Source: Xanthobacteraceae bacterium | GTDB lineage: Bacteria; Pseudomonadota; Alphaproteobacteria; Rhizobiales; Xanthobacteraceae | Assembly: GCA_022844485.1 (NCBI GenBank) | Contig: JALHLQ010000013.1 | Coordinates: forward strand, 1 to 64,000 | Reading direction: 5' to 3' | Length of the DNA: 64,000 bases | Program-made: the position numbers and the translations under genes | The notes under the pieces: model-generated | The model's input: only the letters and a program-made list of their open reading frames with translations | What the model was told of the DNA's origin: nothing | Database searches by the model: none | In this document: positions 1-64,000 of the stretch, one piece after another | How positions within the stretch are numbered: the stretch's first letter is position 1 | Layout of the letters: the number at the start of each line of letters is the position of its first letter

Positions 1-34
1 GCTTCTCGGCTAAATCGAAAACAGTAAGGCTCAT
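1..34 (-). CDS. possible 5' end of an unidentified gene running off the window
   Basis: An ATG read leftward from position 34 opens a frame MSLTVFDLAEK that stays open to the window edge. It is preceded on the minus strand by GGAG five bases before the ATG, a plausible ribosome binding site. Only eleven residues are visible and I do not recognise them. If real, the gene is divergent from aroA. It could equally be chance. Confidence 0.3.
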   Translation of the reverse strand, partial: MSLTVFDLAEK

Positions 35-283
35 GGTGGCGGCTCCGAATCAACCCCACCCAGGGAATCAGACTTCCCGCAAGGAGCAAACCGCCGTTAA
101 CCCGAGTTCGGAGCCCTGGGACCCGGGCGTGACGCGCGGCTTGGCTGCGTGTTAGAGGATTTTCCGGCCCGGCGAGACCCGCCTGGCCATCGACAACGCG
201 CAGAACATCGCCTCCTGCCTGATCCGAAATTGTCGGGGTCGTATCAGGCTCAAGGAGGGCCCGCCCAACCGGATCAGCTTGCC

Positions 284-1621
284 TTGGCTCCTCGTCTCGA
301 AACATTGCCGCTCACCACCCGACGCGCAGGAGCGATCAGGGGCCGCATTCGCGTGCCGGGCGACAAGTCGATTTCGCACCGGGCGCTCATTCTTGGCGCG
401 CTGACGGTGGGCGAGACTCGCATCCTGGGCCTGCTCGAAGGCGAGGATGTCATCAATACGGGGAGAGCCATGCGCGCGCTCGGCGCAACGGTGGAGCGAA
501 GGGGCGAGGGCGCTTGGCATGTGAGGGGCGTTGGCGTCGGCGGCTTCGCGGAACCTGCGTCCACGCTCGACTTCGGCAATTCAGGCACGGGCTGTCGGCT
601 GGTGATGGGCGCGGTTGCCGGCTGTCCGGTGGCGGCGACATTCGATGGCGATGCCTCCTTGCGAAAGCGCCCGATGCGGCGCCTCCTCGATCCGCTCGAG
701 CGCATTGGTGCGCGCGTCATGGCCACCGGCGAAGGCGGTCGCTTGCCGATGACCTTGCAGGGGGCGCGCGACCCCATGCCGATCATCTACGAGCCGCCGG
801 TCGCATCGGCGCAACTCAAATCAGCCGTCCTGCTCGCCGGACTTGCAGCGCCGGGCGAGACGACGGTGATCGAGGCGCAAGCGACGCGCGATCATACCGA
901 ACGGATGCTGAGTCATTTCGGCGCCGAACTTCGCAGCGAGACGTCCGGCGCGCATGGCCGGCGGGTCGTGCTCAGGGGCCAACCGGAACTCGTCGCCGCG
1001 TCGATTGCCGTGCCGGCGGATCCGTCCTCCGCCGCCTTTCCCCTGGTTGCGGCTTTGATCGTGCCGCGCTCCGAACTTGTGCTCGAAGGCGTGATGATGA
1101 ACCCGCTGCGGACGGGCCTCTTCACCACGCTTGCCGAAATGGGCGCACAAATCGAGATTGTGTCGAGAACGACCGAAGGCGGCGAAGAGATTGCCGATCT
1201 GCGCCTGCGTGCCGGCGAGCTTCGCGGAGTGAGCGTTCCCGCGGAACGCGCCCCCTCGATGATCGACGAGTATCCGATTCTCGCCGTGGCCGCGTCATTC
1301 GCGAACGGCACGACGCGCATGCGCGGCCTCAAGGAGCTTCGGGTCAAGGAATCTGATCGCCTGCAGGCGACCGCGGACATGCTGCGCGTCAACGGCGTCG
1401 AGGCGGAGATCGAGGGCGACGACCTGATCGTGCACGGGCGCGGTCGCGTCCCAGGCGGGGCGCGCGTTGCGACTCACATGGATCACCGCATCGCCATGTC
1501 GGCTTTGGTGATGGGGCTCGCCGCCGAGAAGCCGGTCATGGTGGACGACAGCGCGTTCATCGCGACGAGCTTTCCCGGTTTCGTGCCCCTCATGCAAGGT
1601 CTGGGCGCTGATTTCGGATGA
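284..1621 (+). CDS. aroA: 3-phosphoshikimate 1-carboxyvinyltransferase (EPSP synthase)
   Basis: Cytosolic shikimate-pathway enzyme joining phosphoenolpyruvate to shikimate 3-phosphate. Visible landmarks are GDKSISHR near residue 26, a NSGTGCR stretch, [21 protein letters not shown] and a C-terminal DHRIAMS. The GDK and SAQ signatures resemble the class II (CP4-like) enzymes of rhizobia, although the CP4 NPTR motif reads NPLR here. Length (about 445 aa) fits the family. The start is uncertain: no ATG lies in the right place, and the TTG at 284 is chosen because family similarity begins just after it. A GTG at 149 would add 45 residues unlike the family. An AAGGAGG at 252-258 is too far from the TTG to be convincing. 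It ends 18 bases before cmk, so the two are probably co-transcribed. Confidence 0.93.
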
Positions 1622-1639
1622 GCAAAGGACCGCCGTGTC

Positions 1640-2278
1640 ATGATCATCGCCATCGACGGTCCGGCCGCGTCGGGCAAAGGAACGCTGGGCAAGCGGCTTG
1701 CCGCGCATTACGGCTTTCATCATCTCGACACCGGGCTGATCTACCGCGCTGTTGCGCGTGCTCTTCTCGAGGGCGGCCACCCGCTTGACGACGAGGTTCA
1801 CGCCGAGCAGGCGGCGCGCAGGCTCGAGGCCGCGCGCTTCGACGAGGGGGCGCTCAAGAGCCAGGCCATGGGCGAGGCCGCGTCCGTCGTCTCGGCCCTC
1901 CCCAAGGTCCGCGCCGCATTAGTCGATTTTCAACGCCGATTCGCCGGCCGGCCCCCGGGCGCAGTGCTGGACGGGCGCGACATCGGAACCGTCATTTGCC
2001 CCCAGGCCGATGTGAAAATATTCGTCATCGCCTCGGAGCAGGAGCGCGCCCGCCGCCGTGCCGCCGAGTTGCGGGCCGGCGGCAATATGGTCGATGAGGA
2101 GGCGGTTCTCGCCGATATTCTCCGGCGTGACGAACGCGATCGCGGCCGTGCTGTGGCGCCCTTGCGGGCTGCGGCGGATGCACACTTGCTCGATACCACT
2201 CATTTGGATATAGACGCGGCAGTCCGGGCAGCCGTCGACATTGTCGAGGCGGTCCGAGCGGGCCGGGGGCACGGCTGA
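1640..2278 (+). CDS. cmk: cytidylate kinase
   Basis: Phosphorylates CMP and dCMP with ATP in pyrimidine nucleotide salvage. The P-loop is [10 protein letters not shown] (residues 6-15), followed by [10 protein letters not shown] near 31-40 and the [11 protein letters not shown] stretch near 113-123, all typical of bacterial Cmk. The 212-residue length is normal. It follows aroA after 18 bases and precedes rpsA, the order aroA-cmk-rpsA found across alphaproteobacteria. Confidence 0.96.
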
Positions 2279-2364
2279 CCGTACCCTCGCCTTGGAGGAT
2301 CGCCCGCTCGCACGCTTCGTATCGGTCTGCCGGATTTTGACCGTTCCCGTTCGCACGCTGCGCC

Positions 2365-2393
2365 AGCGCCGGCCCACCGTTTTTGGTGGCGCT
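2365..2393 (+). promoter_or_regulatory. possible stem-loop in the rpsA leader
   Basis: In the 189-base gap between cmk and rpsA, CCACC (2374-2378) can pair with GGTGG (2385-2389) around a GTTTTT loop, and AGCG (2365-2368) with CGCT (2390-2393) around a bulge. S1 controls its own synthesis in E. coli, so a structured leader would be unsurprising, but this hairpin is only a candidate. Confidence 0.25.
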
Positions 2394-2467
2394 CGAGGTC
2401 TGCGGGACCTTGAGCCCGTGCGAAAGGGAACATCCTTTCAACCATCGGCGCATCCGCAGGAGATTTC

Positions 2468-4198
2468 ATGGCCCAAGTTGCTGTTGCGCCCACGCGTGAG
2501 GATTTCGCCAAGCTGCTCGACGAGTCGTTCGGAGCCGGCAGTCTGCAGGAGGGATCGGTCGTTCACGGCAAAGTCGTCGGGATCGAAAAGGATCTTGCCG
2601 TGATCGACGTCGGTGCAAAGACCGAAGGTCGTGTGCCCTTGCGGGAGTTTTTCGGCCCCGGCCGGCAGGCGAGCCTCAAGATCGGCGACACCGTCGAGGT
2701 CTATCTCGAGCGCGTCGAGAATGCGCTGGGCGAGGCGGTTCTCTCGCGCGACAAGGCGCGCCGCGAGGAGAGCTGGGGCAAGCTCGAGAAGGCCTTCGAG
2801 GGCGGTGAGAAGGTCCAGGGCGTCATCTTCAATCAGGTCAAGGGCGGCTTCACGGTCGACCTCGACGGCGCGGTGGCGTTTCTGCCGCGCAGCCAGGTCG
2901 ACATCCGCCCCATTCGCGATGTGTCGCCGCTGATGAATGTTCCGCAGCAATTCCAGATCCTCAAGATGGATCGCCGGCGCGGCAATATCGTCGTCTCGCG
3001 CCGCACGGTGCTGGAGGAAACCCGCGCCGAGCAGCGTCAGGAGCTGGTGCAGAATCTCGAAGAGGGCCAGGTGATCGACGGTGTGGTGAAGAACATCACC
3101 GACTACGGCGCTTTCGTCGATCTCGGCGGCATCGACGGATTGCTTCATGTGACCGACATTGCCTGGCGGCGCGTGAACCATCCCTCCGAGGTGCTCAATA
3201 TCGGTCAGCAGGTTCGCGTGAAGATCATCAAGATCAATCACGAGACGCACCGCATCTCGCTGGGTATGAAGCAGCTGCAAGCCGATCCGTGGCAGGGCAT
3301 CGAGGCGAAATATCCGGTCGGCGCGCGCCTGCGCGGCCGCGTGACGAACATCACCGACTACGGCGCTTTCGTCGAGCTCGAGCCGGGGATCGAGGGTCTC
3401 ATCCACGTCTCGGAAATGTCGTGGACGAAAAAGAACGTTCATCCGGGAAAGATTGTTTCGACCTCGCAGGAGGTCGAAGTGCAGGTGCTGGAGGTGGATC
3501 CGGTCAAGCGCCGCATCTCGCTCGGGCTGAAGCAGACGATGCGTAATCCTTGGGAGGTCTTTGTCGAGAAGCACCCGGTCGGCAGCATCGTGGAAGGCGA
3601 GGTCAAGAACAAGACCGAGTTCGGTCTCTTCCTCGGCCTGGAAGGCGATGTCGACGGCATGGTCCATCTGTCGGACCTCGATTGGAAGCGTCCCGGCGAG
3701 CAGGCGATCGAGGATTTCAAGAAGGGAGACCAGGTGCGCGCTGTCCTTCTCGACGTCGACGTGGAGAAGGAGCGCATTTCGCTCGGCATCAAGCAGGTCG
3801 AAGGCGATCCCTTTGCCGAGGCCGGCGACGTCAAGAAGGGCGCGATCGTCACCTGCGAAGTGACAGACGTGAAGGAGTCGGGCCTCGACGTCACCATTGT
3901 GGGCACCGATCTGACCGCCTTCATCAAGCGCGCCGAGCTGGCGCGCGACCGCTCCGAGCAGCGTCCGGAACGCTTCTCGGTGGGGCAGAAGGTGGATGCC
4001 CGCGTCACGCAATTCGACCGCAAGGCGCGCAAGGTCACCGTGTCGATCAAAGCGCTGGAAGTGGCGGAAGAGAAAGAGGCCATCGCCCAGTACGGCACGG
4101 CCGATTCGGGAGCCTCGCTCGGCGACATTCTCGGTGCGGCGCTCAAGCGCGCGGAGAAGAAGGACGGTGACGACGGCGACAACGACAAGGAAGAGTGA
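2468..4198 (+). CDS. rpsA: 30S ribosomal protein S1
   Basis: RNA-binding ribosomal protein needed for initiation on most mRNAs. The 576 residues contain six S1 (OB-fold) repeats at roughly 27-95, 110-175, 195-265, 280-352, 368-437 and 455-525. The third and fourth are nearly duplicate, each with NITDYGAFV and later RISLG. The acidic, low-complexity C-terminus (DGDDGDNDKEE) is usual in alphaproteobacteria. The ATG has a good site, GCAGGAGA, eight bases upstream. A strong hairpin follows the stop. Confidence 0.98.
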   Translation: MAQVAVAPTREDFAKLLDESFGAGSLQEGSVVHGKVVGIEKDLAVIDVGAKTEGRVPLREFFGPGRQASLKIGDTVEVYLERVENALGEAVLSRDKARREESWGKLEKAFEGGEKVQGVIFNQVKGGFTVDLDGAVAFLPRSQVDIRPIRDVSPLMNVPQQFQILKMDRRRGNIVVSRRTVLEETRAEQRQELVQNLEEGQVIDGVVKNITDYGAFVDLGGIDGLLHVTDIAWRRVNHPSEVLNIGQQVRVKIIKINHETHRISLGMKQLQADPWQGIEAKYPVGARLRGRVTNITDYGAFVELEPGIEGLIHVSEMSWTKKNVHPGKIVSTSQEVEVQVLEVDPVKRRISLGLKQTMRNPWEVFVEKHPVGSIVEGEVKNKTEFGLFLGLEGDVDGMVHLSDLDWKRPGEQAIEDFKKGDQVRAVLLDVDVEKERISLGIKQVEGDPFAEAGDVKKGAIVTCEVTDVKESGLDVTIVGTDLTAFIKRAELARDRSEQRPERFSVGQKVDARVTQFDRKARKVTVSIKALEVAEEKEAIAQYGTADSGASLGDILGAALKRAEKKDGDDGDNDKEE

Positions 4199-4202
4199 GT
4201 TC

Positions 4203-4248
4203 AAACGCGCCGGGTTCGAGGCCGTCGGCCGCGGGTCCCGGCGCGTTT
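4203..4248 (+). terminator. terminator-like hairpin after rpsA
   Basis: AAACGCGCCGGG (4203-4214) is perfectly complementary to CCCGGCGCGTTT (4237-4248), leaving a 22-base loop. It starts four bases after the rpsA stop. The 3' side is only mildly T-rich (GTTTGCTGTTGCT), so it may work as a transcript-stabilising hairpin as much as a terminator. Confidence 0.55.
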
Positions 4249-4376
4249 GCTGTTGCTGACGGTCGTTTTGCTCCTGTTTGCCATGTTGCCGGCGGATCCG
4301 TGTCGCGCATTGACGCTCAATGGCCGCCGCGTCACCTTGTTCTGGGATTCTCAGTTTTCTGGATTTTGGAGGACCG

Positions 4377-5372
4377 ATGTCGCTCGACGCAGACCACATG
4401 GTGGATCGTCGCCGCTTGAGGCGTAAGCTGTCCTTCTGGCGAGTCGCGGCCGTGCTTGCGGTGCTTGTCGCCCTGCTCGGGGCCGGCGGAGTGTGGATGC
4501 GCAATGGGGCGTTCACGACCGCGCTGACCGACGTGCCGGGCACATCCTATGTGGCGCGCGTGACGGTGAGCGGGCTGATCCGGGGAGATCAGGAGCGGAC
4601 CCGTGCGCTTGAGCGGCTCGCCCGCTCCAGCGCGCGCGCCGTGATCGTTCACATTGATAGTCCAGGGGGAACCACCTCGGGCGCCGAGCAGCTTCACGAC
4701 TCGCTCCGGCGCGTGGCGGCACGCAAGCCCCTGGTGGTTGTCGTCAACAGCCTCGCCGCCTCGGGCGGCTACATCGCGGCCATGAGCGCCGACCACATCA
4801 TTGCCCAGGGCAACTCCCTGGTCGGCTCCATCGGCGTGCTGTTCCAGTACCCGAAGCTCGAAGAGCTGATGAAGACGCTTGGCGTGCGTGTCGAGGAAAT
4901 CAAGTCGTCGCCGCTGAAGGCGGCTCCCAGCGCCTTCGAGCCGACAAGTCCGGAGGCGCGGGCGGCCCTCGAGTCGATCGTGAAGGATTCGTATGATTGG
5001 TTTCGCGGCCTCGTTCGCGACCGCCGCAAGCTCGATGGTCCGGCGCTGGAGCGCGTCGCCGACGGACGGATTTTCACCGGCCGGCAGGCACTCGATCTCA
5101 AACTCGTCGATTCTCTCGGCGACGAACGTTCCGCGCGTGAATGGCTTGCCAAAGAGAGGGATATTCCCGCCAACACCTCTGTGCGCGACTGGGAGTTGCG
5201 GTCGCGCTATGGCGATCTCTCCTTTCTGCATCTCGTTGCGGCCTGGGGGCTGGACCTTGTGGGCCTGAATTCGCTGGCCCAGCGAATCCAGCTCGTGGGA
5301 GGTTTGCAAGCCATTGAACGCCTTCACCTTGACGGTCTACTGGCGCTTTGGCACCCTGCGCTGGGGAACTGA
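4377..5372 (+). CDS. sppA: signal peptide peptidase SppA, 36 kDa type (S49 protease)
   Basis: Inner-membrane serine protease that degrades cleaved signal peptides. One N-terminal membrane helix (about residues 25-43) is followed by the S49 domain: HIDSPGG, ASGGYIAAMSAD with the nucleophile serine, GSIGVLFQYP, and SSPLKAAPS with the catalytic lysine. At 331 residues it is the short single-domain form. The ATG at 4377 is chosen because GGAGGA lies just before it; an in-frame ATG at 4320 lacks a site and would add an unlikely extension. It sits 15 bases upstream of ihfB, an arrangement common in rhizobia. Confidence 0.93.
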   Translation: MSLDADHMVDRRRLRRKLSFWRVAAVLAVLVALLGAGGVWMRNGAFTTALTDVPGTSYVARVTVSGLIRGDQERTRALERLARSSARAVIVHIDSPGGTTSGAEQLHDSLRRVAARKPLVVVVNSLAASGGYIAAMSADHIIAQGNSLVGSIGVLFQYPKLEELMKTLGVRVEEIKSSPLKAAPSAFEPTSPEARAALESIVKDSYDWFRGLVRDRRKLDGPALERVADGRIFTGRQALDLKLVDSLGDERSAREWLAKERDIPANTSVRDWELRSRYGDLSFLHLVAAWGLDLVGLNSLAQRIQLVGGLQAIERLHLDGLLALWHPALGN

Positions 5373-5387
5373 GGGGGCGAGCGGGCG

Positions 5388-5696
5388 ATGATCAAATCGG
5401 AGCTTGTACAGCGCATTGCGGATCAAAATCCGCATCTCTACCAGCGCGACGTGGAAAATATCATCAGCGCCATCCTCAACGAAATCGTGGCCGCGCTGGC
5501 GCGCGGCGACCGGGTGGAGTTGCGAGGTTTCGGGGCCTTTTCGGTGAAGCACCGCCCGGCGCGCACCGGGCGCAATCCGCGCACCGGTGCTCACGTCAAC
5601 GTAGGACGCAAAAGCGTGCCTTTCTTCAAGACGGGCAAGGAAATGCGCGAGCGCCTGAACAAGACCGAGGGCGGCCAGACCGAAAACGCCGCGTGA
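5388..5696 (+). CDS. ihfB: integration host factor subunit beta
   Basis: Small HU-family protein that pairs with IhfA and bends DNA at specific sites. The 102 residues show the whole fold: helical N-terminus, VELRGFGAF, and the DNA-inserting arm containing RTGRNPRTG. The IHF-beta character comes from [19 protein letters not shown]. It follows sppA after 15 bases. The name depends on similarity to IHF-beta over plain HU, which is good here. Confidence 0.93.
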
Positions 5697-5756
5697 GTTC
5701 GCAGGCGAAGGCCTGCGCTTGACCCGGCCATCCGATCCGACAACTGTCGGCATCTC

Positions 5757-5782
5757 GTGGTCCGATTCTAACATTCGCATCC
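5757..5782 (-). repeat. dispersed 26-base repeat, copy 1
   Basis: Read on the minus strand this starts GGATGCGAATGTTAG and ends GAATCGGACCAC. A second copy at 21201-21226 matches at 23 of 26 positions. It lies in the 196-base gap between ihfB and the LapA-like gene, where I see no gene. Confidence 0.5.
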
Positions 5783-5892
5783 CGTGCCGGCAGGCGATCG
5801 GCGAATGATTGGAATCAAAAGGGCCACCAGCCAGGGCTGAATGAAAGGCGCGCAGGCGCGAGCGCCTTGATCGCTGGCGGGAAGGGCGACGG

Positions 5893-6252
5893 ATGCTGCG
5901 CAAATTTTTGAAGCTGATCGTGTTGGTCCCGCTTGGGCTTTTCATCATCATGTTCGCGGTGGCGAATCGTCAGGTGGTGACCGTGTCGCTCGATGTCTTC
6001 GGCACCGAGCCGCCGTTATTCTCTGTCACCGCGCCGCTGTTCATTGTCGTGCTCCTGACGCTTACGGCGGGGGTCATTGTGGGCGGCGTTGCGACCTGGC
6101 TGAACCAGGCGAAATGGCGAGGAGACGCGCGCCGCGCCCGCGCCGAAGCGAGGCGCTTGGCCGCCGAAGTCAGAGAGGCGCGCGAACGCGAGGCGAAGCC
6201 CGGGCTTCCGATGATCGGGCATGACCGCGCGCATCGCCGGCCCGCGGCCTGA
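5893..6252 (+). CDS. LapA-domain (DUF1049) inner-membrane protein
   Basis: A 119-residue protein with two hydrophobic segments (about 6-27 and 42-68) followed by a charged helical tail rich in Arg, Ala and Glu (about 75-106), the pattern of the LapA or DUF1049 family. In E. coli the related LapA acts with LapB in controlling lipopolysaccharide synthesis; that role is not shown here, and no lapB lies beside it. It sits between ihfB and the trp genes, its usual place in rhizobia. Confidence 0.8.
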   Translation: MLRKFLKLIVLVPLGLFIIMFAVANRQVVTVSLDVFGTEPPLFSVTAPLFIVVLLTLTAGVIVGGVATWLNQAKWRGDARRARAEARRLAAEVREAREREAKPGLPMIGHDRAHRRPAA

Positions 6253-6269
6253 TCTGGCGGGAACAGCTC

Positions 6270-7214
6270 TTGCGCATCGTCACCGCCGAGGACATCGAGC
6301 GTGTTCTGACCTACGAGCGCCTGGTCGACGCGCTGGCGGACGCCTTCCGCGGCGAGGTGACCGTTCCGGTGCGTCATCATCATACGGTGCCGCAGCCGGG
6401 CAGGGATGCGACCCTGCTGCTGATGCCGGCTTGGACCGTGTCCGGCCATCGCTATCTCGGCTGCAAGATCGTGGCGGTCTTTCCCGACAACGCGGCGCTT
6501 GGACGGCCGTCCGTGTATGGCAGCTACATTCTGATGGCCGGCGAGAGCGGCGAGCCGCTCGCGATCATGGATGGACGTACGCTGACTGTGTGGCGGACCG
6601 CGGCAGCCTCCGCGCTTGCGGCGCGCTATCTGGCGCGCGGCGATGCGAGCCATCTCGTGATAGTCGGGGCGGGGGCGCTCGCGCCGCATCTCGTCCGCGC
6701 CCACGCAGCGGTGCTGCCGATCACGCGCGTGACGATCTGGAACCGGACGCGGGAACACGCGGCGGGGCTCGCGAGCCGCTTTGGACAGAACGGATTCGAT
6801 GTTAGCGTCACGGACGATCTCGAAGCCGCGGTCCGCGGGGCGGATATCGTCTCCTGCGCCACGCTGTCGTCGGCGCCGCTCGTGCAGGGCGCTTGGCTGA
6901 AGGCCGGGACCCATGTCGACCTTGTCGGCGGCTTCACGCCGGCCATGCGCGAGGCCGATGACGAGACGATCCGCCGTGCGGCGGTGTTCGTCGACACGCG
7001 CGCGGGTGCGCTCAAGGAGGCGGGCGACATCGTCGACCCGATCCGCCGCGGCGTCATCGGGGAAACCGACCTGCAAGGCGATCTCTTCGACCTTTGCCGG
7101 GGAGTGGCCAAGGGTCGCCGCACGGCCGCGGAAATCACGGTGTTCAAGTCGGTCGGCACCGCAATCGAGGATTTGGCCGCGGCGATGCTGGTTTGGGCGC
7201 AAATCCGCACCTGA
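6270..7214 (+). CDS. ornithine cyclodeaminase / mu-crystallin family protein
   Basis: A 314-residue NAD(P)-dependent enzyme of the ornithine cyclodeaminase family. A Rossmann motif VIVGAGALAPHLVRA occurs near residues 131-145, with GRTLTVWRTAAASALAAR before it and GADIVSCAT after it. Family members deaminate ornithine to proline, reduce ketimines, or make opine-like metabolites, so the substrate is open. The start is a TTG at 6270, 17 bases after the LapA-like gene, with no clear ribosome binding site. It lies between lapA and trpF, which are usually closer neighbours in rhizobia. Confidence 0.85.
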   Translation: MRIVTAEDIERVLTYERLVDALADAFRGEVTVPVRHHHTVPQPGRDATLLLMPAWTVSGHRYLGCKIVAVFPDNAALGRPSVYGSYILMAGESGEPLAIMDGRTLTVWRTAAASALAARYLARGDASHLVIVGAGALAPHLVRAHAAVLPITRVTIWNRTREHAAGLASRFGQNGFDVSVTDDLEAAVRGADIVSCATLSSAPLVQGAWLKAGTHVDLVGGFTPAMREADDETIRRAAVFVDTRAGALKEAGDIVDPIRRGVIGETDLQGDLFDLCRGVAKGRRTAAEITVFKSVGTAIEDLAAAMLVWAQIRT

Positions 7215-7308
7215 GCCGCGGCTTTCAGACAAGACAAATGCGCCCTATCCATGTAGAACCGCGGCCAAATCGTCACCATCTTCTGGCTCGGCAGCCTGTG
7301 CGGATTCG

Positions 7309-7983
7309 ATGTCTGTTTCGGTCAAGATTTGCGGGATCAACACGCCTGACGCGCTCGCGGCCGCGCTCGCGGCCGGCGCGGATGCGGTCGGGTTCGTGTT
7401 CTTTCCCCCTTCCCCCCGCAACCTGGGGATTGCGGCGGCGGGAGCATTGGCGGGCCGCGTGAACGGCCGTGCCACGAAAGTTGCGCTGACCGTCGATGCC
7501 GATGACACGCTGCTCGCGTCCATTGTCGAGGCCGTCAAGCCGGACATGCTCCAATTGCATGGGCAGGAGTCTCCGGCGCGTGTTGCGTCCATCCGGGCAC
7601 GATTTGGTTTGCCCATGATGAAGGCTTTGCCGGTCGAAACGCGCGCCGACCTGGCGGCCGTTCCGGACTATGCAAAGCTGGCCGATCGCATTCTGTTCGA
7701 TGCGCGCCCGCCGCGCGGCGCGTCGCGGCCCGGCGGGCTGGGAACGCCGTTCGATTGGTCCCTGCTCGAAAAGCTCGATCTGCCGGTTCCCTTCACGCTG
7801 TCCGGCGGTCTCGATCCTGAGAACGTCGCCGAGGCCATTCGCGTCACGCGCCCCGACGGCGTCGACGTCTCCTCCGGCGTCGAGCGCGCGCCGGGCGAAA
7901 AAGATCCCGAAAAGATTCGCGCCTTCATCCGCGCAGCACGCGCAGCGGCGAGCATGCGTGACAAGGTTCTGGGTTCTGCATGA
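7309..7983 (+). CDS. trpF: phosphoribosylanthranilate isomerase
   Basis: Isomerises N-(5-phosphoribosyl)anthranilate in tryptophan synthesis. It begins SVKICGIN with the catalytic cysteine, then [21 protein letters not shown], the LFDA stretch, and [11 protein letters not shown] near the end; 224 residues is normal. The ATG at 7309 is chosen because the family starts there. Its TGA overlaps the ATG of trpB by four bases, so the two are translationally coupled. Confidence 0.96.
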
Positions 7984-9200
7984 CCGTCCAGCAGCCGAAT
8001 ACGTTTCGCAGCGGCCCCGACGAGCGCGGTCATTTCGGCCTTCACGGCGGGCGCTTTGTCGCCGAGACCTTGATGCCGCTCATTCTTGAACTGGAAAAAG
8101 CCTACGCCGCGGCGAAGGTCGATCCTGCCTTTCAAGGCGAGATGAGATCCTATCTCAAGCACTATGTCGGCCGGCCGTCGCCGCTCTACTTCGCCGAGCG
8201 CATCACCGAGCACTGCGGCGGGGCAAAAGTGTATTTCAAGCGCGACGAGCTGAACCATACCGGCGCGCACAAAGTGAACAATGTGCTCGGGCAGATTCTG
8301 CTGGCGCGCCGCATGGGCAAGAAGCGCATCATTGCCGAGACCGGCGCTGGCCAGCACGGCGTCGCGACCGCGACGCTGTGCGCGCGCTTCGGTCTCGATT
8401 GCATCGTCTACATGGGCTCCGTTGACGTCGAGCGGCAGAAGCCGAACGTGTTTCGCATGCAGATGCTGGGGGCCGAGGTGCGGCCCGTGCAGTCCGGGTC
8501 GAAAACGCTGAAAGATGCGATGAACGAAGCGCTGCGGGATTGGGTGACGAATGTCGAGACCACGTTCTATTGCATCGGCACCGTCGCCGGCCCGCATCCC
8601 TATCCGATGATGGTGCGCGATTTCCAATCCGTCATCGGTGAGGAAACCCGCGCGCAGATGATGGAGGCGGAAGGCCGGCTGCCGGATTCTCTGGTTGCCG
8701 CGATCGGCGGCGGGTCGAACGCGATGGGCCTGTTCTATCCCTTCCTCGACGATACGCAGATCGAGATATTTGGGGTCGAGGCCGCGGGCTGCGGCTTGAA
8801 CTCGGGTCTGCATGCCGCGTCGATCGCGGGCGGCCGGCCGGGCGTGCTGCACGGCAACCGCACCTATCTCCTCATGAACGAGGACGGGCAGATCAACGAG
8901 GCGCATTCGATCTCCGCGGGCCTCGATTACCCCGGCATCGGCCCGGAGCACTCCTGGCTCAACGATGTCGGCCGCGTGAAATATCTCTCAGCGACCGACG
9001 ACGAGGCGCTGGCCGCGTTCCAGCTGTGCTCGAAGCTCGAAGGCATCATCCCGGCGCTCGAGCCCGCGCATGCGCTCGCCAAAGTGTTGGAGCTCGCGCC
9101 GAAGAAGCCGAAGGATCACCTGATGGTGATGAATCTCTGCGGCCGCGGCGATAAGGACATTTTCACGGTGGCCGAGCATCTCGGGGGCAAATTGGGATGA
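7980..9200 (+). CDS. trpB: tryptophan synthase beta chain
   Basis: PLP enzyme condensing indole with serine. HTGAHKVNN contains the Schiff-base lysine at about residue 98, and GGGSNAMG near 235 binds the PLP phosphate. Other family marks are AETGAGQHG and [13 protein letters not shown]. The 406-residue length is typical. Its start overlaps the trpF stop and its stop overlaps the trpA start, both as ATGA. Confidence 0.98.
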
Positions 9201-10036
9201 CCACGCGCATTGACCGCCGCTTTGCCGAATTGAAGCGCGAGGGCCGCGCCGGCCTGGTCACGTTCCTCATGTCCGGCGATCCGGATTTCGAAACTTCGCG
9301 CGCGATCGTCGAGGCGCTTCCGAACGCAGGCGCCGACGTGATCGAGCTCGGCATGCCTTTTACCGATCCGATGGCGGATGGTCCTTCGATCCAGGCGGCA
9401 GGCCTGCGCGCGCTCAAAGCGGGCCAGACCCTGGTCAAGACGCTCGCGCTCGTGCGCGATTTCCGTACGCGCGAGGATCGGACGCCGCTTGTGCTGATGG
9501 GCTACTACAACCCGATCTACATCTACGGCGTCGATCGCTTCCTGAAGGACGCCATCGCCGCGGGCGTCGACGGCCTGATCGTGGTCGATCTTCCGCCGGA
9601 AGAGGACGACGAACTTTGCATCCCGGCCCTGAAGGCGGGGCTCAATTTCATCCGCCTGGCGACACCGACGACGGACGACGCGCGGCTTCCTGCCGTCCTC
9701 GCCAACACCTCGGGTTTTGTCTATTACGTGTCGATCACCGGCATTACCGGTTCTGCGGCGCCCGATCAGGGCAGGGTCGCCGCCGCCGTGTCGCGCATCA
9801 AGCGCCACACGCAGCTTCCGGTCGCCGTCGGTTTTGGCGTGCGCACGGCCGAGCAGGCGCGCGCAATTGCACAAGCGGCGGACGCCGTGGTGGTGGGCTC
9901 GGCCCTGGTCGAGGCTCTGGCGAAAGGCTTGGATGTTGAGGGCAGAGCGACCGAGGGCACGGTCAAATCCGTCGCCGAACTGGTCTCCACATTGGCTGAT
10001 GGCGTGCGCAGCGCGCGTCAGCAAGCCGCGGAGTGA
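9197..10036 (+). CDS. trpA: tryptophan synthase alpha chain
   Basis: TIM-barrel subunit that splits indole-3-glycerol phosphate and passes indole to Trp[18 protein letters not shown] (about 50-66) carries the family signature with a catalytic acid; the phosphate-binding SITGITGSA and [10 protein letters not shown] follow. The 279-residue length is usual. It overlaps trpB by four bases and runs into accD with only a few bases between. Confidence 0.98.
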
Positions 10037-10041
10037 CATCG

Positions 10042-10962
<921 letters not shown>

Positions 10963-10987
10963 ACCAGCTTCGGCGATAGCCGTCCCC

Positions 10988-12301
10988 ATGACTCCCGTCG
11001 ACGCGATCCTCGCGCGCCTGCTTGCGCTCCATCCCAAGCGGATCGACCTTTCGCTCGATCGCATGTGGCGCATGCTCGGGCAGCTCGAGCATCCCGAGCG
11101 GAAGCTGCCGCCGGTGATCCACGTCGCCGGGACCAATGGAAAAGGTTCGACCATCGCCTTCATGCGCGCCATGCTCGAGGCGGCTGGCCTGCACGTGCAT
11201 GTCTATACCTCTCCGCATCTCGTGCGCTTCAACGAACGCTTTCGCATCGGTGCGACAGGCGGCGGCCGGCTGGTGACCGATGAGGAACTGGCGGCCGCCT
11301 TCGCGGAATGCGAACAGGCGAATGACGGCGAGCCGATCACGGTCTTCGAGATCACGACCGCGGCGGGCCTCCTTCTGTTTTCGCGGCATTCCGCCGACGT
11401 GCTGTTGCTCGAAGTCGGCATGGGCGGGCGGCTCGACGCAACGAACGTCGTCGAGCATCCGGCCGTGACCGTGATTACGCCGGTGTCGATGGACCACGCC
11501 GACTATCTCGGCGACAGCCTGGACAAGATCGCCTTCGAAAAGGCCGGCATTCTCAAGACCGGCACGCCCGGCGTGATTGCGGCCCAGCACTACGACGCGC
11601 TGCGCTCCATCGAGCGGCAGGCGGCGCGCCTTCGCACGTCCTTGCGCGTCGCAGGCGAACACTGGCACGTCACGGAAGAGCACGGCCGGCTCGTCTATCA
11701 GGATGAGCAAGGTCTGCTTGATCTGCCCGCACCACGCCTGTTCGGCCGGCACCAATTCGCCAATGCCGGCACGGCCATTGCGGCGTTGCGCGCGAGTCCC
11801 TGGAAGCTCGCGGCGCCCGCGATCGAAACAGGGATCTTGAATGCCGACTGGCCTGCGCGCCTGCAGCGCATCGCGAGCGGACGTCTCGCCGCGCTGGTGC
11901 CCGAGAGCGAGTTGTGGCTTGACGGCGGCCACAATCCCGATGGCGGCCGCGCTGCCGCCGCCGCCATGGCAGATCTGGAAGAACGGGTGCCCCGTCCTCT
12001 TGTGCTCGTCGTCGGCATGCTGTCCACAAAGGACTGCGGAGGGTTCCTGAAGAATTTTGCCGGCCTCGCGCATCATCTGATTGCGCTGGCCATCTCCGGA
12101 CAAGACAAGGTCTTGTCGCCGGAGGTGATTGCCGCGACCGCCACCGAGATAGGCATTCACTCCGAACAGGCCCCGAGCATCGAGGATGCGCTGATCTCGA
12201 TATCGGAGCTTGTGCTCACGCCTTCGCCCCGCGTGCTCATCACCGGCTCGCTGTATCTTGCGGGCGAAGTCCTTGCGGCGAACGGCACTCCGCCGCAGTG
12301 A
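10988..12301 (+). CDS. folC: bifunctional dihydrofolate / folylpolyglutamate synthase
   Basis: Adds glutamate to dihydropteroate and to reduced folates. The P-loop is HVAGTNGKGST (about 43-53), followed by YTSPHLVRFNERF, LLEVGMGGRLDATN and PVSMDHADYLG, all Mur-ligase-like FolC signatures. The C-terminal domain has LDGGHNPDGG. The ATG at 10988 gives 437 residues; a GTG at 10955 overlapping accD is also possible. It ends 14 bases from the convergent ligase gene. Confidence 0.95.
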   Translation: MTPVDAILARLLALHPKRIDLSLDRMWRMLGQLEHPERKLPPVIHVAGTNGKGSTIAFMRAMLEAAGLHVHVYTSPHLVRFNERFRIGATGGGRLVTDEELAAAFAECEQANDGEPITVFEITTAAGLLLFSRHSADVLLLEVGMGGRLDATNVVEHPAVTVITPVSMDHADYLGDSLDKIAFEKAGILKTGTPGVIAAQHYDALRSIERQAARLRTSLRVAGEHWHVTEEHGRLVYQDEQGLLDLPAPRLFGRHQFANAGTAIAALRASPWKLAAPAIETGILNADWPARLQRIASGRLAALVPESELWLDGGHNPDGGRAAAAAMADLEERVPRPLVLVVGMLSTKDCGGFLKNFAGLAHHLIALAISGQDKVLSPEVIAATATEIGIHSEQAPSIEDALISISELVLTPSPRVLITGSLYLAGEVLAANGTPPQ

Positions 12302-12315
12302 GCGGGCGCACGACC

Positions 12316-13350
12316 CTACCCGCTCAGCAACTGCATCAGGTTGGCGCCTTTTTGCGAGATCTGCTCCATCGTGCATTGACGCGGCGCCTTGTCGGGGCGC
12401 CAGCGCAGGAGTCTGGTGCCGTGCCGAAATCGGCCGCCGGCAAAATGATCATAGGAGACCTCGACGACGAGCTCGGGCCTAAGCGGCTGCCACTCGGTCG
12501 AGCGCTCGCTCGCCCAGCGGCTCGGTCCGCCCGGCGTCTGCCCGGCGAAACCCGGCGGGGCGATCATCGCCTCGAGCCTTCGGGTGAGCGCCGGCTTCTC
12601 GGCCGACTTGATCGTGGATGTGAAACCGACATGGTGCAGGAGCCCGGCTTCGTCATAGAGCCCGAGCAGGAGCGAGCCCACCACGTCCTTGCCCTGGTTG
12701 TAGCGAAAACCGCCGACAACGCAGTCCGCGCTGCGGTAGTTCTTGATCTTCTGCATGCCGGTGCGCTCGCCTGAGCGATAGGGCGCGTCGCGCCGCTTCG
12801 CGATGATGCCATCAAGCGTGGCGCCGACGCGATCGAGCCAGGTCTTTGCATGCGCCGCTTCCGTCGTCGCGGGCGAGAGTCGAAGCCTCGCGTGGCCCTC
12901 CAGATAGGCGCGCGCGAACTGCTCGAGGCGCGACCGACGTTCGGCCAAAGCTAGATCGGTGAGATCCGCTCCATCCGCATCCGCCAGGAGATCGAACAGG
13001 ATCAGCATTGCGGGGGTTTCGCGGGCGAGCCGCTTAATGCGGCTCTCGGTCGGATGAATGCGCTGAAGCAGCGCGTCGAAGGAGAATGTCTCCCCCTCCG
13101 GCACGACGATCTCGCCATCGAGCACAAAGGCCTGCGCCTTGACGGCGCTCACGGCCTCGACAAGTTCCGGAAAATAGCGCCCGAGCGGCTGCCCGGCTTT
13201 CGACTGCAGGTCGACCCGATCGCCGTCGCGAAAGACAAGGCAGCGGAATCCGTCCCATTTCGGCTCGTATTGCCATTCGCTCCCATGCGGCACCTTATCG
13301 ACGGAGAGCGCTTCCATCGGGGGCAAGGGCGGATGCAGGGCCAGCGTCAT
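12316..13350 (-). CDS. ATP-dependent DNA ligase, LigC/LigD-like
   Basis: Seals DNA nicks through a lysine-AMP intermediate. Motif I is EPKWDGFR (about 29-36) with the nucleotidylated lysine, followed by LDGEIVVP, LILFDLLA, GIIAKRRDAPYRSG and KIKNYRSADCVVGG. The OB-fold domain fills the C-terminal third. At 344 residues it is the stand-alone ligase, without the polymerase and nuclease domains of full LigD. No ku gene lies in the window, so a role in end joining cannot be inferred. It is inserted between folC and trxA, which are usually adjacent in rhizobia. LigC is the nearest named type, but the subgroup is uncertain. Confidence 0.9.
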   Translation of the reverse strand: MTLALHPPLPPMEALSVDKVPHGSEWQYEPKWDGFRCLVFRDGDRVDLQSKAGQPLGRYFPELVEAVSAVKAQAFVLDGEIVVPEGETFSFDALLQRIHPTESRIKRLARETPAMLILFDLLADADGADLTDLALAERRSRLEQFARAYLEGHARLRLSPATTEAAHAKTWLDRVGATLDGIIAKRRDAPYRSGERTGMQKIKNYRSADCVVGGFRYNQGKDVVGSLLLGLYDEAGLLHHVGFTSTIKSAEKPALTRRLEAMIAPPGFAGQTPGGPSRWASERSTEWQPLRPELVVEVSYDHFAGGRFRHGTRLLRWRPDKAPRQCTMEQISQKGANLMQLLSG

Positions 13351-13384
13351 TCAAAAGCTCCGAGAAGACGCCACCACAACGCAA

Positions 13385-13408
13385 ACGGCCGGCGCTTTGG
13401 CCGGCCGT
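13385..13408 (-). terminator. intrinsic terminator after trxA
   Basis: ACGGCCGGC (13385-13393) pairs perfectly with GCCGGCCGT (13400-13408) across a six-base loop. On the minus strand, downstream of the trxA stop, it is followed by TTTGCGTTG. A good terminator candidate for trxA and the addAB transcript. Confidence 0.65.
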
Positions 13409-13431
13409 CCCCAAAAATTCTCGGTTCGGCA

Positions 13432-13755
13432 TCAGACGGAGGCCGTGATCCACTGCTCAAGTTTCGCCTTGGGCGCGACGCCCACCTGGCGGGACGCGGG
13501 CTGGCCGTTCTTGAACAGCAACAGCGTTGGGATGGACATGACGCCGTATTTCGCCGCCGTGTTCGGGTTCTCGTCGACATTGAGTTTGACGATCTTGACC
13601 TTGCTGCCGGTCGGGGAACTGGCAATCTCGTCGAGCGCCGGCGCGATCATCCGGCAGGGGCCGCACCATTCCGCCCAGAAATCCACGACCACCGGCTGAT
13701 TGGATTTCAGCACTTCGGATTCGAAACTGGAATCGGACACCTTGCCGACAGCCAT
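13432..13755 (-). CDS. trxA: thioredoxin
   Basis: Small dithiol oxidoreductase. The active site [11 protein letters not shown] lies near residues 27-37, and [10 protein letters not shown] carries the conserved cis-proline. The 107-residue length is standard. The ATG at 13755 has AAGAGGTGG ahead of it. It follows addA on the same strand after 80 bases, the order seen in rhizobia. Confidence 0.97.
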
Positions 13756-13811
13756 GGGCCACCTCTTGTGTTCAGAGCTTAGGCGCGTGGCGCCCGATCG
13801 GTACGCGCGGA

Positions 13812-13839
13812 ACGTATGAACGCCCCCAAGCAGCGTCAA
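13812..13839 (-). promoter_or_regulatory. possible promoter for trxA
   Basis: On the minus strand TTGACG (13839-13834) and ATACGT (13817-13812) are separated by 16 bases, a fair sigma-70-type match. The -35 box overlaps the addA stop. It lies about 57 bases before the trxA ATG, which would let thioredoxin be expressed separately from addAB. Confidence 0.35.
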
Positions 13840-16800
13840 GCGGCCATTCCGCCAAGGCGGTCCAGCGCCGCCGCGATTGCAGAGCTCGGTATTTCCATGA
13901 CGGAGGGGCGGTCGGTCCAGATCAAGGCCGCGCGCTGCTCCCGGCCCGGATAGAGCTCGCCAAGCACGGCCGCATAGAGGGCGAGCTGCGCAATGGCGGC
14001 AGGCGGAACGTCGCTCAAGGCGGCCGGAGCAGGGCGATTGGTCTTGTAGTCGGCAATCAGCACCCGGTCCGAGGTCACGGCGAGGCGGTCGATCTGTCCC
14101 GAGACGCTGACCTTTCGCCCGGAAAGGGACAGCAAGCCGACAATCGGCGCCTCTGCCCGGCTGCCCGCAACGAACAGCGGCGCAAACACCGGATCGCCGA
14201 GCACCGTGAGAACCTCGACCGCCATCGTCTCACGCTCGGCCTGGCTGAGCGCGGGCGCCGCATGCGCCAGATAGCGAAGGGCGATGTCGGGGCGCCGCTC
14301 GGCCGCGACATCCGGGAGCGATTGCAGCAGCCGATGGATCAGGGCTCCGCGGCGTCGGGCCTGATGATCCGCCGCTGGGTTGGCTGTGTACGCTCCGTAG
14401 ACGGCCGAAGGCGAAATGATCTCCGGCGCCGTCGGAGCATCCGGTGCGTCGACCCGCAGCCAGGAAGGAAGGGCGGTTCTTGCAGGCCGGGCCAAGGGCT
14501 TCTCCGGCGCATCCGCAATGGTCTCCTTGGCGACCTTTTCCCAGCGCCGAATTGTTCCTTCGCCGTGCTCGGCGGCAACGATGATCGCATCGGCCGCGAG
14601 CGCTTCGGTGACGAGATCGTACCAGCATCCGCTCGGCCGCGTCCGCCGGCCCGCCGCCCCGCACAGGATGAGCTTTCGGCCCGCGCGGGTCATGCCGACA
14701 TAGAGGAGCCGCCGGTACTCGGCTTCTGCTGCAGCGAGCGCCGCCGCCCGCGCCTGCGCCACGACTTCGACGTCTTCCGTCTGCCGGGTCGGCCACAGGA
14801 TAGCGTCGGCCGCGCCGGGGGATTGTTTGCCAAGCGGCAGGGTGAGGAGTTGCGGTGGGCGCGGACCCGTCGGCCGCGTCAGCGTATCGGCGAGGATGAC
14901 CGTATCGGCCTCGAGTCCTTTTGCCCCATGCACGGTCATGACCCGCACCTCGCCCCGCGCCACGTCCATGTCACGCTTGATCTCGGTCGGAGCCGCGCGC
15001 ATCCAGGCGACGAAGCCCTGCACCGTCGGCGCATTGTGGCGCTCGTAGTTGAGCGCGAGCGCCAGGAATTCGTCGAGCGCATCCGACGCATCCGGCCCAA
15101 GACGCGTGAGCATGCGCGCGCGAGCACCGCCGCGGCCGAGCAGCCGCGCATAGAAGGCGAACGGCGTTTGCGTGCGCACGCGCTCCGCCAAGCCATCGAG
15201 CGTCGCCGCAGCCCGCACAAAATCCGGATCGCTTGTATTCTCCGTCAGGGCCTTGCGCAGCGTTCCGGCCCGCTTCCAGGCGAGTGCGAAAAGCTGCTCC
15301 TCGGAGAAGCCGAAAAGGGGGCTTCGCAGCGCCGTGGCGAGCGCGAGATCGTCGCCGGGGAGAAGCAGCGCGTCTGCGAGCGCCATGAGGTCCATCACCG
15401 CGATATGCTCGGTGAGAACGAGGCGGTCGGCGCCCGCCACCGGGATCTGCATATCCTTCAAGGCGCGGATGATGGCCTCGAACAAGGCGCCGCGCTGGCG
15501 CACGAGGATCAGAATGTCGCCCGGCGTCAGCGGCTCTCCCGACCCTGCGCGCTCTCCGCGCGCTATCCAGGCCTTGATCGTCTGAGCCATGCGCCTGGCC
15601 AAGAGAACGGGCGGGCTTGTCTCCGAGCGCGCATCGAACGGGGCGTTCCACGCTTCCATTTCGGGACGCTCCTCGGGCTCGACCAGCGGCCAGATATCGA
15701 CATGCCCCGGCGCGGCGTCGGGCAGCGCCATGTGGGCGGGCATGCCGGCCTCATCCTCGGTGAGGCTGGCGGCGAGGCTGCGCGAGGCGAACACGGCATC
15801 GACCGCGCCCAGCACATTGGCGCCCGAGCGGAACGAGAGCTTGAACTGGCGCGAGCGGAATTCAAGTTGCGCCGCCTTGTGCGCGCGGTCGAGGCGTCGG
15901 CGCACTTCGGCGAAGCTTTTCGGATCCGCGCCCTGGAAGGAGAAGATCGACTGCTTTTCGTCGCCGACGGCAAAGATCGAGCGGGAGACGCCGCGCGCGC
16001 CGGCGCCTGCCGTGAACTCGGATATCAGCCGGGTCACGATCGCCCACTGTTTCGGACTCGTGTCTTGCGCTTCGTCGATCAGCACATGATCGATGCCGAG
16101 ATCGAGCTTGTAGTGCACCCAGGCGGCGCCGAAATCGTCGAGCAAAGCGAGCGTCTTGTCGATCAGATCGTCATAGTCGAGCAGGCCGCGCCGGCTTTTC
16201 TCCGTTTGGTAGCGGCGGATCACGGCATCGGCGAGCCTGATCAGCGCCATGCTGCGGTCGCGAATGAGGACCGCCCGGCGGCGCTCGATCAAAGACTCAA
16301 GGCGCACCTGCTCCGCCGCCAGCCGCTCGGACACTTCGGGGTAAGTTTGCTGCAGGGCTTTGGTGAGCAACGATTTACGCGGCGACCCCTCTTTGGTGAA
16401 GAAGACGGAAAAATAGGTTTCGGTCCGGCTCGCGTCCGTAGCCAAGGCGGCGTCGCGCAGGCGTTGCGCCTGCTTGCGGTCGTTCTCGGATCCTCTCTCG
16501 ATTGTCCCGACGATGTCGTCGAAGCGCGGCATGGCCAGGAGCGATCCGGCGAGCGTTTCGGTTTCGATGGCCTCGATCGTTTCGTCCGGCTTGATCCCGA
16601 GCGCATGCGACAAGGCGGCCTCGGCTTGCTCCACGCCGCCCGCTTCATCGACGAAACGCGTGATCGCGTCACGCTTGGCGACTGCCTCCCGCAGCACCTC
16701 CGAGAATGTCTGGTCGGCCGCCATGGCAACAGCGCGCACGAGCGCGCGTCCCAGCGGACTGTCCGCCGCGGCTGCCGCCTCCAGCAAAACCGCCAGTCTC

Positions 16801-17288
16801 AGTCTGCTGATCAGTTCCTCTTCCGCGCGCTCATCGAGAACGTTGAAGCGCGCCGCAACTTCGGCCTCGAACGGGAACTGGTGCAGCAGATGCGCGCAGA
16901 AGGCGTGGATCGTCTGCACTTTCAGCCCGCCGGGCGTCTCCAGCGCCTGCGCGAAGAGCCGTCGCGCACGCTCCCGGCGCGCGGGATTCGCGGCTTTGCC
17001 GTCGAAAAGGCGAATGCTCGCGTCGAGCTCCGCGTCGCCGAGCGTGGCCCATTGGGCGAGCGTGTCGAACACCCGGTTCGCCATGTTCGCGGCAGCCGCC
17101 TTCGTGAAGGTCAGACAGAGCAGCTTGGCGGGATCGATCCCCTCGAGCAGCAATCGCACCACGCGCTGCACGAGCACGAAGGTCTTTCCGGATCCGGCAT
17201 TCGCGACGACAAAAGCCGACGCGGCCGGATCGGAGGCTTCGATCTGAACTTTCAGTGCTTCATCGGGAATCGGACGCGGCGGCTTCAC
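13836..17288 (-). CDS. addA: double-strand break repair helicase-nuclease AddA
   Basis: Helicase and nuclease subunit of AddAB, the alphaproteobacterial counterpart of RecBCD, which processes DNA ends for RecA. The UvrD-like helicase starts with ANAGSGKT (about 29-36); [14 protein letters not shown] is the Walker B region and [14 protein letters not shown] a later motif. The C-terminal PD-(D/E)XK nuclease shows [10 protein letters not shown]. The GTG at 17288 is chosen because GTGA overlaps the addB stop by four bases, implying coupling; a frame from 17333 would add an arginine-rich artefact. Length 1150. Confidence 0.95.
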
Positions 17289-20200
17289 CCCTCGCCTCCC
17301 TCGCCGTTGTCGCCGCCGCCGCTCGCCGACCATTCCTTGACGCGTGCGAGGTGGTCATAATCGCCGTAGCGTGTCGCCCACATCGAGCTCACGAGCGATC
17401 GGTAGGGCTCGGCTTCGTCTTCGAACCGGAGCGCGACCTCGCGCAGACGCCGCAGCGCGATGTCGGCCTGCGTGTCCGGCGTGCCCTCCCTGAAGACGAT
17501 GGGTATTTCCCTTCCCGCGGGATCTCCGCCGCCGAGCCTGACATAGCCGACTTCGGCGACCGATCCGCCGGCGGGAATCTCCCGGAAGCCGCCTTCACGC
17601 AGGATCGCGCTTTCGAGCGTGAGCTGCGGCGCGAATCCGGCGCGGACCTGCGGTTCGGTCCGCGCCTGTCCGGTCTTGTAATCGAGGATGGCAAGACGGC
17701 CGTCGCGAAGGACATCGATGCGGTCCGCGCGGGCGGAAAAAATGAATGTGCGGCCGCTCTCCAGCGCGATCTCGACGTGCCCCCGCGTCTCGGCGAAAGT
17801 GGCCGACACGGTCTTCCGCCGTTCGCGCTCCCAATCGACAAACCACTTTGCGATACGCAGGAAGCGCGGCCACCAGAAGGCGCGCGCTTCAGGATAATCC
17901 TCAAGCGGCGCAAAATGCTTGGCGCCGAGCGCGATCAATTCACGCAGCGGGTCGTCCGGCAGCCTCTTGGCGTATCGCTCGGTGAATTCGCCGATCGCGC
18001 CGTGGATGACCGTGCCGCGGTCCGCGGCGCCCGGCGGTGTATCGACCGCTTCGATCGGCACGAGACCCAGAATGTGTTTTGCATAGATCGTGTAGGGGTC
18101 GCGCAGCCAGTTCTCGATATCGGTCACCGACATCGCCGTCGGGCGTGCCACGCGCGGCGGACACGGCTCCGGTGGCGCGACCGGCTTCACCGCGGCCGGC
18201 TGATCGAGCGCCTGTGCAAGAGCAAGAAAGGTCTGTCCGCGCCGGCGGGCCTCGCTCCAAAGCGCGTCGCCGGCGACGGCCGCGAGGCGCTGCAAAAAAC
18301 GCGAGGCCACCGTCGGCGCGCCGTCGCGCTTCAGCGGCCGGGTGAGAATAACCTCGGGTGCGCCCAGCAATTGTGCGAAATCATGGGCCGCAAGCCCGAT
18401 GCGCCGTTCCGGCAGGTCGAGGCCGAGCTCCTGTCGCATCGAGCGGCTGAGCCAAGGGTCGCTGCGCGGCTGCGGCGGCCACACGCCTTCCACGAGGCCT
18501 CCCAGCACCACGCGGTCGACGCGTTGCAGCCTCGCTTCGAGAAGCCCGAATATGTGCACGCGCGCCTGGCCTTGCGGCGCGCGCCGCACGATCCGCTCCG
18601 CCAGCAAGGCGGCGAAGATGTCAGCGTACTCGGTGGGTGAAAGCGAAAGGCCGCTCTCTTCCGATCCGGCCAGATCCTCGAGCAGCGTCGCGAGCGCCGA
18701 GCCCGCTTCACCATCGAAGAGATTGCTGAGGCCTTCCCGATCGGCATTCAATGCCGCAAGGACGGCGGCGTGCCGCTCGGCGAACTCGGCGAGCGGACGG
18801 TTGCTATCGTCGAGCGAACAGAGCGGGTCAAGGGCGGCCGCAAGTTTGGCAATAAGCGTGTCGGCACTGTCGAGATCGCGATCGCTTAATCTGCGGCGCG
18901 GATCGGAGCGATGCAGTTCGTCGCGCTGGCGCCGGAAGGCGGCGAGCGCATGCGCAAGTCCGGCTATGCCCGGTCGCGGGCGCGGTCCCCGCAACAGGGC
19001 GAGCTCAAGCGCCGCCGTTGCATCGAGGTGAGCACCCGTATCGGCCGAAAGACGAAACCGCGGATGCTTCAGCAAGGCCAGCAAGGCAACGGGGGCCACG
19101 CCGCCGAGAACAGCATCTGCGGCAAGCCGCGCGAAGACGCCGGCTTGCGTCTCCGCCAGCGATTCGCCGCCGGTATCCGCGGCATTTACGTTCCAGCGGG
19201 CAAGCGACTGGGTCACGCGCCGCGCGAGCGCGCGGTCGGGCGTGACAAGCGCCGCCGTCTTATTCGGCGTCTCGAGCGCCTCGCGCAAGGCGACGGCGAT
19301 CGCGAGCGCTTCATCGTCTGCCGTTGCGGCCTCGATCACCGCGACATCTCGCATGCCCGCCTGCGTATTGTCTGCGAAGGTCGGTTCTGCCCGTCGCAAG
19401 TGCCACCGCTCCGCCGTAGCGGCAGGACGCAGAGCCTCGGAGACGAGCGTCTCGCGGCCGTGTTCGGCCGGTGGTGCTAGTGAAACCACCTCGCTGCGCG
19501 AGATGCCGATGCGCGCCAAAAGGGCACGCATGGCGAATTGCGGGTGGTTGGCCGCCCCGCTGCCGGCAATTCCGTTCCAGGACTCCTCATCAAGCGCGGT
19601 GTCGAGCCCGGGCAGAACCACCGCGCCGTGCGGAAGCTTGGCGATGGTCGCGAGCAACGTCGCGGTAGCGGGAATCGACCCCGTCGATCCGGCCGCGATC
19701 ACCGGTCCGCTGCGCTGCGCGGCGAGGCGCGCGGCTTCCGCCGCGATCAGCCGGTCCCGCCGCTCGGCAGGCTCGATCAAGCCGCGTTCGGCAAGCACCT
19801 TTGGCCAATTCACGCGGGCGATCTTGAGAAATTCGAGTGTGAGCGACCAGTACGCGTCGAGTTGGTTCGGGACGAGCTTATCGAGCCGGTCCCACGGAAC
19901 CTGGCGGGTCAGAAGATCGTCCATCAACCGCGCGAGATCGTCGGCGAGCGCCAAAGCTGCTGTCGGGCTCGCGACGACAAGGCTGGCATCCTCGCGCCGC
20001 AGCTGCGGCGAGCGCGCCCATTGCAGCACGAGGCGCGCCAGAAGAAGGCGGCGGTGGAAATCCGAGATCGCGGGTGGCAGCTCGAGCGCCTCGGCGGCGA
20101 TGTTCGCCCCCGCGAGGTCGGCAAACGCGAATTCGTCCTCGTCGATGTCGCCGATCGGCAGGATGCGCGGCAGAATCGCAGCGCGCCCCCCAAGCGCATC

Positions 20201-20386
20201 GAGAAAGGCCTCACGGGCGATCCGTCCCGCACGCCGCGTCGGCAGATACAGTGTCGCTGACGCAAGCTGCGCCGGATCCTCGGCCGCGAAGCCCGGCATG
20301 ACGCGTCCCTTAATCAGCGCGTCGACGAGCGTAGGGAGAAACGGCACCGAGGACGGAAGCGTGAAGACGCGCGCCGGTCGCATCAT
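17285..20386 (-). CDS. addB: double-strand break repair protein AddB
   Basis: Partner of AddA, with an inactivated helicase-like N-terminus thought to recognise regulatory sequences and a C-terminal nuclease. The nuclease motif is AILDYKTGQAR near residue 890. The cysteines that hold an iron-sulfur cluster in Bacillus AddB are absent: the region before the nuclease reads DPYTIYAKHILGL with no cysteine. 1033 residues. It begins directly after the murU stop (TGA then ATGATG) and ends overlapping addA. Confidence 0.92.
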   Translation of the reverse strand: MMRPARVFTLPSSVPFLPTLVDALIKGRVMPGFAAEDPAQLASATLYLPTRRAGRIAREAFLDALGGRAAILPRILPIGDIDEDEFAFADLAGANIAAEALELPPAISDFHRRLLLARLVLQWARSPQLRREDASLVVASPTAALALADDLARLMDDLLTRQVPWDRLDKLVPNQLDAYWSLTLEFLKIARVNWPKVLAERGLIEPAERRDRLIAAEAARLAAQRSGPVIAAGSTGSIPATATLLATIAKLPHGAVVLPGLDTALDEESWNGIAGSGAANHPQFAMRALLARIGISRSEVVSLAPPAEHGRETLVSEALRPAATAERWHLRRAEPTFADNTQAGMRDVAVIEAATADDEALAIAVALREALETPNKTAALVTPDRALARRVTQSLARWNVNAADTGGESLAETQAGVFARLAADAVLGGVAPVALLALLKHPRFRLSADTGAHLDATAALELALLRGPRPRPGIAGLAHALAAFRRQRDELHRSDPRRRLSDRDLDSADTLIAKLAAALDPLCSLDDSNRPLAEFAERHAAVLAALNADREGLSNLFDGEAGSALATLLEDLAGSEESGLSLSPTEYADIFAALLAERIVRRAPQGQARVHIFGLLEARLQRVDRVVLGGLVEGVWPPQPRSDPWLSRSMRQELGLDLPERRIGLAAHDFAQLLGAPEVILTRPLKRDGAPTVASRFLQRLAAVAGDALWSEARRRGQTFLALAQALDQPAAVKPVAPPEPCPPRVARPTAMSVTDIENWLRDPYTIYAKHILGLVPIEAVDTPPGAADRGTVIHGAIGEFTERYAKRLPDDPLRELIALGAKHFAPLEDYPEARAFWWPRFLRIAKWFVDWERERRKTVSATFAETRGHVEIALESGRTFIFSARADRIDVLRDGRLAILDYKTGQARTEPQVRAGFAPQLTLESAILREGGFREIPAGGSVAEVGYVRLGGGDPAGREIPIVFREGTPDTQADIALRRLREVALRFEDEAEPYRSLVSSMWATRYGDYDHLARVKEWSASGGGDNGEGGEG

Positions 20387-21124
20387 TCACGCCGCGCTGG
20401 CGGCGATCGCCGATTCCGCCTGGGCGATCGCCGCCGGCGTTCCGACATGCATCCATGTGCCTTCGAGCCGAAGCCCGTGCAGGCGGCCCGACTCGGACGC
20501 CCTGTCGAAAAGCCGCACGAGCGAGAAGGCGCGCTCGCTCACGCCGCCGAAGAGCGAGGGCGATAGGATGGCGGCCCCGGCATAGACGAAAGGGGCGATC
20601 TCGCGTTCGGAGCGGCGCTTGAGCCGTCCATCCGGTGCGAGCGCGTAATCGCCGCGCCCCTCATAGCCGATGCTGCTCGCGGTCGGTGCAAGCAGAAGCA
20701 GCGCGTCCATGTCCGCTTCATTGAACGCGTGCGCAAGCCTGCCGAGATTGGGATTCACGCCCTCGACCCAGATCGTATCGGAATTGATGTGAAAGAACGG
20801 GCGAGTGCCGAGCAGCGGCAAGGCCTTGGCAACTCCGCCGCCGGTGTCGAGCAGCGCGGCGCGCTCATCGGAGATCAGGATTTTCGGTGCGCGGCGAGAG
20901 GCGAGGTGGCGCTCGATCTGATCAGCCATGTGGTGAACATTGACCACCGCCGTCTCCACGCCGGCCGCGGCGAGCCGGTCGAGGACGTGGTCGATCAACG
21001 CGCGTCCGTCGACTTCAACGAGCGGTTTCGGAATTCGGTCGGTGATCGGCCGCATGCGCGTGCCGCTGCCTGCCGCGAGCACCATCGCGCATCGCGGAAC
21101 CCCTGCGGCCGCCTGTTTCGCCAT
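20387..21124 (-). CDS. murU: N-acetylmuramate alpha-1-phosphate uridylyltransferase (MurU-like)
   Basis: A nucleotidyltransferase of 245 residues starting MVLAAGSGTRMRPITD and PKPLVEVDG (about 14-38), the signature of sugar-1-phosphate NDP transferases, with a later HINSDTIW acidic metal site. Its neighbour encodes an AmgK-like sugar kinase. In Pseudomonas, AmgK and MurU salvage cell-wall MurNAc directly to UDP-MurNAc, bypassing de novo synthesis and fosfomycin. The adjacency rather than the motif fixes the MurU name. It abuts addB with no gap. Confidence 0.82.
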   Translation of the reverse strand: MAKQAAAGVPRCAMVLAAGSGTRMRPITDRIPKPLVEVDGRALIDHVLDRLAAAGVETAVVNVHHMADQIERHLASRRAPKILISDERAALLDTGGGVAKALPLLGTRPFFHINSDTIWVEGVNPNLGRLAHAFNEADMDALLLLAPTASSIGYEGRGDYALAPDGRLKRRSEREIAPFVYAGAAILSPSLFGGVSERAFSLVRLFDRASESGRLHGLRLEGTWMHVGTPAAIAQAESAIAASAA

Positions 21125-21200
21125 GGCTCACCCCCGCTTCCTTATGCCGTCTGCGCGCCGTGCCGACAAGTCGGCCTATTCGCAAATCGCCTACTGAAAC

Positions 21201-21226
21201 GGATGCGAATGTGGGAATCGGACCAC
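21201..21226 (+). repeat. dispersed 26-base repeat, copy 2
   Basis: Starts GGATGCGAATGTGGG and ends GAATCGGACCAC, matching copy 1 (5757-5782, opposite strand) at 23 of 26 positions. It lies between murU and the tsaE/amgK gene and touches the latter's stop codon. Confidence 0.5.
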
Positions 21227-22761
21227 TAACCGCCATTCGGCGCCGGCACATGCGCCTCGTACCAGGCGCGAAGCGGGGCGAGTGAGCCGTGCGACAGCGC
21301 ACGGTTGAGGTAGCGCCAGATGCGCGGCAGGTGACGAAGGTATTGCGCCTTTCCATCTCGAAGATTGAGGCGCGCGAAAATCCCCAGAATCTTCGTGGCG
21401 CGTTGCGCGCCGAGCAGAGCGTAGAGTTCGACGAAAGCGGAGGGGTCAAACTGCGCATTGTCGGCGAGCCGGCCCTTGGCATAGCGGCCGAGCAGGGCGA
21501 TTTCGAGCGGTTCCGGCACGTCCACGCGCGCGTCTTGCAGGATCGAGACCACGTCATAGGCGTGCGGCCCCATCACCGCATCCTGAAAGTCGAGCAGCCC
21601 GACACGCGCGATGCCCTCGCGTGCGCCGAGCCACAACAGGTTCGGCGAGTGGAAGTCGCGCAAGGTCCAACTGCGGGGCGCCTGGATCGCGCGTGCAAGC
21701 GCCGTGCGCCAATGACGGACGAATTCCGCGCGCTCGCTCGCCGGCAAGGACACGCCATGAAACGGAAAGTACCAATCGAGGAGGAGTTCGACTTCGATCG
21801 TCAGCGCGTCGAGATCGTAATCGGGTAGGCGGTGCTCAACCTGCGGCGCCACCGGCAGCACCGGTGGGAGATCGGCGCGATGCAGGGCCACCAGCAGGTC
21901 GATCGCGGCCGCGTAACGGTCCTCGATCGGTCCGGGCGGATCGCCCGATACGAACAAGTCCGTCCCGAGATCCTCGAGAAGGATCAGTCCTTCAGCGAGG
22001 TCGGTTGCAAAGAGCTCCGGAGCCGAGAAGCCGCGTTCGCGCAAGGCCCGCGCCATGGCCACGAAGGGCTTAACGTCTTCGGCAAGATGGGCGATGGCGC
22101 TGTAGGGCAACCCGTTGCGAACGGGCGGTCCGTCCGGCCTGCGCGGCGCGTTCATCAAGATCGCGCGTCGCTCCCGCAAGATGAGGCGCTCGTAAGTGCG
22201 CGTCGAAGCGTCGCCTTGGATGTAATGCCGGTCGGCGTCGCCGAACCCGGACTGTTCGATGAAACGGCGCAAGACCTCCAGCCGCTGAACACGGGCGGCA
22301 AAGCTGCCATACCCGGTGATGCGCACGTGCCGCGCGTTCAACCCGAGATCCGGCGCCAGCGAGAAGGCCAGATCGAGCCGGTTGGCGGGCAGCGCGCCGC
22401 CCGCTCGCTCCGGCCATTCGATCAACAGAACGGCATGATCGGCGTCTTCGATTCCAAGCTCCGCAAGCTCGTCCGGCGCACCGATCCGGTAAAGGTCGGC
22501 ATGCACCACCGGAAAACGCGGCAGGTCGTAGTCCTGCACGAGCGTGAAGGTCGGGCTCGGGACTTCCAGTGCGGGATCCTGCGCCAACGCGCGGATGGCG
22601 GCCCGGGCGAAGGTCGTCTTGCCCGCGCCAAGATCGCCCGACAGGGTGACGACATCGCCGCGGCGCAGCAGCGCAGCAAGATCGCCTGCGAGCCGCACCG
22701 TGGCCTGCTCGTTGCCAAGCGTCGCGGCGAACTGATGGACGGCGGCGGTTGCGGCAAGCAC
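21226..22761 (-). CDS. fusion: TsaE (tRNA t6A ATPase) and AmgK-like sugar kinase
   Basis: The N-terminal part (about 1-150) is TsaE, the ATPase needed for the t6A37 tRNA modification: P-loop SGDLGAGKT near 41-49, PSPTFTLVQDY, HADLYRI and EWPER. The remainder (about 170-511) is an aminoglycoside-phosphotransferase-like kinase with catalytic RDFHSPNLLWL and LLDFQDAVMGP, matching AmgK, which phosphorylates MurNAc and GlcNAc at the anomeric carbon. The next gene is murU. The fused form is known from alphaproteobacteria. The GTG at 22761 begins just after the divL stop; an ATG at 22824 would overlap divL and reads unlike TsaE. No strong ribosome site is visible. Confidence 0.88.
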   Translation of the reverse strand: MLAATAAVHQFAATLGNEQATVRLAGDLAALLRRGDVVTLSGDLGAGKTTFARAAIRALAQDPALEVPSPTFTLVQDYDLPRFPVVHADLYRIGAPDELAELGIEDADHAVLLIEWPERAGGALPANRLDLAFSLAPDLGLNARHVRITGYGSFAARVQRLEVLRRFIEQSGFGDADRHYIQGDASTRTYERLILRERRAILMNAPRRPDGPPVRNGLPYSAIAHLAEDVKPFVAMARALRERGFSAPELFATDLAEGLILLEDLGTDLFVSGDPPGPIEDRYAAAIDLLVALHRADLPPVLPVAPQVEHRLPDYDLDALTIEVELLLDWYFPFHGVSLPASERAEFVRHWRTALARAIQAPRSWTLRDFHSPNLLWLGAREGIARVGLLDFQDAVMGPHAYDVVSILQDARVDVPEPLEIALLGRYAKGRLADNAQFDPSAFVELYALLGAQRATKILGIFARLNLRDGKAQYLRHLPRIWRYLNRALSHGSLAPLRAWYEAHVPAPNGG

Positions 22762-22775
22762 AGGTCCGGCGCCCG

Positions 22776-25289
22776 CTATTCCGCGGCAACGCGCCCGGCT
22801 GCCTGATGCAGCGGGAAGATGCAATGAACCGTGGTGCCGCGTCCCACGGCGGAGTCGATCTTCACCTGTCCTCCATGCAGTTCGACGAACGAGCGGACGA
22901 TCGACAAACCCAGTCCTGCGCCGCGATGCTGCGACCCGAGGGCGTGGGTCTCGAAGCGATGGAAGACACGGTCGATGATGGCTTCGGGAATCCCCGGTCC
23001 TCTGTCGGTTACGGAAATCACGATGGCATCGTCCCTGCGTTCGGCAGACAGCGTAATGGTGCCTTCGCGCGGTGAAAAGCCGATGGCGTTGGAAAGAAGA
23101 TTATACAGGACCTGGCGGATGCGGCGCTCGTCGGCCATGAAGCTGCCGATGTCCGCTGCCAGCAGCAACTCCACGCTCATGCCTTTTTCCGCAAGCCTCT
23201 CCTTCACGCCGTCGGCGGCCGATTGCACGGCCCGGGGAATGTCGACCGCTCCAAGGTCCAGCGTCATGGCGCCGGCATCAATGGTGGCGAGATCAAGAAT
23301 ATCGTCGATGATGGCCAGCAGGACCGAACTCGACGAGTTGATGTAGGACAGATACTGGAGCTGCTTCGCATTGAGCGGTCCGGTCGCCCGATCGTCCAGC
23401 AATTGGGCAAAGCCGATGATATTCGTGAGCGGCGAACGCAATTCGTAGGACACGTGGTGAACGAAGTCGTTCTTGAGCTGATCGGCGCGCTCGAGCGCTT
23501 CGTTGCGCTCGCGAAGCACGCGCTCGACATTCACCGTGTCGGTCACATCCTGGAACGTGAGCAAGGTCGCGCCGTCCGGGAGCGGAACCGTGGCGCAATC
23601 GATCACCGTGCCGTCACGCCGTTCGAAACGGCCGGATACGGCTTGTCTTTCGTCGAGCGCCGTGATGGCGCCCCGCAGCGCTTCCCAGGCCGCGCCCGTC
23701 GCGCTGACCGGAGCACATAGATTGATCAGCGCATCGATGTGCGGACGCCCCTCGACCATTGCGGGCGAAAGCTTCCACATCCTGACAAAAGCGGGATTGT
23801 GCAGGCGCAGCCGCCCATCGCTGCCGAAAACGGCGACGGCTTCCGCCAGATGGTCGAGGGTCTCGCCCTGCACGCGGATCAATGCATCGTACCGGCGTTC
23901 CAGATCGAGCCGCTCGGTGACGTCGTCGAAAAGATAGGTGACGCCGCCCTCGGGGTTTGGCGTGGTCACGACGCGCAGCGTGCGCCCGTCGGGCAGATGC
24001 CATTGATGCTCGCGCGGCTCGAGCGAGCGATAGGCGTCGTGCAATTGCGCGGCCCATTGGCGGAAGTTCACCTGCTCGGGCAGCTTGCGCGTGGCGCGCA
24101 ACAGGTCGAGCAGTTGACTGTCGGTCGGCTTCTGATCGAGGGCGGCGGCGCTGAAGCCCCAAAGGCTGCAATAGGCGGCGTTGTAGAAGACGAGCCGGCG
24201 GTCGCCGCCGAATGTGGCGACCGCTGTCGGCAATTGATCGAGGGTGCGGCGATGGGTATCGATCAGGCGCCCGATCTCCAGCCGCAGGTTTTCCAGCTCG
24301 CTGACGTCAATTCCGACGCCGGCGCTGCCGTTGCGCGTCGGAAGATCGAAGACGTCGTACATGCGCCGCTGTCCGGCGACGATGACCGGCAAATGCGCCG
24401 CGAACGGACGCTGCTGGCTATGCGCCTCGCGCCGTTGTTCGCGTGCGGCGCTGCCCAGAAGTTCGATTCCTTGCGCCACTGCTTGGCTGTTGTCGGCGGC
24501 ATCGACGGCCAGCGCATAGGCCTTGTTGACCCAGGCAAGCCGGCCATTCGCGTCGCGCGCCCAGATCGGGGAGGGCAGGGCTTCGATCAGCGCGCGCAAT
24601 GCGTCGACGTCCCGCAGCAGCTTCTCGTGCCGGATGGCGAGTTCCGCAAGGTCGCGCGTTGCGCCTGATACGTTGCGGATCCGCAGCGTGGCGCGGCCGC
24701 CGAGCGCGCGCCCATCGGCCTCGGCTTGCCGGCCCGAGAGCGTCGTGAGCGGGATGAAGAAACTCTCGCCATGCATGCGCAGCCGTTCGAGAGCATTCTC
24801 GATGGCTTGCGCGTGGTCGGCATCGAGCCATGTGCCGAAGGCGAGCGCGCGGCGCGGCGCGGAGGACCCGGTCAATGCACTGACATCGCCGATGATCTCG
24901 GGCTCGCTTTCCCCCGGGGTCCACATCACGATGAGTTGCGGGTCGGCATGCATGAGCCCCGACAGTCGGTCCAATTCGGCTTTCAGCGATGCGATCTCGC
25001 TGCGTGCGGCGGCCGCGGCGGCCGCGGCCGACCGGCGTATGCGCACGAACGAAATGGCGGTGAGAACGGCAAAGACCACGGCCCCGACCGTGAGCGCCAG
25101 GGCCGCGATCTCGTGCTGATCGTAGAAGGCAAGCGCGCGCTGGCCGCGATGCAACAGATTGTCGAGGATGTCCGCGCGCGCCTCAGCCATCGTGAAATAG
25201 GAGAGCATCGACGGAAGCAGGGCGAGGACGAATCGACCTCGCTGCGGACCGGCACGCAGCCCATCGCGCGTGCGGATCGCATCCGCCAT
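22776..25289 (-). CDS. divL: DivL-like PAS sensor kinase with tyrosine in the H-box
   Basis: An 837-residue membrane kinase: one clear membrane helix near 62-84, PAS domains over about 240-580, a dimerisation helix, and an ATP-binding domain (about 700-830) with RQVLYNLLSNA, DRGPGIP and GAGLGLSI all intact. The H-box reads HVSYELRSPL: the histidine normally phosphorylated is tyrosine 615 (codon 23445-23447). That substitution is the mark of DivL, which in Caulobacter steers the CckA-CtrA cell-cycle pathway. Its place beside tsaE/amgK agrees. It should act by binding partners rather than as an ordinary histidine kinase; this is inferred from the family. Confidence 0.85.
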   Translation of the reverse strand: MADAIRTRDGLRAGPQRGRFVLALLPSMLSYFTMAEARADILDNLLHRGQRALAFYDQHEIAALALTVGAVVFAVLTAISFVRIRRSAAAAAAAARSEIASLKAELDRLSGLMHADPQLIVMWTPGESEPEIIGDVSALTGSSAPRRALAFGTWLDADHAQAIENALERLRMHGESFFIPLTTLSGRQAEADGRALGGRATLRIRNVSGATRDLAELAIRHEKLLRDVDALRALIEALPSPIWARDANGRLAWVNKAYALAVDAADNSQAVAQGIELLGSAAREQRREAHSQQRPFAAHLPVIVAGQRRMYDVFDLPTRNGSAGVGIDVSELENLRLEIGRLIDTHRRTLDQLPTAVATFGGDRRLVFYNAAYCSLWGFSAAALDQKPTDSQLLDLLRATRKLPEQVNFRQWAAQLHDAYRSLEPREHQWHLPDGRTLRVVTTPNPEGGVTYLFDDVTERLDLERRYDALIRVQGETLDHLAEAVAVFGSDGRLRLHNPAFVRMWKLSPAMVEGRPHIDALINLCAPVSATGAAWEALRGAITALDERQAVSGRFERRDGTVIDCATVPLPDGATLLTFQDVTDTVNVERVLRERNEALERADQLKNDFVHHVSYELRSPLTNIIGFAQLLDDRATGPLNAKQLQYLSYINSSSSVLLAIIDDILDLATIDAGAMTLDLGAVDIPRAVQSAADGVKERLAEKGMSVELLLAADIGSFMADERRIRQVLYNLLSNAIGFSPREGTITLSAERRDDAIVISVTDRGPGIPEAIIDRVFHRFETHALGSQHRGAGLGLSIVRSFVELHGGQVKIDSAVGRGTTVHCIFPLHQAAGRVAAE

Positions 25290-25603
25290 TGATTGCCCCT
25301 CACCTTCTCGCGCTCCACCGCCGAGCGAAGGCCGCGAGGTCCGTATCGCAAGCGATGTCCGCCTTGCCGCCTGCGAATCGGGCTACTCTAACCGCAACGG
25401 GAGCTTTGCCGTAAGAGTCCAGACCGTGAACGCGCCTGGAACACTGGGCGGCGTATTCAGGGAAGGTCGAGTCACCGGGGCTCGGAGTTTGGAGGCCGGC
25501 CAGGTCTCGGCAGCGAGCAATGTCGGGGCGTTACCAGCCTTGCAGTCGAGCGCGAGGGACGCGGGTTCGAAACCACGAAGCGGTTCGTGTCGTTCAGTCC
25601 CGC
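25290..25603. other. 314-base gap without a gene
   Basis: No credible coding frame or tRNA was found between divL and cysK. A small hairpin, CACGAA (25574-25579) with TTCGTG (25584-25589), lies just after the cysK stop on the minus strand and may help end that transcript, but it lacks a T-run. The divL promoter presumably lies here and I cannot point to it. In many rhizobia ahcY precedes divL; it is not here. Confidence 0.5.
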
Positions 25604-26587
25604 CTAAAGGCCTTCAAACAGCGCAGTGGAAAGATAGCGCTCGGCGAACGAGGGCAAGACCACGACGATGTTTTTGCCTGCCATTTCGGGGCGCGCCCCC
25701 ACTTCGAGCGCGGCGGCGACGGCGGCGCCCGAAGAAATGCCGCCCGGAATCCCCTCGTAGCGCGCCAGCGCGCGCGCCGTGTCGAAGGCCGTCTGGTTGC
25801 CGACCGTGACGATTTCGTCGATGACCGAGCAGTCGAGGATATCCGGGACGAAGTTCGCGCCGATACCCTGGATTTTGTGCGGCCCCGCGCGCCCCTGGCT
25901 CAGCAAAGGGCTGTCTTCGGGCTCAACCGCAACGACGCGCACCGACGTTTTGCGAGGCTTGAGGACCTGCCCAACCGCAGTAATCGTCCCGCCCGTACCG
26001 ATGCCGGCGACGAACACGTCAACCTCGCCCTGCGTATCGTTCCAGATTTCTTCCGCCGTCGTGCGGCGATGGATGTCCGGGTTGGCCGGGTTCTTGAACT
26101 GCTGGGGCATGACCGAGTTCGGAATCTCTTTGAGAAGCTGATTGGCCTTGTCGACGGCCCCGTTCATTCCCTTGGCCGCTTCAGTCAGCACGAGTTCCGC
26201 ACCGAGCAAAGCGAGCATCTTGCGGCGTTCCACCGACATGGAGTCCGGCATTGTCAGGATCAGCCGGTAACCGCGCGCGGCGGCGACGAAGGCGAGGGCG
26301 ATCCCCGTATTGCCGGAGGTGGGCTCGATCAGGACTGTATCCGGTTTGATCGTGCCGTCCGCTTCCATGGCATCGATCATCGAGACGCCGATGCGGTCCT
26401 TGACGCTCCCGATCGGGTTGAAGAACTCGAGCTTGGCCAGGATATTCGCTTTGACGCCTCGCAGTTCGGGAAGCCTGCTAAGCCGAACCATGGGTGTCTC
26501 GCCGATCGTATCGGTGATCGACGCATAGACGCGTCCGCGTCCCGGGGCTTTGCGCTGCCCAGGCTTTCCTTTGGTTTCGACCTGCAT
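25604..26587 (-). CDS. cysK: cysteine synthase A (O-acetylserine sulfhydrylase)
   Basis: PLP enzyme making cysteine from O-acetylserine and sulfide. GSVKDRIG (about 61-68) carries the PLP lysine, [11 protein letters not shown] the substrate loop, and [12 protein letters not shown] the phosphate-binding loop. 327 residues, with a short basic extension at the start. AGGAGA lies seven bases before the ATG. It is 88 bases downstream of an Rrf2-family regulator on the same strand, suggesting an operon. Confidence 0.94.
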
Positions 26588-26675
26588 GGCGCGTCTCCTG
26601 TTGCTCGTCCGTATATGGAGACAAGCGACCCCCGGTCAATTCACGGTGCGCGAGGGACCATCGAACAGGACCCCG

Positions 26676-27116
26676 TCAGATGGTGAAAGGAGCGCTCAAG
26701 GGACGGCTGCCTTTGGACAGGCCGCCGGCCCGGGACACCATATCTTCAAGCGTGATCTGCTTGAGCGCCTCGGCGTAAGCGGCCTCGGCGCTCGAAACCG
26801 CCGGGAGTACGACCTTGTGGAGCGTCGGCGATTTCGGCAGCGCGTTTCCGTCATCGACGGAACCGACCGCGCGGACAATGTCGTAAATGGTGATCTTGCG
26901 CCGCTCCCGCCCCAGTTCGTAGCCGCCGCGCGGCCCGCGGATGCCCTTCAAGACGCCACTATGGACGAGGGCTTGCAGGACCGGCTCCAGGTGCCGTCCC
27001 GGAAGATCGTTGCGGTCGGCCAGGACTTTCGCGGCCACCGGCCTTGGCCCCGTATTTAGGGCGACGTCCAAGACAGCGAGGATGGCGAGGACGACTTTGC
27101 GAGGAAGAAACGACAT
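26676..27116 (-). CDS. Rrf2-family transcriptional regulator lacking cysteines
   Basis: A 146-residue winged-helix regulator: LPRKVVLAILAVLDVAL, then ADRNDLPGRHLEPVLQALVHSGVLKGIRGPRGGYEL, the Rrf2 DNA-binding segment. It contains no cysteine, so it cannot bind an iron-sulfur cluster as IscR, RirA or NsrR do. In that respect it resembles CymR of Firmicutes, a cysteine-metabolism repressor that senses through CysK. It lies directly upstream of cysK. The ATG at 27116 starts the recognisable protein; the frame stays open far upstream but into nonsense. Confidence 0.85.
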   Translation of the reverse strand: MSFLPRKVVLAILAVLDVALNTGPRPVAAKVLADRNDLPGRHLEPVLQALVHSGVLKGIRGPRGGYELGRERRKITIYDIVRAVGSVDDGNALPKSPTLHKVVLPAVSSAEAAYAEALKQITLEDMVSRAGGLSKGSRPLSAPFTI

Positions 27117-27179
27117 GTCGTGCGAGGGGCCAACTGCGTCAGCACTGTTCTTGGTGTCGACGGTGAGAGAGGCAGAGGT

Positions 27180-27207
27180 ATTATCGTACGAGCGAGGTGG
27201 CGTCCAG
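27180..27207 (-). promoter_or_regulatory. possible promoter and operator of the rrf2-cysK pair
   Basis: On the minus strand CTGGAC (27207-27202) and GATAAT (27185-27180) are 16 bases apart. The perfect palindrome TCGTACGA (27184-27191) overlaps the -10 box, a natural operator position. A related stretch, ACGGACGAGC, occurs upstream of cysK. The dut stop is only 20 bases away. Confidence 0.35.
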
Positions 27208-27226
27208 TTTCCCTGACCCAGTCGGC

Positions 27227-27682
27227 TCATTGTCCGGTCGACCCAAATCCGCCGCCACCGCGGGGCGTGTGCGTCAATTCCTGATTCGCCACAAGTGTCA
27301 CTTTCGCCACGGGCGCAACGACCAGTTGGGCGATGCGCGCGCCGCGTTCGGCAACGAATGGCTCGGCGCCGTGATTTACAAGCAGCACCAGGATTTCCCC
27401 GCGATAATCCGCATCGATGGTGCCGGGCGCGTTCAGCACCGTGACATTGTGCCTCAAGGCGAGCCCCGAGCGCGGACGGATTTGTCCCTCCGTGCCGGCG
27501 GGAAGCGCCAGTGCAATCCCGGTCGGGATCGCTGCTGATCGGCCGGGAAGAATGGTGATGGGTGCATGGCTCGGAACAGCCGCGAGGAGGTCGAGACCGG
27601 CCGAGCCTTCGGTCTGGTAGGCCGGAAGCGGCAGTCCCTCCCCGTGCGGCAGTCGCTCGATCTGCACCACGAGGGGCGTCAT
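27227..27682 (-). CDS. dut: dUTP diphosphatase
   Basis: Hydrolyses dUTP to dUMP, keeping uracil out of DNA and feeding dTMP synthesis. The five trimeric-dUTPase motifs are visible: [40 protein letters not shown] and the C-terminal [10 protein letters not shown]. 151 residues. Its ATG overlaps the coaBC stop by four bases, so the pair is translationally coupled, as in many proteobacteria. Confidence 0.97.
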
Positions 27683-29094
27683 TGCCGCGGCCCGAGCGCT
27701 TGCGCGATTCGCTCGACAAGGCTCTGCGCCACCGCCGCCTTGGGCTGCCTCGGCCAGGATTCAACGCCGCCTTCGCTCACAAGATGAACGCTATTGGCGT
27801 CGCCTCCCATCACACCGGTCCGCGGCGACACGTCATTGGCAAGAATCCAATCGCATCCTTTCGCGGCGAGCTTGGCCCTCGCATGCGCGATCACGTGCTC
27901 GGTCTCTGCGGCAAAGCCGATCACGAGTCTTGGACGCTTGGTCGGATGGCGCGCGACCGTTGCGAGAATGTCGGGGTTTTCGACAAGAGCGAGTTGCGGC
28001 GCGCTGCCTGTCCCTTTCTTGATCTTTTGCTCGCCGGCTTCGGCGACACGCCAATCGGCAACGGCCGCCGCGAAGACGCCGACATCGGCGGGAAGTGCCG
28101 CTTCCACCGCCGCAAGCATGGCGCGCGCAGACTCGACCTTGATCACCCGCACGCCCGGGGGATCGGCGATGGCGACAGGCCCCGAAACGAGCGTCACATC
28201 GGCGCCGGCGCGCGCCGCCGCTTCCGCGATGGCATGGCCTTGCTTTCCCGAAGAGCGGTTGGCGATGTAGCGCACGGGATCGATCGGCTCATGCGTCGGA
28301 CCTGAGGTGACGATCATGCGCTGTCCCTTGAGCGGGTGCGGCATTCCTGCCCCGAGGAGGCGCTCAAGCGCACCGGCGATCTCGCCCGGCTCCGCCATGC
28401 GGCCGACGCCGGCCTCGCCGCGTTCAGCCATTTCACCCGCATTCGGGCCGATGACCCTCACCCCGTCCGCTGTGAGCCGCGCGAGATTGCGCCGCGTGGC
28501 CGGGTGTGCCCACATTTGCGGGTTCATGGCTGGCGCGATCAGAACCGGCTTGTCGGTCGCGAGCAAAACCGTGGAGGCGAGGTCGTCGGCAAGCCCGGCG
28601 GCCATCTTCGCCATCAGGTTGGCGGTCGCGGGCGCGACGGCAACGAGGTCGGTGTCGCGCGCCAGCCGGATATGTCCGACGTCGAATTCCGTGGTCTGGT
28701 CGAAAAGGTCGGTATAGGCCCGCTCGCCCGCGAGCGCGCCGGCGGCCAGCGGCGTCACGAATTGCTGGGCGCCGTAAGTGAGGATGACCCGCATCTCGGC
28801 GCCCCGCTCCCTGACCCGCCGGATCAGGTCAAGGCCCTTATAGGCAGCGATGCCTCCGCCGATGATCAGCAGCACGCGGCGGCCGGCGAGTGCTCCCGCC
28901 TGTGCGGCAGCCGCCCCAGCGGGGCTCGCCGGCTTCGCAACCGGCCCCAGCATTGGCCCCGGGCCGTCCTCGGAAAGCCCGGCCGCCAGCAAGCATCGCA
29001 CCTCCTTTTCCATGGAGCGCCCGTTCTGGGCCGCGCGCAGCCGCAGCCGGTGCTTCAAAGCCTCATCCAGCCGGCGGATGGTCAGGTTGGTCAT
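27679..29094 (-). CDS. coaBC: CoaBC with an N-terminal FitA-like ribbon-helix-helix domain
   Basis: Bifunctional enzyme of coenzyme A synthesis. CoaC (about 72-240) decarboxylates phosphopantothenoylcysteine on [12 protein letters not shown], catalytic GHIRLA (His141), [11 protein letters not shown] and PAMNPQMW. CoaB (about 255-471) joins cysteine to phosphopantothenate: [16 protein letters not shown] and [10 protein letters not shown]. Residues 1-40 are extra: [16 protein letters not shown] and [12 protein letters not shown] form a FitA-type antitoxin DNA-binding fold, joined by a proline-alanine linker (41-71). At 471 residues it is about 65 longer than E. coli CoaBC. Only two cysteines are present, at residue 34 and in the CoaB half. 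The ATG at 29094 is chosen; a GTG at 29106 is possible. No ribosome site is evident. A perfect repeat lies 22 bases upstream. Confidence 0.93.
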
Positions 29095-29115
29095 CGGTGC
29101 GGGCACAAACCGTTA

Positions 29116-29132
29116 TGCATGCAATGCATGCA
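29116..29132. promoter_or_regulatory. TGCATGCA-A-TGCATGCA operator-like repeat upstream of coaBC
   Basis: Two copies of the eight-base palindrome TGCATGCA (29116-29123 and 29125-29132) flank a single A, so the whole is an inverted repeat and also a tandem repeat. It fills the 51-base gap between ubiB and coaBC. An extended -10 like element on the minus strand, TGCTATAGA (29153-29145), lies 12 bases before it, placing the repeat near a likely transcription start. Ribbon-helix-helix proteins commonly bind repeated short palindromes, and the adjacent gene encodes such a domain. Confidence 0.6.
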
Positions 29133-29145
29133 GCTATGAGTTTTT

Positions 29146-30720
29146 CTATAGCACAATACTGAAGGCAATGATAGCAAGAAGGCCGGCGATCATCCACAGC
29201 GCGACCGTGGCCCAGCGGGTCCGCCTCCCTTCGGCCTCGCCGATTGCCGCCACGGTTTGCGGCGCGAGCACGAGCCCGTCGCGCGTCGCCGCATCGAGCT
29301 GATGGGCGAGCGATCCAGCCCGCTGCAGCAGCTCCGGCACCTCGCCCAGAAACCGCCCGACGTCGCGCGCACCGCTGGCGGCGCCTTCAAGCAGGCCGGC
29401 CGGCCCAAGATGCCGCTCGACCCATTCGCGCACGACGGGCTCGGACGTGGTCCACATGTCGAGCGCGGGGTCCAGGCCTCGTGCCACGCCTTCGACCACC
29501 ACCATGGTTTTCTGCAGGAGCAAGAGCTCGGGCCGCGTTTTCATGTCGAAGAGACCGGTCACCTCGAACAGCAAAGCCAGAAGCTTCGCCATCGAGATTT
29601 CCGAGGCGGTGCGGCTGTGGATCGGTTCGCCGATGGCGCGCAGCGCCTGCGCGAAGGCCTCCACCGAGTGGTGCGCGGGCACATAGCCGGCCTCGAAATG
29701 AACCTCCGCCGTGCGGCGGTAGTCGCGGTTGATGAAGCCGTAGAGGATCTCGGCGAGGAAGCGCCGCTCCTTGAACGAGAGCCGTCCCATGATGCCGAAA
29801 TCCACCGCGACCAGCCGGCCTGCGTCGTCGACGAAGAGATTCCCCGGATGCATGTCGGCGTGGAAGAAGCCATCGCGCAAGGCGTGGCGCAGGAACGATT
29901 GCATCACCGCGCGTCCGAGCGCTTTCAAATCGAGTCCGCTCGCGGCGAGCGCGGCGCGGTCGGAGAGCGGCGTGCCGTCGATCCATTCGAGCGTGAGCGC
30001 CTCTTTGGCCGTGCGCTCCCAATCGACCGCCGGCACGCGGAACTCGGGATCGCCGCGCGTGTTCTCCGCCATCTCCGAGAGCGCCGCCGCCTCGAGCCGC
30101 AAATCCATCTCGATCGCGCAAGTGCGCGCCAGCGTGTCGACGACCTCGACCAGGCGAAGCCGCCGCGCCTCGGCGGAAAGACGCTCGGCATTGCGGGCGG
30201 CGAAATAGAAGGACTCGAGATCGCTGCGGAAACGGTGTGCGATGCCCGGCCGCAGCACCTTCACCGCGAGCGCATGTCGGCCCTCCGCGGTGATCGCTTC
30301 CGCACGATGCACCTGCGCGATCGACGCCGCGGCGACCGCAGGACCGAAGGCGAGGAAGATATCTTTGAGCGGCTTGCCCAGCGCCATCGCGACCGCCGCC
30401 TCCGCCTCCTTCTGCGGAAAGGGCGCCATCTTGTCCTGCAGGCTTTCGAGGTCGCGCGCGAGCACGGGTCCGACCACGTCCGGTCGCGTGGCGAGAAACT
30501 GGCCGAGCTTCACATAGGTCGGCCCGAGCTTCGTCAACGCCGCCGACAGCCGTGTCGCCGTGCCATTCTCGTGGCGTCCTTCGAGCAGCCGCAGCGCTCG
30601 CAAGCCGCCGCGGGCCGCCGTCGGGAGCGGCATCGGATCGATCAGGCCGAGCACGCCTTCCCGCGCCAGGACGAATCCGGCGCGCGTCAGGCGGGCGATG
30701 TGAGAAATTGCTGCGATCAC
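29146..30720 (-). CDS. ubiB: UbiB, ATPase/kinase-like ubiquinone synthesis protein
   Basis: Membrane-attached protein kinase-like ATPase required for ubiquinone synthesis. The family KxGQ motif appears in TYVKLGQFLATRPDVV (about 70-85), followed by an alanine-rich loop AVAAASIAQVHRAE in place of a normal P-loop, then HADMHPGNLFV and VDFGIMG. Two weak C-terminal membrane helices end the 524 residues (about 500-524). It follows ubiE by 22 bases on the same strand. Confidence 0.94.
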   Translation of the reverse strand: MIAAISHIARLTRAGFVLAREGVLGLIDPMPLPTAARGGLRALRLLEGRHENGTATRLSAALTKLGPTYVKLGQFLATRPDVVGPVLARDLESLQDKMAPFPQKEAEAAVAMALGKPLKDIFLAFGPAVAAASIAQVHRAEAITAEGRHALAVKVLRPGIAHRFRSDLESFYFAARNAERLSAEARRLRLVEVVDTLARTCAIEMDLRLEAAALSEMAENTRGDPEFRVPAVDWERTAKEALTLEWIDGTPLSDRAALAASGLDLKALGRAVMQSFLRHALRDGFFHADMHPGNLFVDDAGRLVAVDFGIMGRLSFKERRFLAEILYGFINRDYRRTAEVHFEAGYVPAHHSVEAFAQALRAIGEPIHSRTASEISMAKLLALLFEVTGLFDMKTRPELLLLQKTMVVVEGVARGLDPALDMWTTSEPVVREWVERHLGPAGLLEGAASGARDVGRFLGEVPELLQRAGSLAHQLDAATRDGLVLAPQTVAAIGEAEGRRTRWATVALWMIAGLLAIIAFSIVL

Positions 30721-30742
30721 GACCGCGCCGGTGAGTTTCGGA

Positions 30743-31495
30743 TCACAGCCGCCAGCCGGAATGCAGCGCGACGATGCCGCCGCTCATCGGGCGGTACGAC
30801 ACGCGGCGAAAACCGGCATCGCGCATCATCTGTGCAAAGGCTTCGGGCTTCGGGAAGCGGCGAATCGATTCCACGAGATAGCGATAGGGCTCGGCGTCAC
30901 CCACCACGGCGCGGCCGATCGCCGGCACGATGTTGAATGAGTAGAAGTCATACAGCGCGTCCAGGCCCGGCACGTCGACGCTTGAGAATTCGAGACAAAG
31001 AAAATGCCCGCCGGTCTGCAGCACGCGATGCGCCTCTTCGAGCGCGCGCGAAATGCGCGGAACATTGCGGATTCCAAAGGCGATCGAACAGGCATGGTGG
31101 CTGCGGTCGGCAAACGGCAGCGCCTCGGCATTGCCTTCGGTGAAGGTGACGGCGGCGTCGAGCCCGCGCTCCAAGGCGCGCTGGCGCCCGACCGCCAGCA
31201 TGTCGGGATTGATGTCACAGACAATGACGCGCGTGCCGCGCCCGCCGGCTTCCGCCACGCGGAAGGCGACGTCGCCCGTGCCTCCGGCGACGTCGAGCAG
31301 CGAAAAAGGACGCGGCCCGTGCGGCGGATTGATCGCCGTGACAAGCGCATCCTTCCATGCCCGGTGCACGCCGGCCGACATCAGATCGTTCATCAGATCG
31401 TAGCGGCGCGCGACCTTCCGGAAAACGTCGTCGACGAGCGTCTGCTTGTCGTCATAGGCGACGCGCCGCCGTCCGAAATGGGTCTCGTTGTCCAT
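30743..31495 (-). CDS. ubiE: ubiquinone C-methyltransferase UbiE
   Basis: SAM-dependent methyltransferase acting on the quinone ring in ubiquinone synthesis (and menaquinone where present). [14 protein letters not shown] (about 63-76) is the SAM site; later come [17 protein letters not shown] and [21 protein letters not shown] in pieces typical of UbiE. The C-terminal [17 protein letters not shown] matches the family end. 250 residues. It starts the ubiE-ubiB-coaBC-dut series and diverges from mutM. Confidence 0.96.
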
Positions 31496-31659
31496 CCAGC
31501 GTCCTTATTTCCAGGAACGGGCCGGACCATAGCGCGGCGCGGCGGGGGGCGCTATGTGTGGCGTTTCGTCATGGTGAGCAGGGCGAAACGCCCTCGCGCT
31601 TTGCGACCGCTCGCACCGAGCGCCTCGGGTCGAGGGCTCCAAATGGTTAACGCCGAAGC

Positions 31660-32541
31660 ATGCCTGAACTTCCCGAAGTCGAAACCGTTTGCCGCGGCCT
31701 CGCGCCCGTGATGGAAGGCGCACGGTTCCTGCGGGTCGAGGCGCGCCGGCCCGACCTGCGTTTTCCCCTGCCGAAGGATTTCAAGACGCGACTGGAGGGC
31801 AAGACCGTCGTGGCGCTTGGGCGGCGGGGAAAGTATCTGCTGGCCGACCTGTCCTCAGGCGACGTGCTGCTCATGCATCTTGGCATGTCGGGCTCATTCC
31901 GCGTGCGCAGCGCCCGGAAGGAGGCGACGCCTGGCGACTTTCATCACGAACGCTCCAAAGACGGCGCGCACGACCATATACTTTTCGCAATGTCCTCCGG
32001 CGCTACGATCACCTTCAACGATCCGCGGCGCTTCGGCTACATGGACGTGATCCCGCGCGCGGAGCTCGAGGGACATCCGCTGATGAAGGCGCTCGGCCCC
32101 GAGCCCTTGGGTAATGCCTTCGACGCGGCGATGCTGGCGAAGTCGCTCTGCGGCAAGAAGACCAGTCTGAAGGCCGCGCTGTCGGACCAGAAAGTCGTTG
32201 CCGGACTCGGCAATATCTATGTCAGCGAGGCGCTGCATCGGGCAAAGATTTCACCCCGCCGCAAGGCGTCGACGCTGGCGACCCAATCCGGCGCTCCCAC
32301 CGAGCGCACGCGCGCGCTGGTCGAGGCCATCAAGGCGGTGCTGCGGGACGCGATCAAGGCGGGCGGCTCATCCTTGCGCGACCATCGCCGCACCGATGGC
32401 GAGCTTGGCGATTTCCAGCATGCCTTCCGCGTCTACGACCGCGCGGGCGAGCCGTGTCCCACGCCGGGCTGCAAGGGAAAAATCCGACGCCTGGTGCAGG
32501 CCGGGCGTTCGACCTTTTTCTGTCCCGCGTGCCAGCGCTGA
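31660..32541 (+). CDS. mutM: formamidopyrimidine-DNA glycosylase
   Basis: Base-excision enzyme removing 8-oxoguanine and formamidopyrimidines. The mature N-terminus PELPEVETV supplies the catalytic proline and glutamate; GRRGKYLL and [10 protein letters not shown] follow, and the C-terminus has a zinc finger of four cysteines (CPTPGC and FFCPAC). [18 protein letters not shown] is the H2TH region. 293 residues. It diverges from ubiE across 164 bases. Confidence 0.97.
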
Positions 32542-32596
32542 CTTTGTGTTTTGGGTCCGGCCCGCGAAAGCCCGTTTGCCTCCTTCCGCCTGCTCC

Positions 32597-32675
32597 GCTA
32601 GAGCCTGCTCCGATCGGATAGAACGGTTGTTTCTTTCGGCCAGCCGGTGCCCACTTGGCCGGAAAATGCTCTAGC
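32597..32675. repeat. intergenic palindromic element
   Basis: GCTAGAGC (32597-32604) and GCTCTAGC (32668-32675) bracket a 79-base imperfect palindrome containing CTCCGATCGGATAG and ACTTGGCCGGAAAATG. The CTCCGATCGGA core recurs as GTCCGATCGGA near 38793-38803. Elements of this look are common between rhizobial genes. It sits between mutM and the enoyl-CoA hydratase gene. Confidence 0.4.
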
Positions 32676-32700
32676 CAAAGCCGTCAGCGGAGGAAACGCC

Positions 32701-33474
32701 ATGGGTTACAGGACCATCATTGTCGAGACGCGCGGCAAGGTCGGCATCATTCGCCTGAACCGGCCGCAGGCGCTCAATGCGCTCAACGCGGAGCTGATCG
32801 AAGAGCTGATCACCGCGGTGGAAGATTTTGAATCCGATCCGAACATCCATTGCGCCATCATCACGGGATCTGAAAAAGCCTTCGCTGCGGGCGCCGACAT
32901 CAAGGAGATGGCGGAGAAATCCTTCGCCGATGTCTTGCTCGCGGATTTTGCCGGCTCCTGGGATCGCCTGACAAAGGCGCGCAAGCCGCTGATTGCGGCG
33001 GTCGCGGGTTTTGCGCTTGGGGGCGGCTGCGAGATTGCGATGATGTGCGACATGATCATCGCCGCCGACAACGCGAAGTTCGGCCAGCCCGAGATCAAGC
33101 TCGGTGTCATCCCCGGTTTCGGCGGCACCCAGCGCCTGGCGCATGCGGTCGGCAAGGCGAAGGCGATGGATCTGTGCCTGAGCGGGCGGATGATGGATGC
33201 GCAAGAGGCCGAACGTTCGGGGCTTGTTGCGCGCGTCGTGCCGCTTGCCGCTCTCATGGACGAGGCGATGAAAACCGCCGAGGCGATCGCCGCGATGTCG
33301 TTGCCTTCTTTGATCCTCGCCAAGGAGAGCATCAACCGCGCCTTCGAGACCTCGCTCGCCGAGGGCGTGCGCTTCGAGCGGCGGGCTTTTCACTCGCTGT
33401 TTGCGACCAACGATCAGAAGGAAGGCATGGCGGCTTTCGCCGCCAAACGGCCGCCGGATTTCAAGAACCGGTAG
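32701..33474 (+). CDS. enoyl-CoA hydratase
   Basis: Crotonase-fold enzyme hydrating 2-enoyl-CoAs. [15 protein letters not shown] (about 60-74) and [16 protein letters not shown] (about 101-116) form the oxyanion hole and first catalytic glutamate; [17 protein letters not shown] (about 130-146) has the second. 257 residues, about the usual size. The ATG at 32701 follows GGAGG by six bases. In many rhizobia this gene stands between mutM and rpsT-dnaA; here the next gene is different. Confidence 0.92.
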
Positions 33475-33482
33475 GCGCGCGC

Positions 33483-34400
33483 TCACACGGGCGCCGTCCA
33501 GCCTTTCGGCAGCCGCGCGCGCTCGATCTGCGCGAAATCGCACAAGACGTCGACCATGGCCGAGAAATCCGCAGCCCCGTAACCGCGCGCCCGGGCGATC
33601 GAAAAAGCCTCCCGCGCGGCGGCCGCGATCGGGACCGGAACACGGCCCGCATTGGCTGCATGCAAGATCAGCGAGAGGTCCTTGTGCGCAAGATCGATGG
33701 TGAAGCCGGGCTCGGTGTCGCCCTTGAGCACTTTGTTCGGCCAGTTCACCTTGAGCTGGCCGTTGGTCGCGGTGGTGCCATGGAGCACCTCCAGCGTCTT
33801 CGTCAGATCGAGCCCGAAGCGCTGCGAAAGCGCGAGCGCCTCCGCATTGAGCTGGCAGAGGATGATCGCGAGATAGTTGTTGACGAGCTTCATGCGCATG
33901 CCCGCGCCGACCGCGCCGCAATGGTGAATGGTCGTTCCCATCGCCTGCAGGAGCGGCAGGACGCGCTGGAAATCGGCGTCGCTGGCGCCGACCATGAACA
34001 GGCTTTCGCCGCGGTCGGCATGCGCCGCGAGCCGTCCGACCGGCGCGTCGACAAAGGACAATCCGCGCGCTCCTGCTTCCGCCGCCAGCGCATCGGTCGT
34101 TTGCGGGTCGACCGTCGACATGTCCATGATCAGCGCGCCCCGCTGCGCATGGGCGAAGACGCCGTCAGGGCCGCGCAGCGTTTCCCCGACCTCCGAGCCG
34201 GACGGCAGCATCGTGACGATGATCGAGGCGCTCCTTGCCATCTCCGCGGCCGATCCGGCGGCTCTCGCCCCGAGCGCCACGAGCGCCTGCACGGGCGCCG
34301 GCGCGATGTCGGAGACGAGAAGCGAAAACCCCTTGCGCTGGAGGTTGGATGCCATGCCCTTTCCCATGCGCCCGAGGCCGATGAAGCCGATGGTGTCCAC
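33483..34400 (-). CDS. beta-hydroxyacid dehydrogenase, 3-sulfolactaldehyde reductase (YihU)-like
   Basis: A 305-residue NAD(P)-dependent dehydrogenase of the 3-hydroxyisobutyrate dehydrogenase superfamily. GFIGLGRMGKGMASNL binds the cofactor; KLVNNYLAI holds the catalytic lysine. Where hydroxyisobutyrate enzymes read DAPVSGG, this one reads DAPVGRLAAHADRG, close to the PVGR of E. coli YihU, and WPNKVLKGD, IDLAHKDLSL also match YihU as I recall it. That enzyme interconverts sulfolactaldehyde and dihydroxypropanesulfonate. The substrate is inferred only. The GTG at 34400 has GGAGGA six bases upstream. Divergent from a ComDE-like decarboxylase. Confidence 0.82.
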   Translation of the reverse strand: MDTIGFIGLGRMGKGMASNLQRKGFSLLVSDIAPAPVQALVALGARAAGSAAEMARSASIIVTMLPSGSEVGETLRGPDGVFAHAQRGALIMDMSTVDPQTTDALAAEAGARGLSFVDAPVGRLAAHADRGESLFMVGASDADFQRVLPLLQAMGTTIHHCGAVGAGMRMKLVNNYLAIILCQLNAEALALSQRFGLDLTKTLEVLHGTTATNGQLKVNWPNKVLKGDTEPGFTIDLAHKDLSLILHAANAGRVPVPIAAAAREAFSIARARGYGAADFSAMVDVLCDFAQIERARLPKGWTAPV

Positions 34401-34475
34401 GTGATTCCTCCCGCCTCTTGTCGTGCGCGGCTGCATACGCGAGAGTGCGGCGCGCAAGCGATAAGGAACTAGACG

Positions 34476-35027
34476 ATGGCGCGCGCCACTCCAAGCCTCA
34501 GTTTCGGTGAACCGGCGGCGACCGCGACCTGGCCCGACGAGATCTTCGAGGCGCTCAAGAGCGCACGCGTGCGCCAGGTGGCCTACGTACCCGACGCCGG
34601 CCACGCGCGGCTGATCCGCCGCGTTCAAGCCGAGCCGACAATGCGCGGCATCGTGCTCACGACCGAGGAAGAGGGCGTGGCGCTGCTCGCCGGCGCCTGG
34701 ATGGGCGGCGAGCGTGGCGTGCTCTTGATGCAGTCGTCCGGCGTCGGCAATTGTACAAACATGCTGTCGCTCGTGCAGAACCTGCGCATGCCGTTTCTCG
34801 CGCTCGTCACCATGCGCGGCGAATGGGGCGAGTTCAACCCGTGGCAGGCGCCGATGGGCCGCGCCACTCAACCCGCCTTCGCGCTGATGGGAGTCGATGT
34901 GCTCCGCGTCACGCGCGCCGAAGAGGCCGCCGAGACGGTGCGCGCCGCGGCGATGGCGGCCTTCGATGCCGGCGGCGCCGCCGCCGTGCTGCTGTCGCAG
35001 CGCTTGATCGGGACGAAGGTGTTCTGA
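34476..35027 (+). CDS. thiamine-diphosphate decarboxylase alpha subunit, ComD-like
   Basis: A 183-residue protein matching the pyrimidine-binding half of thiamine-diphosphate decarboxylases, in the style of sulfopyruvate decarboxylase ComD: VPDAGHARLIRRV, the conserved acid in LTTEEEGVALLAGAW, VLLMQSSGVGNCTN and ALVTMRGEWGE. ComDE converts sulfopyruvate to sulfoacetaldehyde; phosphonopyruvate decarboxylases are the nearest alternative. It ends in a one-base overlap (TGATG) with the beta-subunit gene. AAGGA lies eight bases before the ATG. Confidence 0.8.
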   Translation: MARATPSLSFGEPAATATWPDEIFEALKSARVRQVAYVPDAGHARLIRRVQAEPTMRGIVLTTEEEGVALLAGAWMGGERGVLLMQSSGVGNCTNMLSLVQNLRMPFLALVTMRGEWGEFNPWQAPMGRATQPAFALMGVDVLRVTRAEEAAETVRAAAMAAFDAGGAAAVLLSQRLIGTKVF

Positions 35028-35620
35028 TGGCCGGCGGGATCCATCGGCTCGATCGGCGCGCCGCGGTCGCCCGGCTCTTACAGAACCGGACCGACTTGCT
35101 CGTTGTCTCCGGGCTTGGCTCGGCGACCTATGACGTGGCGGCCGCCGGCGACCATGAGCGCAATGCCTATCTCTGGGGCGCCATGGGGGGCACGGTGGCG
35201 ATGGGTTTGGGACTTGCGCTCGCGCAGCCCAATTTGCCGGTTGCGGTGATCACCGGGGACGGCGACCTGTTGATGAGTCTCGGAAGCCTGGCGACGGTGG
35301 CGGTGCAAGCTCCGCTCAACCTGTCGATCGTGGTGCTGGACAATGCGCTGTTCGGGGAAACGGGCAAGCAGTCGACGCATACCGCCGGCCCGACCGATCT
35401 TGCCACCATTGCGCGCGGTTGCGGCATTGCCGATGCGCGCGACATCACGCACATGGAGGAGGTCGCGGAGCTTGCCCTGCGCGTGCACCGGATCGGCGAC
35501 GGACCATGCTTTGCGAGGATTTGCATCGATGACCGCGATCAACCGCGGGTGCTTCCCACGCGCGACGGCGCCCGCATCGCCGCGCGTATTCGCGCCGCGC
35601 TCGGCCTTGCGCCGTTATAG
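35027..35620 (+). CDS. thiamine-diphosphate decarboxylase beta subunit, ComE-like
   Basis: The cofactor-binding partner: a 197-residue TPP_enzyme_C domain with GAMGGTVAMGLGLALAQP, the magnesium and diphosphate motif GDGDLLMSLGSLATVA, and NLSIVVLDNALFGETG. Splitting one decarboxylase into two short subunits is how ComDE is built. The start overlaps the alpha stop by one base and the stop is five bases before the E1-like gene, so all three should share a transcript. Sulfopyruvate is a guess from the pairing with a YihU-like enzyme. Confidence 0.8.
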   Translation: MAGGIHRLDRRAAVARLLQNRTDLLVVSGLGSATYDVAAAGDHERNAYLWGAMGGTVAMGLGLALAQPNLPVAVITGDGDLLMSLGSLATVAVQAPLNLSIVVLDNALFGETGKQSTHTAGPTDLATIARGCGIADARDITHMEEVAELALRVHRIGDGPCFARICIDDRDQPRVLPTRDGARIAARIRAALGLAPL

Positions 35621-35625
35621 CCGCG

Positions 35626-36438
35626 ATGAACGACGTTACGCTCACGCCGGAAGAGATCGAGCGCTATGCGCGTCACATCGTGCTGCGCGACGTCGGCGGC
35701 CCGGGGCAACTGGCCATCAAGCGCGCGCGCGTGCTGGTGATCGGTGCGGGCGGGCTTGGCGCGCCAGTCCTGTTCTATCTCGCCGCGGCTGGCGTCGGCA
35801 CCATTGGCCTGGTCGACGACGACAGAGTGTCCTTGTCGAACCTGCAGCGCCAGATCATTCATGGCACGCCGGATATCGACCGCCCGAAGACGCAAAGCGC
35901 GGCCGATGCGATCGCGCGGATCAATCCGCACGTGACGGTCGAGCCTCACGCCACGCGCCTGATCGCGGCGAACGCGCTCGATCTCATCAGGTGCTACGAC
36001 ATCGTTGCCGACGGTTCCGACAATTTCGCGACGCGCTACCTGGTGTCGGATGCCTGCTTCTTCGCAAAGAAGCCGCTGGTGACGGCGGCGCTTGGCGTGT
36101 TCGACGGCACGCTGACGACCATTCGCGCGCACGAGCGCGGAAAAGATGGGAAGCCCAATCCCACCTATCGCTGCCTGTTTCCCGAGGCGCCGCCGCCCGG
36201 CGCTGTTCCCGCCTGTGCGGAGGCGGGGATTCTTGGCGCGCTGCCCGGCGTGCTCGGCTCGATGATGGCGCTCGAGGTCATCCGCGAAATCGTTGGCTTC
36301 GGCGATGGCCTGGTCGGCCGCCTCTTGATGATCGACGCGCGCGCGATGCGCTTTGAGACGCTCAACTACGGCTGGGACGCGGGCAACCCGCTCACGGGCG
36401 AAAGGCCGAGCATTCACGATCTGTCAGGCCACCGTTAG
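35626..36438 (+). CDS. moeB: MoeB/ThiF-family E1-like adenylyltransferase
   Basis: Activates the C-terminus of a ubiquitin-like sulfur carrier (MoaD in molybdopterin synthesis, or ThiS) by adenylation. RYARHIVLRDVGGPGQ (about 14-29), VIGAGGLGAP (41-50), DDDRVSLSNLQRQIIH and DGSDNFATRYL are all family marks, and PACAEAGILG keeps the cysteine. Of the four zinc cysteines of E. coli MoeB only the one in YRCLFPE remains, a pattern usual in rhizobial members as I recall. 270 residues. It is the third gene of the ComDE-like transcript; no moaD is near. Confidence 0.88.
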   Translation: MNDVTLTPEEIERYARHIVLRDVGGPGQLAIKRARVLVIGAGGLGAPVLFYLAAAGVGTIGLVDDDRVSLSNLQRQIIHGTPDIDRPKTQSAADAIARINPHVTVEPHATRLIAANALDLIRCYDIVADGSDNFATRYLVSDACFFAKKPLVTAALGVFDGTLTTIRAHERGKDGKPNPTYRCLFPEAPPPGAVPACAEAGILGALPGVLGSMMALEVIREIVGFGDGLVGRLLMIDARAMRFETLNYGWDAGNPLTGERPSIHDLSGHR

Positions 36439-36495
36439 CCGGTGATCGCGCAAACCGGGGTCCTGCAAGACGCTGACGGCCGCCGGCCCAAAGCG

Positions 36496-36864
36496 CTACA
36501 TGCAGGGGCCGATGCAGAACTCGACGCCGTCGCTGTTGCGGAACCGATGCGGGCCGAGCCGCTCATATTCGATGCAGCGCCGCCGCTCCGGCGTGTCGGA
36601 GGCATTGCGGCGGCAGATTCGGCTGCCGTCCGGCTCCCAGAACCCGCGCACGAAAACGCCGGATCCGGCAAGAATGGCCGAGCCGTCCGGAAGGTGCACG
36701 GTGCAGAGGGTTTTCCCCGACAACGGTCCGGTTCCGGGCGTTCCGCAGAGTGGAACGCCGACCAGATCGCGCCGAAACTCTTCGATCGAAAGATTTTGCG
36801 CCTCGGCGCCAGCGCCCAGAGCCATGCTCACGCCAAAGCACACAGAGAACAAGCGCATCCGCAT
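36496..36864 (-). CDS. small secreted cysteine-containing protein, unknown
   Basis: 122 residues starting with a signal peptide (MRMRLFSVCFGVSMALG, cleavage probably after AEA near residue 22). The mature part has six cysteines (in PLCGTPG, KTLCTVH, RICRRN, RRCIEY and EFCIGPC), which suggests disulfides in the periplasm. I do not recognise the family. The ATG at 36864 is preferred over a GTG one codon earlier. It is downstream of the hydroxyacid dehydrogenase on the same strand, 15 bases away. Confidence 0.65.
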   Translation of the reverse strand: MRMRLFSVCFGVSMALGAGAEAQNLSIEEFRRDLVGVPLCGTPGTGPLSGKTLCTVHLPDGSAILAGSGVFVRGFWEPDGSRICRRNASDTPERRRCIEYERLGPHRFRNSDGVEFCIGPCM

Positions 36865-36879
36865 CACGATATCACCCGA

Positions 36880-37878
36880 TCACAGCATCGAGGGTAATAC
36901 GCGATCGGGTGGGCGGTGGCCATCCATAAACGTCTTGATGTTGATGATCACCTTTTCGCCCATATCGACGCGACCTTCGATCGTGGCGGAGCCCATATGC
37001 GGCAGCAGCACGACCTTGCCTGTGCGCGAAAGCTTGATCAGCTTGGGGCTGACGGCCGGCTCGTGTTCGAACACGTCGAGCCCCGCGCCGGCAAGTTCGC
37101 CGGCGTCGATCATCCGCGCCAGCGCGTTTTCGTCGATGACCTCGCCTCGCGCCGTATTGACGACGAAAGCCTCCGGCCGCAACAGCTTCAGCCGCCGCGC
37201 CGACAGGAGGTGGTAGGTCGCTGGCGTATGCGGGCAATTGACCGACACGATGTCCATCCGCGCAAGCATCTGGTCGAGGCTTTCCCAATAGGTCGCCTCC
37301 AGTTCCTCTTCGACCGCGGGGGAGACGCGGCGGCGGTTGTGGTAGTGGATCGACATGCCGAAGGCGCGCGCGCGGCGCGCGACCGCCTGCCCGATTCGTC
37401 CCATCCCGACAATGCCGAGCCTTTTGCCGGAAATGCGGTGGCCGAGCATCCAGGTCGGCGACCAGCCCTTCCACTCGCCGTGCTCCAAAACCTCCAGTCC
37501 TTCGGCAAGCCGGCGCGGCACGGCAAGGATCAGCGCCATCGTCATGTCGGCCGTGTCTTCGGTCAGCACGCCGGGCGTATTGGTCACCGTGATGCCGCGC
37601 TGGAGCGCCGTCGTGACATCGATATTGTCGACGCCATTGCCGAAATTCGCGATCAGCTTCAGCCGCTCGCCCGATTGTCCGAGTACGGCGGCGTCGATCC
37701 GGTCAGTCACCGTCGGGACGAGCACGTCCGCCATTTTGGCCGCCTCCACGAGGTCGGCCTGGCTCATGGGCGTGTCGTCGATGTTCAGCCGCGCGTCGAA
37801 CAGCTCGCGCATGCGCGTTTCGACCCGGTCCGGCAGTTTGCGTGTGACCACGACCAGGAGCTTCTTACGATTTGGCAT
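36880..37878 (-). CDS. D-2-hydroxyacid dehydrogenase, glyoxylate reductase-like
   Basis: NAD(P)-dependent enzyme of 332 residues reducing glyoxylate, hydroxypyruvate or a similar 2-oxoacid. The cofactor motif is GIVGMGRIGQAVARR (about 150-164); the catalytic arginine is in NTARGEVIDE, the glutamate in DVFEHEP and the histidine in LLPHMGSAT. The ATG at 37878 is preferred over a GTG two codons earlier. It points away from the SH3 gene across a 198-base gap. Confidence 0.9.
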   Translation of the reverse strand: MPNRKKLLVVVTRKLPDRVETRMRELFDARLNIDDTPMSQADLVEAAKMADVLVPTVTDRIDAAVLGQSGERLKLIANFGNGVDNIDVTTALQRGITVTNTPGVLTEDTADMTMALILAVPRRLAEGLEVLEHGEWKGWSPTWMLGHRISGKRLGIVGMGRIGQAVARRARAFGMSIHYHNRRRVSPAVEEELEATYWESLDQMLARMDIVSVNCPHTPATYHLLSARRLKLLRPEAFVVNTARGEVIDENALARMIDAGELAGAGLDVFEHEPAVSPKLIKLSRTGKVVLLPHMGSATIEGRVDMGEKVIINIKTFMDGHRPPDRVLPSML

Positions 37879-38076
37879 GCCCACATCGCCCCGAGCCGGC
37901 CATCGAGCGATTGCCGGCGTCTCGTTCAGGTCTTCTTTACCGGGCCAGCCGAGACTGCGCGTAGTCGGGACGCGCCTTGCGGACCGGCAGATTGGCTCTC
38001 TGTATCAGATGGTTTGCCCGGGACAAAGCGGCGCGAGCGATCCCCAGGGAGCGGACTGGTCGTGTTTATTCAAGCC

Positions 38077-38634
38077 ATGCCATTGCGCCATTTCCGGAAC
38101 TCGAAACGATCGAAGAGCGGCATCGTGGGCGCGCTGGCGCTCGCCGGGCTGGGGCTGGCGCCGGTCCCATCCCAGGCTGCCAGCGAAACGCCGGGCTCTG
38201 CCAGCGGGCTGCCGGTGCCTCGCTTCGTCAGCTTGAAATCCGATCGGGTGAATGTTCGCGCCGGCCCGAGCAAGGACCATGACGTGGTCTGGGTTTTCAC
38301 CCGAGCGGGACTGCCGGTCGAGATCACCGCCGAGTTCGAAAACTGGCGGCGCATTCGCGACTGGGAAGGCGCCGAAGGCTGGGTCTATCACACCCTTCTG
38401 ACCGGCCGGCGGACCGCGCTCGTCTCCCCGCAACTACGATCGGCCGGCGACCTGCTCCCGCTCTATCAGGATGCCGACGCGCAAAGCGCGCTGTCCGCCA
38501 AGCTTCAAAGCGGTGTGCTCGGTGCGCTCAAGCGGTGCAGCGGGAATTGGTGCCGCCTGTTCGGCGAAGGGTTTGATGGTTGGATCGAACAGGCGCGGCT
38601 CTGGGGCGTCTATCCGAACGAAAAGCTCGACTGA
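38077..38634 (+). CDS. secreted bacterial SH3-domain protein
   Basis: 185 residues with a signal peptide (about 1-35, ending PSQAA) and two SH3-like segments: SDRVNVRAGPSKDHDVVWVF at about 55-74 and a second from about 120 containing GALKRCSGNWCRLFGEGFDGWI. Such domains bind peptidoglycan or envelope ligands; the exact role is unknown. The ATG at 38077 is preferred, though a GTG at 38062 would add five residues. A cluster of palindromic repeats begins at its stop codon. Confidence 0.85.
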   Translation: MPLRHFRNSKRSKSGIVGALALAGLGLAPVPSQAASETPGSASGLPVPRFVSLKSDRVNVRAGPSKDHDVVWVFTRAGLPVEITAEFENWRRIRDWEGAEGWVYHTLLTGRRTALVSPQLRSAGDLLPLYQDADAQSALSAKLQSGVLGALKRCSGNWCRLFGEGFDGWIEQARLWGVYPNEKLD

Positions 38635-38771
38635 GCATGATCCCGAAAAGTGGGACCCGGTTTTCGGACAGGATCATGCTCGAGCAAAAAACATGATCCC
38701 GAAAAGTGGGAACCGAGCAAAAAACATGCTCCCGAAAAGCGGGAGCCTGTTTTCGGACCGGATCATGCTCC
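38633..38771. repeat. cluster of three REP-like palindromes
   Basis: The first unit is bounded by GAGCATGATC (38633-38642) and GATCATGCTC (38672-38681). A half unit with CATGATCCCGAAAAGTGGGA follows from 38691, and a third full unit runs from 38724 to 38770 with CGAAAAGCGGGAGCC and TTTTCGGACC inside. The same plan (CATGATCC, GAAAA, TTTTCGGA, GATCATG) is widespread between rhizobial genes. It lies between the convergent SH3 and irr genes and may end both transcripts. Confidence 0.75.
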
Positions 38772-38826
38772 AAGAAAACCCGCGCGAGAGCGGTCCGATC
38801 GGAACCGACTGCTCTGCCGAAGCGAA

Positions 38827-39324
38827 CTAGCGGGGCTTGCGCCGCAAGCGCACGACGACATCCACGCGCGCGATTTCGAACCCGGCGGGCGGCACGGGCA
38901 GCCTGTCCACGGCGACTTCCGCCCCCGGAATGTCGAGCAATCCGTTTTCGCCCTCGACGAAGAAATGATGATGCTCGCCGGGATTGGTGTCGAAATAGGT
39001 TTTTGCCGCGTCGACGGCCACGTTGCGCAGCAGTCCGGCATCGGTGAACTGATGCAGGGTGTTGTAGACGGTCGCAAGAGAGACGGGGACTTTTGCCTTG
39101 GTGGCTTCCTCGAACAGCATTTCGGCCGTGACGTGGCGGTCGCCTTTGCCGAACAGGAGCCAGCCCAGCGCCATGCGCTGGCGGGTCGGCCGCAAGCCTG
39201 CGTTCCGCAGCATCATCTTGACGTCGTGCCAAGGGCATCCATTGAAGCCGGCGGGGCTGGCCGGCCGACGCAAAGATGCGAGCTGTCCGCCATTCGTCGG
39301 TCGCGTGATCACAGGCTCGCTCAT
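38827..39324 (-). CDS. irr: iron response regulator Irr (Fur family)
   Basis: Transcription factor that replaces Fur as the global iron regulator in rhizobia and is controlled by haem. Two haem-linked features are present: GCPWH at residues 29-33 (the haem regulatory motif) and HHH at 118-120. The DNA-binding part reads AGLRPTRQRMALGWLLF and LATVYNTLHQFTDAGLL. 165 residues. The ATG at 39324 is chosen; a TTG at 39402 would add 26 residues. It diverges from fabA across 191 bases. Confidence 0.93.
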   Translation of the reverse strand: MSEPVITRPTNGGQLASLRRPASPAGFNGCPWHDVKMMLRNAGLRPTRQRMALGWLLFGKGDRHVTAEMLFEEATKAKVPVSLATVYNTLHQFTDAGLLRNVAVDAAKTYFDTNPGEHHHFFVEGENGLLDIPGAEVAVDRLPVPPAGFEIARVDVVVRLRRKPR

Positions 39325-39515
39325 AGGTCCTGCAAGAGGTTGAGGCGCATCGAGGCAACCGGATGATGCATCGGGGCCACACGATAAATGCAACAAACGC
39401 AACCCTTTCGCAACTGCGGCTTAATCCCCATCTGCCTGCGCGTCACGCCGGCGAGCGGCTTTGCCCCCCCGGTCGCGTGTGTTAGGAAGACGCGGGTCAA
39501 GGAACTTTGGTCACC

Positions 39516-40061
39516 ATGGCGGATGGAATGCTGAATCGACGCGCGAGCTACGACTATGAGGACTTGCTCGCTTGCGGTCGGGGCGAGCTGTTCGGCGACG
39601 GCAATGCGCAGTTGCCGCTTCCTCCCATGCTGATGTTCGACCGCATTTCCGAGATAGCGGAGGAGGGCGGCGAGCATGGAAAGGGGCTGGTGCGGGCGGA
39701 GCTCGAATTGAAGCCCGACCTGTGGTTCTTCCCCTGCCATTTCAAGGGCGATCCGGTCATGCCGGGCTGTCTGGGACTCGATGCCTTGTGGCAGCTCTTG
39801 GGCTTCTTTCTTGGCTGGCTGGGCGGGCCGGGAAAGGGACGCGCGCTCGGGCTTGGCGAGGTGAAGTTCGGCGGCCAGGTGCTGCCGACCATGAAGAAGG
39901 TGGTGTACGGGATCGACATCAAGCGCGTGATGCGCTCGAAGCTCGTGCTCGGCATCGCTGACGGTTGGGTTTCGGCCGATGGCGACGTCATCTATCGTGC
40001 CAACGACCTGAAAGTGGGGCTGTTCAAGCAGGACGCGATGCCTCAACCGAGCGTCGCATGA
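39516..40061 (+). CDS. fabA: 3-hydroxydecanoyl-ACP dehydratase/isomerase
   Basis: Introduces the cis double bond in anaerobic unsaturated fatty-acid synthesis. [20 protein letters not shown] carries the catalytic histidine (75) and aspartate (89). 181 residues from the ATG at 39516; a TTG three codons earlier also reads through. It heads fabA-fabB-fabI, with gaps of 79 and 40 bases, and diverges from irr. Confidence 0.95.
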
Positions 40062-40140
40062 CGCGCGCGCAAGCCGCTCGGGCATAGGAATCATCGCGCT
40101 TGCCGCGCCGCGCGCGGCGCGGATCGCGGAAGAGGCAAGC

Positions 40141-41358
40141 ATGAGACGCGTCGTCGTCACCGGGATGGGGATCGTCTCCTCGATCGGCAACAACACACAA
40201 GAAGTTCTCGCCAGCCTGCGCGAGGCGAAGTCGGGCATCGTGCGGGCCGACAAATATGCCGAGCTTGGCTTCCGCTGCCAGGTGCATGGCGCGCCGACGC
40301 TCGAGCCGGAAGACGCGGTGGACCGTCGGGCCATGCGCTTTCTCGGTGGGGGAGCCGCATGGAATCACGTCGCGATGGAGCAGGCGATCCGCGACGCAGG
40401 CCTTGAGGACGGCGAAGTCTCGCACGAGCGTACCGGGATCATCATGGGGTCTGGCGGCCCCTCGACGCGCGCCATCGTGGAAGCGGCCGACACCGCGCGG
40501 CAGAAGGGCCCAAGGCGCGTCGGCCCGTTTGCCGTGCCGAAGGCGATGTCCTCCACGGCCTCGGCGACGCTTGCGACATGGTTCAAGATCAAGGGCGTGA
40601 ACTATTCGATCGCGTCGGCTTGCGCGACCTCGAACCACTGTATCGGCAACGCGGCGGAGATCATCCAGCTCGGCAAGCAGGACATGATCTTTGCCGGCGG
40701 CTGCGAGGAGCTCGATTGGACCCTATCGGTGCTGTTCGACGCGATGGGCGCGATGTCATCGAAATTCAACGACACGCCGGAGAAGGCCTCGCGCGCCTAT
40801 GACGCCGATCGCGACGGATTTGTCATCGCCGGCGGAGCCGGCGTCCTTGTGCTCGAGGAATACGCGCGGGCGAAGGCGCGCGGCGCCAAGATCTATGCCG
40901 AGGTCGCGGGCTACGGGGCGACGTCCGACGGCTACGACATGGTCGCGCCGTCGGGCGAAGGCGCGGCCCGCTGCATGAAGATGGCGCTTGCCACGGTGAA
41001 AGCGCCGGTGGATTACATCAATCCGCATGCGACCGCGACGCCGATCGGCGATCTCAAGGAGGTCGAAGCCATTCGCGAGGTCTTCGGCCCGAAATGTCCG
41101 CCGATCTCGGCGACCAAGTCGCTGACCGGGCATTCTCTCGGGGCCGCCGGCGTGCAGGAAGCGATCTATTCGCTGCTGATGATGAACAACGGCTTCATCT
41201 GCGAGAGCGCCAACATCGAGACGCTCGATCCGGCCTTCGCCGATGTGCCGATTGTGCGCGAGCGTCAGGATGAGGTGACGCTCGGCTGCGTGCTTTCAAA
41301 CTCGTTCGGCTTTGGCGGCACGAACGCTTCGATCGTTCTAAAGCATCCCGACGCGTGA
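40141..41358 (+). CDS. fabB: 3-oxoacyl-ACP synthase I
   Basis: Condensing enzyme that elongates the unsaturated intermediate made by FabA. The active cysteine 161 is in [14 protein letters not shown]; the two histidines are in [11 protein letters not shown] and [11 protein letters not shown]. The end [14 protein letters not shown] is typical. 405 residues. Pairing with fabA supports FabB rather than FabF. Confidence 0.95.
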
Positions 41359-41398
41359 CGCGCAGCTCGCGCTTGCTCGAAGCAAAGGTGGAGTTCGC

Positions 41399-42247
41399 AT
41401 GCAGGGCTTGATGCAGGGCAAACGCGGGCTGATCATGGGGGTTGCCAACGACCACTCCATCGCCTGGGGCATCGCCAAGACGCTCGCGGCGCAAGGTGCA
41501 TCGCTTGCATTCACCTATCAGGGCGAGGCGCTGGGACGGCGCGTGAAGCCGCTGGCCGACTCGGTCGGCTCGGCGCTCGTGTTCCCCTGCGACGTGGAAA
41601 GCATCCCGACCGTCGATGCGGTCTTTGCCGATCTGTCGAAATCCTGGGACGCGCTCGACTTCCTCGTTCACGCGGTGGCGTTTTCTGACAAGAACGAACT
41701 GAAGGGCCGCTATGCGGACACCTCGCGTGAGAACTTTATCCGCACCATGGTGATTTCCTGCTTCTCCTTCACCGAGGCGGCGCGCCGCGCGTCGGCCATG
41801 ATGCCGGCAGGCGGCGCCATGGTGACCCTCACCTATGCCGGCTCGACGCGCGTGATGCCGAACTACAACGTCATGGGCGTAGCGAAAGCGGGACTGGAGG
41901 CCTCCGTTCGCTATCTCGCCAACGACTATGGTCCGCGCGGCATTCGCGTCAATGCGATTTCGGCAGGCCCGGTTCGCACGCTGGCGGGGGCCGGCATTGC
42001 CGACGCGCGGCTGATGTTCAATTTTCAGAAGCGCCATTCGCCGTTGCGTCGAACGGTGAGCATCGAGGAAGTCGGCGGCGCGGCGCTGTATCTCTTGTCG
42101 GATCTGTCCACCGGCGTCACCGGGGACATTCACTATGTTGACAGCGGCTACAACATCATCTCCATGCCGCATCCCGCCGCTCTGCAGACGGTTGACGACG
42201 CCGAAACCGCGGCCGAGGCGCGTGCGGCGAAGGATGCGGCGCAGTGA
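41399..42247 (+). CDS. fabI: enoyl-ACP reductase I
   Basis: NADH-dependent last step of each fatty-acid elongation round, the triclosan target. MGVANDHSIAWGIAKTLA binds the cofactor; the active-site tyrosine and lysine are in PNYNVMGVAKAGLE, and NAISAGPVRTLAGAGI precedes the substrate loop. 282 residues, with an alanine-rich tail. Its TGA overlaps the GTG of a small membrane protein gene. Confidence 0.95.
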   Translation: MQGLMQGKRGLIMGVANDHSIAWGIAKTLAAQGASLAFTYQGEALGRRVKPLADSVGSALVFPCDVESIPTVDAVFADLSKSWDALDFLVHAVAFSDKNELKGRYADTSRENFIRTMVISCFSFTEAARRASAMMPAGGAMVTLTYAGSTRVMPNYNVMGVAKAGLEASVRYLANDYGPRGIRVNAISAGPVRTLAGAGIADARLMFNFQKRHSPLRRTVSIEEVGGAALYLLSDLSTGVTGDIHYVDSGYNIISMPHPAALQTVDDAETAAEARAAKDAAQ

Positions 42248-42477
42248 GCGATGCGGTTCCGCGGCGGCCGCTTGACGATCGGGCTGCGCCCGCCCGCCCG
42301 GCGAAGCCACGAGCCCTCGAGAGGTCGGCGCATGATCCGTTGATCCAGCGGGATTGGCCGCTGGAGGAGATCGTGTCCGCCGCCACGCTCGTTCGGCTGC
42401 AGGTTTTCAAAGTCCTGACCGGCCTTGCCGCGCTCCTTCTTCTTGCCGTCATCTGGATCGTGTGGCGCGCGGGCTGA
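42244..42477 (+). CDS. small single-helix membrane protein, unknown
   Basis: 77 residues starting at a GTG that overlaps the fabI stop by four bases (GTGA), so it is probably coupled to fabI. The first half is charged and arginine-proline-rich; residues about 54-74 form one membrane helix (VFKVLTGLAALLLLAVIWIV). I do not recognise it. Confidence 0.6.
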   Translation: MSDAVPRRPLDDRAAPARPAKPRALERSAHDPLIQRDWPLEEIVSAATLVRLQVFKVLTGLAALLLLAVIWIVWRAG

Positions 42478-42532
42478 AGCGGCGTGCCCTTTGGCCCGAC
42501 ACCGCTTGACTCGAGCGGGCCGCAAAACACAA

Positions 42533-42558
42533 GGAGCGCGCGGGGTCCCGCGCGCTCC
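42533..42558 (-). terminator. intrinsic terminator after pnp
   Basis: GGAGCGCGCGGG (42533-42544) pairs perfectly with CCCGCGCGCTCC (42547-42558). On the minus strand, after the pnp stop, it is followed by TTGTGTTTTG. The stem may also stop the fabI transcript arriving from the other side, though that side has few Ts. Confidence 0.75.
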
Positions 42559-42577
42559 CAGCCGGTTTGGCTATTCT

Positions 42578-44743
<2,166 letters not shown>

Positions 44744-44867
44744 GGTCTCTCTCATCCATTCTGCGGAAGCCGCAAAGCCATGAGCAAGACGGCGAGAGGC
44801 TGATCTCCTGTCGGAAGGCAGCGCCTTGCGATCCTGCCATGGCTTTCGGATCTTCCTTGCGGTTCAT

Positions 44868-44944
44868 CGGGCGAACCTTTCGCCCGGTGTTTCAGCCTGC
44901 AAGCGTCACGCGCTTCGGCTCATGTTTGCGGAAAAAAATTCCGC
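44868..44944 (-). promoter_or_regulatory. two hairpins between rpsO and pnp
   Basis: In the 231-base gap, GCGGAA (44928-44933) pairs with TTCCGC (44939-44944) and CGGGCGAA (44868-44875) with TTCGCCCG (44879-44886). On the minus strand both lie after rpsO and before pnp. In E. coli an RNase III site in this gap controls pnp by autoregulation. A similar role, or partial termination after rpsO, is likely but unproven. Confidence 0.5.
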
Positions 44945-44974
44945 TCGTCTCGCGCGAAGCGGCGCGCCTTAGCG

Positions 44975-45244
44975 TCAGCGGCGGATGCCAAGGCGCTCGA
45001 TCAGCGTCTTGTAGCGACCTTCGTCGGCACGCTTGAGATAATCGAGCAACTGGCGCCGTTGCGACACGAGCTTCAACAGTCCGCGCCGTGAATGGTTGTC
45101 CTTCACGTGCGCCTTGAAATGCTCGGTGAGGTTGGCGATGCGCTCGGAGAGGATCGCCACTTGCACTTCCGGCGAGCCGGTGTCGCCGCTCTTCGTTGCG
45201 TAGGATTGGATCAGTTCGGCCTTTCGGCCGCCAGCAATCGACAT
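44975..45244 (-). CDS. rpsO: 30S ribosomal protein S15
   Basis: Binds 16S rRNA and helps build the small-subunit platform. 89 residues with the family signature [19 protein letters not shown] and [19 protein letters not shown] lies nine bases before the ATG. It begins two bases after the truB stop. Confidence 0.98.
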
Positions 45245-45246
45245 CG

Positions 45247-46254
45247 TCAAACACCTTCCTTGCGGCGCGCGCATCCCGTGATGCCGGCCAGGTTGAACAC
45301 GCGCTTGGGGACGATCTCTCCGCGGTCGATCTCGGCGAGGGCGATCAGGTCACCTGACGCCGTCACATAGACCGTTCCGCGGAAGCTTGGAGCGTCCCGT
45401 CCGCGCAGCAAGACGGCCTGCCCTCTTTGCAGGCGGGCCGCATCTGCCCGGCTGACGGCCAGCGCCGGGATGTCGTCCAGCGCGGTCTCGACGGGCAGTA
45501 GCGCGTCGGCGAGGTTTCCCCCGCCAGCGGCGGCTCTATGCCACAAAGCCCGCAAGTCTTCCAGGGGAATCATGTCCTTTTCGGTAAACGGGCCGACCGC
45601 CGTCCGCCGGAGCGCCACCACGTGACCGAGCGCCGCGAGCGCGCGCCCGAGGTCTCGTGCAATGGCTCGGACATAGGTGCCCTTGCCGCATTCGGCTTCG
45701 AATTCGGCATGGTCCGCATCCGGCATCCCGACGAGCGCAAGCCGCCGGATTTCGACCGGACGGGCGGCCATATCGATGTGTTCGCCGCCGCGGGCGAGGT
45801 CGTAGGCGCGCTCGCCTTCGATCTTGAGGGCGGAGTAGCGGGGCGGCACCTGGGAGACCGCGCCGGTGAAGCGCGGAAGGAGGGCGCGGATGGCGGCCGC
45901 GTCAGGGCGTTTGTCGGAGGCCGCGACAACCTCTCCTTCGGCATCGTCGGTGTCGCGCTCTTCGCCGAACCGGACCGTGAAACGATAGGATTTTAGCCCG
46001 TCCATGACGAAGGGGACGGTCTTGGTCGCCTCGCCAAGCGCAATCGGCAGACAGCCGGACGCCAGCGGATCCAGCGTGCCGGCATGTCCGGCGCGCTTTG
46101 CGGCAAACAGGCGCTTCACGGCTGCAACCGCTTGTGTGGAGGTGATGCCGATCGGCTTGTCGAGAACGAGCCAGCCATGCACGTCGCGCTTCTCTCGCTT
46201 GTCCGTCTCGGGCGCAGGGTCGGGGAGGGCGGGCGACACGAGCTTGGCAATCAC
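45247..46254 (-). CDS. truB: tRNA pseudouridine-55 synthase
   Basis: Makes pseudouridine 55 in the T-loop of tRNAs. [19 protein letters not shown] (about 56-74) contains the catalytic aspartate; [11 protein letters not shown] precedes it and [16 protein letters not shown] and VSCSKGTY-like [15 protein letters not shown] follow. 335 residues. GTG start at 46254 overlapping the rbfA stop by four bases. Confidence 0.96.
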
Positions 46255-46670
46255 GACTCATCGCCTTTGTCCGGATCGAGATCGCGCTTGACCTCAGGCG
46301 TGCTGAGGATGCGGTCGATCCGCTCGGCCTCCGCGAACCGCTCGTCGATGCGAAAGCGGATGTCCGGCACGAATTTCAGGTTCACCCGATGCGCAATCTC
46401 GCCCCGGAGGAAGCGCTTGTTGCGCTCGAGCGCAGCGACGACATCCGCCGCATCACGACCGCCAAGCGGCATGACATAGATGGTGGCAAGCTTGAGATCG
46501 GGCGAGAGCCGCACCTCGGGCACGGTGATCATGTGCCCCTCGATCACCGCATCATGCACCTCGCCGCGCGCGAACATCTCGGCCAAGGCATGGCGGATGA
46601 GTTCGCCGACCCGCAGCTGGCGTTGCGAAGGTCCGGCGGATGGCCCGCGTTGATGATGATGTCGGGACAT
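46251..46670 (-). CDS. rbfA: ribosome-binding factor A
   Basis: KH-fold assembly factor for the 30S subunit, needed in 16S 5' end maturation. [18 protein letters not shown] starts the protein; [17 protein letters not shown] and [14 protein letters not shown] are the family core. 139 residues. It lies 71 bases after infB and overlaps truB. Confidence 0.95.
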
Positions 46671-46741
46671 GGATCAAGTCCATTGGCGCTGCCGCGCGGC
46701 CTCTGAAAGCAACGCAAAGCCAAGCCTCGGCCGGGCCGCCG

Positions 46742-49336
46742 TTAGAGCGTCCGCTGCACTGTTTCCACGCGATAGCACTCGATCGTGTCGCCGGCGCGCA
46801 TGTCCTGATAGTTCTCGAACGCCATGCCGCATTCCTGACCCGCGAGCACCTCGCGCGCGTCGTCCTTGAACCGCTTGAGCTGCGATAGCTTGCCTTCGTG
46901 GATGACGACGTTGTCGCGTATGAGCCGCACATGAGCTCCGCGCTCGACTACGCCATCGGTGACGCGGCATCCGGCGACCTTGCCGACCTTCGAGACTCCG
47001 AAGATTTCGAGAATGATCGCGTTGCCGAGCGTCGTCTCGCGCACGGATGGCGCAAGCAGGCCCGACATCGCCTTTTTCACATCGTCCACGAGGTCGTAGA
47101 TGATGTTGTAGTAGCGGATCTCGATGCCGGCGCGATCGGCCGCCTCGCGCGCTTCCTTGTGGGCGCGCACGTTGAAGCCGATAACCGCCGCGCCCGAGGC
47201 CTCGGCCAGGGTCACATCGGATTCCGTTATGCCGCCGACACCGGCATGAATCACCCGCGCGCCGACCTCCTCGGTGCCGAGCTTGTCGAGCGCGCCCATG
47301 ATGGCTTCAAGCGACCCCTGCACGTCGCCTTTCACGATGAGCGGGAATTCCTTGCGCCCTGACGCCTTGAGCTGGCTCATCATCTGCTCGAGCGAGCCGC
47401 GCATTCCGGTGGCGCGGGCGGCGATTTTCTCCCGCTTCTGACGGGCGCGATAGGCGGTGACTTCTCGGGCGCGCGCTTCGCTGTCGACGATCGCCAGCCG
47501 GTCGCCAGCTTCCGGCGTTCCGTTGAAGCCGAGCACCTCGACCGGCGCGGAAGGGCCGGCCTGTTCGATGGTCGCGCCCGTATCCGAGACCAGGGCGCGC
47601 ACGCGGCCCCATTCGGCCCCGGCGACGACGATGTCGCCCTGCTTCAGCGTGCCGCGCTGGACGAGAACGGTGGCGACAGGGCCGCGGCCGCGGTCGAGCT
47701 TGGCTTCGATCACGGTGCCCTCGGCCGGACGCTTCGGATTCGCCCTGAGGTCGAGGATCTCCGCCTGCAAGCCAATCGTCTCGAGCAGTTTGTCGAGGTT
47801 GAGTTTCTTTGTCGCCGAGACTTCGATTTCGAGCGTGTCGCCGCCCAGCGACTCGACCTGCACCTCATGCTGCAACAGTTCCGTCCGCACGCGCTCCGGA
47901 CGCGCATCGGGCTTGTCGATCTTGTTGATGGCGACGATCATCGGCACCTTTGCGGCCTTCGCATGGTGGACAGCCTCCACCGTCTGCGGCATCACGCCGT
48001 CATCCGCGGCCACCACGAGGACGACCAGGTCGGTCACGCGCGCACCTCGCGCGCGCATCGCCGTGAAGGCAGCGTGGCCCGGCGTGTCGATGAACGTGAT
48101 TTTCGCACCTGACGGCGCCTGCACCTGATAGGCGCCGATATGCTGCGTGATGCCGCCCGCTTCGCCTCCGGCGACGTTCGTCGTCCTGATCGCATCGAGC
48201 AGCGACGTCTTGCCATGGTCGACATGGCCCATGATGGTGACGACCGCCGGACGCGGCACGAGATCGGCCGGGTCATCGGCAACGTCGAACAATCCTTCTT
48301 CGACGTCGGACTCGGCGACGCGCCGGACCGTATGACCCATCTCCTCGGCAATGAGCTGCGCCGTGTCCGCATCGATTGAATCGGTGATCTTGGCCATATG
48401 CCCCTGCTTCATCAGCAGGCGGATCACATCGACCGCGCGTTCGGCCATGCGGTTCGCGAGTTCCTGGATCGTAATGCTCTCCGGGATCGTGACGTCTCGG
48501 ATCAACTTTTCCTTGGTGTCGTCGACGGCCTGGCCTTTCAGACGCTGGACGCGCCGGCGGAAGGAGGCCACGGAACGCTCACGCTCCTCGTCGGCGGTGA
48601 GCGCGGTCACCAGCGTCAGCCGGCCACGCCGTTTTTCCGGTGTTGTCCGGGTCGGCTTCGGAACGGCAGGAGCGGCGCGTCCGGCGCCGGCCCCGCGGCG
48701 CGCGGGCCTGCGCGTCTCTTCATCTTCGGGTTCGGGCGTGACGGTGCGGGCTGTCAGACCTGTGGTGCCTGCCGCCTTCTTCGCTTCGTCGTCTCCGAAG
48801 CGCTTCTTGGCCTCCTGCTCCGCCTTGCGCTTGGTTTCTTCATCGTGGCGCCGGCGATCTTCTTCGTCGCGCTTGCGCGCTTCAGCGGCCTCGCGCTCGG
48901 TGCGCTCTTTCGCATCGCGATCGGCGCGGCGGCGCGCCTCTTCCTCGGCGTGCTTGCGCTCCTCCGCTTCTCGAACGCGAGCGTCGGCCAAGGCGTGCGC
49001 GCGCAGGCTCCGTTCTTCCTCCGTCAGCGTCCGAAGCACGACGCCAGAGGGTTTCAAAGCCGACGCGGTCTGGGGGGCGGCCGCCTGCGCGGTGGGTGCC
49101 GCGCGCCCCGAAGGCGTCCGCGTCGGAGTGGGCTTCTCGAGCGGGGCTGGGGCCTCGGCCTTGGATTCGGCAGGGCCTCCGCCGCGGCGCTTCACCTTCT
49201 CGACCACCACCGCCTTCGTGCGGCCATGGCTGAAGCTCTGCCGGACCACGCCCTGCTCGACGCCGCGCTTGAGCGACAAGGTCTTGCCTGAGCCAACACT
49301 CAGCTTTTTTTCACCCGGAGTCTTCGTCTCTGTCAT
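46742..49336 (-). CDS. infB: translation initiation factor IF-2
   Basis: GTPase that brings initiator tRNA to the 30S subunit. The first 290 or so residues are a charged, alanine-rich and coiled-coil extension (many RERAAEARKR-like runs), typical of alphaproteobacterial IF-2. The G domain starts [16 protein letters not shown], with DTPGHAAF and NKIDKPDA; domains II to IV follow. 864 residues. Internal starts giving a shorter form are possible, as in E. coli. Confidence 0.98.
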
Positions 49337-49338
49337 AC

Positions 49339-50037
49339 TTACCTTTGGTCCGCGCGATCGCGGGTTGGCGTCTTTCGTTCATCCAAACTTGGCCCCGGGC
49401 TATCCAAGAACCGTTCGAGCCGCCGCCAACGGTCGAGAAATCCCTGACTGGCAGACCCCGCGAGCAGGGCTGCATGTACCACATTTGACCGGCCCAATGC
49501 CAAATCCAATTGCTGCGAGGTAAACGAACAAACGATTGGGAGGCGTTCTCCATCGTCGCCGTATCGCCGCCGCACGGTTCCTGCGAGCTTGCGGCGGCCT
49601 TCCAGGCTCGCATCGCTCGCCGTGATGAGACCGGCAAGTTCGCCGCTCTCGATTGTTGCTTCCACCTTGGCGAACCCGATCTTCACTTGGCCGGCCTTGT
49701 TCGCGATCGCAAGAGCATCGAGCGCATGGCGCTGCATGAGTTGCGCCACGCGATCCGGAAGATCAGGGGGCGCTTTCATATCCGCCTTGAGCGCCCGCGC
49801 AAACAGATTGCGCCGGACGGCCTCGCCGATCGAGGACCGATCGGCCGTGACCCACACGCCGCGGCCCGGCAGCTTTCGCTTGAGGTCCGCCACGACCGTT
49901 CCATCCGGTCCGGCGACAAACCGGATCAGCTCCTGCGTCGGTTTGACTTGGCGCGCGACGATGCACAGCCGCTGCAGGGCAGCGCCCGCCTCGCGCACGC
50001 CCTCGTCCGCAGCAGCCTCTTCCGCGCTTGCCAGCAT
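49339..50037 (-). CDS. YlxR-family RNA-binding protein with L7Ae-like domain
   Basis: 232 residues. The YlxR (DUF448) domain occupies about 20-95, with [11 protein letters not shown] and [14 protein letters not shown]; a second part from about 100 ([20 protein letters not shown]) looks like an L7Ae/YlxQ fold. Two genes of Firmicutes operons are thus joined, as usual in alphaproteobacteria. It lies two bases from infB and three from nusA. Thought to bind RNA; exact function unknown. Confidence 0.88.
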
Positions 50038-50040
50038 TGA

Positions 50041-51648
50041 TCAGACGCTTTCCTCCACGTTGTCCTGCTCCACCTCCTCGGCCGGACGGGCGAGATCGGC
50101 CTCGCTGATCCAGCCGGCCTTGACGCGCGCCTGCATGATCAAGGATTCGCACTCCTCCTGCGACAGGTCGAAGCCGTCCAGAATGCCGGGCTGCCTGACG
50201 GCCTCCCCATCCTTTCGCTCGGTCCATCCCGCGAGATCGTCCGTCGCGCAGCCCGCGAGATCTTCGACCGTCTTGATCTCGTTCTCGCCGAAGGCGACAA
50301 GCATCCTCATTGTCACGCTCGGCACCTCCGCCAGCGCGTCTTCGACCCCGAGTTCCTGTCGGCGGGCGTCGTATTCCGCCTCGATCTGCGCGAGATAATC
50401 GCGGGCGCGGGCCTGGAGTTCCTGTGCGGTGTCCTCATCGAAGCCTTCGATCGAGGCAAGTTCTTTGAGCTCGACATAGGCCAGTTCTTCGATCGAGGTG
50501 AACCCTTCCGAGGCGAGAAGCTGGGCGACGACTTCGTCAACATTGAGCGCATTGACGAAGATCTTCGTGCGATTCTCGAACTCGGCTTGGCGTCGCTCCG
50601 ATTCTTCCTGTTCGGTCAGGATGTCGATGTCCCATCCGGTGAGTTGGGAAGCGAGTCGCACATTCTGACCGCGGCGGCCGATCGCAAGCGAAAGCTGCTG
50701 GTCGGGAACAACGACCTCGATGCGCTCGCGGTCCTCGTCGAGCACGACCTTTGCGACTTCCGCCGGCGCGAGCGCATTGACGACGAAGGTCGCGATATCG
50801 GGCGACCACGGAATAATGTCGATTTTCTCGCCCTGCAGTTCGTTCACCACCGCCTGCACGCGCGAGCCGCGCATGCCGACGCAAGCGCCGACAGGGTCCA
50901 CCGACGAATCTCGGGAAATCACGGCGATTTTCGCGCGCGACCCGGGATCGCGGGCGACCGCCCTCACCTCGACGATGCCGTCATAGATCTCGGGTACTTC
51001 CTGCGCAAAAAGCTTGGCCATGAACTGCGGATGCGTGCGCGAGAGAAAAATCTGCGGCCCGCGCGTCTCCCGTCGGACGTCGTAGATATAGGCGCGAATC
51101 CGGTCGCCGTTGCGGAAAACCTCGCGCGGCAGCATTTCGTCGCGGCGAACGATCGCTTCGCCGCGCCCGAGATCGACGACGACGTTGCCGTACTCGACCC
51201 GCTTGACGATGCCGTTCACGATGTCGCCGATGCGGTCCTTGTATTCCTGATACTGCCGGTCGCGCTCGGCCTCCCGCACCTTCTGCACGATGACCTGCTT
51301 TGCCGACTGCGCGGCAATCCGGCCGTATTCGAGAGGGGGCAGCGTGTCGGCGATGGAATCGCCGATTTGCGCGGCCGGGTTGTGCCGCCGCGCTTCATCA
51401 AGGCCGATCTGCGTTGATGGATTTTCCACCTGGTCGACGACGAGAAGATGGCGCGAGAGCCGCAGCTCCCCCGTCTTCGCATTGATCTCGGCATGCACAT
51501 CCGTCTCGCTTCCGTAGCGCGAGCGCGCCGCCTTGGCGATCGCGTCCTCCATGGCGGTGATGACGATGCCGCGATCGATCGCCTTCTCGCGGGCGACCGC
51601 CTCGGCGATCTGCAGCAATTCGAGCCGGTTTGCGCTGACGGCAGCCAT
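50041..51648 (-). CDS. nusA: transcription termination/antitermination factor NusA
   Basis: RNA polymerase-bound factor for pausing, termination and antitermination. The N-terminal domain (ANRLELLQIAEAVAREKAID) is followed by S1 (about 135-200), two KH domains (AVISRDSSVDPVGACVGMRG; LSLAIGRRGQNVRLASQ) and two C-terminal helix-hairpin-helix repeats. 535 residues. It follows rimP by three bases. A terminator hairpin in the operon leader may be a site of its own control. Confidence 0.98.
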   Translation of the reverse strand: MAAVSANRLELLQIAEAVAREKAIDRGIVITAMEDAIAKAARSRYGSETDVHAEINAKTGELRLSRHLLVVDQVENPSTQIGLDEARRHNPAAQIGDSIADTLPPLEYGRIAAQSAKQVIVQKVREAERDRQYQEYKDRIGDIVNGIVKRVEYGNVVVDLGRGEAIVRRDEMLPREVFRNGDRIRAYIYDVRRETRGPQIFLSRTHPQFMAKLFAQEVPEIYDGIVEVRAVARDPGSRAKIAVISRDSSVDPVGACVGMRGSRVQAVVNELQGEKIDIIPWSPDIATFVVNALAPAEVAKVVLDEDRERIEVVVPDQQLSLAIGRRGQNVRLASQLTGWDIDILTEQEESERRQAEFENRTKIFVNALNVDEVVAQLLASEGFTSIEELAYVELKELASIEGFDEDTAQELQARARDYLAQIEAEYDARRQELGVEDALAEVPSVTMRMLVAFGENEIKTVEDLAGCATDDLAGWTERKDGEAVRQPGILDGFDLSQEECESLIMQARVKAGWISEADLARPAEEVEQDNVEESV

Positions 51649-51651
51649 TGC

Positions 51652-52311
51652 TCAGTCTCCTTCGATTTGTGCGCCGCGCCGGCCTGTGCCGGACGGACGC
51701 TGCCTGTTATCCTTTTGGCGGCGGGAATGGCCGGTTTCCCTCCTGCCGTTGCTGACCTTCTCGCGTTTGAGCGCGTCGTTGATCAGGGCGTCGGTAAGCA
51801 CGAGCCGCGCTTCCGCCATATCCTCGATCGGGAGCAGCACCTCGGCCGCCGCATCCGCCGGCGCGTCGGGCAAGTGCAGCTTTGCCGTATCGCCCTCGGT
51901 CCCCAGCAGCAAGCCGCGAAACCGCTTTCGACCCTGCACCGCGATGGCCATCTCGATCTTGACCTCGTGCCCGGCAAAGCGGTCGAAATCCGAACGGCGC
52001 GTCAGCGGCCGATCGAGCCCGGGTGAGGAAACCTCGAGACGATAGGCCCGCTCGATCGGGTCGGCAGCATCCAGGACCGGCGACAGCGCCCGCGAGGCTG
52101 CCTCGCAATCTTCAATGCGCATCGTGCCGTCGGGGCGCTCGGCCATGACCTGCACCGTGCAGCCGTCGCCCCCCGACACGCGCACCCGCACCAGCCGCAG
52201 CCCGAGCTCGGCCAGGACAGGCTCGCTGATTGCGGCAACCCGCGCCGCAAGCCCGGCCTCGGTGATCAGCCGCGGTTCGCCCTGCATTTGTGCGGCGTCC
52301 AGATGGATCAT
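51652..52311 (-). CDS. rimP: ribosome maturation factor RimP
   Basis: Assists 30S assembly. The core has [33 protein letters not shown] and [20 protein letters not shown], the family signature; a basic tail ends the protein. 219 residues from the ATG at 52311, which has no strong ribosome site; the frame stays open upstream through the leader, but that part is non-family. First gene of the nusA operon. Confidence 0.93.
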
Positions 52312-52346
52312 TGCTGCTGCAAGAGTCCGGGTCCGTTGCGGGTAAC

Positions 52347-52376
52347 AAAAAAGAGCGGGTCCCGGGGGGCCCACTC
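52347..52376 (-). terminator. intrinsic terminator in the rimP-nusA leader (attenuator candidate)
   Basis: On the minus strand GAGTGGGCCCC (52376-52366) and GGGACCCGCTC (52363-52353) form an eleven-pair stem with one mismatch and one G-U, directly followed by six Us (52352-52347). It lies 36 bases before the rimP ATG and after the likely promoter, so it would stop transcription before the first gene. No minus-strand gene lies just upstream for it to terminate. Confidence 0.7.
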
Positions 52377-52377
52377 T

Positions 52378-52396
52378 CGATATCCGACCGATATCG
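52378..52396 (-). promoter_or_regulatory. second leader hairpin, upstream of the attenuator
   Basis: CGATATC (52378-52384) and GATATCG (52390-52396) are perfectly complementary around five bases. It is transcribed just before the terminator stem, one base away, so it could stack on it or pause the polymerase. Confidence 0.5.
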
Positions 52397-52424
52397 GCCG
52401 TTATGAGATCGTGAAGTTGGCGCC

Positions 52425-52452
52425 AATATAGCGGTACCCGGCGGATTTGCAA
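52425..52452 (-). promoter_or_regulatory. promoter of the rimP-nusA-infB operon
   Basis: On the minus strand TTGCAA (52452-52447) and TATATT (52430-52425) are 16 bases apart, a good sigma-70-type match. It would give a leader of about 105 bases holding both hairpins. Confidence 0.6.
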
Positions 52453-52477
52453 GGGTTTCGGAGACATCGCGGGACGG

Positions 52478-52493
52478 TTAGCACTTCGTTAAC
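52478..52493 (+). promoter_or_regulatory. CtrA-box-like sequence
   Basis: TTAG (52478-52481), seven bases, TTAAC (52489-52493) matches the TTAA-N7-TTAAC binding pattern of CtrA in all but one base. It lies 53 bases before the DUF2336 start and about 26 bases from the -35 box of the opposite nusA promoter. A match this short can occur by chance. Confidence 0.35.
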
Positions 52494-52545
52494 GCTCGCG
52501 GCTCTAGCCTTTGGCCTGGTTAGCCCGCGGGAACACAGAACAGCA

Positions 52546-53646
52546 ATGCCCGCCATCACCTCGCTGATTCCGGAGCTGGAGGAAGCCCTCGAGCACGGCT
52601 CGATCGAGCAGCGCGAGCGGACGCTGGAGCGCGTGACCGCGCTCTTCCTGCAAGGCGCCCCGCGTTTCAGCGAAGACCATGTCGAATTGTTTGACGATGT
52701 TCTCAGCCGCCTCATCATCGAGATCAGCAAGCGTGCGCTGGTCGAACTCTCAACCCGGCTTGCGCCCGTCCAGAACGCTCCGGTGATGGTCTTGCGCCGT
52801 CTCGCCCGTGACGACGACATTGCGGTTGCTGGCCCGGTACTCGTTCAATCGAAGCGCCTGACCGATTTCGATCTCATCGACATTGCCCATTCGCATGGAC
52901 CGGCGCATCTCCTGGCCATATCCAGCCGCGCCGAGCTGAGCACGGGGGTGACCGACATTCTGGTGAGCCGTGGCGATCGCGACGTGTTGCGCAACGTGAC
53001 CAACAATGAAGGCGCGCGGCTGTCCGGCACGAGCTACGAGGTGCTGGTGCGCCGCGCCGAACAAGATGGGCTTCTGGCCGAGCGTGTCGCTCAGCGCTCG
53101 GATATTCCGCCGCAGCTGTTTCGCACGCTGCTCACGCAGGCCACGGATGTCGTGCGTCAGAAACTCCTCGCCTCGACCCGGCCGGAACGGCGGGAGGAGA
53201 TTCGGCGCATCATCGCCAAGGTGGCACGCGAAGTCGGAAGCAAGCCGCCGCATCGCGACTTCGCCTCCGCGCAGCAATCAGTTTTCGCTCTCCACAAGGC
53301 GGGGAAACTCGGAGAAGCGCAACTCTCCGCCTTCGCAAAGGCCGGGCAGTATGAGGAAACGGCCGCGGCCCTGTCAGCGCTTTGCAAGATACCGGTCGAT
53401 GTGGTCGACCGTCTCATGAGCGGCGACCGACCCGACCCGGTCCTCATCATGTGCAAGGCGATCGGGTTTGAATGGTCGACAGTGCGCCCGGTGATGCTGG
53501 TGCGTCCCGAGGGGCATCGCATGTCGCCGAAAACGATCGACACCGCGCTGGCCAATTTCGACCGTTTGTCGCTGACGACCGCCGAACGGGTCTTGCGTTT
53601 CTGGCAGGTGCGGCAGAGTCACTTGGCGGAGTCTGTGCAAGTCTGA
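52546..53646 (+). CDS. DUF2336 domain-containing protein
   Basis: 366 residues, mostly helical, with the DUF2336 repeat-like region over about 30-250: LSRLIIEISKRALVELSTRLA, PVLVQSKRLTDFDLIDIAH, VTDILVSRGDRDVLRNVTNNEGA. No catalytic motif or membrane helix is visible. The family is alphaproteobacterial and uncharacterised as far as I know. The ATG at 52546 is chosen; upstream frame is the intergenic region. Its 3' end overlaps trmB's by 28 bases, tail to tail. Confidence 0.85.
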   Translation: MPAITSLIPELEEALEHGSIEQRERTLERVTALFLQGAPRFSEDHVELFDDVLSRLIIEISKRALVELSTRLAPVQNAPVMVLRRLARDDDIAVAGPVLVQSKRLTDFDLIDIAHSHGPAHLLAISSRAELSTGVTDILVSRGDRDVLRNVTNNEGARLSGTSYEVLVRRAEQDGLLAERVAQRSDIPPQLFRTLLTQATDVVRQKLLASTRPERREEIRRIIAKVAREVGSKPPHRDFASAQQSVFALHKAGKLGEAQLSAFAKAGQYEETAAALSALCKIPVDVVDRLMSGDRPDPVLIMCKAIGFEWSTVRPVMLVRPEGHRMSPKTIDTALANFDRLSLTTAERVLRFWQVRQSHLAESVQV

Positions 53647-54344
53647 GGCGGGGCGCGCCGTTCGAAAACGAGATAGCATGGCGCGCGTCCCGCTTGCTTG
53701 GCCTTGGCTTCGTAGCGCGTTTCGACCAAGCCCGGCCAGGGGCGCCGCCAATCGTCGGCACGCTCCGCCGTCCACTTAAAATCCGGATGACGCAGGACGC
53801 GGAGCAGCGTCCAGGCGACATAGTCGGGCCAATCGCTCGCGAAATGAAAGATGCCCCCCGGTCGCAGGATGCGCGCGAACTCGGCCAGTGTGGCCGCTTG
53901 AACGAAACGCCGTTTCGAATGCCGCCGTTTGGGCCAGGGATCTGGATACAGAAGGGCGATCTGCGAGACCGACCGGCAGGGCAGCCAGCCGAGCAGATCC
54001 AAAGCGTCGCCGTGATGCAGCCGTATGTTGGCGAGCTGATGACGTTCGATCTCCGCCAGCGCCTTGGCCATGCCGTTGACGAACGGCTCGCAGCCGATGA
54101 ACCCTGTTTTGGGATTGGCGATGGCTGCGGCGATGAGATGCTCGCCGGCGCCGAACCCGATTTCGAGGCGCGCGCTCTCGATCGGGACGGGGAACAGCGC
54201 AGCAAGATCCGATGGCGCACTCCGGCTGAGATCGAGCGCAAGCCGCGGCAGCAGCGTGTCGAAGAGCGCCGCTTGTCTCGGGCGCAGAGCATGGCCCTTC
54301 CGTCGGCCGAAAAAGGCGGTTGTGCGCCTCGCGTCGCCGGTCAT
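53619..54344 (-). CDS. trmB: tRNA (guanine-N7)-methyltransferase
   Basis: Makes m7G46 in tRNA with SAM. LEIGFGAGEHLIAAA (about 59-73) binds SAM; ALLYPDPWPKRRHSKRRFV (about 129-147) is the signature of the family, then GGIFHFASDWPDY. 241 residues. It starts 37 bases after metK. Confidence 0.95.
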   Translation of the reverse strand: MTGDARRTTAFFGRRKGHALRPRQAALFDTLLPRLALDLSRSAPSDLAALFPVPIESARLEIGFGAGEHLIAAAIANPKTGFIGCEPFVNGMAKALAEIERHQLANIRLHHGDALDLLGWLPCRSVSQIALLYPDPWPKRRHSKRRFVQAATLAEFARILRPGGIFHFASDWPDYVAWTLLRVLRHPDFKWTAERADDWRRPWPGLVETRYEAKAKQAGRAPCYLVFERRAPPQTCTDSAK

Positions 54345-54381
54345 GGCCGGAGCAGAGCCTGCGCCGCCATCCGGCGTCGCG

Positions 54382-55575
54382 TCAGCTCACGGCGGAACGG
54401 ACCGCATCGGCAAGGTCGGTCCGCTCCCAGCTGAATCCGCCATCCTTGTCGGGAGCCCGGCCAAAATGGCCATAGGCCGCCGTGCGTGCGTAGATCGGCT
54501 TGTTGAGTCCAAGATGCTCCCGAATGCCTCGCGGCGACAGATCCATGATTTCGGCGAGAGCCTTTTCCAGCTTCGCCTCGGATGTCTGGCCCGTGCCGTG
54601 CAGATCGACATACAGCGACAGCGGCTTCGCCACGCCGATCGCGTAGGAGAGCTGGATCGTGCAACGGTCTGCGATGCCGCCGGCGACCACATTCTTTGCC
54701 AGATAGCGCGCCGCATAAGCCGCCGAGCGGTCGACTTTTGTCGGATCCTTTCCGGAAAACGCGCCGCCGCCATGCGGCGCCGCGCCGCCATAAGTGTCCA
54801 CGATGATCTTGCGTCCCGTAAGGCCGGCATCGCCATCGGGGCCGCCGATGACGAATTTCCCGGTGGGATTGACATGCCAGACCGTCGATTTGGTGATCCA
54901 GCCCGGCGGCAGCGCCTTACGCACATAGGGCTCGACGATCGCCTGCACGTCGTGGGAGGAGAGATGCTCGTCGACATGCTGCGTTGACACGACGATTTGC
55001 GTGGCCTCGACGGGCTTTCCGTTCTCATAGCGCACGGTGACTTGGCTTTTCGCGTCGGGTCCGAGAGCGGCGGTCTCGCCGGACCGGCGCGCCTCCGACA
55101 GAAGCTTCAGAATCCGGTGCGCGTAGTAGATCGGCGCCGGCATCAGTTCCGGGGTTTCCCGGCAGGCATAGCCGAACATGATGCCCTGGTCGCCGGCGCC
55201 CTCGTCCTTGTTGCCGGAGGCGTCAACCCCTTGCGCGATATCGGCAGACTGCGAGTGAAGGAAGACCTCGATCTTCGCCGTCTCCCAGTGAAAGCCGGCC
55301 TGTTCATAGCCGATGTCCTTGATCGCGAGTCGGGCAATGTGGGAGACGTAATCTTTCGTGATCGACGTCGGACCGCGTGTCTCACCGGCGATCACCACGC
55401 GATTGGTCGTGGCGAGCGTTTCACAGGCGACGCGCACTTGGCTCACGTCCCAGCCATAGTGCGGGGCGCTGGTAAAATAGGCGTCGACCACCTCGTCGGA
55501 GATCCGATCGCAAATCTTGTCCGGGTGACCCTCTGACACGGATTCACTGGTGAAGAGAAAATTCGAGCGCGACAC
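54382..55575 (-). CDS. metK: S-adenosylmethionine synthetase
   Basis: Makes SAM from ATP and methionine. [20 protein letters not shown] starts the enzyme; [12 protein letters not shown] and [19 protein letters not shown] carry the ATP and metal sites. 397 residues from a GTG at 55575, chosen because AGGAG lies eight bases upstream and the family starts there. A frame 29 residues longer has a low-complexity start. Confidence 0.97.
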
Positions 55576-55698
55576 GGCGGAATCTCCTGGCGGGAACGCG
55601 GCCCCTGCCGCGGCGGCCTTATCGACCGCGGCGGTTGTTGCAGCGTCTTTTCGTGCGGTCAAGGAGATTCACCGCCAGTTCGAGCGGCGGCGTGACGA

Positions 55699-56112
55699 CT
55701 AGGCGAGGCGATCGCCTTGGGCGATCGCCTCGACGAGGTCGACGATACGCCGCCGTACTTTTGGATCATTGATTTGCATGAACGCCTTTGTGAGCGCCAA
55801 GCCGTCCGACGTCGCCAGGAAATCGGCGACGAAAGCCGGCGACGACGCCTCGCTCGTGCCCGGCGGGATGATGTCTCTCAGGTCGGGCGCGCCCTCGAAG
55901 AAGAACTCGACCGGCACTTGGAGAATTTGTGCGATCTGCTGAAGGCGGCTCGCTCCGATTCGGTTGGTGCCTTTTTCGTACTTTTGGACTTGCTGAAATG
56001 TCAGCCCCAGTGCGTCGCCGAGTTTTTCTTGACTCATGCCGAGCATCATCCGCCGCATGCGCACACGGCTTCCCACGTGTTTGTCGATCGGATTGGGTGC
56101 CTTCTTCGTCAT
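55699..56112 (-). CDS. XRE-family regulator, PhrR-like
   Basis: 137-residue helix-turn-helix protein: VGSRVRMRRMMLGMSQEKLG, LTFQQVQKYEKGTNRIGASRL, then VPVEFFFEGAP. It closely resembles PhrR of Sinorhizobium as I recall it, a gene induced by acid and stress and found between metK and lnt in rhizobia. The target is unknown. The ATG at 56112 is preferred to upstream ATGs at 56151 and 56187. Confidence 0.88.
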   Translation of the reverse strand: MTKKAPNPIDKHVGSRVRMRRMMLGMSQEKLGDALGLTFQQVQKYEKGTNRIGASRLQQIAQILQVPVEFFFEGAPDLRDIIPPGTSEASSPAFVADFLATSDGLALTKAFMQINDPKVRRRIVDLVEAIAQGDRLA

Positions 56113-56232
56113 GGCAGTATCCCCACTCTGACCCACGCTGCGCTTCAACATGATTTTCTCGGCTGACGGCTTCTGGTCGCGGAACACTTCACACCTATAG
56201 GAGAATGTCGAAGCAAAATGAAGAGCATCGAA

Positions 56233-56249
56233 CCTGTGTCATTCACAGG
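56233..56249. promoter_or_regulatory. small hairpin or operator upstream of the PhrR-like gene
   Basis: CCTGTG (56233-56238) and CACAGG (56244-56249) are perfect complements around five bases. It lies in the 183-base gap between lnt and the regulator, about 120 bases before the regulator start. It could be a binding site or a weak end to the lnt transcript. Confidence 0.3.
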
Positions 56250-56295
56250 AGCGTTTCGGATTGCGCAACTTGATAGCTTTCTAAAAAGATCGCGC

Positions 56296-57900
56296 TCATA
56301 CGCTCAGCCGCTTTCGAATGACGAAAACAAATGCGAACAAGAGGAATACGGCGGCAACGGTGTTGCCAAAATGTCGGAATGGCGTTCCCGCCAATGCGCG
56401 GGGGAGCGGCGCATCAAGAACGTCTTCGGCGCCGAGCGGCAACGAAGCGACCACGCGCCCGACGGGGTCGATCACAGCCGAGATGCCGGTATTGGCGGCC
56501 CTGACAAGCGGCAATCCTTCTTCGATGGCGCGCACGCGCGCTTGCTGCAAGTGCTGGTAAGGCCCAGCGCTTTTGCCGAACCAGCCGTCATTGGTGACGT
56601 TCAAGAGCCAGCCCGGCTTTTCGTCGGGGGGAACGGCCTCTCCGGGAAATATGATCTCGTAACAAATCAGCGGCAGAAAAGCCGGCGCCGGAGGAACGTC
56701 GATGGCGCGGCGCCGTTCGCCGGCGACGAATCCGCCCTTGACGCGCGTCAACTGCATCAGTCCGAGACGTTCGAGAGCATCCTGGAACGGCAAGTACTCG
56801 CCAAATGGCACAAGATGCATCTTGTCGTAGATCGACAGGATAGATCCGTCGTGATCGATGACGTAGATTGAGTTGTAGGCGCGCGCGGTCCTGTCGCCGT
56901 TTGAAACCGCAGGACGCGCCGCACCGGTGATCAGCACCGTGCCTTGCGGCAGCAGACTCGCGATCTGGGCGAGGGCCGCAGGCTCCCGTGCGAGAAAGAA
57001 GGGAAACGCCGATTCCGGCCAGATGAGATGCGTGGTGTCGCGCAGGCCGGACGCGCCGGGACCTTTTTCCCGATCGGAAAGCGCGAGATAGCGGCGCATC
57101 ACGGCATCTTTCGCGCCGTAATTGAATTTCTCGTCTTGCGGAATGTTGGGCTGCATGATCCGCAGGCGTATGCCGGGAACAGCTTGGGTCTCGCTCTGTG
57201 CCAACCGGATGGTCCCATAGGCGCTGATTGCCATCAACAGGAGCACAGCCGCGCTCGGATAGATCCAAGGGCGGGGGGTGTGCTTTGCGTCGTCGAGCAG
57301 CACGGCCGGGCTTGCGAAGACGAGGACGGCAATGAAGGTCAGTCCCCATAGGCCGACAAAGGCCGCGCCCTGCGCGAGTGCAAGCGATCCCGTCAAAGCA
57401 TAGCCGAACGCGTTCCAAGGAAATCCACTCAGGACCGTGCCGCGTAGCCATTCGAGACCGGTGAGCGCAGCGGCGAGCGCCACGATGCGGAGCGCACCGC
57501 GGCTCCACAGGAGGCGCGCGAGTGCGCAACCGGCGGCCGTAAAAAGGGCGAGTCCGGCTGGCAGCGCGGTGACTGCAAAGGGGAGGAGCCAGCCGAATGT
57601 CTTGGCATCGACCAGAAAAGCGAATCCGGTCCAGTAGAGTCCGGCGAAAAAGTAGCCGAAACCGAAGAACCAGCCGGTGACCGCCGCCGATGCAACGCCT
57701 CCGAGACGGCCGGCGCCCGCGCCGTCGAGCAGCCAAACAAGAACCGGAAAAGTGATGAAAAGCAGCGGCCAGGCATTCGCCGGCGCAAGCGCCAAGGTTG
57801 AAGCAGCACCTGCCGCGAAGGCGATTGCGGCGCGTCGCCAGCCCCAGGCGAGGACGATGTTCTGAAACAGTGGCGCCAGCGTCGCAGTCGCGAAGCTCAC
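56296..57900 (-). CDS. lnt: apolipoprotein N-acyltransferase
   Basis: Inner-membrane enzyme adding the third acyl chain to lipoproteins. About six N-terminal membrane helices precede a periplasmic nitrilase-like domain whose triad is visible: glutamate in IWPESAFPF, lysine in YDKMHLVPFGEYLP and cysteine in LICYEIIFPG. A last helix (AAVFLLFAFVFVIRKR) closes the 534 residues. GTG at 57900 overlaps the corC stop by four bases. Confidence 0.95.
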   Translation of the reverse strand: MSFATATLAPLFQNIVLAWGWRRAAIAFAAGAASTLALAPANAWPLLFITFPVLVWLLDGAGAGRLGGVASAAVTGWFFGFGYFFAGLYWTGFAFLVDAKTFGWLLPFAVTALPAGLALFTAAGCALARLLWSRGALRIVALAAALTGLEWLRGTVLSGFPWNAFGYALTGSLALAQGAAFVGLWGLTFIAVLVFASPAVLLDDAKHTPRPWIYPSAAVLLLMAISAYGTIRLAQSETQAVPGIRLRIMQPNIPQDEKFNYGAKDAVMRRYLALSDREKGPGASGLRDTTHLIWPESAFPFFLAREPAALAQIASLLPQGTVLITGAARPAVSNGDRTARAYNSIYVIDHDGSILSIYDKMHLVPFGEYLPFQDALERLGLMQLTRVKGGFVAGERRRAIDVPPAPAFLPLICYEIIFPGEAVPPDEKPGWLLNVTNDGWFGKSAGPYQHLQQARVRAIEEGLPLVRAANTGISAVIDPVGRVVASLPLGAEDVLDAPLPRALAGTPFRHFGNTVAAVFLLFAFVFVIRKRLSV

Positions 57901-59039
57901 GAGGTCATCGCGTCGGTTGAGGCCGAGGTGCCGCGGCCGGTATTGCCCTCGGTCGGCACGCGTGCGCTCGAGGCGGAAGTGTCCGCGCGCCGCCGCCGTT
58001 CGCCTTCGCGCCACCCGGCACGATCCTTGGTGTGGTAGATCTTGACGCGCTTGATGCGCCGCGGATCCGCGTCGAGCACCTCGAATTCATACTCGCCCGG
58101 GCCTGGCACAAGCTCGCCGCGAACGGGTACGCGCCCGACCTGCATGACAAGATACCCGCCCAACGTATCGACTTCTTCGGTGAGTTCGGTGACGTTGAAG
58201 TCCGGCCCCACCGCGGCCATCACATCCTCAAGGCTCGCGCGCGCATCGGCGAAATAGCTTCCGTCCGGTTGGCGAAGCACGGTCGGCGCCTCGTCTTCGT
58301 CATGTTCGTCGTCGATCTCGCCAACGATCTGCTCGACGATATCCTCCATCGACACCAGCCCGTCTGTGCCGCCGTACTCGTCGATCACCAGCGCGAGATG
58401 GATGCGCGTAGCCTGCATCTTCTCGAGAAGGTCGATGGCCGGCATCGACGGCGGCACAAACAGGATCTCGCGGACGATCTTCGTTTCCGACAGTGGTCGT
58501 GACAAATCCACCGCATTGAGGTCGAGATCGGATGGAAAAGGGTGCGTGCGCTTTGCATTGATTTCAGGGCTGACCGCGGCCTGCTTCGCCATGTGCGCGA
58601 TCAAGTCACGGATATGGACCATTCCGACCGGGTCATCGAGGGAGTCGTCATAAACGACCAGACGCGAGTGGCCGGCGCCTTCGAATACCTTCACGAGTTC
58701 GGCGAGTGAGATGTCCTGCTGAACGGAAATGATGTCGGCTCGCGGCACCATCAGGTCCTCGACCCGCCTTTCGCGCAGGCTGAGGATGTTCTTCAGCATC
58801 GTGCGCTCTTCCGGCGAGAAGCCCGTCTCTCCCGGTGTCGCGTCGTCGAGCACGACTTCGAGATCGGCGCGAATCGTGCCGGGCTTCCAGCCGAACAGCG
58901 CGCGGATCATGCGGCCAAGCCAGCTTTCGCCTTGATCGCGCGCGCCCTCGCCCGGACGCGGCGCGGGCCCTGGCAGGTTTGTCGTCTGAGAATGGGCGTC
59001 GCTCGTTTCGCTGCGGCTTGGCGCGTCGGCATCAGGCAT
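57897..59039 (-). CDS. corC: CorC/HlyC-type CBS domain protein
   Basis: 380 residues: a proline-rich N-terminus, two CBS domains (about 115-245: DLMVPRADIISVQQDISL, and KIVREILFVPPSMPAID), then a C-terminal CorC_HlyC domain. VIDEYGGTDGLVSMEDIVE is the family signature. No membrane helix, so the CorC type rather than the DUF21 transporters. Linked to magnesium and cobalt efflux in enterics; the role here is unproven. Start at 59039, four bases after ybeY. Confidence 0.9.
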   Translation of the reverse strand: MPDADAPSRSETSDAHSQTTNLPGPAPRPGEGARDQGESWLGRMIRALFGWKPGTIRADLEVVLDDATPGETGFSPEERTMLKNILSLRERRVEDLMVPRADIISVQQDISLAELVKVFEGAGHSRLVVYDDSLDDPVGMVHIRDLIAHMAKQAAVSPEINAKRTHPFPSDLDLNAVDLSRPLSETKIVREILFVPPSMPAIDLLEKMQATRIHLALVIDEYGGTDGLVSMEDIVEQIVGEIDDEHDEDEAPTVLRQPDGSYFADARASLEDVMAAVGPDFNVTELTEEVDTLGGYLVMQVGRVPVRGELVPGPGEYEFEVLDADPRRIKRVKIYHTKDRAGWREGERRRRADTSASSARVPTEGNTGRGTSASTDAMTS

Positions 59040-59043
59040 GGTG

Positions 59044-59544
59044 TCAGGACCGCCCTCGATTGTACGGATCCGGGATATCAAGTTGCGACAGGATCGCAAC
59101 CTCCAGCCGCTCCATGGCGTCCGCCTCCGGTTCGCTCTCGTGATCGTAGCCTAAAAGGTGCAGAAAGCCATGGATGGCGAGATGTGCAAGATGATGGCCG
59201 AATGGAAGGCCCCCAGCGCGGGCCTCCTGTGCAACGGTTTCATAGGCAATTACGATATCGCCGAGAATTCTGCCGGGCGCTTGGGTCGCGGCGAGGGCAG
59301 ACGGAAAAGAGAGGACGTTCGTTGGCTTGTCGCTGCCGCGCCAATCGCGGTTGAGCGCGCGCATGGCGTCGTCAGAAACGAGCTGAACCGAGACTTCGCC
59401 CTCCGCCGGGACCAGGGTGGCCGCTTGTGCGACGGCGCGATTGATGAGGTCTCGCGCCATCGGCTCGGCATTCCAGAGCGGCGATTGAATCATGACTTCG
59501 ACGGTGAGTGTCGCCCGCCCTCGCCGCGCCGCCGGTTCGCTCAA
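59044..59544 (-). CDS. ybeY: endoribonuclease YbeY
   Basis: Metal-dependent RNase for 16S rRNA 3' end maturation and ribosome quality control. The zinc site is in HLAIHGFLHLLGYDHE (about 118-133); PTNVLSFP precedes it. 166 residues. Its ATG overlaps the phoH stop by four bases. Confidence 0.95.
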   Translation of the reverse strand: MSEPAARRGRATLTVEVMIQSPLWNAEPMARDLINRAVAQAATLVPAEGEVSVQLVSDDAMRALNRDWRGSDKPTNVLSFPSALAATQAPGRILGDIVIAYETVAQEARAGGLPFGHHLAHLAIHGFLHLLGYDHESEPEADAMERLEVAILSQLDIPDPYNRGRS

Positions 59545-60560
59545 TCCCTGGCCTCGCGTTTTTGCGCTTTGGCGGCCGCGGCTTTTTCGTAGCTCTCGAC
59601 GATGCGCGACACCAGCTCGTGACGGATCACGTCCTGATGGGTAAAGGCCACGTGCCCAATCCCCTCAACCTGACCGAGAAGCCGCACGGCTTCGGCAAGC
59701 CCCGACGTCTGCCCGGACGGCAGATCGACCTGGCTCGGATCGCCGGTCACGATCATGCGGCTGTTCTCGCCGAGCCGGGTCAGAAACATCTTCATTTGCA
59801 TTGACGAAGCGTTCTGCGCCTCGTCGAGAATGATGGCCGCGTTCGACAGCGTGCGCCCGCGCATGAAGGCGAGCGGCGCGATTTCAATTTCGCCCGTTTG
59901 CAAAGCGCGCTCGACGATGCGCGGGTCCATCAGGTCGAACAAGGCGTCGTAGACCGGCCGCAGATAGGGATCGACCTTATCGCGCATGTCGCCCGGCAGG
60001 AAGCCGAGCCGCTCCCCGGCTTCCACGGCCGGGCGCGAAAGAACGATCCGATCCACTTCTTTGCGCTCGAACAGCGAAATGGCGTGAGCCACCGCGAGCC
60101 AGGTCTTGCCTGTTCCCGCCGGGCCGGTGCCGAAGACCAGCGTGTGACGGCGCAGCGCGCACAGGTAAGCATCCTGACCGCTGGTGCGCGCGCGAACCAG
60201 CCGCTTGCGGAGCGGGAGCTCTTCGAAATTGGGACGGCTGGAGGCGGGATCATAATCAAAGAGCGAGCCCTGCGCGATCGCCAGTCGGATGGCCCCTTCG
60301 ACATCGCCACTCGTTAGGTCGTGGCCGCGCTTGAGCTGTTCGTACAGCGACTCGAGCACACGCCGAGCTTGCTCGCAAGCGACACGCGAACCCTCGACCG
60401 TGACTTGATTGCCGCGCGAGTCGACAGCCACATTCAGCCGTCTTTCGAGCAAGGCGAGGTTCTGCCCGTATTGCCCGAACAGGGCCGAGGCCATCCGGTT
60501 GTCGTCGAACGCGATGACGACCTCGGTTGTCCCGGTCTCGACCTCGCTTGACGCGGTCAA
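59541..60560 (-). CDS. phoH: PhoH-like ATPase (YbeZ type)
   Basis: P-loop ATPase next to YbeY, thought to act with it in RNA metabolism. The P-loop is GTGPAGTGKTWLAVAHA, Walker B AAIILDEAQN, and MIVTGDPSQVDLPSG follows. The start is open: no ATG or GTG lies in the right region, only TTGs at 60560, 60590 and 60665. The first gives 339 residues and is preferred; the last overlaps miaB. Confidence 0.93.
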   Translation of the reverse strand: MTASSEVETGTTEVVIAFDDNRMASALFGQYGQNLALLERRLNVAVDSRGNQVTVEGSRVACEQARRVLESLYEQLKRGHDLTSGDVEGAIRLAIAQGSLFDYDPASSRPNFEELPLRKRLVRARTSGQDAYLCALRRHTLVFGTGPAGTGKTWLAVAHAISLFERKEVDRIVLSRPAVEAGERLGFLPGDMRDKVDPYLRPVYDALFDLMDPRIVERALQTGEIEIAPLAFMRGRTLSNAAIILDEAQNASSMQMKMFLTRLGENSRMIVTGDPSQVDLPSGQTSGLAEAVRLLGQVEGIGHVAFTHQDVIRHELVSRIVESYEKAAAAKAQKREARD

Positions 60561-60594
60561 CGGATCATTTCCGCTTTGAAAGCTGCGCAAACGC

Positions 60595-61977
60595 TTAAGT
60601 CCCGATCGATGCGTAACAGGGGCCCTTTGCCGACGATAGGTTGCCAAAGAGGCTGTTGGCGCCAATATCGCTGATTGTTACGGATGCAACCTCGCCGACA
60701 TGCTTGGCGGGCGCCATCACATTCACCGGCTGGAGATATGGTGAGCGGCCCACCAATTGACCAGGGTGGCGTCCGGGCTTCTCGAACAGCACGCCGAAGG
60801 TCAATCCCAGGCAGCCCGCATTGAATCGTTTTTGATGATCATCAATTCTGTCTTGAAGCCTCGCCAGCCGTTCGGCTTTCACGTCTTCCGCCACTTGGTC
60901 GTGCAAACCAGCGCCGGGCGTCCCTGGGCGCGGCGAATACTTGAATGAAAAGGCTCCGGCAAAGGCGACCTGGTCGATTAACGTCATCGTTTGCTTGAAA
61001 TCCGCTTCCGTCTCGCCCGGGAACCCGACGATGAAGTCGGATGAAAAAGCAAGATCGGCCCGCGCGCGGCGCAGGCGGTCGATGATGTCCAGATACTCGG
61101 CGCGGCTGTGCCGGCGGTTCATCGCCGCCAGGATGCGATCCGAGCCGGACTGCACGGGCAGATGCAGGTAGGGCATCAGCGACGCAAGCTCGCCGTGAGC
61201 GGCGATCAGATCCTCGTCGACATCACGCGGGTGGCTTGTCGTGTACCGGAGCCGCGCAATCCCCGGGACCAGGGCGATGCGCCGGAGCAGTCGCCCAAGG
61301 CTCCAGGCCCGTCCGTCCGCGCCCTCGCCGTGATAGGCGTTGACGTTCTGCCCGATCAAGGTGACCTCCCGCACGCCGGCTGCGGCGAGATGCTCGACCT
61401 CGGCGACGATCTTCGACGCGGGTCGGGATATTTCCGCGCCGCGCGTATAGGGAACGACGCAGAAGGTGCAGAACTTGTCGCAGCCCTCCTGTACGGTCAC
61501 GAAAGCCGAAACGCCTCTTGCGCGAACGGCCTCGCGGCTCGGGGCCGCCAAGTGGTCGAACTTGTCTTCGATCGGAAATTCCGTCTCGACGATGCCGTCC
61601 TCCATTGCGGCCCGCGCGATCAGCTCGGGCAGACGGTGGTAGCTTTGCGGCCCGAACACGAGGTCCACGATCGGCGCGCGGCGAATGATTTCCCGGCCCT
61701 CGGCCTGGGCGACGCAGCCGGCCACCGCGACCAGCATCCCCCGCCCTTCGCGCTCGGCGGCTTCCTTCAGTTTCCGAATACGCCCGAGCTCCGAATAGAC
61801 TTTCTCCGCGGCCTTCTCGCGAATGTGGCAGGTATTGAGAATGACAACCTCGGCCTCGGCCGCCGTCGCCGTCTCGGAGAAGCCTGCAGGAGCCAACATG
61901 TCCGCCATACGATGGGAATCGTAGGCGTTCATTTGGCAGCCATATGACTTGATGAAGAACTTGCGTTGTCCGGTCAT
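60595..61977 (-). CDS. miaB: tRNA-2-methylthio-N6-dimethylallyladenosine synthase MiaB
   Basis: Radical-SAM enzyme that adds the 2-methylthio group at tRNA A37. The first cluster's cysteines are in SYGCQMN, NTCHIRE and VAGCVAQ; the radical-SAM cluster is [22 protein letters not shown] domain ends the 460 residues. The ATG at 61977 starts the family; an upstream ATG at 62049 adds 24 residues. Confidence 0.96.
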
Positions 61978-62103
61978 TCCGGTCGCGTCAATCGCCTTTG
62001 CTCGGAGCCGCCATTGCGGGCTTCTCATGAGCGGGATGAAGCCTCGCACATGACGCTTGTCTTACCGGCTCGGACTGGAAAATGGAATGCTTAAGCGGCC
62101 GTT

Positions 62104-62901
62104 TCAACCGGCTTGAGCCGGCGATCCGCGCAAAGCCGCAACGGTTAATCTCCGGACCGAGGTTTCGAGCTCCTTTGCAACGGCTTTGCGGTCAATTTCC
62201 CCGTCATAAGCGATCGGCTCGCCCCAGCTTGCTGTCACGTCGATCCCCCCTTGGCGCAAGACTTCAATGAAATGCGGACCGAGCCGTACCCCGCCATGCC
62301 ATGCCGTCACCGGCCGAAACTGCCGGCCCATGGGCACGCCTTGTAGGCGAGTGTAGGCGAGCGATAGAGGCTGGATAAAGACTTGGCCCGTATGCTCGGC
62401 GTTCGCGAGCGCGTCCCTGGCGGCTCCGATCAGTGCGGAGCGGAACGGCAGGATGCGGTTGCCGTCGCTCGCCGTGCCTTCGCCGAACAGAATCACGGGA
62501 TCGCCTTCCGCCAGCCGCTGCGCGATCTCGGCGTTCACGTCGGCGGTCTTGTGCCGCCGCGTGCGATCGACGAACACCGATCGTTGCAGCTTCGCGAGCA
62601 GCCCGAACAACGGCCAGCTGGCGATCTCCTGCTTGGCGACGAATACCGCCGGAGTCATGGCGCTGATCACCGGGATGTCGAGCCATGAGGAATGGTTCGC
62701 GGTTACCAGCAAAGGATGCTTGTTGATCTTGCTGCCGACGACATGGATGCGCAGGCCGATCAGCGCGCAGACGATCCGGTGATAGACGATCGGGATCATG
62801 CGCCGGGTCGGGAGTCGCAGAGCGACCGACAGCCACTGCAGCGGAATCAAGGTCGCCGTGACGAGCCCGAGCAAGCTGCCGACAACCGCCACTCGCAACA
62901 T
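62104..62901 (-). CDS. plsC: 1-acyl-glycerol-3-phosphate acyltransferase-like
   Basis: Membrane acyltransferase of phospholipid synthesis. NHSSWLD (about 68-74) is the HX4D site and FGEGTASDGNRILPFR (about 140-155) the second motif; a hydrophobic N-terminus anchors it. 265 residues. Rhizobia also have OlsA, a close relative for ornithine lipids, so the acceptor is uncertain. ATG overlaps the fur-like stop by one base. Confidence 0.9.
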   Translation of the reverse strand: MLRVAVVGSLLGLVTATLIPLQWLSVALRLPTRRMIPIVYHRIVCALIGLRIHVVGSKINKHPLLVTANHSSWLDIPVISAMTPAVFVAKQEIASWPLFGLLAKLQRSVFVDRTRRHKTADVNAEIAQRLAEGDPVILFGEGTASDGNRILPFRSALIGAARDALANAEHTGQVFIQPLSLAYTRLQGVPMGRQFRPVTAWHGGVRLGPHFIEVLRQGGIDVTASWGEPIAYDGEIDRKAVAKELETSVRRLTVAALRGSPAQAG

Positions 62902-63347
62902 CAGCGTTTCTTGGGTTTGCCGTCGAGCGGCACGGCATAGAGTTCGAGCCGATGGTCGACCAGGCGGTAGCCGAGCCGCCTCGCCACTTCCGCCTGCAGT
63001 TGTTCGATCTCGTCCGACTGGAATTCGATCACCTCTCCCGTTCGCAAATTGATCAGGTGATCGTGGTGGCTTTCCGGATGCTGCTCATAGCGCGCGCGTC
63101 CCTCGCGAAAATCGTGCCGCTCGATGATGCCTGCATCTTCGAAAAGCTTCACGGTGCGGTAAACCGTTGAGATCGAAATCCGGTCATCGATCGCGGCGCA
63201 CCGACGATAAAGCTCCTCGACGTCCGGATGATCGGCCGAATCGGCAAGCACGCGCGCAATGATGCGGCGCTGCTCCGTCATGCGCATCCCTCTTGCGATG
63301 CACTGGGCCTCGATCTTGTTGACGCTCAGGTCTGTCACGTCTGCCAT
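62901..63347 (-). CDS. fur: Fur-family metal regulator (Fur/Mur)
   Basis: 148-residue regulator: GMRMTEQRRIIARVL, ISISTVYRTVKLFEDAGII for DNA binding and HPESHHDHLINLRTGEVIEF for metal. No CXXC zinc site at the end. In rhizobia the protein at this place is usually Mur, sensing manganese, while Irr handles iron; both are in this window. Other ATGs lie at 63350 and 63359. Confidence 0.9.
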   Translation of the reverse strand: MADVTDLSVNKIEAQCIARGMRMTEQRRIIARVLADSADHPDVEELYRRCAAIDDRISISTVYRTVKLFEDAGIIERHDFREGRARYEQHPESHHDHLINLRTGEVIEFQSDEIEQLQAEVARRLGYRLVDHRLELYAVPLDGKPKKR

Positions 63348-63363
63348 CATTGTGCGCATATTA

Positions 63364-63413
63364 GCGCATGATCCGTGGAAATGGATGCCGGTTTGCCGAC
63401 AAAGATCATGCGC
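63364..63413. repeat. REP-like palindrome
   Basis: GCGCATGATC (63364-63373) and GATCATGCGC (63404-63413) are perfect ten-base arms with ATGGATGCCGGTTT between. Same plan as the cluster at 38633-38771. It lies in the 159-base gap between the fur-like gene and rimI. Confidence 0.65.
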
Positions 63414-63506
63414 AAGAGGAGTTGGGACCCACGAAGCGATTTAACCCAGGTAAATTCGCTCCAGGAGAGGGATGCCATAGCGTTCATGCGTGTGCGAGCT
63501 CGCCGT

Positions 63507-63989
63507 TCAGACGAGATCACGGCGCAGCACGAGCGCCGTTGCGCGCCTGCCATCGGCGCCGCCATAATAGCCGGCTCGCTGTCCCGCTTTCGTGAACCCT
63601 GCACGGGCATAGAGTCTTTGAGCCGGAGCATTGGATTCGTCGGCCTCCAGGAAAACGGCCTTGACCCCGTGCGCTGCGAGGCGTCCCAGATGGGCCTGCA
63701 ACAGCCCTCGGGCGAGGCCTTTGTTGCGACGGCGCACGTCAACCGCAACGGACAGGATTTCCGCTTCGTCGGCGGCGACTCGCGACAGGATAAATCCGAC
63801 GAGCTTGCGTCCTTCCACGGCCCGGTCGGCGACGGTCGTCCGCTCCATCAGGATTTGCTCGATCTCCTGCTCGCTCCACCCTCGATGGAAGGACCGGGCA
63901 TGGATGGCGGCGATCGCGGCGGCGTCGCGCGGCCCGGCGGGCGAGATGACCGGCTTGCTTGCCGCAAAAAGACCAAGCCAGCCCGTCAT
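63507..63989 (-). CDS. rimI: ribosomal-protein-alanine N-acetyltransferase RimI-like
   Basis: GNAT acetyltransferase of 160 residues: SVAVDVRRRNKGLARGLLQAHL is the acetyl-CoA site and EADESNAPAQRLYARAGF the family end. RimI acetylates ribosomal S18 in E. coli. Its ATG seems to overlap the stop of an upstream gene. Confidence 0.88.
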   Translation of the reverse strand: MTGWLGLFAASKPVISPAGPRDAAAIAAIHARSFHRGWSEQEIEQILMERTTVADRAVEGRKLVGFILSRVAADEAEILSVAVDVRRRNKGLARGLLQAHLGRLAAHGVKAVFLEADESNAPAQRLYARAGFTKAGQRAGYYGGADGRRATALVLRRDLV

Positions 63990-64000
63990 CGTCGTGCCAG
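63986..64000 (-). CDS. possible last codons of tsaB
   Basis: In from the edge, the minus strand reads L-A-R-R-stop, the TGA overlapping the rimI ATG by four bases. tsaB normally precedes rimI in proteobacteria with such an overlap. Only five codons are visible, so this rests on context. Confidence 0.3.
   Translation of the reverse strand: MARR

Follow-up and report, generated by a model that had tools for sequence, protein, structure and literature searches.

What do an aldehyde reductase and a two-subunit ThDP decarboxylase, transcribed in opposite directions, accomplish together? The question is raised by positions 33483 to 36438 of the window, by which we mean the whole 64,000-nucleotide stretch of a Xanthobacteraceae contig analysed here. 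An earlier note, made from the sequence alone, had placed four genes there, and this was correct; the two limits are the outer stop codons. It had tentatively read them as a YihU-like reductase divergent from a ComDE-like decarboxylase and an E1-like sulfur-carrier gene, with both enzymes acting on C3 sulfonates. Overall, the reductase and the decarboxylase do belong together, as shown by their recurring linkage, and the two probably process one small acid in succession; at the same time, there is little evidence that this acid is a sulfonate.

The reductase, a beta-hydroxyacid dehydrogenase (33486..34400, minus strand), starts with a GTG at 34400-34398 and reads to 33486; a longer open reading frame at this place is merely an upstream extension of the same frame. 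The protein contains VDAPVGRLAAHADRG. Its best solved match is YihU (6sm7, 238.7 bits; the runner-up, 3cky, reaches 188.9), and its profile scores descend from sulfolactaldehyde reductase (298 bits) through tartronate semialdehyde (222) to hydroxyisobutyrate (212). Arg123, in the PVGR motif, is conserved together with Lys171 and Asn175, and it is present in all 80 clade members (77 from the best-80 loci described below, the window, L042 and L040) as well as in YihU and in L120, a control from a true yih cluster. The description of a YihU-like enzyme with PVGR, unlike the hydroxyisobutyrate enzymes, is thus borne out, and a quick tree (SH-aLRT support only, GarR left out) also separates the protein from hydroxyisobutyrate and hydroxymethylglutarate enzymes. 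Phylogeny, which the earlier note had proposed as a check, nonetheless places the reductase as sister to the YihU clade and not inside it, with support of 97 for YihU, L120 and L041 and of 94 for the window clade; L118, cut by a contig end, and L119, with a broken reading frame in its record, were omitted from both the tree and the signature counts. Two long-branched paralogues from the window genome, L007 and L008, also fall within the reductase clade in this quick tree, probably falsely.

At 298.2 bits the reductase lies under the PRK15461 cut-off of 348, and among ten proteins scored L120 alone passes (480); seven relatives of the window reductase score 285-303, L040 scores 263, and L041, which lacks the Arg, 323. 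Apart from Arg123, the clade bears a signature of its own: the window protein has L124, A125, H127, A178, C182, Q183, N185, N213, Q215 and K217 where YihU has T, S, N, S, N, A, S, K, H and T, and the residues common to YihU and L120 (T124, S125, N127, S178, N182, S185, K213, H215, T217) are absent from it. On this comparison, PVGR by itself was not taken to establish specificity for sulfolactaldehyde.

Across a 75-bp intergenic region (34401..34475), presumably a bidirectional promoter, lie the decarboxylase alpha subunit (34476..35024, plus strand; PYR domain, ComD/RhiE/AzcB-like) and beta subunit (35027..35617, plus strand; PP domain, ComE/RhiF-like, PRK06163-like), the TGA of the one overlapping the ATG of the other by 1 base. 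The two domains are thus carried on two subunits, with the catalytic Glu and the GDG..N residues in place; the invariant first Glu of TTEEEG in alpha, and the GDG and the Asn of the GDG...DN motif in beta, are each found in 69 of 69 decarboxylase sequences compared. The Pfam PYR-domain match of alpha is slightly under its gathering score (26.5 vs 26.8), and its fold resembles AzcB and RhiE, each one subunit of a two-subunit ThDP decarboxylase. The identification of this overlapping pair with ComDE stands as far as two-subunit architecture and motifs are concerned, but both subunits fall under the family cut-offs: alpha matches sulfopyruvate decarboxylase alpha with E 1.5e-29 (103 vs 148 bits, TIGR03845), and beta matches the beta subunit with E 1.9e-34 (119 vs 221.5 bits, TIGR03846), its top NCBIfam model being PRK06163, 'hypothetical protein'. 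Two methanogen controls clear the ComE cut-off, which none of 18 genomes (those of 16 of the best-80 loci plus G000 and G094) does; since these positive controls are both methanogens, a genuine bacterial ComE might likewise fall below it. An alpha-beta tree, from which we dropped duplicate loci as well as L059 with alpha alone and L032 with beta alone, gave an AU p of 0.394 on the window pair as an orthologue of Phreatobacter pairs. In the placing of decarboxylase pairs, both taxonomy and short flanks (1.5 kb in the unlinked set) confound the 'linked' and 'unlinked' labels.

The linkage itself was followed in the best 80 of at least 443 reductase relatives, with 38 of the 80 loci shorter than 20 kb. 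Alpha and/or beta lies near the reductase in 32 of these 80 loci, and in 19 of the 42 that are full-length; G094, additional to the 80, shows it too. The genes are arranged in four ways: divergent within 500 bp (13), divergent with intervening genes (7), and co-directional with the decarboxylase upstream (8) or downstream (5). In 48 of the 80 the available flank holds the reductase without a decarboxylase. In the window's family, a beta subunit occurs in 81 of 198 genomes, but just 4 of the 198, with that of the window among them, have the reductase (E <= 1e-60), which suggests that the decarboxylase often has other partners, and that the reductase may take another intermediate of the same pathway. 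As to other neighbours among the best 80, an aldehyde dehydrogenase lies immediately upstream of the reductase in 11 loci and in one further cut copy, and a branched-chain-type binding protein immediately downstream in 11; in 7 loci a TRAP binding protein is nearby. This TRAP protein has among its matches a chain labelled ketoacid-binding protein; the best of them is 2hzk, SmoM in the PDB, which we take to be the 2-oxoacid protein TakP. An acid-to-aldehyde route fits this company of aldehyde dehydrogenase and organic-acid-type binding proteins. Several loci, the window among them, appear by eye to have the two enzymes with no further gene of an evident shared pathway.

The fourth gene stands outside this module. 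The MoeB-like E1 of the ThiF family (35626..36435, plus strand) has its ATG 5 bp beyond the beta stop. It is a transcriptional neighbour with a housekeeping role and not a partner. It exceeds the NF004281 subfamily cut-off (291 vs 266 bits), the single such match in the genome, and falls under the stricter MoeB equivalog TIGR02355 (196 vs 376.55). As a sulfur-carrier partner it was rejected: it is the genome's sole match over the MoeB cut-off, it is seen only in L043-L049 among the best 80 of at least 443 loci, and in L043 it adjoins the reductase with the decarboxylase absent. The L043 arrangement, and the backbone-like character of the E1 gene, might suggest that reductase and decarboxylase are chance neighbours that landed at an insertion point next to moeB. 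We regard this as very improbable, as the linkage is repeated in varied contexts and orientations, in both Alpha- and Betaproteobacteria.

Could the module nevertheless serve sulfonates? The pair would then convert sulfopyruvate to sulfoacetaldehyde and the reductase would yield isethionate, or the reductase would oxidise dihydroxypropanesulfonate to sulfolactaldehyde. YihU is the closest solved reductase, in a sister clade with Arg123 in common, the pair is ComD/ComE-like, and bacteria are known to use a route that combines ComDE and Xsc (PMC11382572). No Xsc over cut-off was found in the window genome (best 282 vs 676.4 bits, in an assembly 98.48% complete) or in G094. Elsewhere in the window genome, PF03601/YeiH and TauE exporter genes flank a SuyB-like gene and a second, small one of SuyA size; they form a candidate sulfolactate-lyase operon, one that makes C3-sulfonate desulfonation plausible in this organism and so lends the sulfonate reading weak support. 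Among 22 reductase-bearing genomes (those of 20 of the best-80 loci, G000 and G094), 10 have Xsc over cut-off, and in 19 the pair adjoins the reductase; in the other three (entered via L066, L070 and L078) the available flank shows the reductase but no pair. SuyB-like proteins (at least 67% identity) occur in 10 of these 22 and in 6 of 28 genomes without the reductase, a comparison confounded by taxonomy, and many of the 28 carry a decarboxylase pair. Against this stand the missed YihU, ComD and ComE cut-offs, with the true yih-cluster control well above that for YihU, and a reductase signature unlike that of YihU. Within the best 80 of at least 443 loci, moreover, homologues of the genome's SuyA, SuyB, YeiH, TauE, HpsN-like and Ldh_2 proteins are found in none (tblastn E <= 1e-12), and the two Xsc matches are merely 26-29% identical. 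A second histidinol-dehydrogenase-like protein of the genome has DHPS dehydrogenases as its nearest matches, scoring 404 bits with 8wwe and 268 with the best histidinol dehydrogenase; we rejected it as HpsN, for it has G-R-Y-P-M in place of the G-R-Y-A/S-H given for HpsN in PMC11382572, and the His126 motif is absent from this HpsN-clade protein. The claim that both enzymes act on C3 sulfonates is therefore not upheld, and we consider a sulfonate module rather unlikely.

Two further readings bear on the substrate. The enzymes might act on different intermediates of one catabolic pathway, that of an aromatic or heterocyclic acid for example, with the reductase not using the decarboxylase product. 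Consider the Paraburkholderia loci L054-L058, which are larger clusters with FAH- and RraA-looking proteins (by eye) and, in L054, a Rieske-dioxygenase-like subunit under named cut-offs; L119 has an aminotransferase that passes the cut-off of the PRK06108 subfamily, together with a choline-dehydrogenase-like enzyme under its cut-off, and the two-subunit ThDP enzyme LumKL takes a heterocycle, quinoxaline carboxylate (PMC12746152). Yet at many loci, that of the window included, decarboxylase and reductase have no other evident pathway genes with them, and we hold this reading, too, to be rather unlikely. A phosphonate module, running from phosphonopyruvate through phosphonoacetaldehyde to 2-hydroxyethylphosphonate, is suggested by the related phosphonopyruvate decarboxylase RhiEF (PMC12141560) and by PEP mutase over cut-off in 3 of the same 18 genomes, each time next to a two-subunit pair. 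However, PEP-mutase-linked pairs differ from reductase-linked ones, the two that were placed sharing 35-36% identity with the window beta and standing in a clade apart, and no protein of the window genome passes the PEP mutase cut-off; for this genome the phosphonate route is highly unlikely.

The reading that we prefer, by a judgement only a little better than even, is a decarboxylase–reductase module for a small anionic 2-oxo or 2-imino acid. Alpha and beta would form a heteromeric ThDP decarboxylase that removes CO2 from the acid to give an aldehyde. The reductase next door would then interconvert this aldehyde and the primary alcohol with NAD(P)H as cofactor, and its conserved Arg123 may hold the acidic group of the substrate. 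At loci that also encode an aldehyde dehydrogenase, the aldehyde may be a shared node, oxidisable to the acid. We found no description and no assay of such a module in the literature. More tentatively, it may represent a widespread, undescribed proteobacterial route from an oxyanion-bearing 2-oxo/2-imino acid to the alcohol one carbon shorter. A C3-C4 sulfonate is a conceivable substrate, with sulfopyruvate (or a homologue) leading to isethionate; if true, the organosulfur cycle would gain a further origin of isethionate. Either half could readily be given the name of a close relative (sulfopyruvate decarboxylase for the one, sulfolactaldehyde reductase or hydroxyisobutyrate dehydrogenase for the other), and such naming would put false sulfonate pathways into sulfur-cycle surveys. 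What recurs here is a module of two enzymes, distinguished by a reductase signature of its own, whose substrate is testable using two purified enzymes.

Among known systems, YihU (6sm7; PRK15461) is the nearest enzyme of solved structure to the reductase and shares its fold family, the Arg in PVGR and the catalytic Lys and Asn, while ComDE (TIGR03845/TIGR03846) shares with the window pair the split PYR and PP subunits, the single operon and the ThDP motifs. The closest solved relative of alpha, in both sequence and fold, is AzcB of the Streptomyces enzyme AzcB/AzcC, titled an alpha-imino acid decarboxylase in the PDB (9u8q-9u8s), at about 28% identity; that of beta belongs to the two-subunit RhiEF (9iz3/9iz4, 62 bits), a phosphonopyruvate enzyme, and this genome shows no PEP mutase over cut-off. 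LumK/LumL, likened here by description and not by sequence, is again a two-subunit ThDP enzyme, of about 20 + 23 kDa (PMC12746152). The split ThDP architecture thus serves several different acids, namely phosphonopyruvate in RhiEF, an alpha-imino acid in AzcBC and quinoxaline carboxylate in LumKL, and the module in the window adds evidence for this diversity.

Overall, the reductase and the split ThDP decarboxylase of the window probably form a single metabolic module. The layout described in the earlier note is indeed present: a beta-hydroxyacid dehydrogenase with two domains, PF03446 and PF14833 (the reductase, 33486-34400, minus strand), is divergent from a ComD-like alpha subunit (34476-35024) and a ComE-like beta subunit (35027-35617), whose genes overlap by one base (TGATG), with an E1-like gene (35626-36435) beginning 5 bp after the beta stop. 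What the sequences show is that the two enzymes are co-localised and their motifs intact; which reaction follows which, and a substrate that is a small, anionic acid of the 2-oxo or imino type, are inferred. Most likely, the alpha-beta decarboxylase would convert such an acid to an aldehyde, the reductase, of a clade sister to the 3-sulfolactaldehyde reductase YihU, would then reduce that aldehyde reversibly, and an aldehyde dehydrogenase, where present, would provide its oxidative exit.

The linkage was followed through the best 80 of 443 loci with reductase relatives in named genomes. Alpha and/or beta lies near the reductase, within the flank examined, in 32 of these 80, at 33 places since one locus holds two pairs: 13 divergent and at most 500 bp from the reductase, 7 divergent with genes between, and, on the same strand, 8 with the pair upstream and 5 downstream. 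A second genome of the window's family (G094) has the divergent layout of the window. Retention of the neighbourhood through repeated rearrangement argues that reductase and decarboxylase function jointly, a pairing of which we found no earlier description in the open-licence library searched. The beta gene is common in the window's family, being present in 81 of 198 genomes (E <= 1e-20), and the reductase is rare, being present in 4, the window genome counted (E <= 1e-60), so the decarboxylase also works with other partners. By eye, loci L010-L018 of same-family genomes carry a related pair divergent from a cytochrome P450-like gene and followed by TetR- and HlyD-like genes, another partner for this decarboxylase family. 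In locus L119 (10001-10910) the reductase frame is broken in the record and the adjoining genes are intact, reflecting a sequencing error or a young pseudogene.

Other neighbours fit organic-acid uptake and use via an aldehyde. Among the same best 80 of 443 loci, 11 have an aldehyde dehydrogenase gene immediately upstream of the reductase gene, and L073 has a cut copy, counting copies at least 58% identical to that of L122, a locus in which a single reductase is accompanied by two decarboxylase pairs and two aldehyde dehydrogenases. The two copies scanned are nearest to 2,5-dioxovalerate and ketoglutarate-semialdehyde dehydrogenases, under the curated score thresholds (cut-offs) of those models. 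A branched-chain-type binding protein (nearest 3i09) is directly downstream of the reductase in 11 of the 80, and a TRAP binding protein is near it in 7; the latter is nearest to 2hzk (466 bits; PDB name SmoM), which we take to be TakP, a binder of 2-oxo acids, and it also has a match to a chain that bears the name ketoacid-binding protein. Inspection by eye further shows recurring LysR-type regulators. The E1-like gene is probably on the transcript of the pair in the window, as had been proposed, but reads as a housekeeping neighbour rather than a partner: it passes the MoeB cut-off as the sole such protein genome-wide, it was found only in L043-L049 of the 80, mostly Phreatobacter, and in L043 it adjoins the reductase with the decarboxylase absent.

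The earlier note had both enzymes acting on C3 sulfonates, a reading that is possible and that we do not favour. Searches of the window genome return one SsuA-family binding protein above cut-off; a single Ldh_2 protein, which scores 218 of 500 bits as L-sulfolactate dehydrogenase; and no Xsc above cut-off. Xsc is likewise not found in G094 at that level, and exceeds it in 10 of 22 reductase-bearing genomes. Within the best 80 of 443 loci (1.33 Mb; tblastn E <= 1e-12), Xsc-like sequences amount to two remote matches, and homologues of the window genome's SuyA, SuyB, YeiH, TauE, HpsN-like and Ldh_2 proteins are not found. Each absence and presence is qualified by the state of the assembly, whose completeness is 98.48% and contamination 5.5%. 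The sulfonate reading nonetheless gains weak support from a candidate sulfolactate sulfo-lyase operon elsewhere in the genome (L140, contig C8, 5473-8935; four genes on one strand), in which a PF03601 (YeiH) gene and a TauE/SafE gene flank two others, one SuyB-like with PF04295 and PF20629, the other small and of the size of SuyA. The large protein matches only galactarate dehydratase, far under cut-off, and the small one matches no family; SuyA and SuyB are our own putative naming. Sulfolactate desulfonation by these genes is plausible, because SuyAB is described as the sole heteromeric enzyme of its superfamily (PMC6336799) and sulfite-type exporters lie on both sides. SuyB-like orthologues of at least 67% identity occur in 15 further genomes among 50 searched; with the window genome counted, 10 of 22 reductase-bearing genomes have one, against 6 of the 28 others, and taxonomy could account for this difference. 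A HisD-like protein of the window genome (L139, contig C5, 6320-7624), whose gene clusters with that of a beta-hydroxyacid dehydrogenase, has its closest matches among DHPS dehydrogenases (HpsN) but carries Met at the motif position for which PMC11382572 names His in HpsN; it is possibly an HpsN sister enzyme with a different substrate.

A phosphonate role is unlikely for this genome. PEP mutase is not found above cut-off in the window genome and exceeds it in 3 of 18 genomes, every time beside a different, distinct two-subunit ThDP pair (G199 contig C86 and G216 contig C31, which are L132 and L135, and G215 contig C1). The two such pairs tested are 35-36% identical to the window beta, and these PEP-mutase-linked pairs are likely split phosphonopyruvate decarboxylases in Proteobacteria.

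Split ThDP decarboxylases include ComDE, which acts on sulfopyruvate. Two papers describe others, RhiEF for phosphonopyruvate (PMC12141560) and LumKL for quinoxaline carboxylate (PMC12746152). Identification of the window pair as ComDE holds for the two-subunit architecture but not for the scores: alpha reaches 103 of 148 bits for ComD, and beta 119 of 221.5 for ComE, its second model after PRK06163 'hypothetical protein' (128 of 240). ComE exceeds its cut-off in 0 of 18 genomes with two methanogen controls positive, a level of which genuine bacterial ComE might also fall short. The predicted alpha fold (mean pLDDT 83.7, alignment of 9 rows) is nearest to AzcB (Foldseek E 2e-14, about 28% identity), from PDB titles a subunit of the ThDP-dependent alpha-imino acid decarboxylase AzcBC, with RhiE of phosphonopyruvate decarboxylase also near. 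The TTEEEG motif keeps its first Glu, the DN motif its Asn, and GDG is kept whole, each in 69 of 69 pairs; given these motifs and nearest structures, the pair is an intact split ThDP decarboxylase.

The likeness of the reductase to YihU stands in part. YihU is its best solved match (238.7 bits), ahead of 2-hydroxymethylglutarate dehydrogenase (188.9) and hydroxyisobutyrate dehydrogenases (about 153). A quick tree of 93 sequences groups the reductase with its relatives in a clade (support 94) sister to YihU, L120 and L041 (97), and a split with support 99 separates the two groups together from the enzymes for hydroxyisobutyrate and hydroxymethylglutarate. With the NCBIfam models, however, the window reductase stays under every cut-off, at 298 bits for sulfolactaldehyde reductase, 222 for tartronate-semialdehyde reductase and 212 for hydroxyisobutyrate dehydrogenase. 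Against the sulfolactaldehyde reductase cut-off of 348, our positive control L120 (Chelonobacter oris), surrounded by eye by sulfoquinovose isomerase, kinase, aldolase, sulfoquinovosidase and a regulator, scores 480, the window reductase and seven relatives 285-303, L040 263, and L041, with Gly in place of Arg123, 323. Arg123 is kept in 80/80 window-clade members and in YihU and L120. Together with the remaining signature, this suggests that the family is isofunctional and takes an acidic substrate, probably not sulfolactaldehyde: the clade has L124 (78/80), A125 (75/80), H127 (79/80), A178 (77/80), C182 (72/80), Q183 (78/80), N185 (77/80), N213 (80/80) and Q215 (76/80), differing at every one of these positions from YihU, which has T, S, N, S, N, A, S, K and H, respectively, and at position 217 it carries Lys or Arg in 76/80 members, where YihU has Thr.

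Follow-up and report, generated by a model that had tools for sequence, protein, structure and literature searches.

The rimP-nusA-infB operon of this Xanthobacteraceae genome is preceded by a leader in which the initial annotation noted a promoter, a hairpin and an intrinsic terminator, which raises the question of how much transcription passes the leader and reaches rimP. The window is the whole stretch of DNA that was analysed, 64,000 nt in length, and the leader lies on its minus strand. The leader is likely to be a transcription attenuator of the operon, in which an antiterminator competes with a terminator that forms by default.

Promoter, terminator and operon in the window

The operon order, assigned by Pfam, is rimP-nusA-ylxR-infB-rbfA-truB-rpsO. 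The genes are all on the minus strand: rimP (51652-52311, with its ATG at 52311; PF02576 and PF17384), nusA (50041-51648; PF08529 and PF13184), ylxR (49339-50037; PF04296), infB (46742-49336; PF11987, PF00009 and PF04760), rbfA (46670-46251; PF02033), truB (46254-45247; PF01509) and rpsO (45274-44975; PF00312). A pnp-like reading frame (polynucleotide phosphorylase) is next after rpsO and runs from 44743 downward on the same strand, as in E. coli. The operon products are NusA, IF2 and 30S assembly factors, so the leader may couple transcription control with ribosome building.

The promoter of the initial annotation, TTGCAA-N16-TATATT, was confirmed at 52425-52452 on the minus strand. The -35 element is at 52452-52447 and the -10 element at 52430-52425, with a 16-nt spacer and a consensus score of 9 out of 12. 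The statement that no minus-strand gene lies just upstream was also correct, as the gene placed between trmB and rimP is a DUF2336 gene on the plus strand (52447-53646), divergent from rimP. Since this nearest upstream gene points away, the operon transcript in the window's genome would most obviously come from the TTGCAA/TATATT promoter. The best promoter-like pairs in relatives score 8.0 on average versus 6.9 in shuffles, and TATATT is the commonest -10 element (26 of 58 relatives). The predicted promoter is, by sequence comparison, kept together with the terminator among relatives.

The GC-rich stem of 11 bp and the six Us noted before the rimP ATG are present, with one bulge and one U·G pair. 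The stem (AGAGUGGGCCC / GGG-A-CCCGCUCU, loop CCC) occupies 52352-52377 on the minus strand, with the 5' arm at 52377-52367 and the 3' arm at 52363-52352; A52360 is bulged and T52373-G52356 forms the wobble. As a motif, it reads GUGGGCCC...GGG-A-CCCGC and then Us. The U-run (52347-52352) consists of six Ts, the first of which also pairs in the stem, and the gap from the terminator to rimP is 35 nt. The terminator segment folds with -19.3 kcal/mol (z -3.7), and none of 200 shuffles folded equally well. A simple terminator scan of the window does not pick up this terminator, probably due to the limits of the scan on bulges and loops.

From the spacing to the -10 element, transcription would start at about 52418, and a transcript terminated at the U-run would be a short leader RNA of approximately 72 nt (52347-52418, minus strand). 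The fold energy of the whole 109-nt leader is unremarkable (z -1.1 versus shuffles). A leader peptide was rejected because the window sequence contains no ATG from the predicted start to the terminator. Two further elements were noted in the family. A conserved [G/A]TTACC follows the U-run (52347-52341; relatives L017, L035 and L039), beyond the predicted end of the RNA. Many family members also carry an extra small hairpin at the predicted 5' end of the leader (such as AUCCG..GGAU or GUCU..AGAC), which is absent in the window; in L017, L035, L043, L025 and L024 a small extra hairpin is sited just upstream of the box described below.

A terminator in this position could also insulate the operon against upstream transcripts or give rise to a trans-acting small RNA. 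An RNA of about 72 nt would indeed arise by termination, and the rimP leader of E. coli and Salmonella is among the attenuator-derived RNAs associated with ProQ (PMC5391140). However, the promoter precedes the terminator and is conserved along with it, and the upstream gene in the window is divergent, which makes insulation or a small RNA highly improbable as the role of this leader.

Conservation of the terminator before rimP

RimP loci were picked by protein, independently of the leader, in 60 genomes drawn from the family and the order, giving 61 with the window. In 59 of these, rimP is preceded by a terminator with a G-rich arm, a C-rich arm and a U-run. A pattern identified 54 of them and inspection by eye the other five (L003, L016, L040, L046 and L058); no such leader stands before rimP in L013 and L061. 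Both this conservation and the fold energy support the intrinsic terminator of the initial annotation. Among the leaders of the order and family, AGAGUGGG...CCCGCUCUUUUU hardly varies. Exactly one copy of the pattern GAGTGGG-N3..24-CCCGCTCTTT is present in each of 49 of 120 order genomes, compared with 3 matches for the reversed control pattern. A longer form is single-copy in 18 of the 37 relatives searched, where the control gave 0 matches. In genomes common to the RimP set, the matches fall just before rimP. The R1 model, trained on relatives with the window included among its training sequences, found the leader as the only place in the 4.15-Mb genome (1.7e-12), the match covering 52417-52343 with 72.7 bits. 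The class-wide R1 search gave few matches, since per genome it scored 16 out of many first-look candidates, and it was not counted as evidence of absence.

Across the class, the strict pattern identified a GUGGG-type terminator at 61 of 90 RimP loci, and its usual form is GTGGGC...GCCC[A/G]CTTTTT. Clostridia loci, found through RimP alone, have AGTGGG...CCCGCTCTTTT or close forms. Five of these (L255, L256, L258, L266 and L272) have AGTGGG...CCCGCTCTTT nearly identical to the alphaproteobacterial leaders, which is unusual for a terminator. Most sphingomonad rimP loci (L239-L251) are without the GUGGG terminator; upstream of rimP they have a conserved CTCGACAT..GGTAAC, followed by GTTGAGG or similar. 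With a promoter-proximal intrinsic terminator in the operon's own leader, conserved class-wide, attenuation is the best reading of the locus.

Two readings start from the letters of the terminator rather than from its fold alone. In the first, the 3' arm and U-run (CGCUCUUUUU) would be a boxA for NusB/S10 antitermination, as these letters match the boxA core. Elsewhere in the class, however, the 3' arms are CCC[A/G]CTTTTT or CCCGCCTTTT, and L007 has CCCGCCCTTTT, with 5' arms that compensate. The stem noted in the initial annotation is thus conserved across relatives, while the boxA letters are not conserved independently of it, and boxA was rejected as a general reading; of all the explanations considered, this is the least probable.

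In the second, the NusA KH domains or another protein would read the single-stranded AGUGGG arm or an upstream CUCAUAA box, and any complementarity between them would be secondary. Six of the 11 terminator pairs are invariant in 44 leaders, the U·G wobble among them, and AGUGGG is found again in Clostridia, opposite a partner that varies as C-C-C-[A/G]-C. In addition, the CUCAUAA box appears to resemble boxC of M. tuberculosis rRNA, which NusA binds. The behaviour of the box in divergent families, given in the next section, speaks against a protein site there.

Predicted pairing of the terminator 5' arm with an upstream box

The initial annotation also described a perfect 7-bp, pause-like hairpin upstream of the terminator. 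The inverted repeat itself is there, as CGATATC (52396-52390) and GATATCG (52384-52378), but the pairing conserved in relatives is a different one, the inner hairpin P2 (52385-52400, minus strand), in which CGGCCG (52400-52395) and CGGUCG (52390-52385) enclose the loop AUAU. The hairpin makes more sense as a component of an antiterminator, which pairs with the terminator 5' arm, than as a pause element. The 5' strand of the antiterminator helix P1 is a box conserved in relatives, UCUCAUA (52402-52408), which pairs with 52378-52375 and 52382-52380, leaving C52379 bulged. In the 3' strand, UAU-C-GAGA (52375-52382), the last 4 nt are shared with the 5' arm of the terminator and the sequence flanking it. 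A possible 5' extension, UUCAC (52411-52415), pairs with GUGGG at 52374-52370.

The pairing of the box with UAU-C-GAGA is in the minimum free energy (MFE) structure of transcripts ending at 52374 to 52359, that is, before the 3' arm is complete. The UUCAC-GUGGG extension appears in transcripts ending at 52369-52359, and extensions of this type are weaker order-wide (mean z -0.56). With a complete 3' arm, the predicted folds favour the terminator by 3.7 kcal/mol (-30.0 versus -26.3 with P1 kept). In these models P1 excludes the complete terminator, so that one arm would have two mutually exclusive pairings. With P1 kept at -26.3 kcal/mol, an upper stem of 8 bp followed by UCUUUUUU can still form, and P1 may therefore weaken or tune termination rather than abolish or switch it.

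The same arrangement is predicted in relatives. When their transcripts are cut before the 3' arm, a box [U/C]CUCA (often UCUCAUAA) pairs with the 5' arm UGAGA around P2. In the family alignment 88.9% of the P2 cells are paired, with 10 double-change cells versus 3.5 expected, and none of 500 shuffles was as high. Column covariation of P1 in the aligned family was not above shuffles, as its bases are nearly invariant there. Because the columns are uninformative, P1 was tested by energy. When arm nucleotides -3 to -1 were made to pair inside the 40-nt stretch before them in 95 order leaders, the mean z was -1.69, against -0.04 further upstream and +0.13 downstream, these and the other z and significance values treating related genomes as independent. 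The arm-pairing increment alone gave z -1.54 with a leader's own arm and -0.40 with the arm of another leader. Where the arm differs from GAGA (23 leaders), z was -0.94 with the own arm and -0.49 with GAGA; a longest-gapless-helix test of P1 on non-GAGA arms was weak (p 0.09) and was replaced by the energy test. In the MFE structures, the arm is paired upstream in 81 of 95 order leaders when truncated, and the terminator is formed in 89 of 96 at full length.

Several joint changes of box and arm were found by eye. For example, UUCUU occurs with GAAGA in L010, L140 and L141 (the MFE structures of L140 and L141 favour another partner), UCUAGACA with UGUUUAGA in L115 and L116, and UUCAAGACA with UGUUUUGGA in L129. 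Also, CACUC occurs with GAGUG in L231-L237, and in L007 CACCUU occurs with AGGGUG and with CCCU in the 3' arm. These divergent families, together with the energy tests, are what the case for the antiterminator rests on. A box that changes with its arm (UCUU/AAGA, UCUAGACA/UGUUUAGA, CACUC/GAGUG) argues for pairing rather than for a fixed protein site at the box, and we regard a protein reading arm or box, with pairing secondary, as rather unlikely.

These results also bear on the view that the terminator alone attenuates, stimulated by NusA, with the upstream hairpin serving only as a 5' stabiliser or pause hairpin. For most bacteria no antiterminator has been described in the rimP-leader (PMC2965389), pairing of the arm is weak beyond the order (z -0.47 elsewhere in the class), and the part common to Clostridia is the terminator core. 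Within the order, however, the pairing of box and arm beats shuffles, control regions and foreign arms. In addition, families without a long P2 keep a bare UCUCA-loop-UGAGA mini-hairpin (L019 and L060), and a hairpin shrunk to this extent suggests that P1 is the essential part. A terminator acting alone is accordingly judged unlikely, slightly more so than the protein reading, and the competing antiterminator and terminator remain the preferred account.

Proposed mechanism and comparison with known systems

In the proposed mechanism, RNA polymerase would start near 52418, and in the nascent RNA UCUCAUA would first pair with UAU-C-GAGA around P2, forming an antiterminator from the 5' arm of the terminator. 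When the 3' arm CCCGCUCU has been made, the more stable GC-rich terminator could reclaim the arm, and transcription would stop at the U-run, at 52347. In cells the winning fold would set the amount of RNA reaching rimP, nusA and infB. Termination would be the default, an antiterminator holding the arm would give more read-through, and some factor would shift the balance between the folds. As modelled, this switch in the leader RNA probably stops most transcripts early.

The operon itself includes nusA, whose product stimulates intrinsic termination, and feedback by NusA has been reported for E. coli and proposed for S. agalactiae. For these reasons NusA acting back on its own operon is tentatively put forward as the likeliest effector, at somewhat less than even confidence; a ribosome-assembly factor, or no dedicated effector, are the alternatives. 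Something may also read the sequence of the 5' arm, as suggested by its invariance, which extends to a U that is paired with A in some members of the class and Clostridia and with G in others. The NusA feedback suggested in the initial annotation is therefore a fair hypothesis, although not a new one (PMC2965389; PMC4448216 for S. agalactiae). More speculatively, and with doubt, the Hyphomicrobiales rimP leader could act as a dedicated riboregulator, with the choice of the covarying antiterminator or the terminator made by NusA or by a signal from ribosome assembly, and with the AGUGGG arm as an ancient, phylum-spanning recognition sequence. If so, it would be a simple NusA autoregulation switch, open to direct test, and a family missing from Rfam.

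Searches of Rfam 15 with the leader and 12 relatives matched no family to the leader. A sub-threshold likeness to sbrA was weak (E 0.014, half the gathering score) and was set aside as generic terminator likeness, and guanidine-II matches occurred elsewhere only. RF01770 had no match in the window's genome at E 10, including the leader region; its highest score among the relatives was 30.8 bits, against a gathering score of 47 bits, and that match was off the rimP contig. A search of an open-licence library gave no paper that describes a rimP leader or its start site in Alphaproteobacteria, and the conserved competing hairpin and antiterminator of this order are apparently undescribed so far.

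Other rimP leaders differ from the window in several respects. First, the E. coli operon has terminators before rimP and NusA-dependent control and feedback (PMC6511841), but upstream of rimP its metY-nusA-infB leader contains metY, several promoters and two terminators, an arrangement absent from the leader described here. Secondly, the S. agalactiae operon gbs0413-gbs0418 gives short and long RNAs from one start, with NusA feedback proposed (PMC4448216), like the short terminated RNA and long operon transcript predicted here. Termination there is 31 nt after the start, compared with about 72 nt in the window, and thus leaves little room for an upstream hairpin. Third, some Gammaproteobacteria have a tandem design (PMC2965389; compare RF01770), which shares terminator/antiterminator logic before the rimP-leader hairpin but, unlike the window, has a second upstream terminator with the inverse CCCg...cGGG motif. 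Lastly, the terminator itself is, by its sequence and position, the already known rimP-leader attenuator of Naville and Gautheret (2010), described as the most ubiquitous predicted attenuator, for which NusA was named as the best effector candidate (PMC2965389). The gene and operon are the same, the distance before rimP is 4-130 nt (35 in the window), and both have a GGGc...gCCC stem, with a G-rich 5' arm and a C-rich 3' arm, followed by Us; where the motif has a small g, the window has the bulged A and some relatives have G or C. While no visible antiterminator was reported for the general rimP-leader, leaders throughout this order carry an upstream box and hairpin predicted to pair with the terminator 5' arm, which offers a concrete two-state model for the rimP-leader that is amenable to paired mutations.
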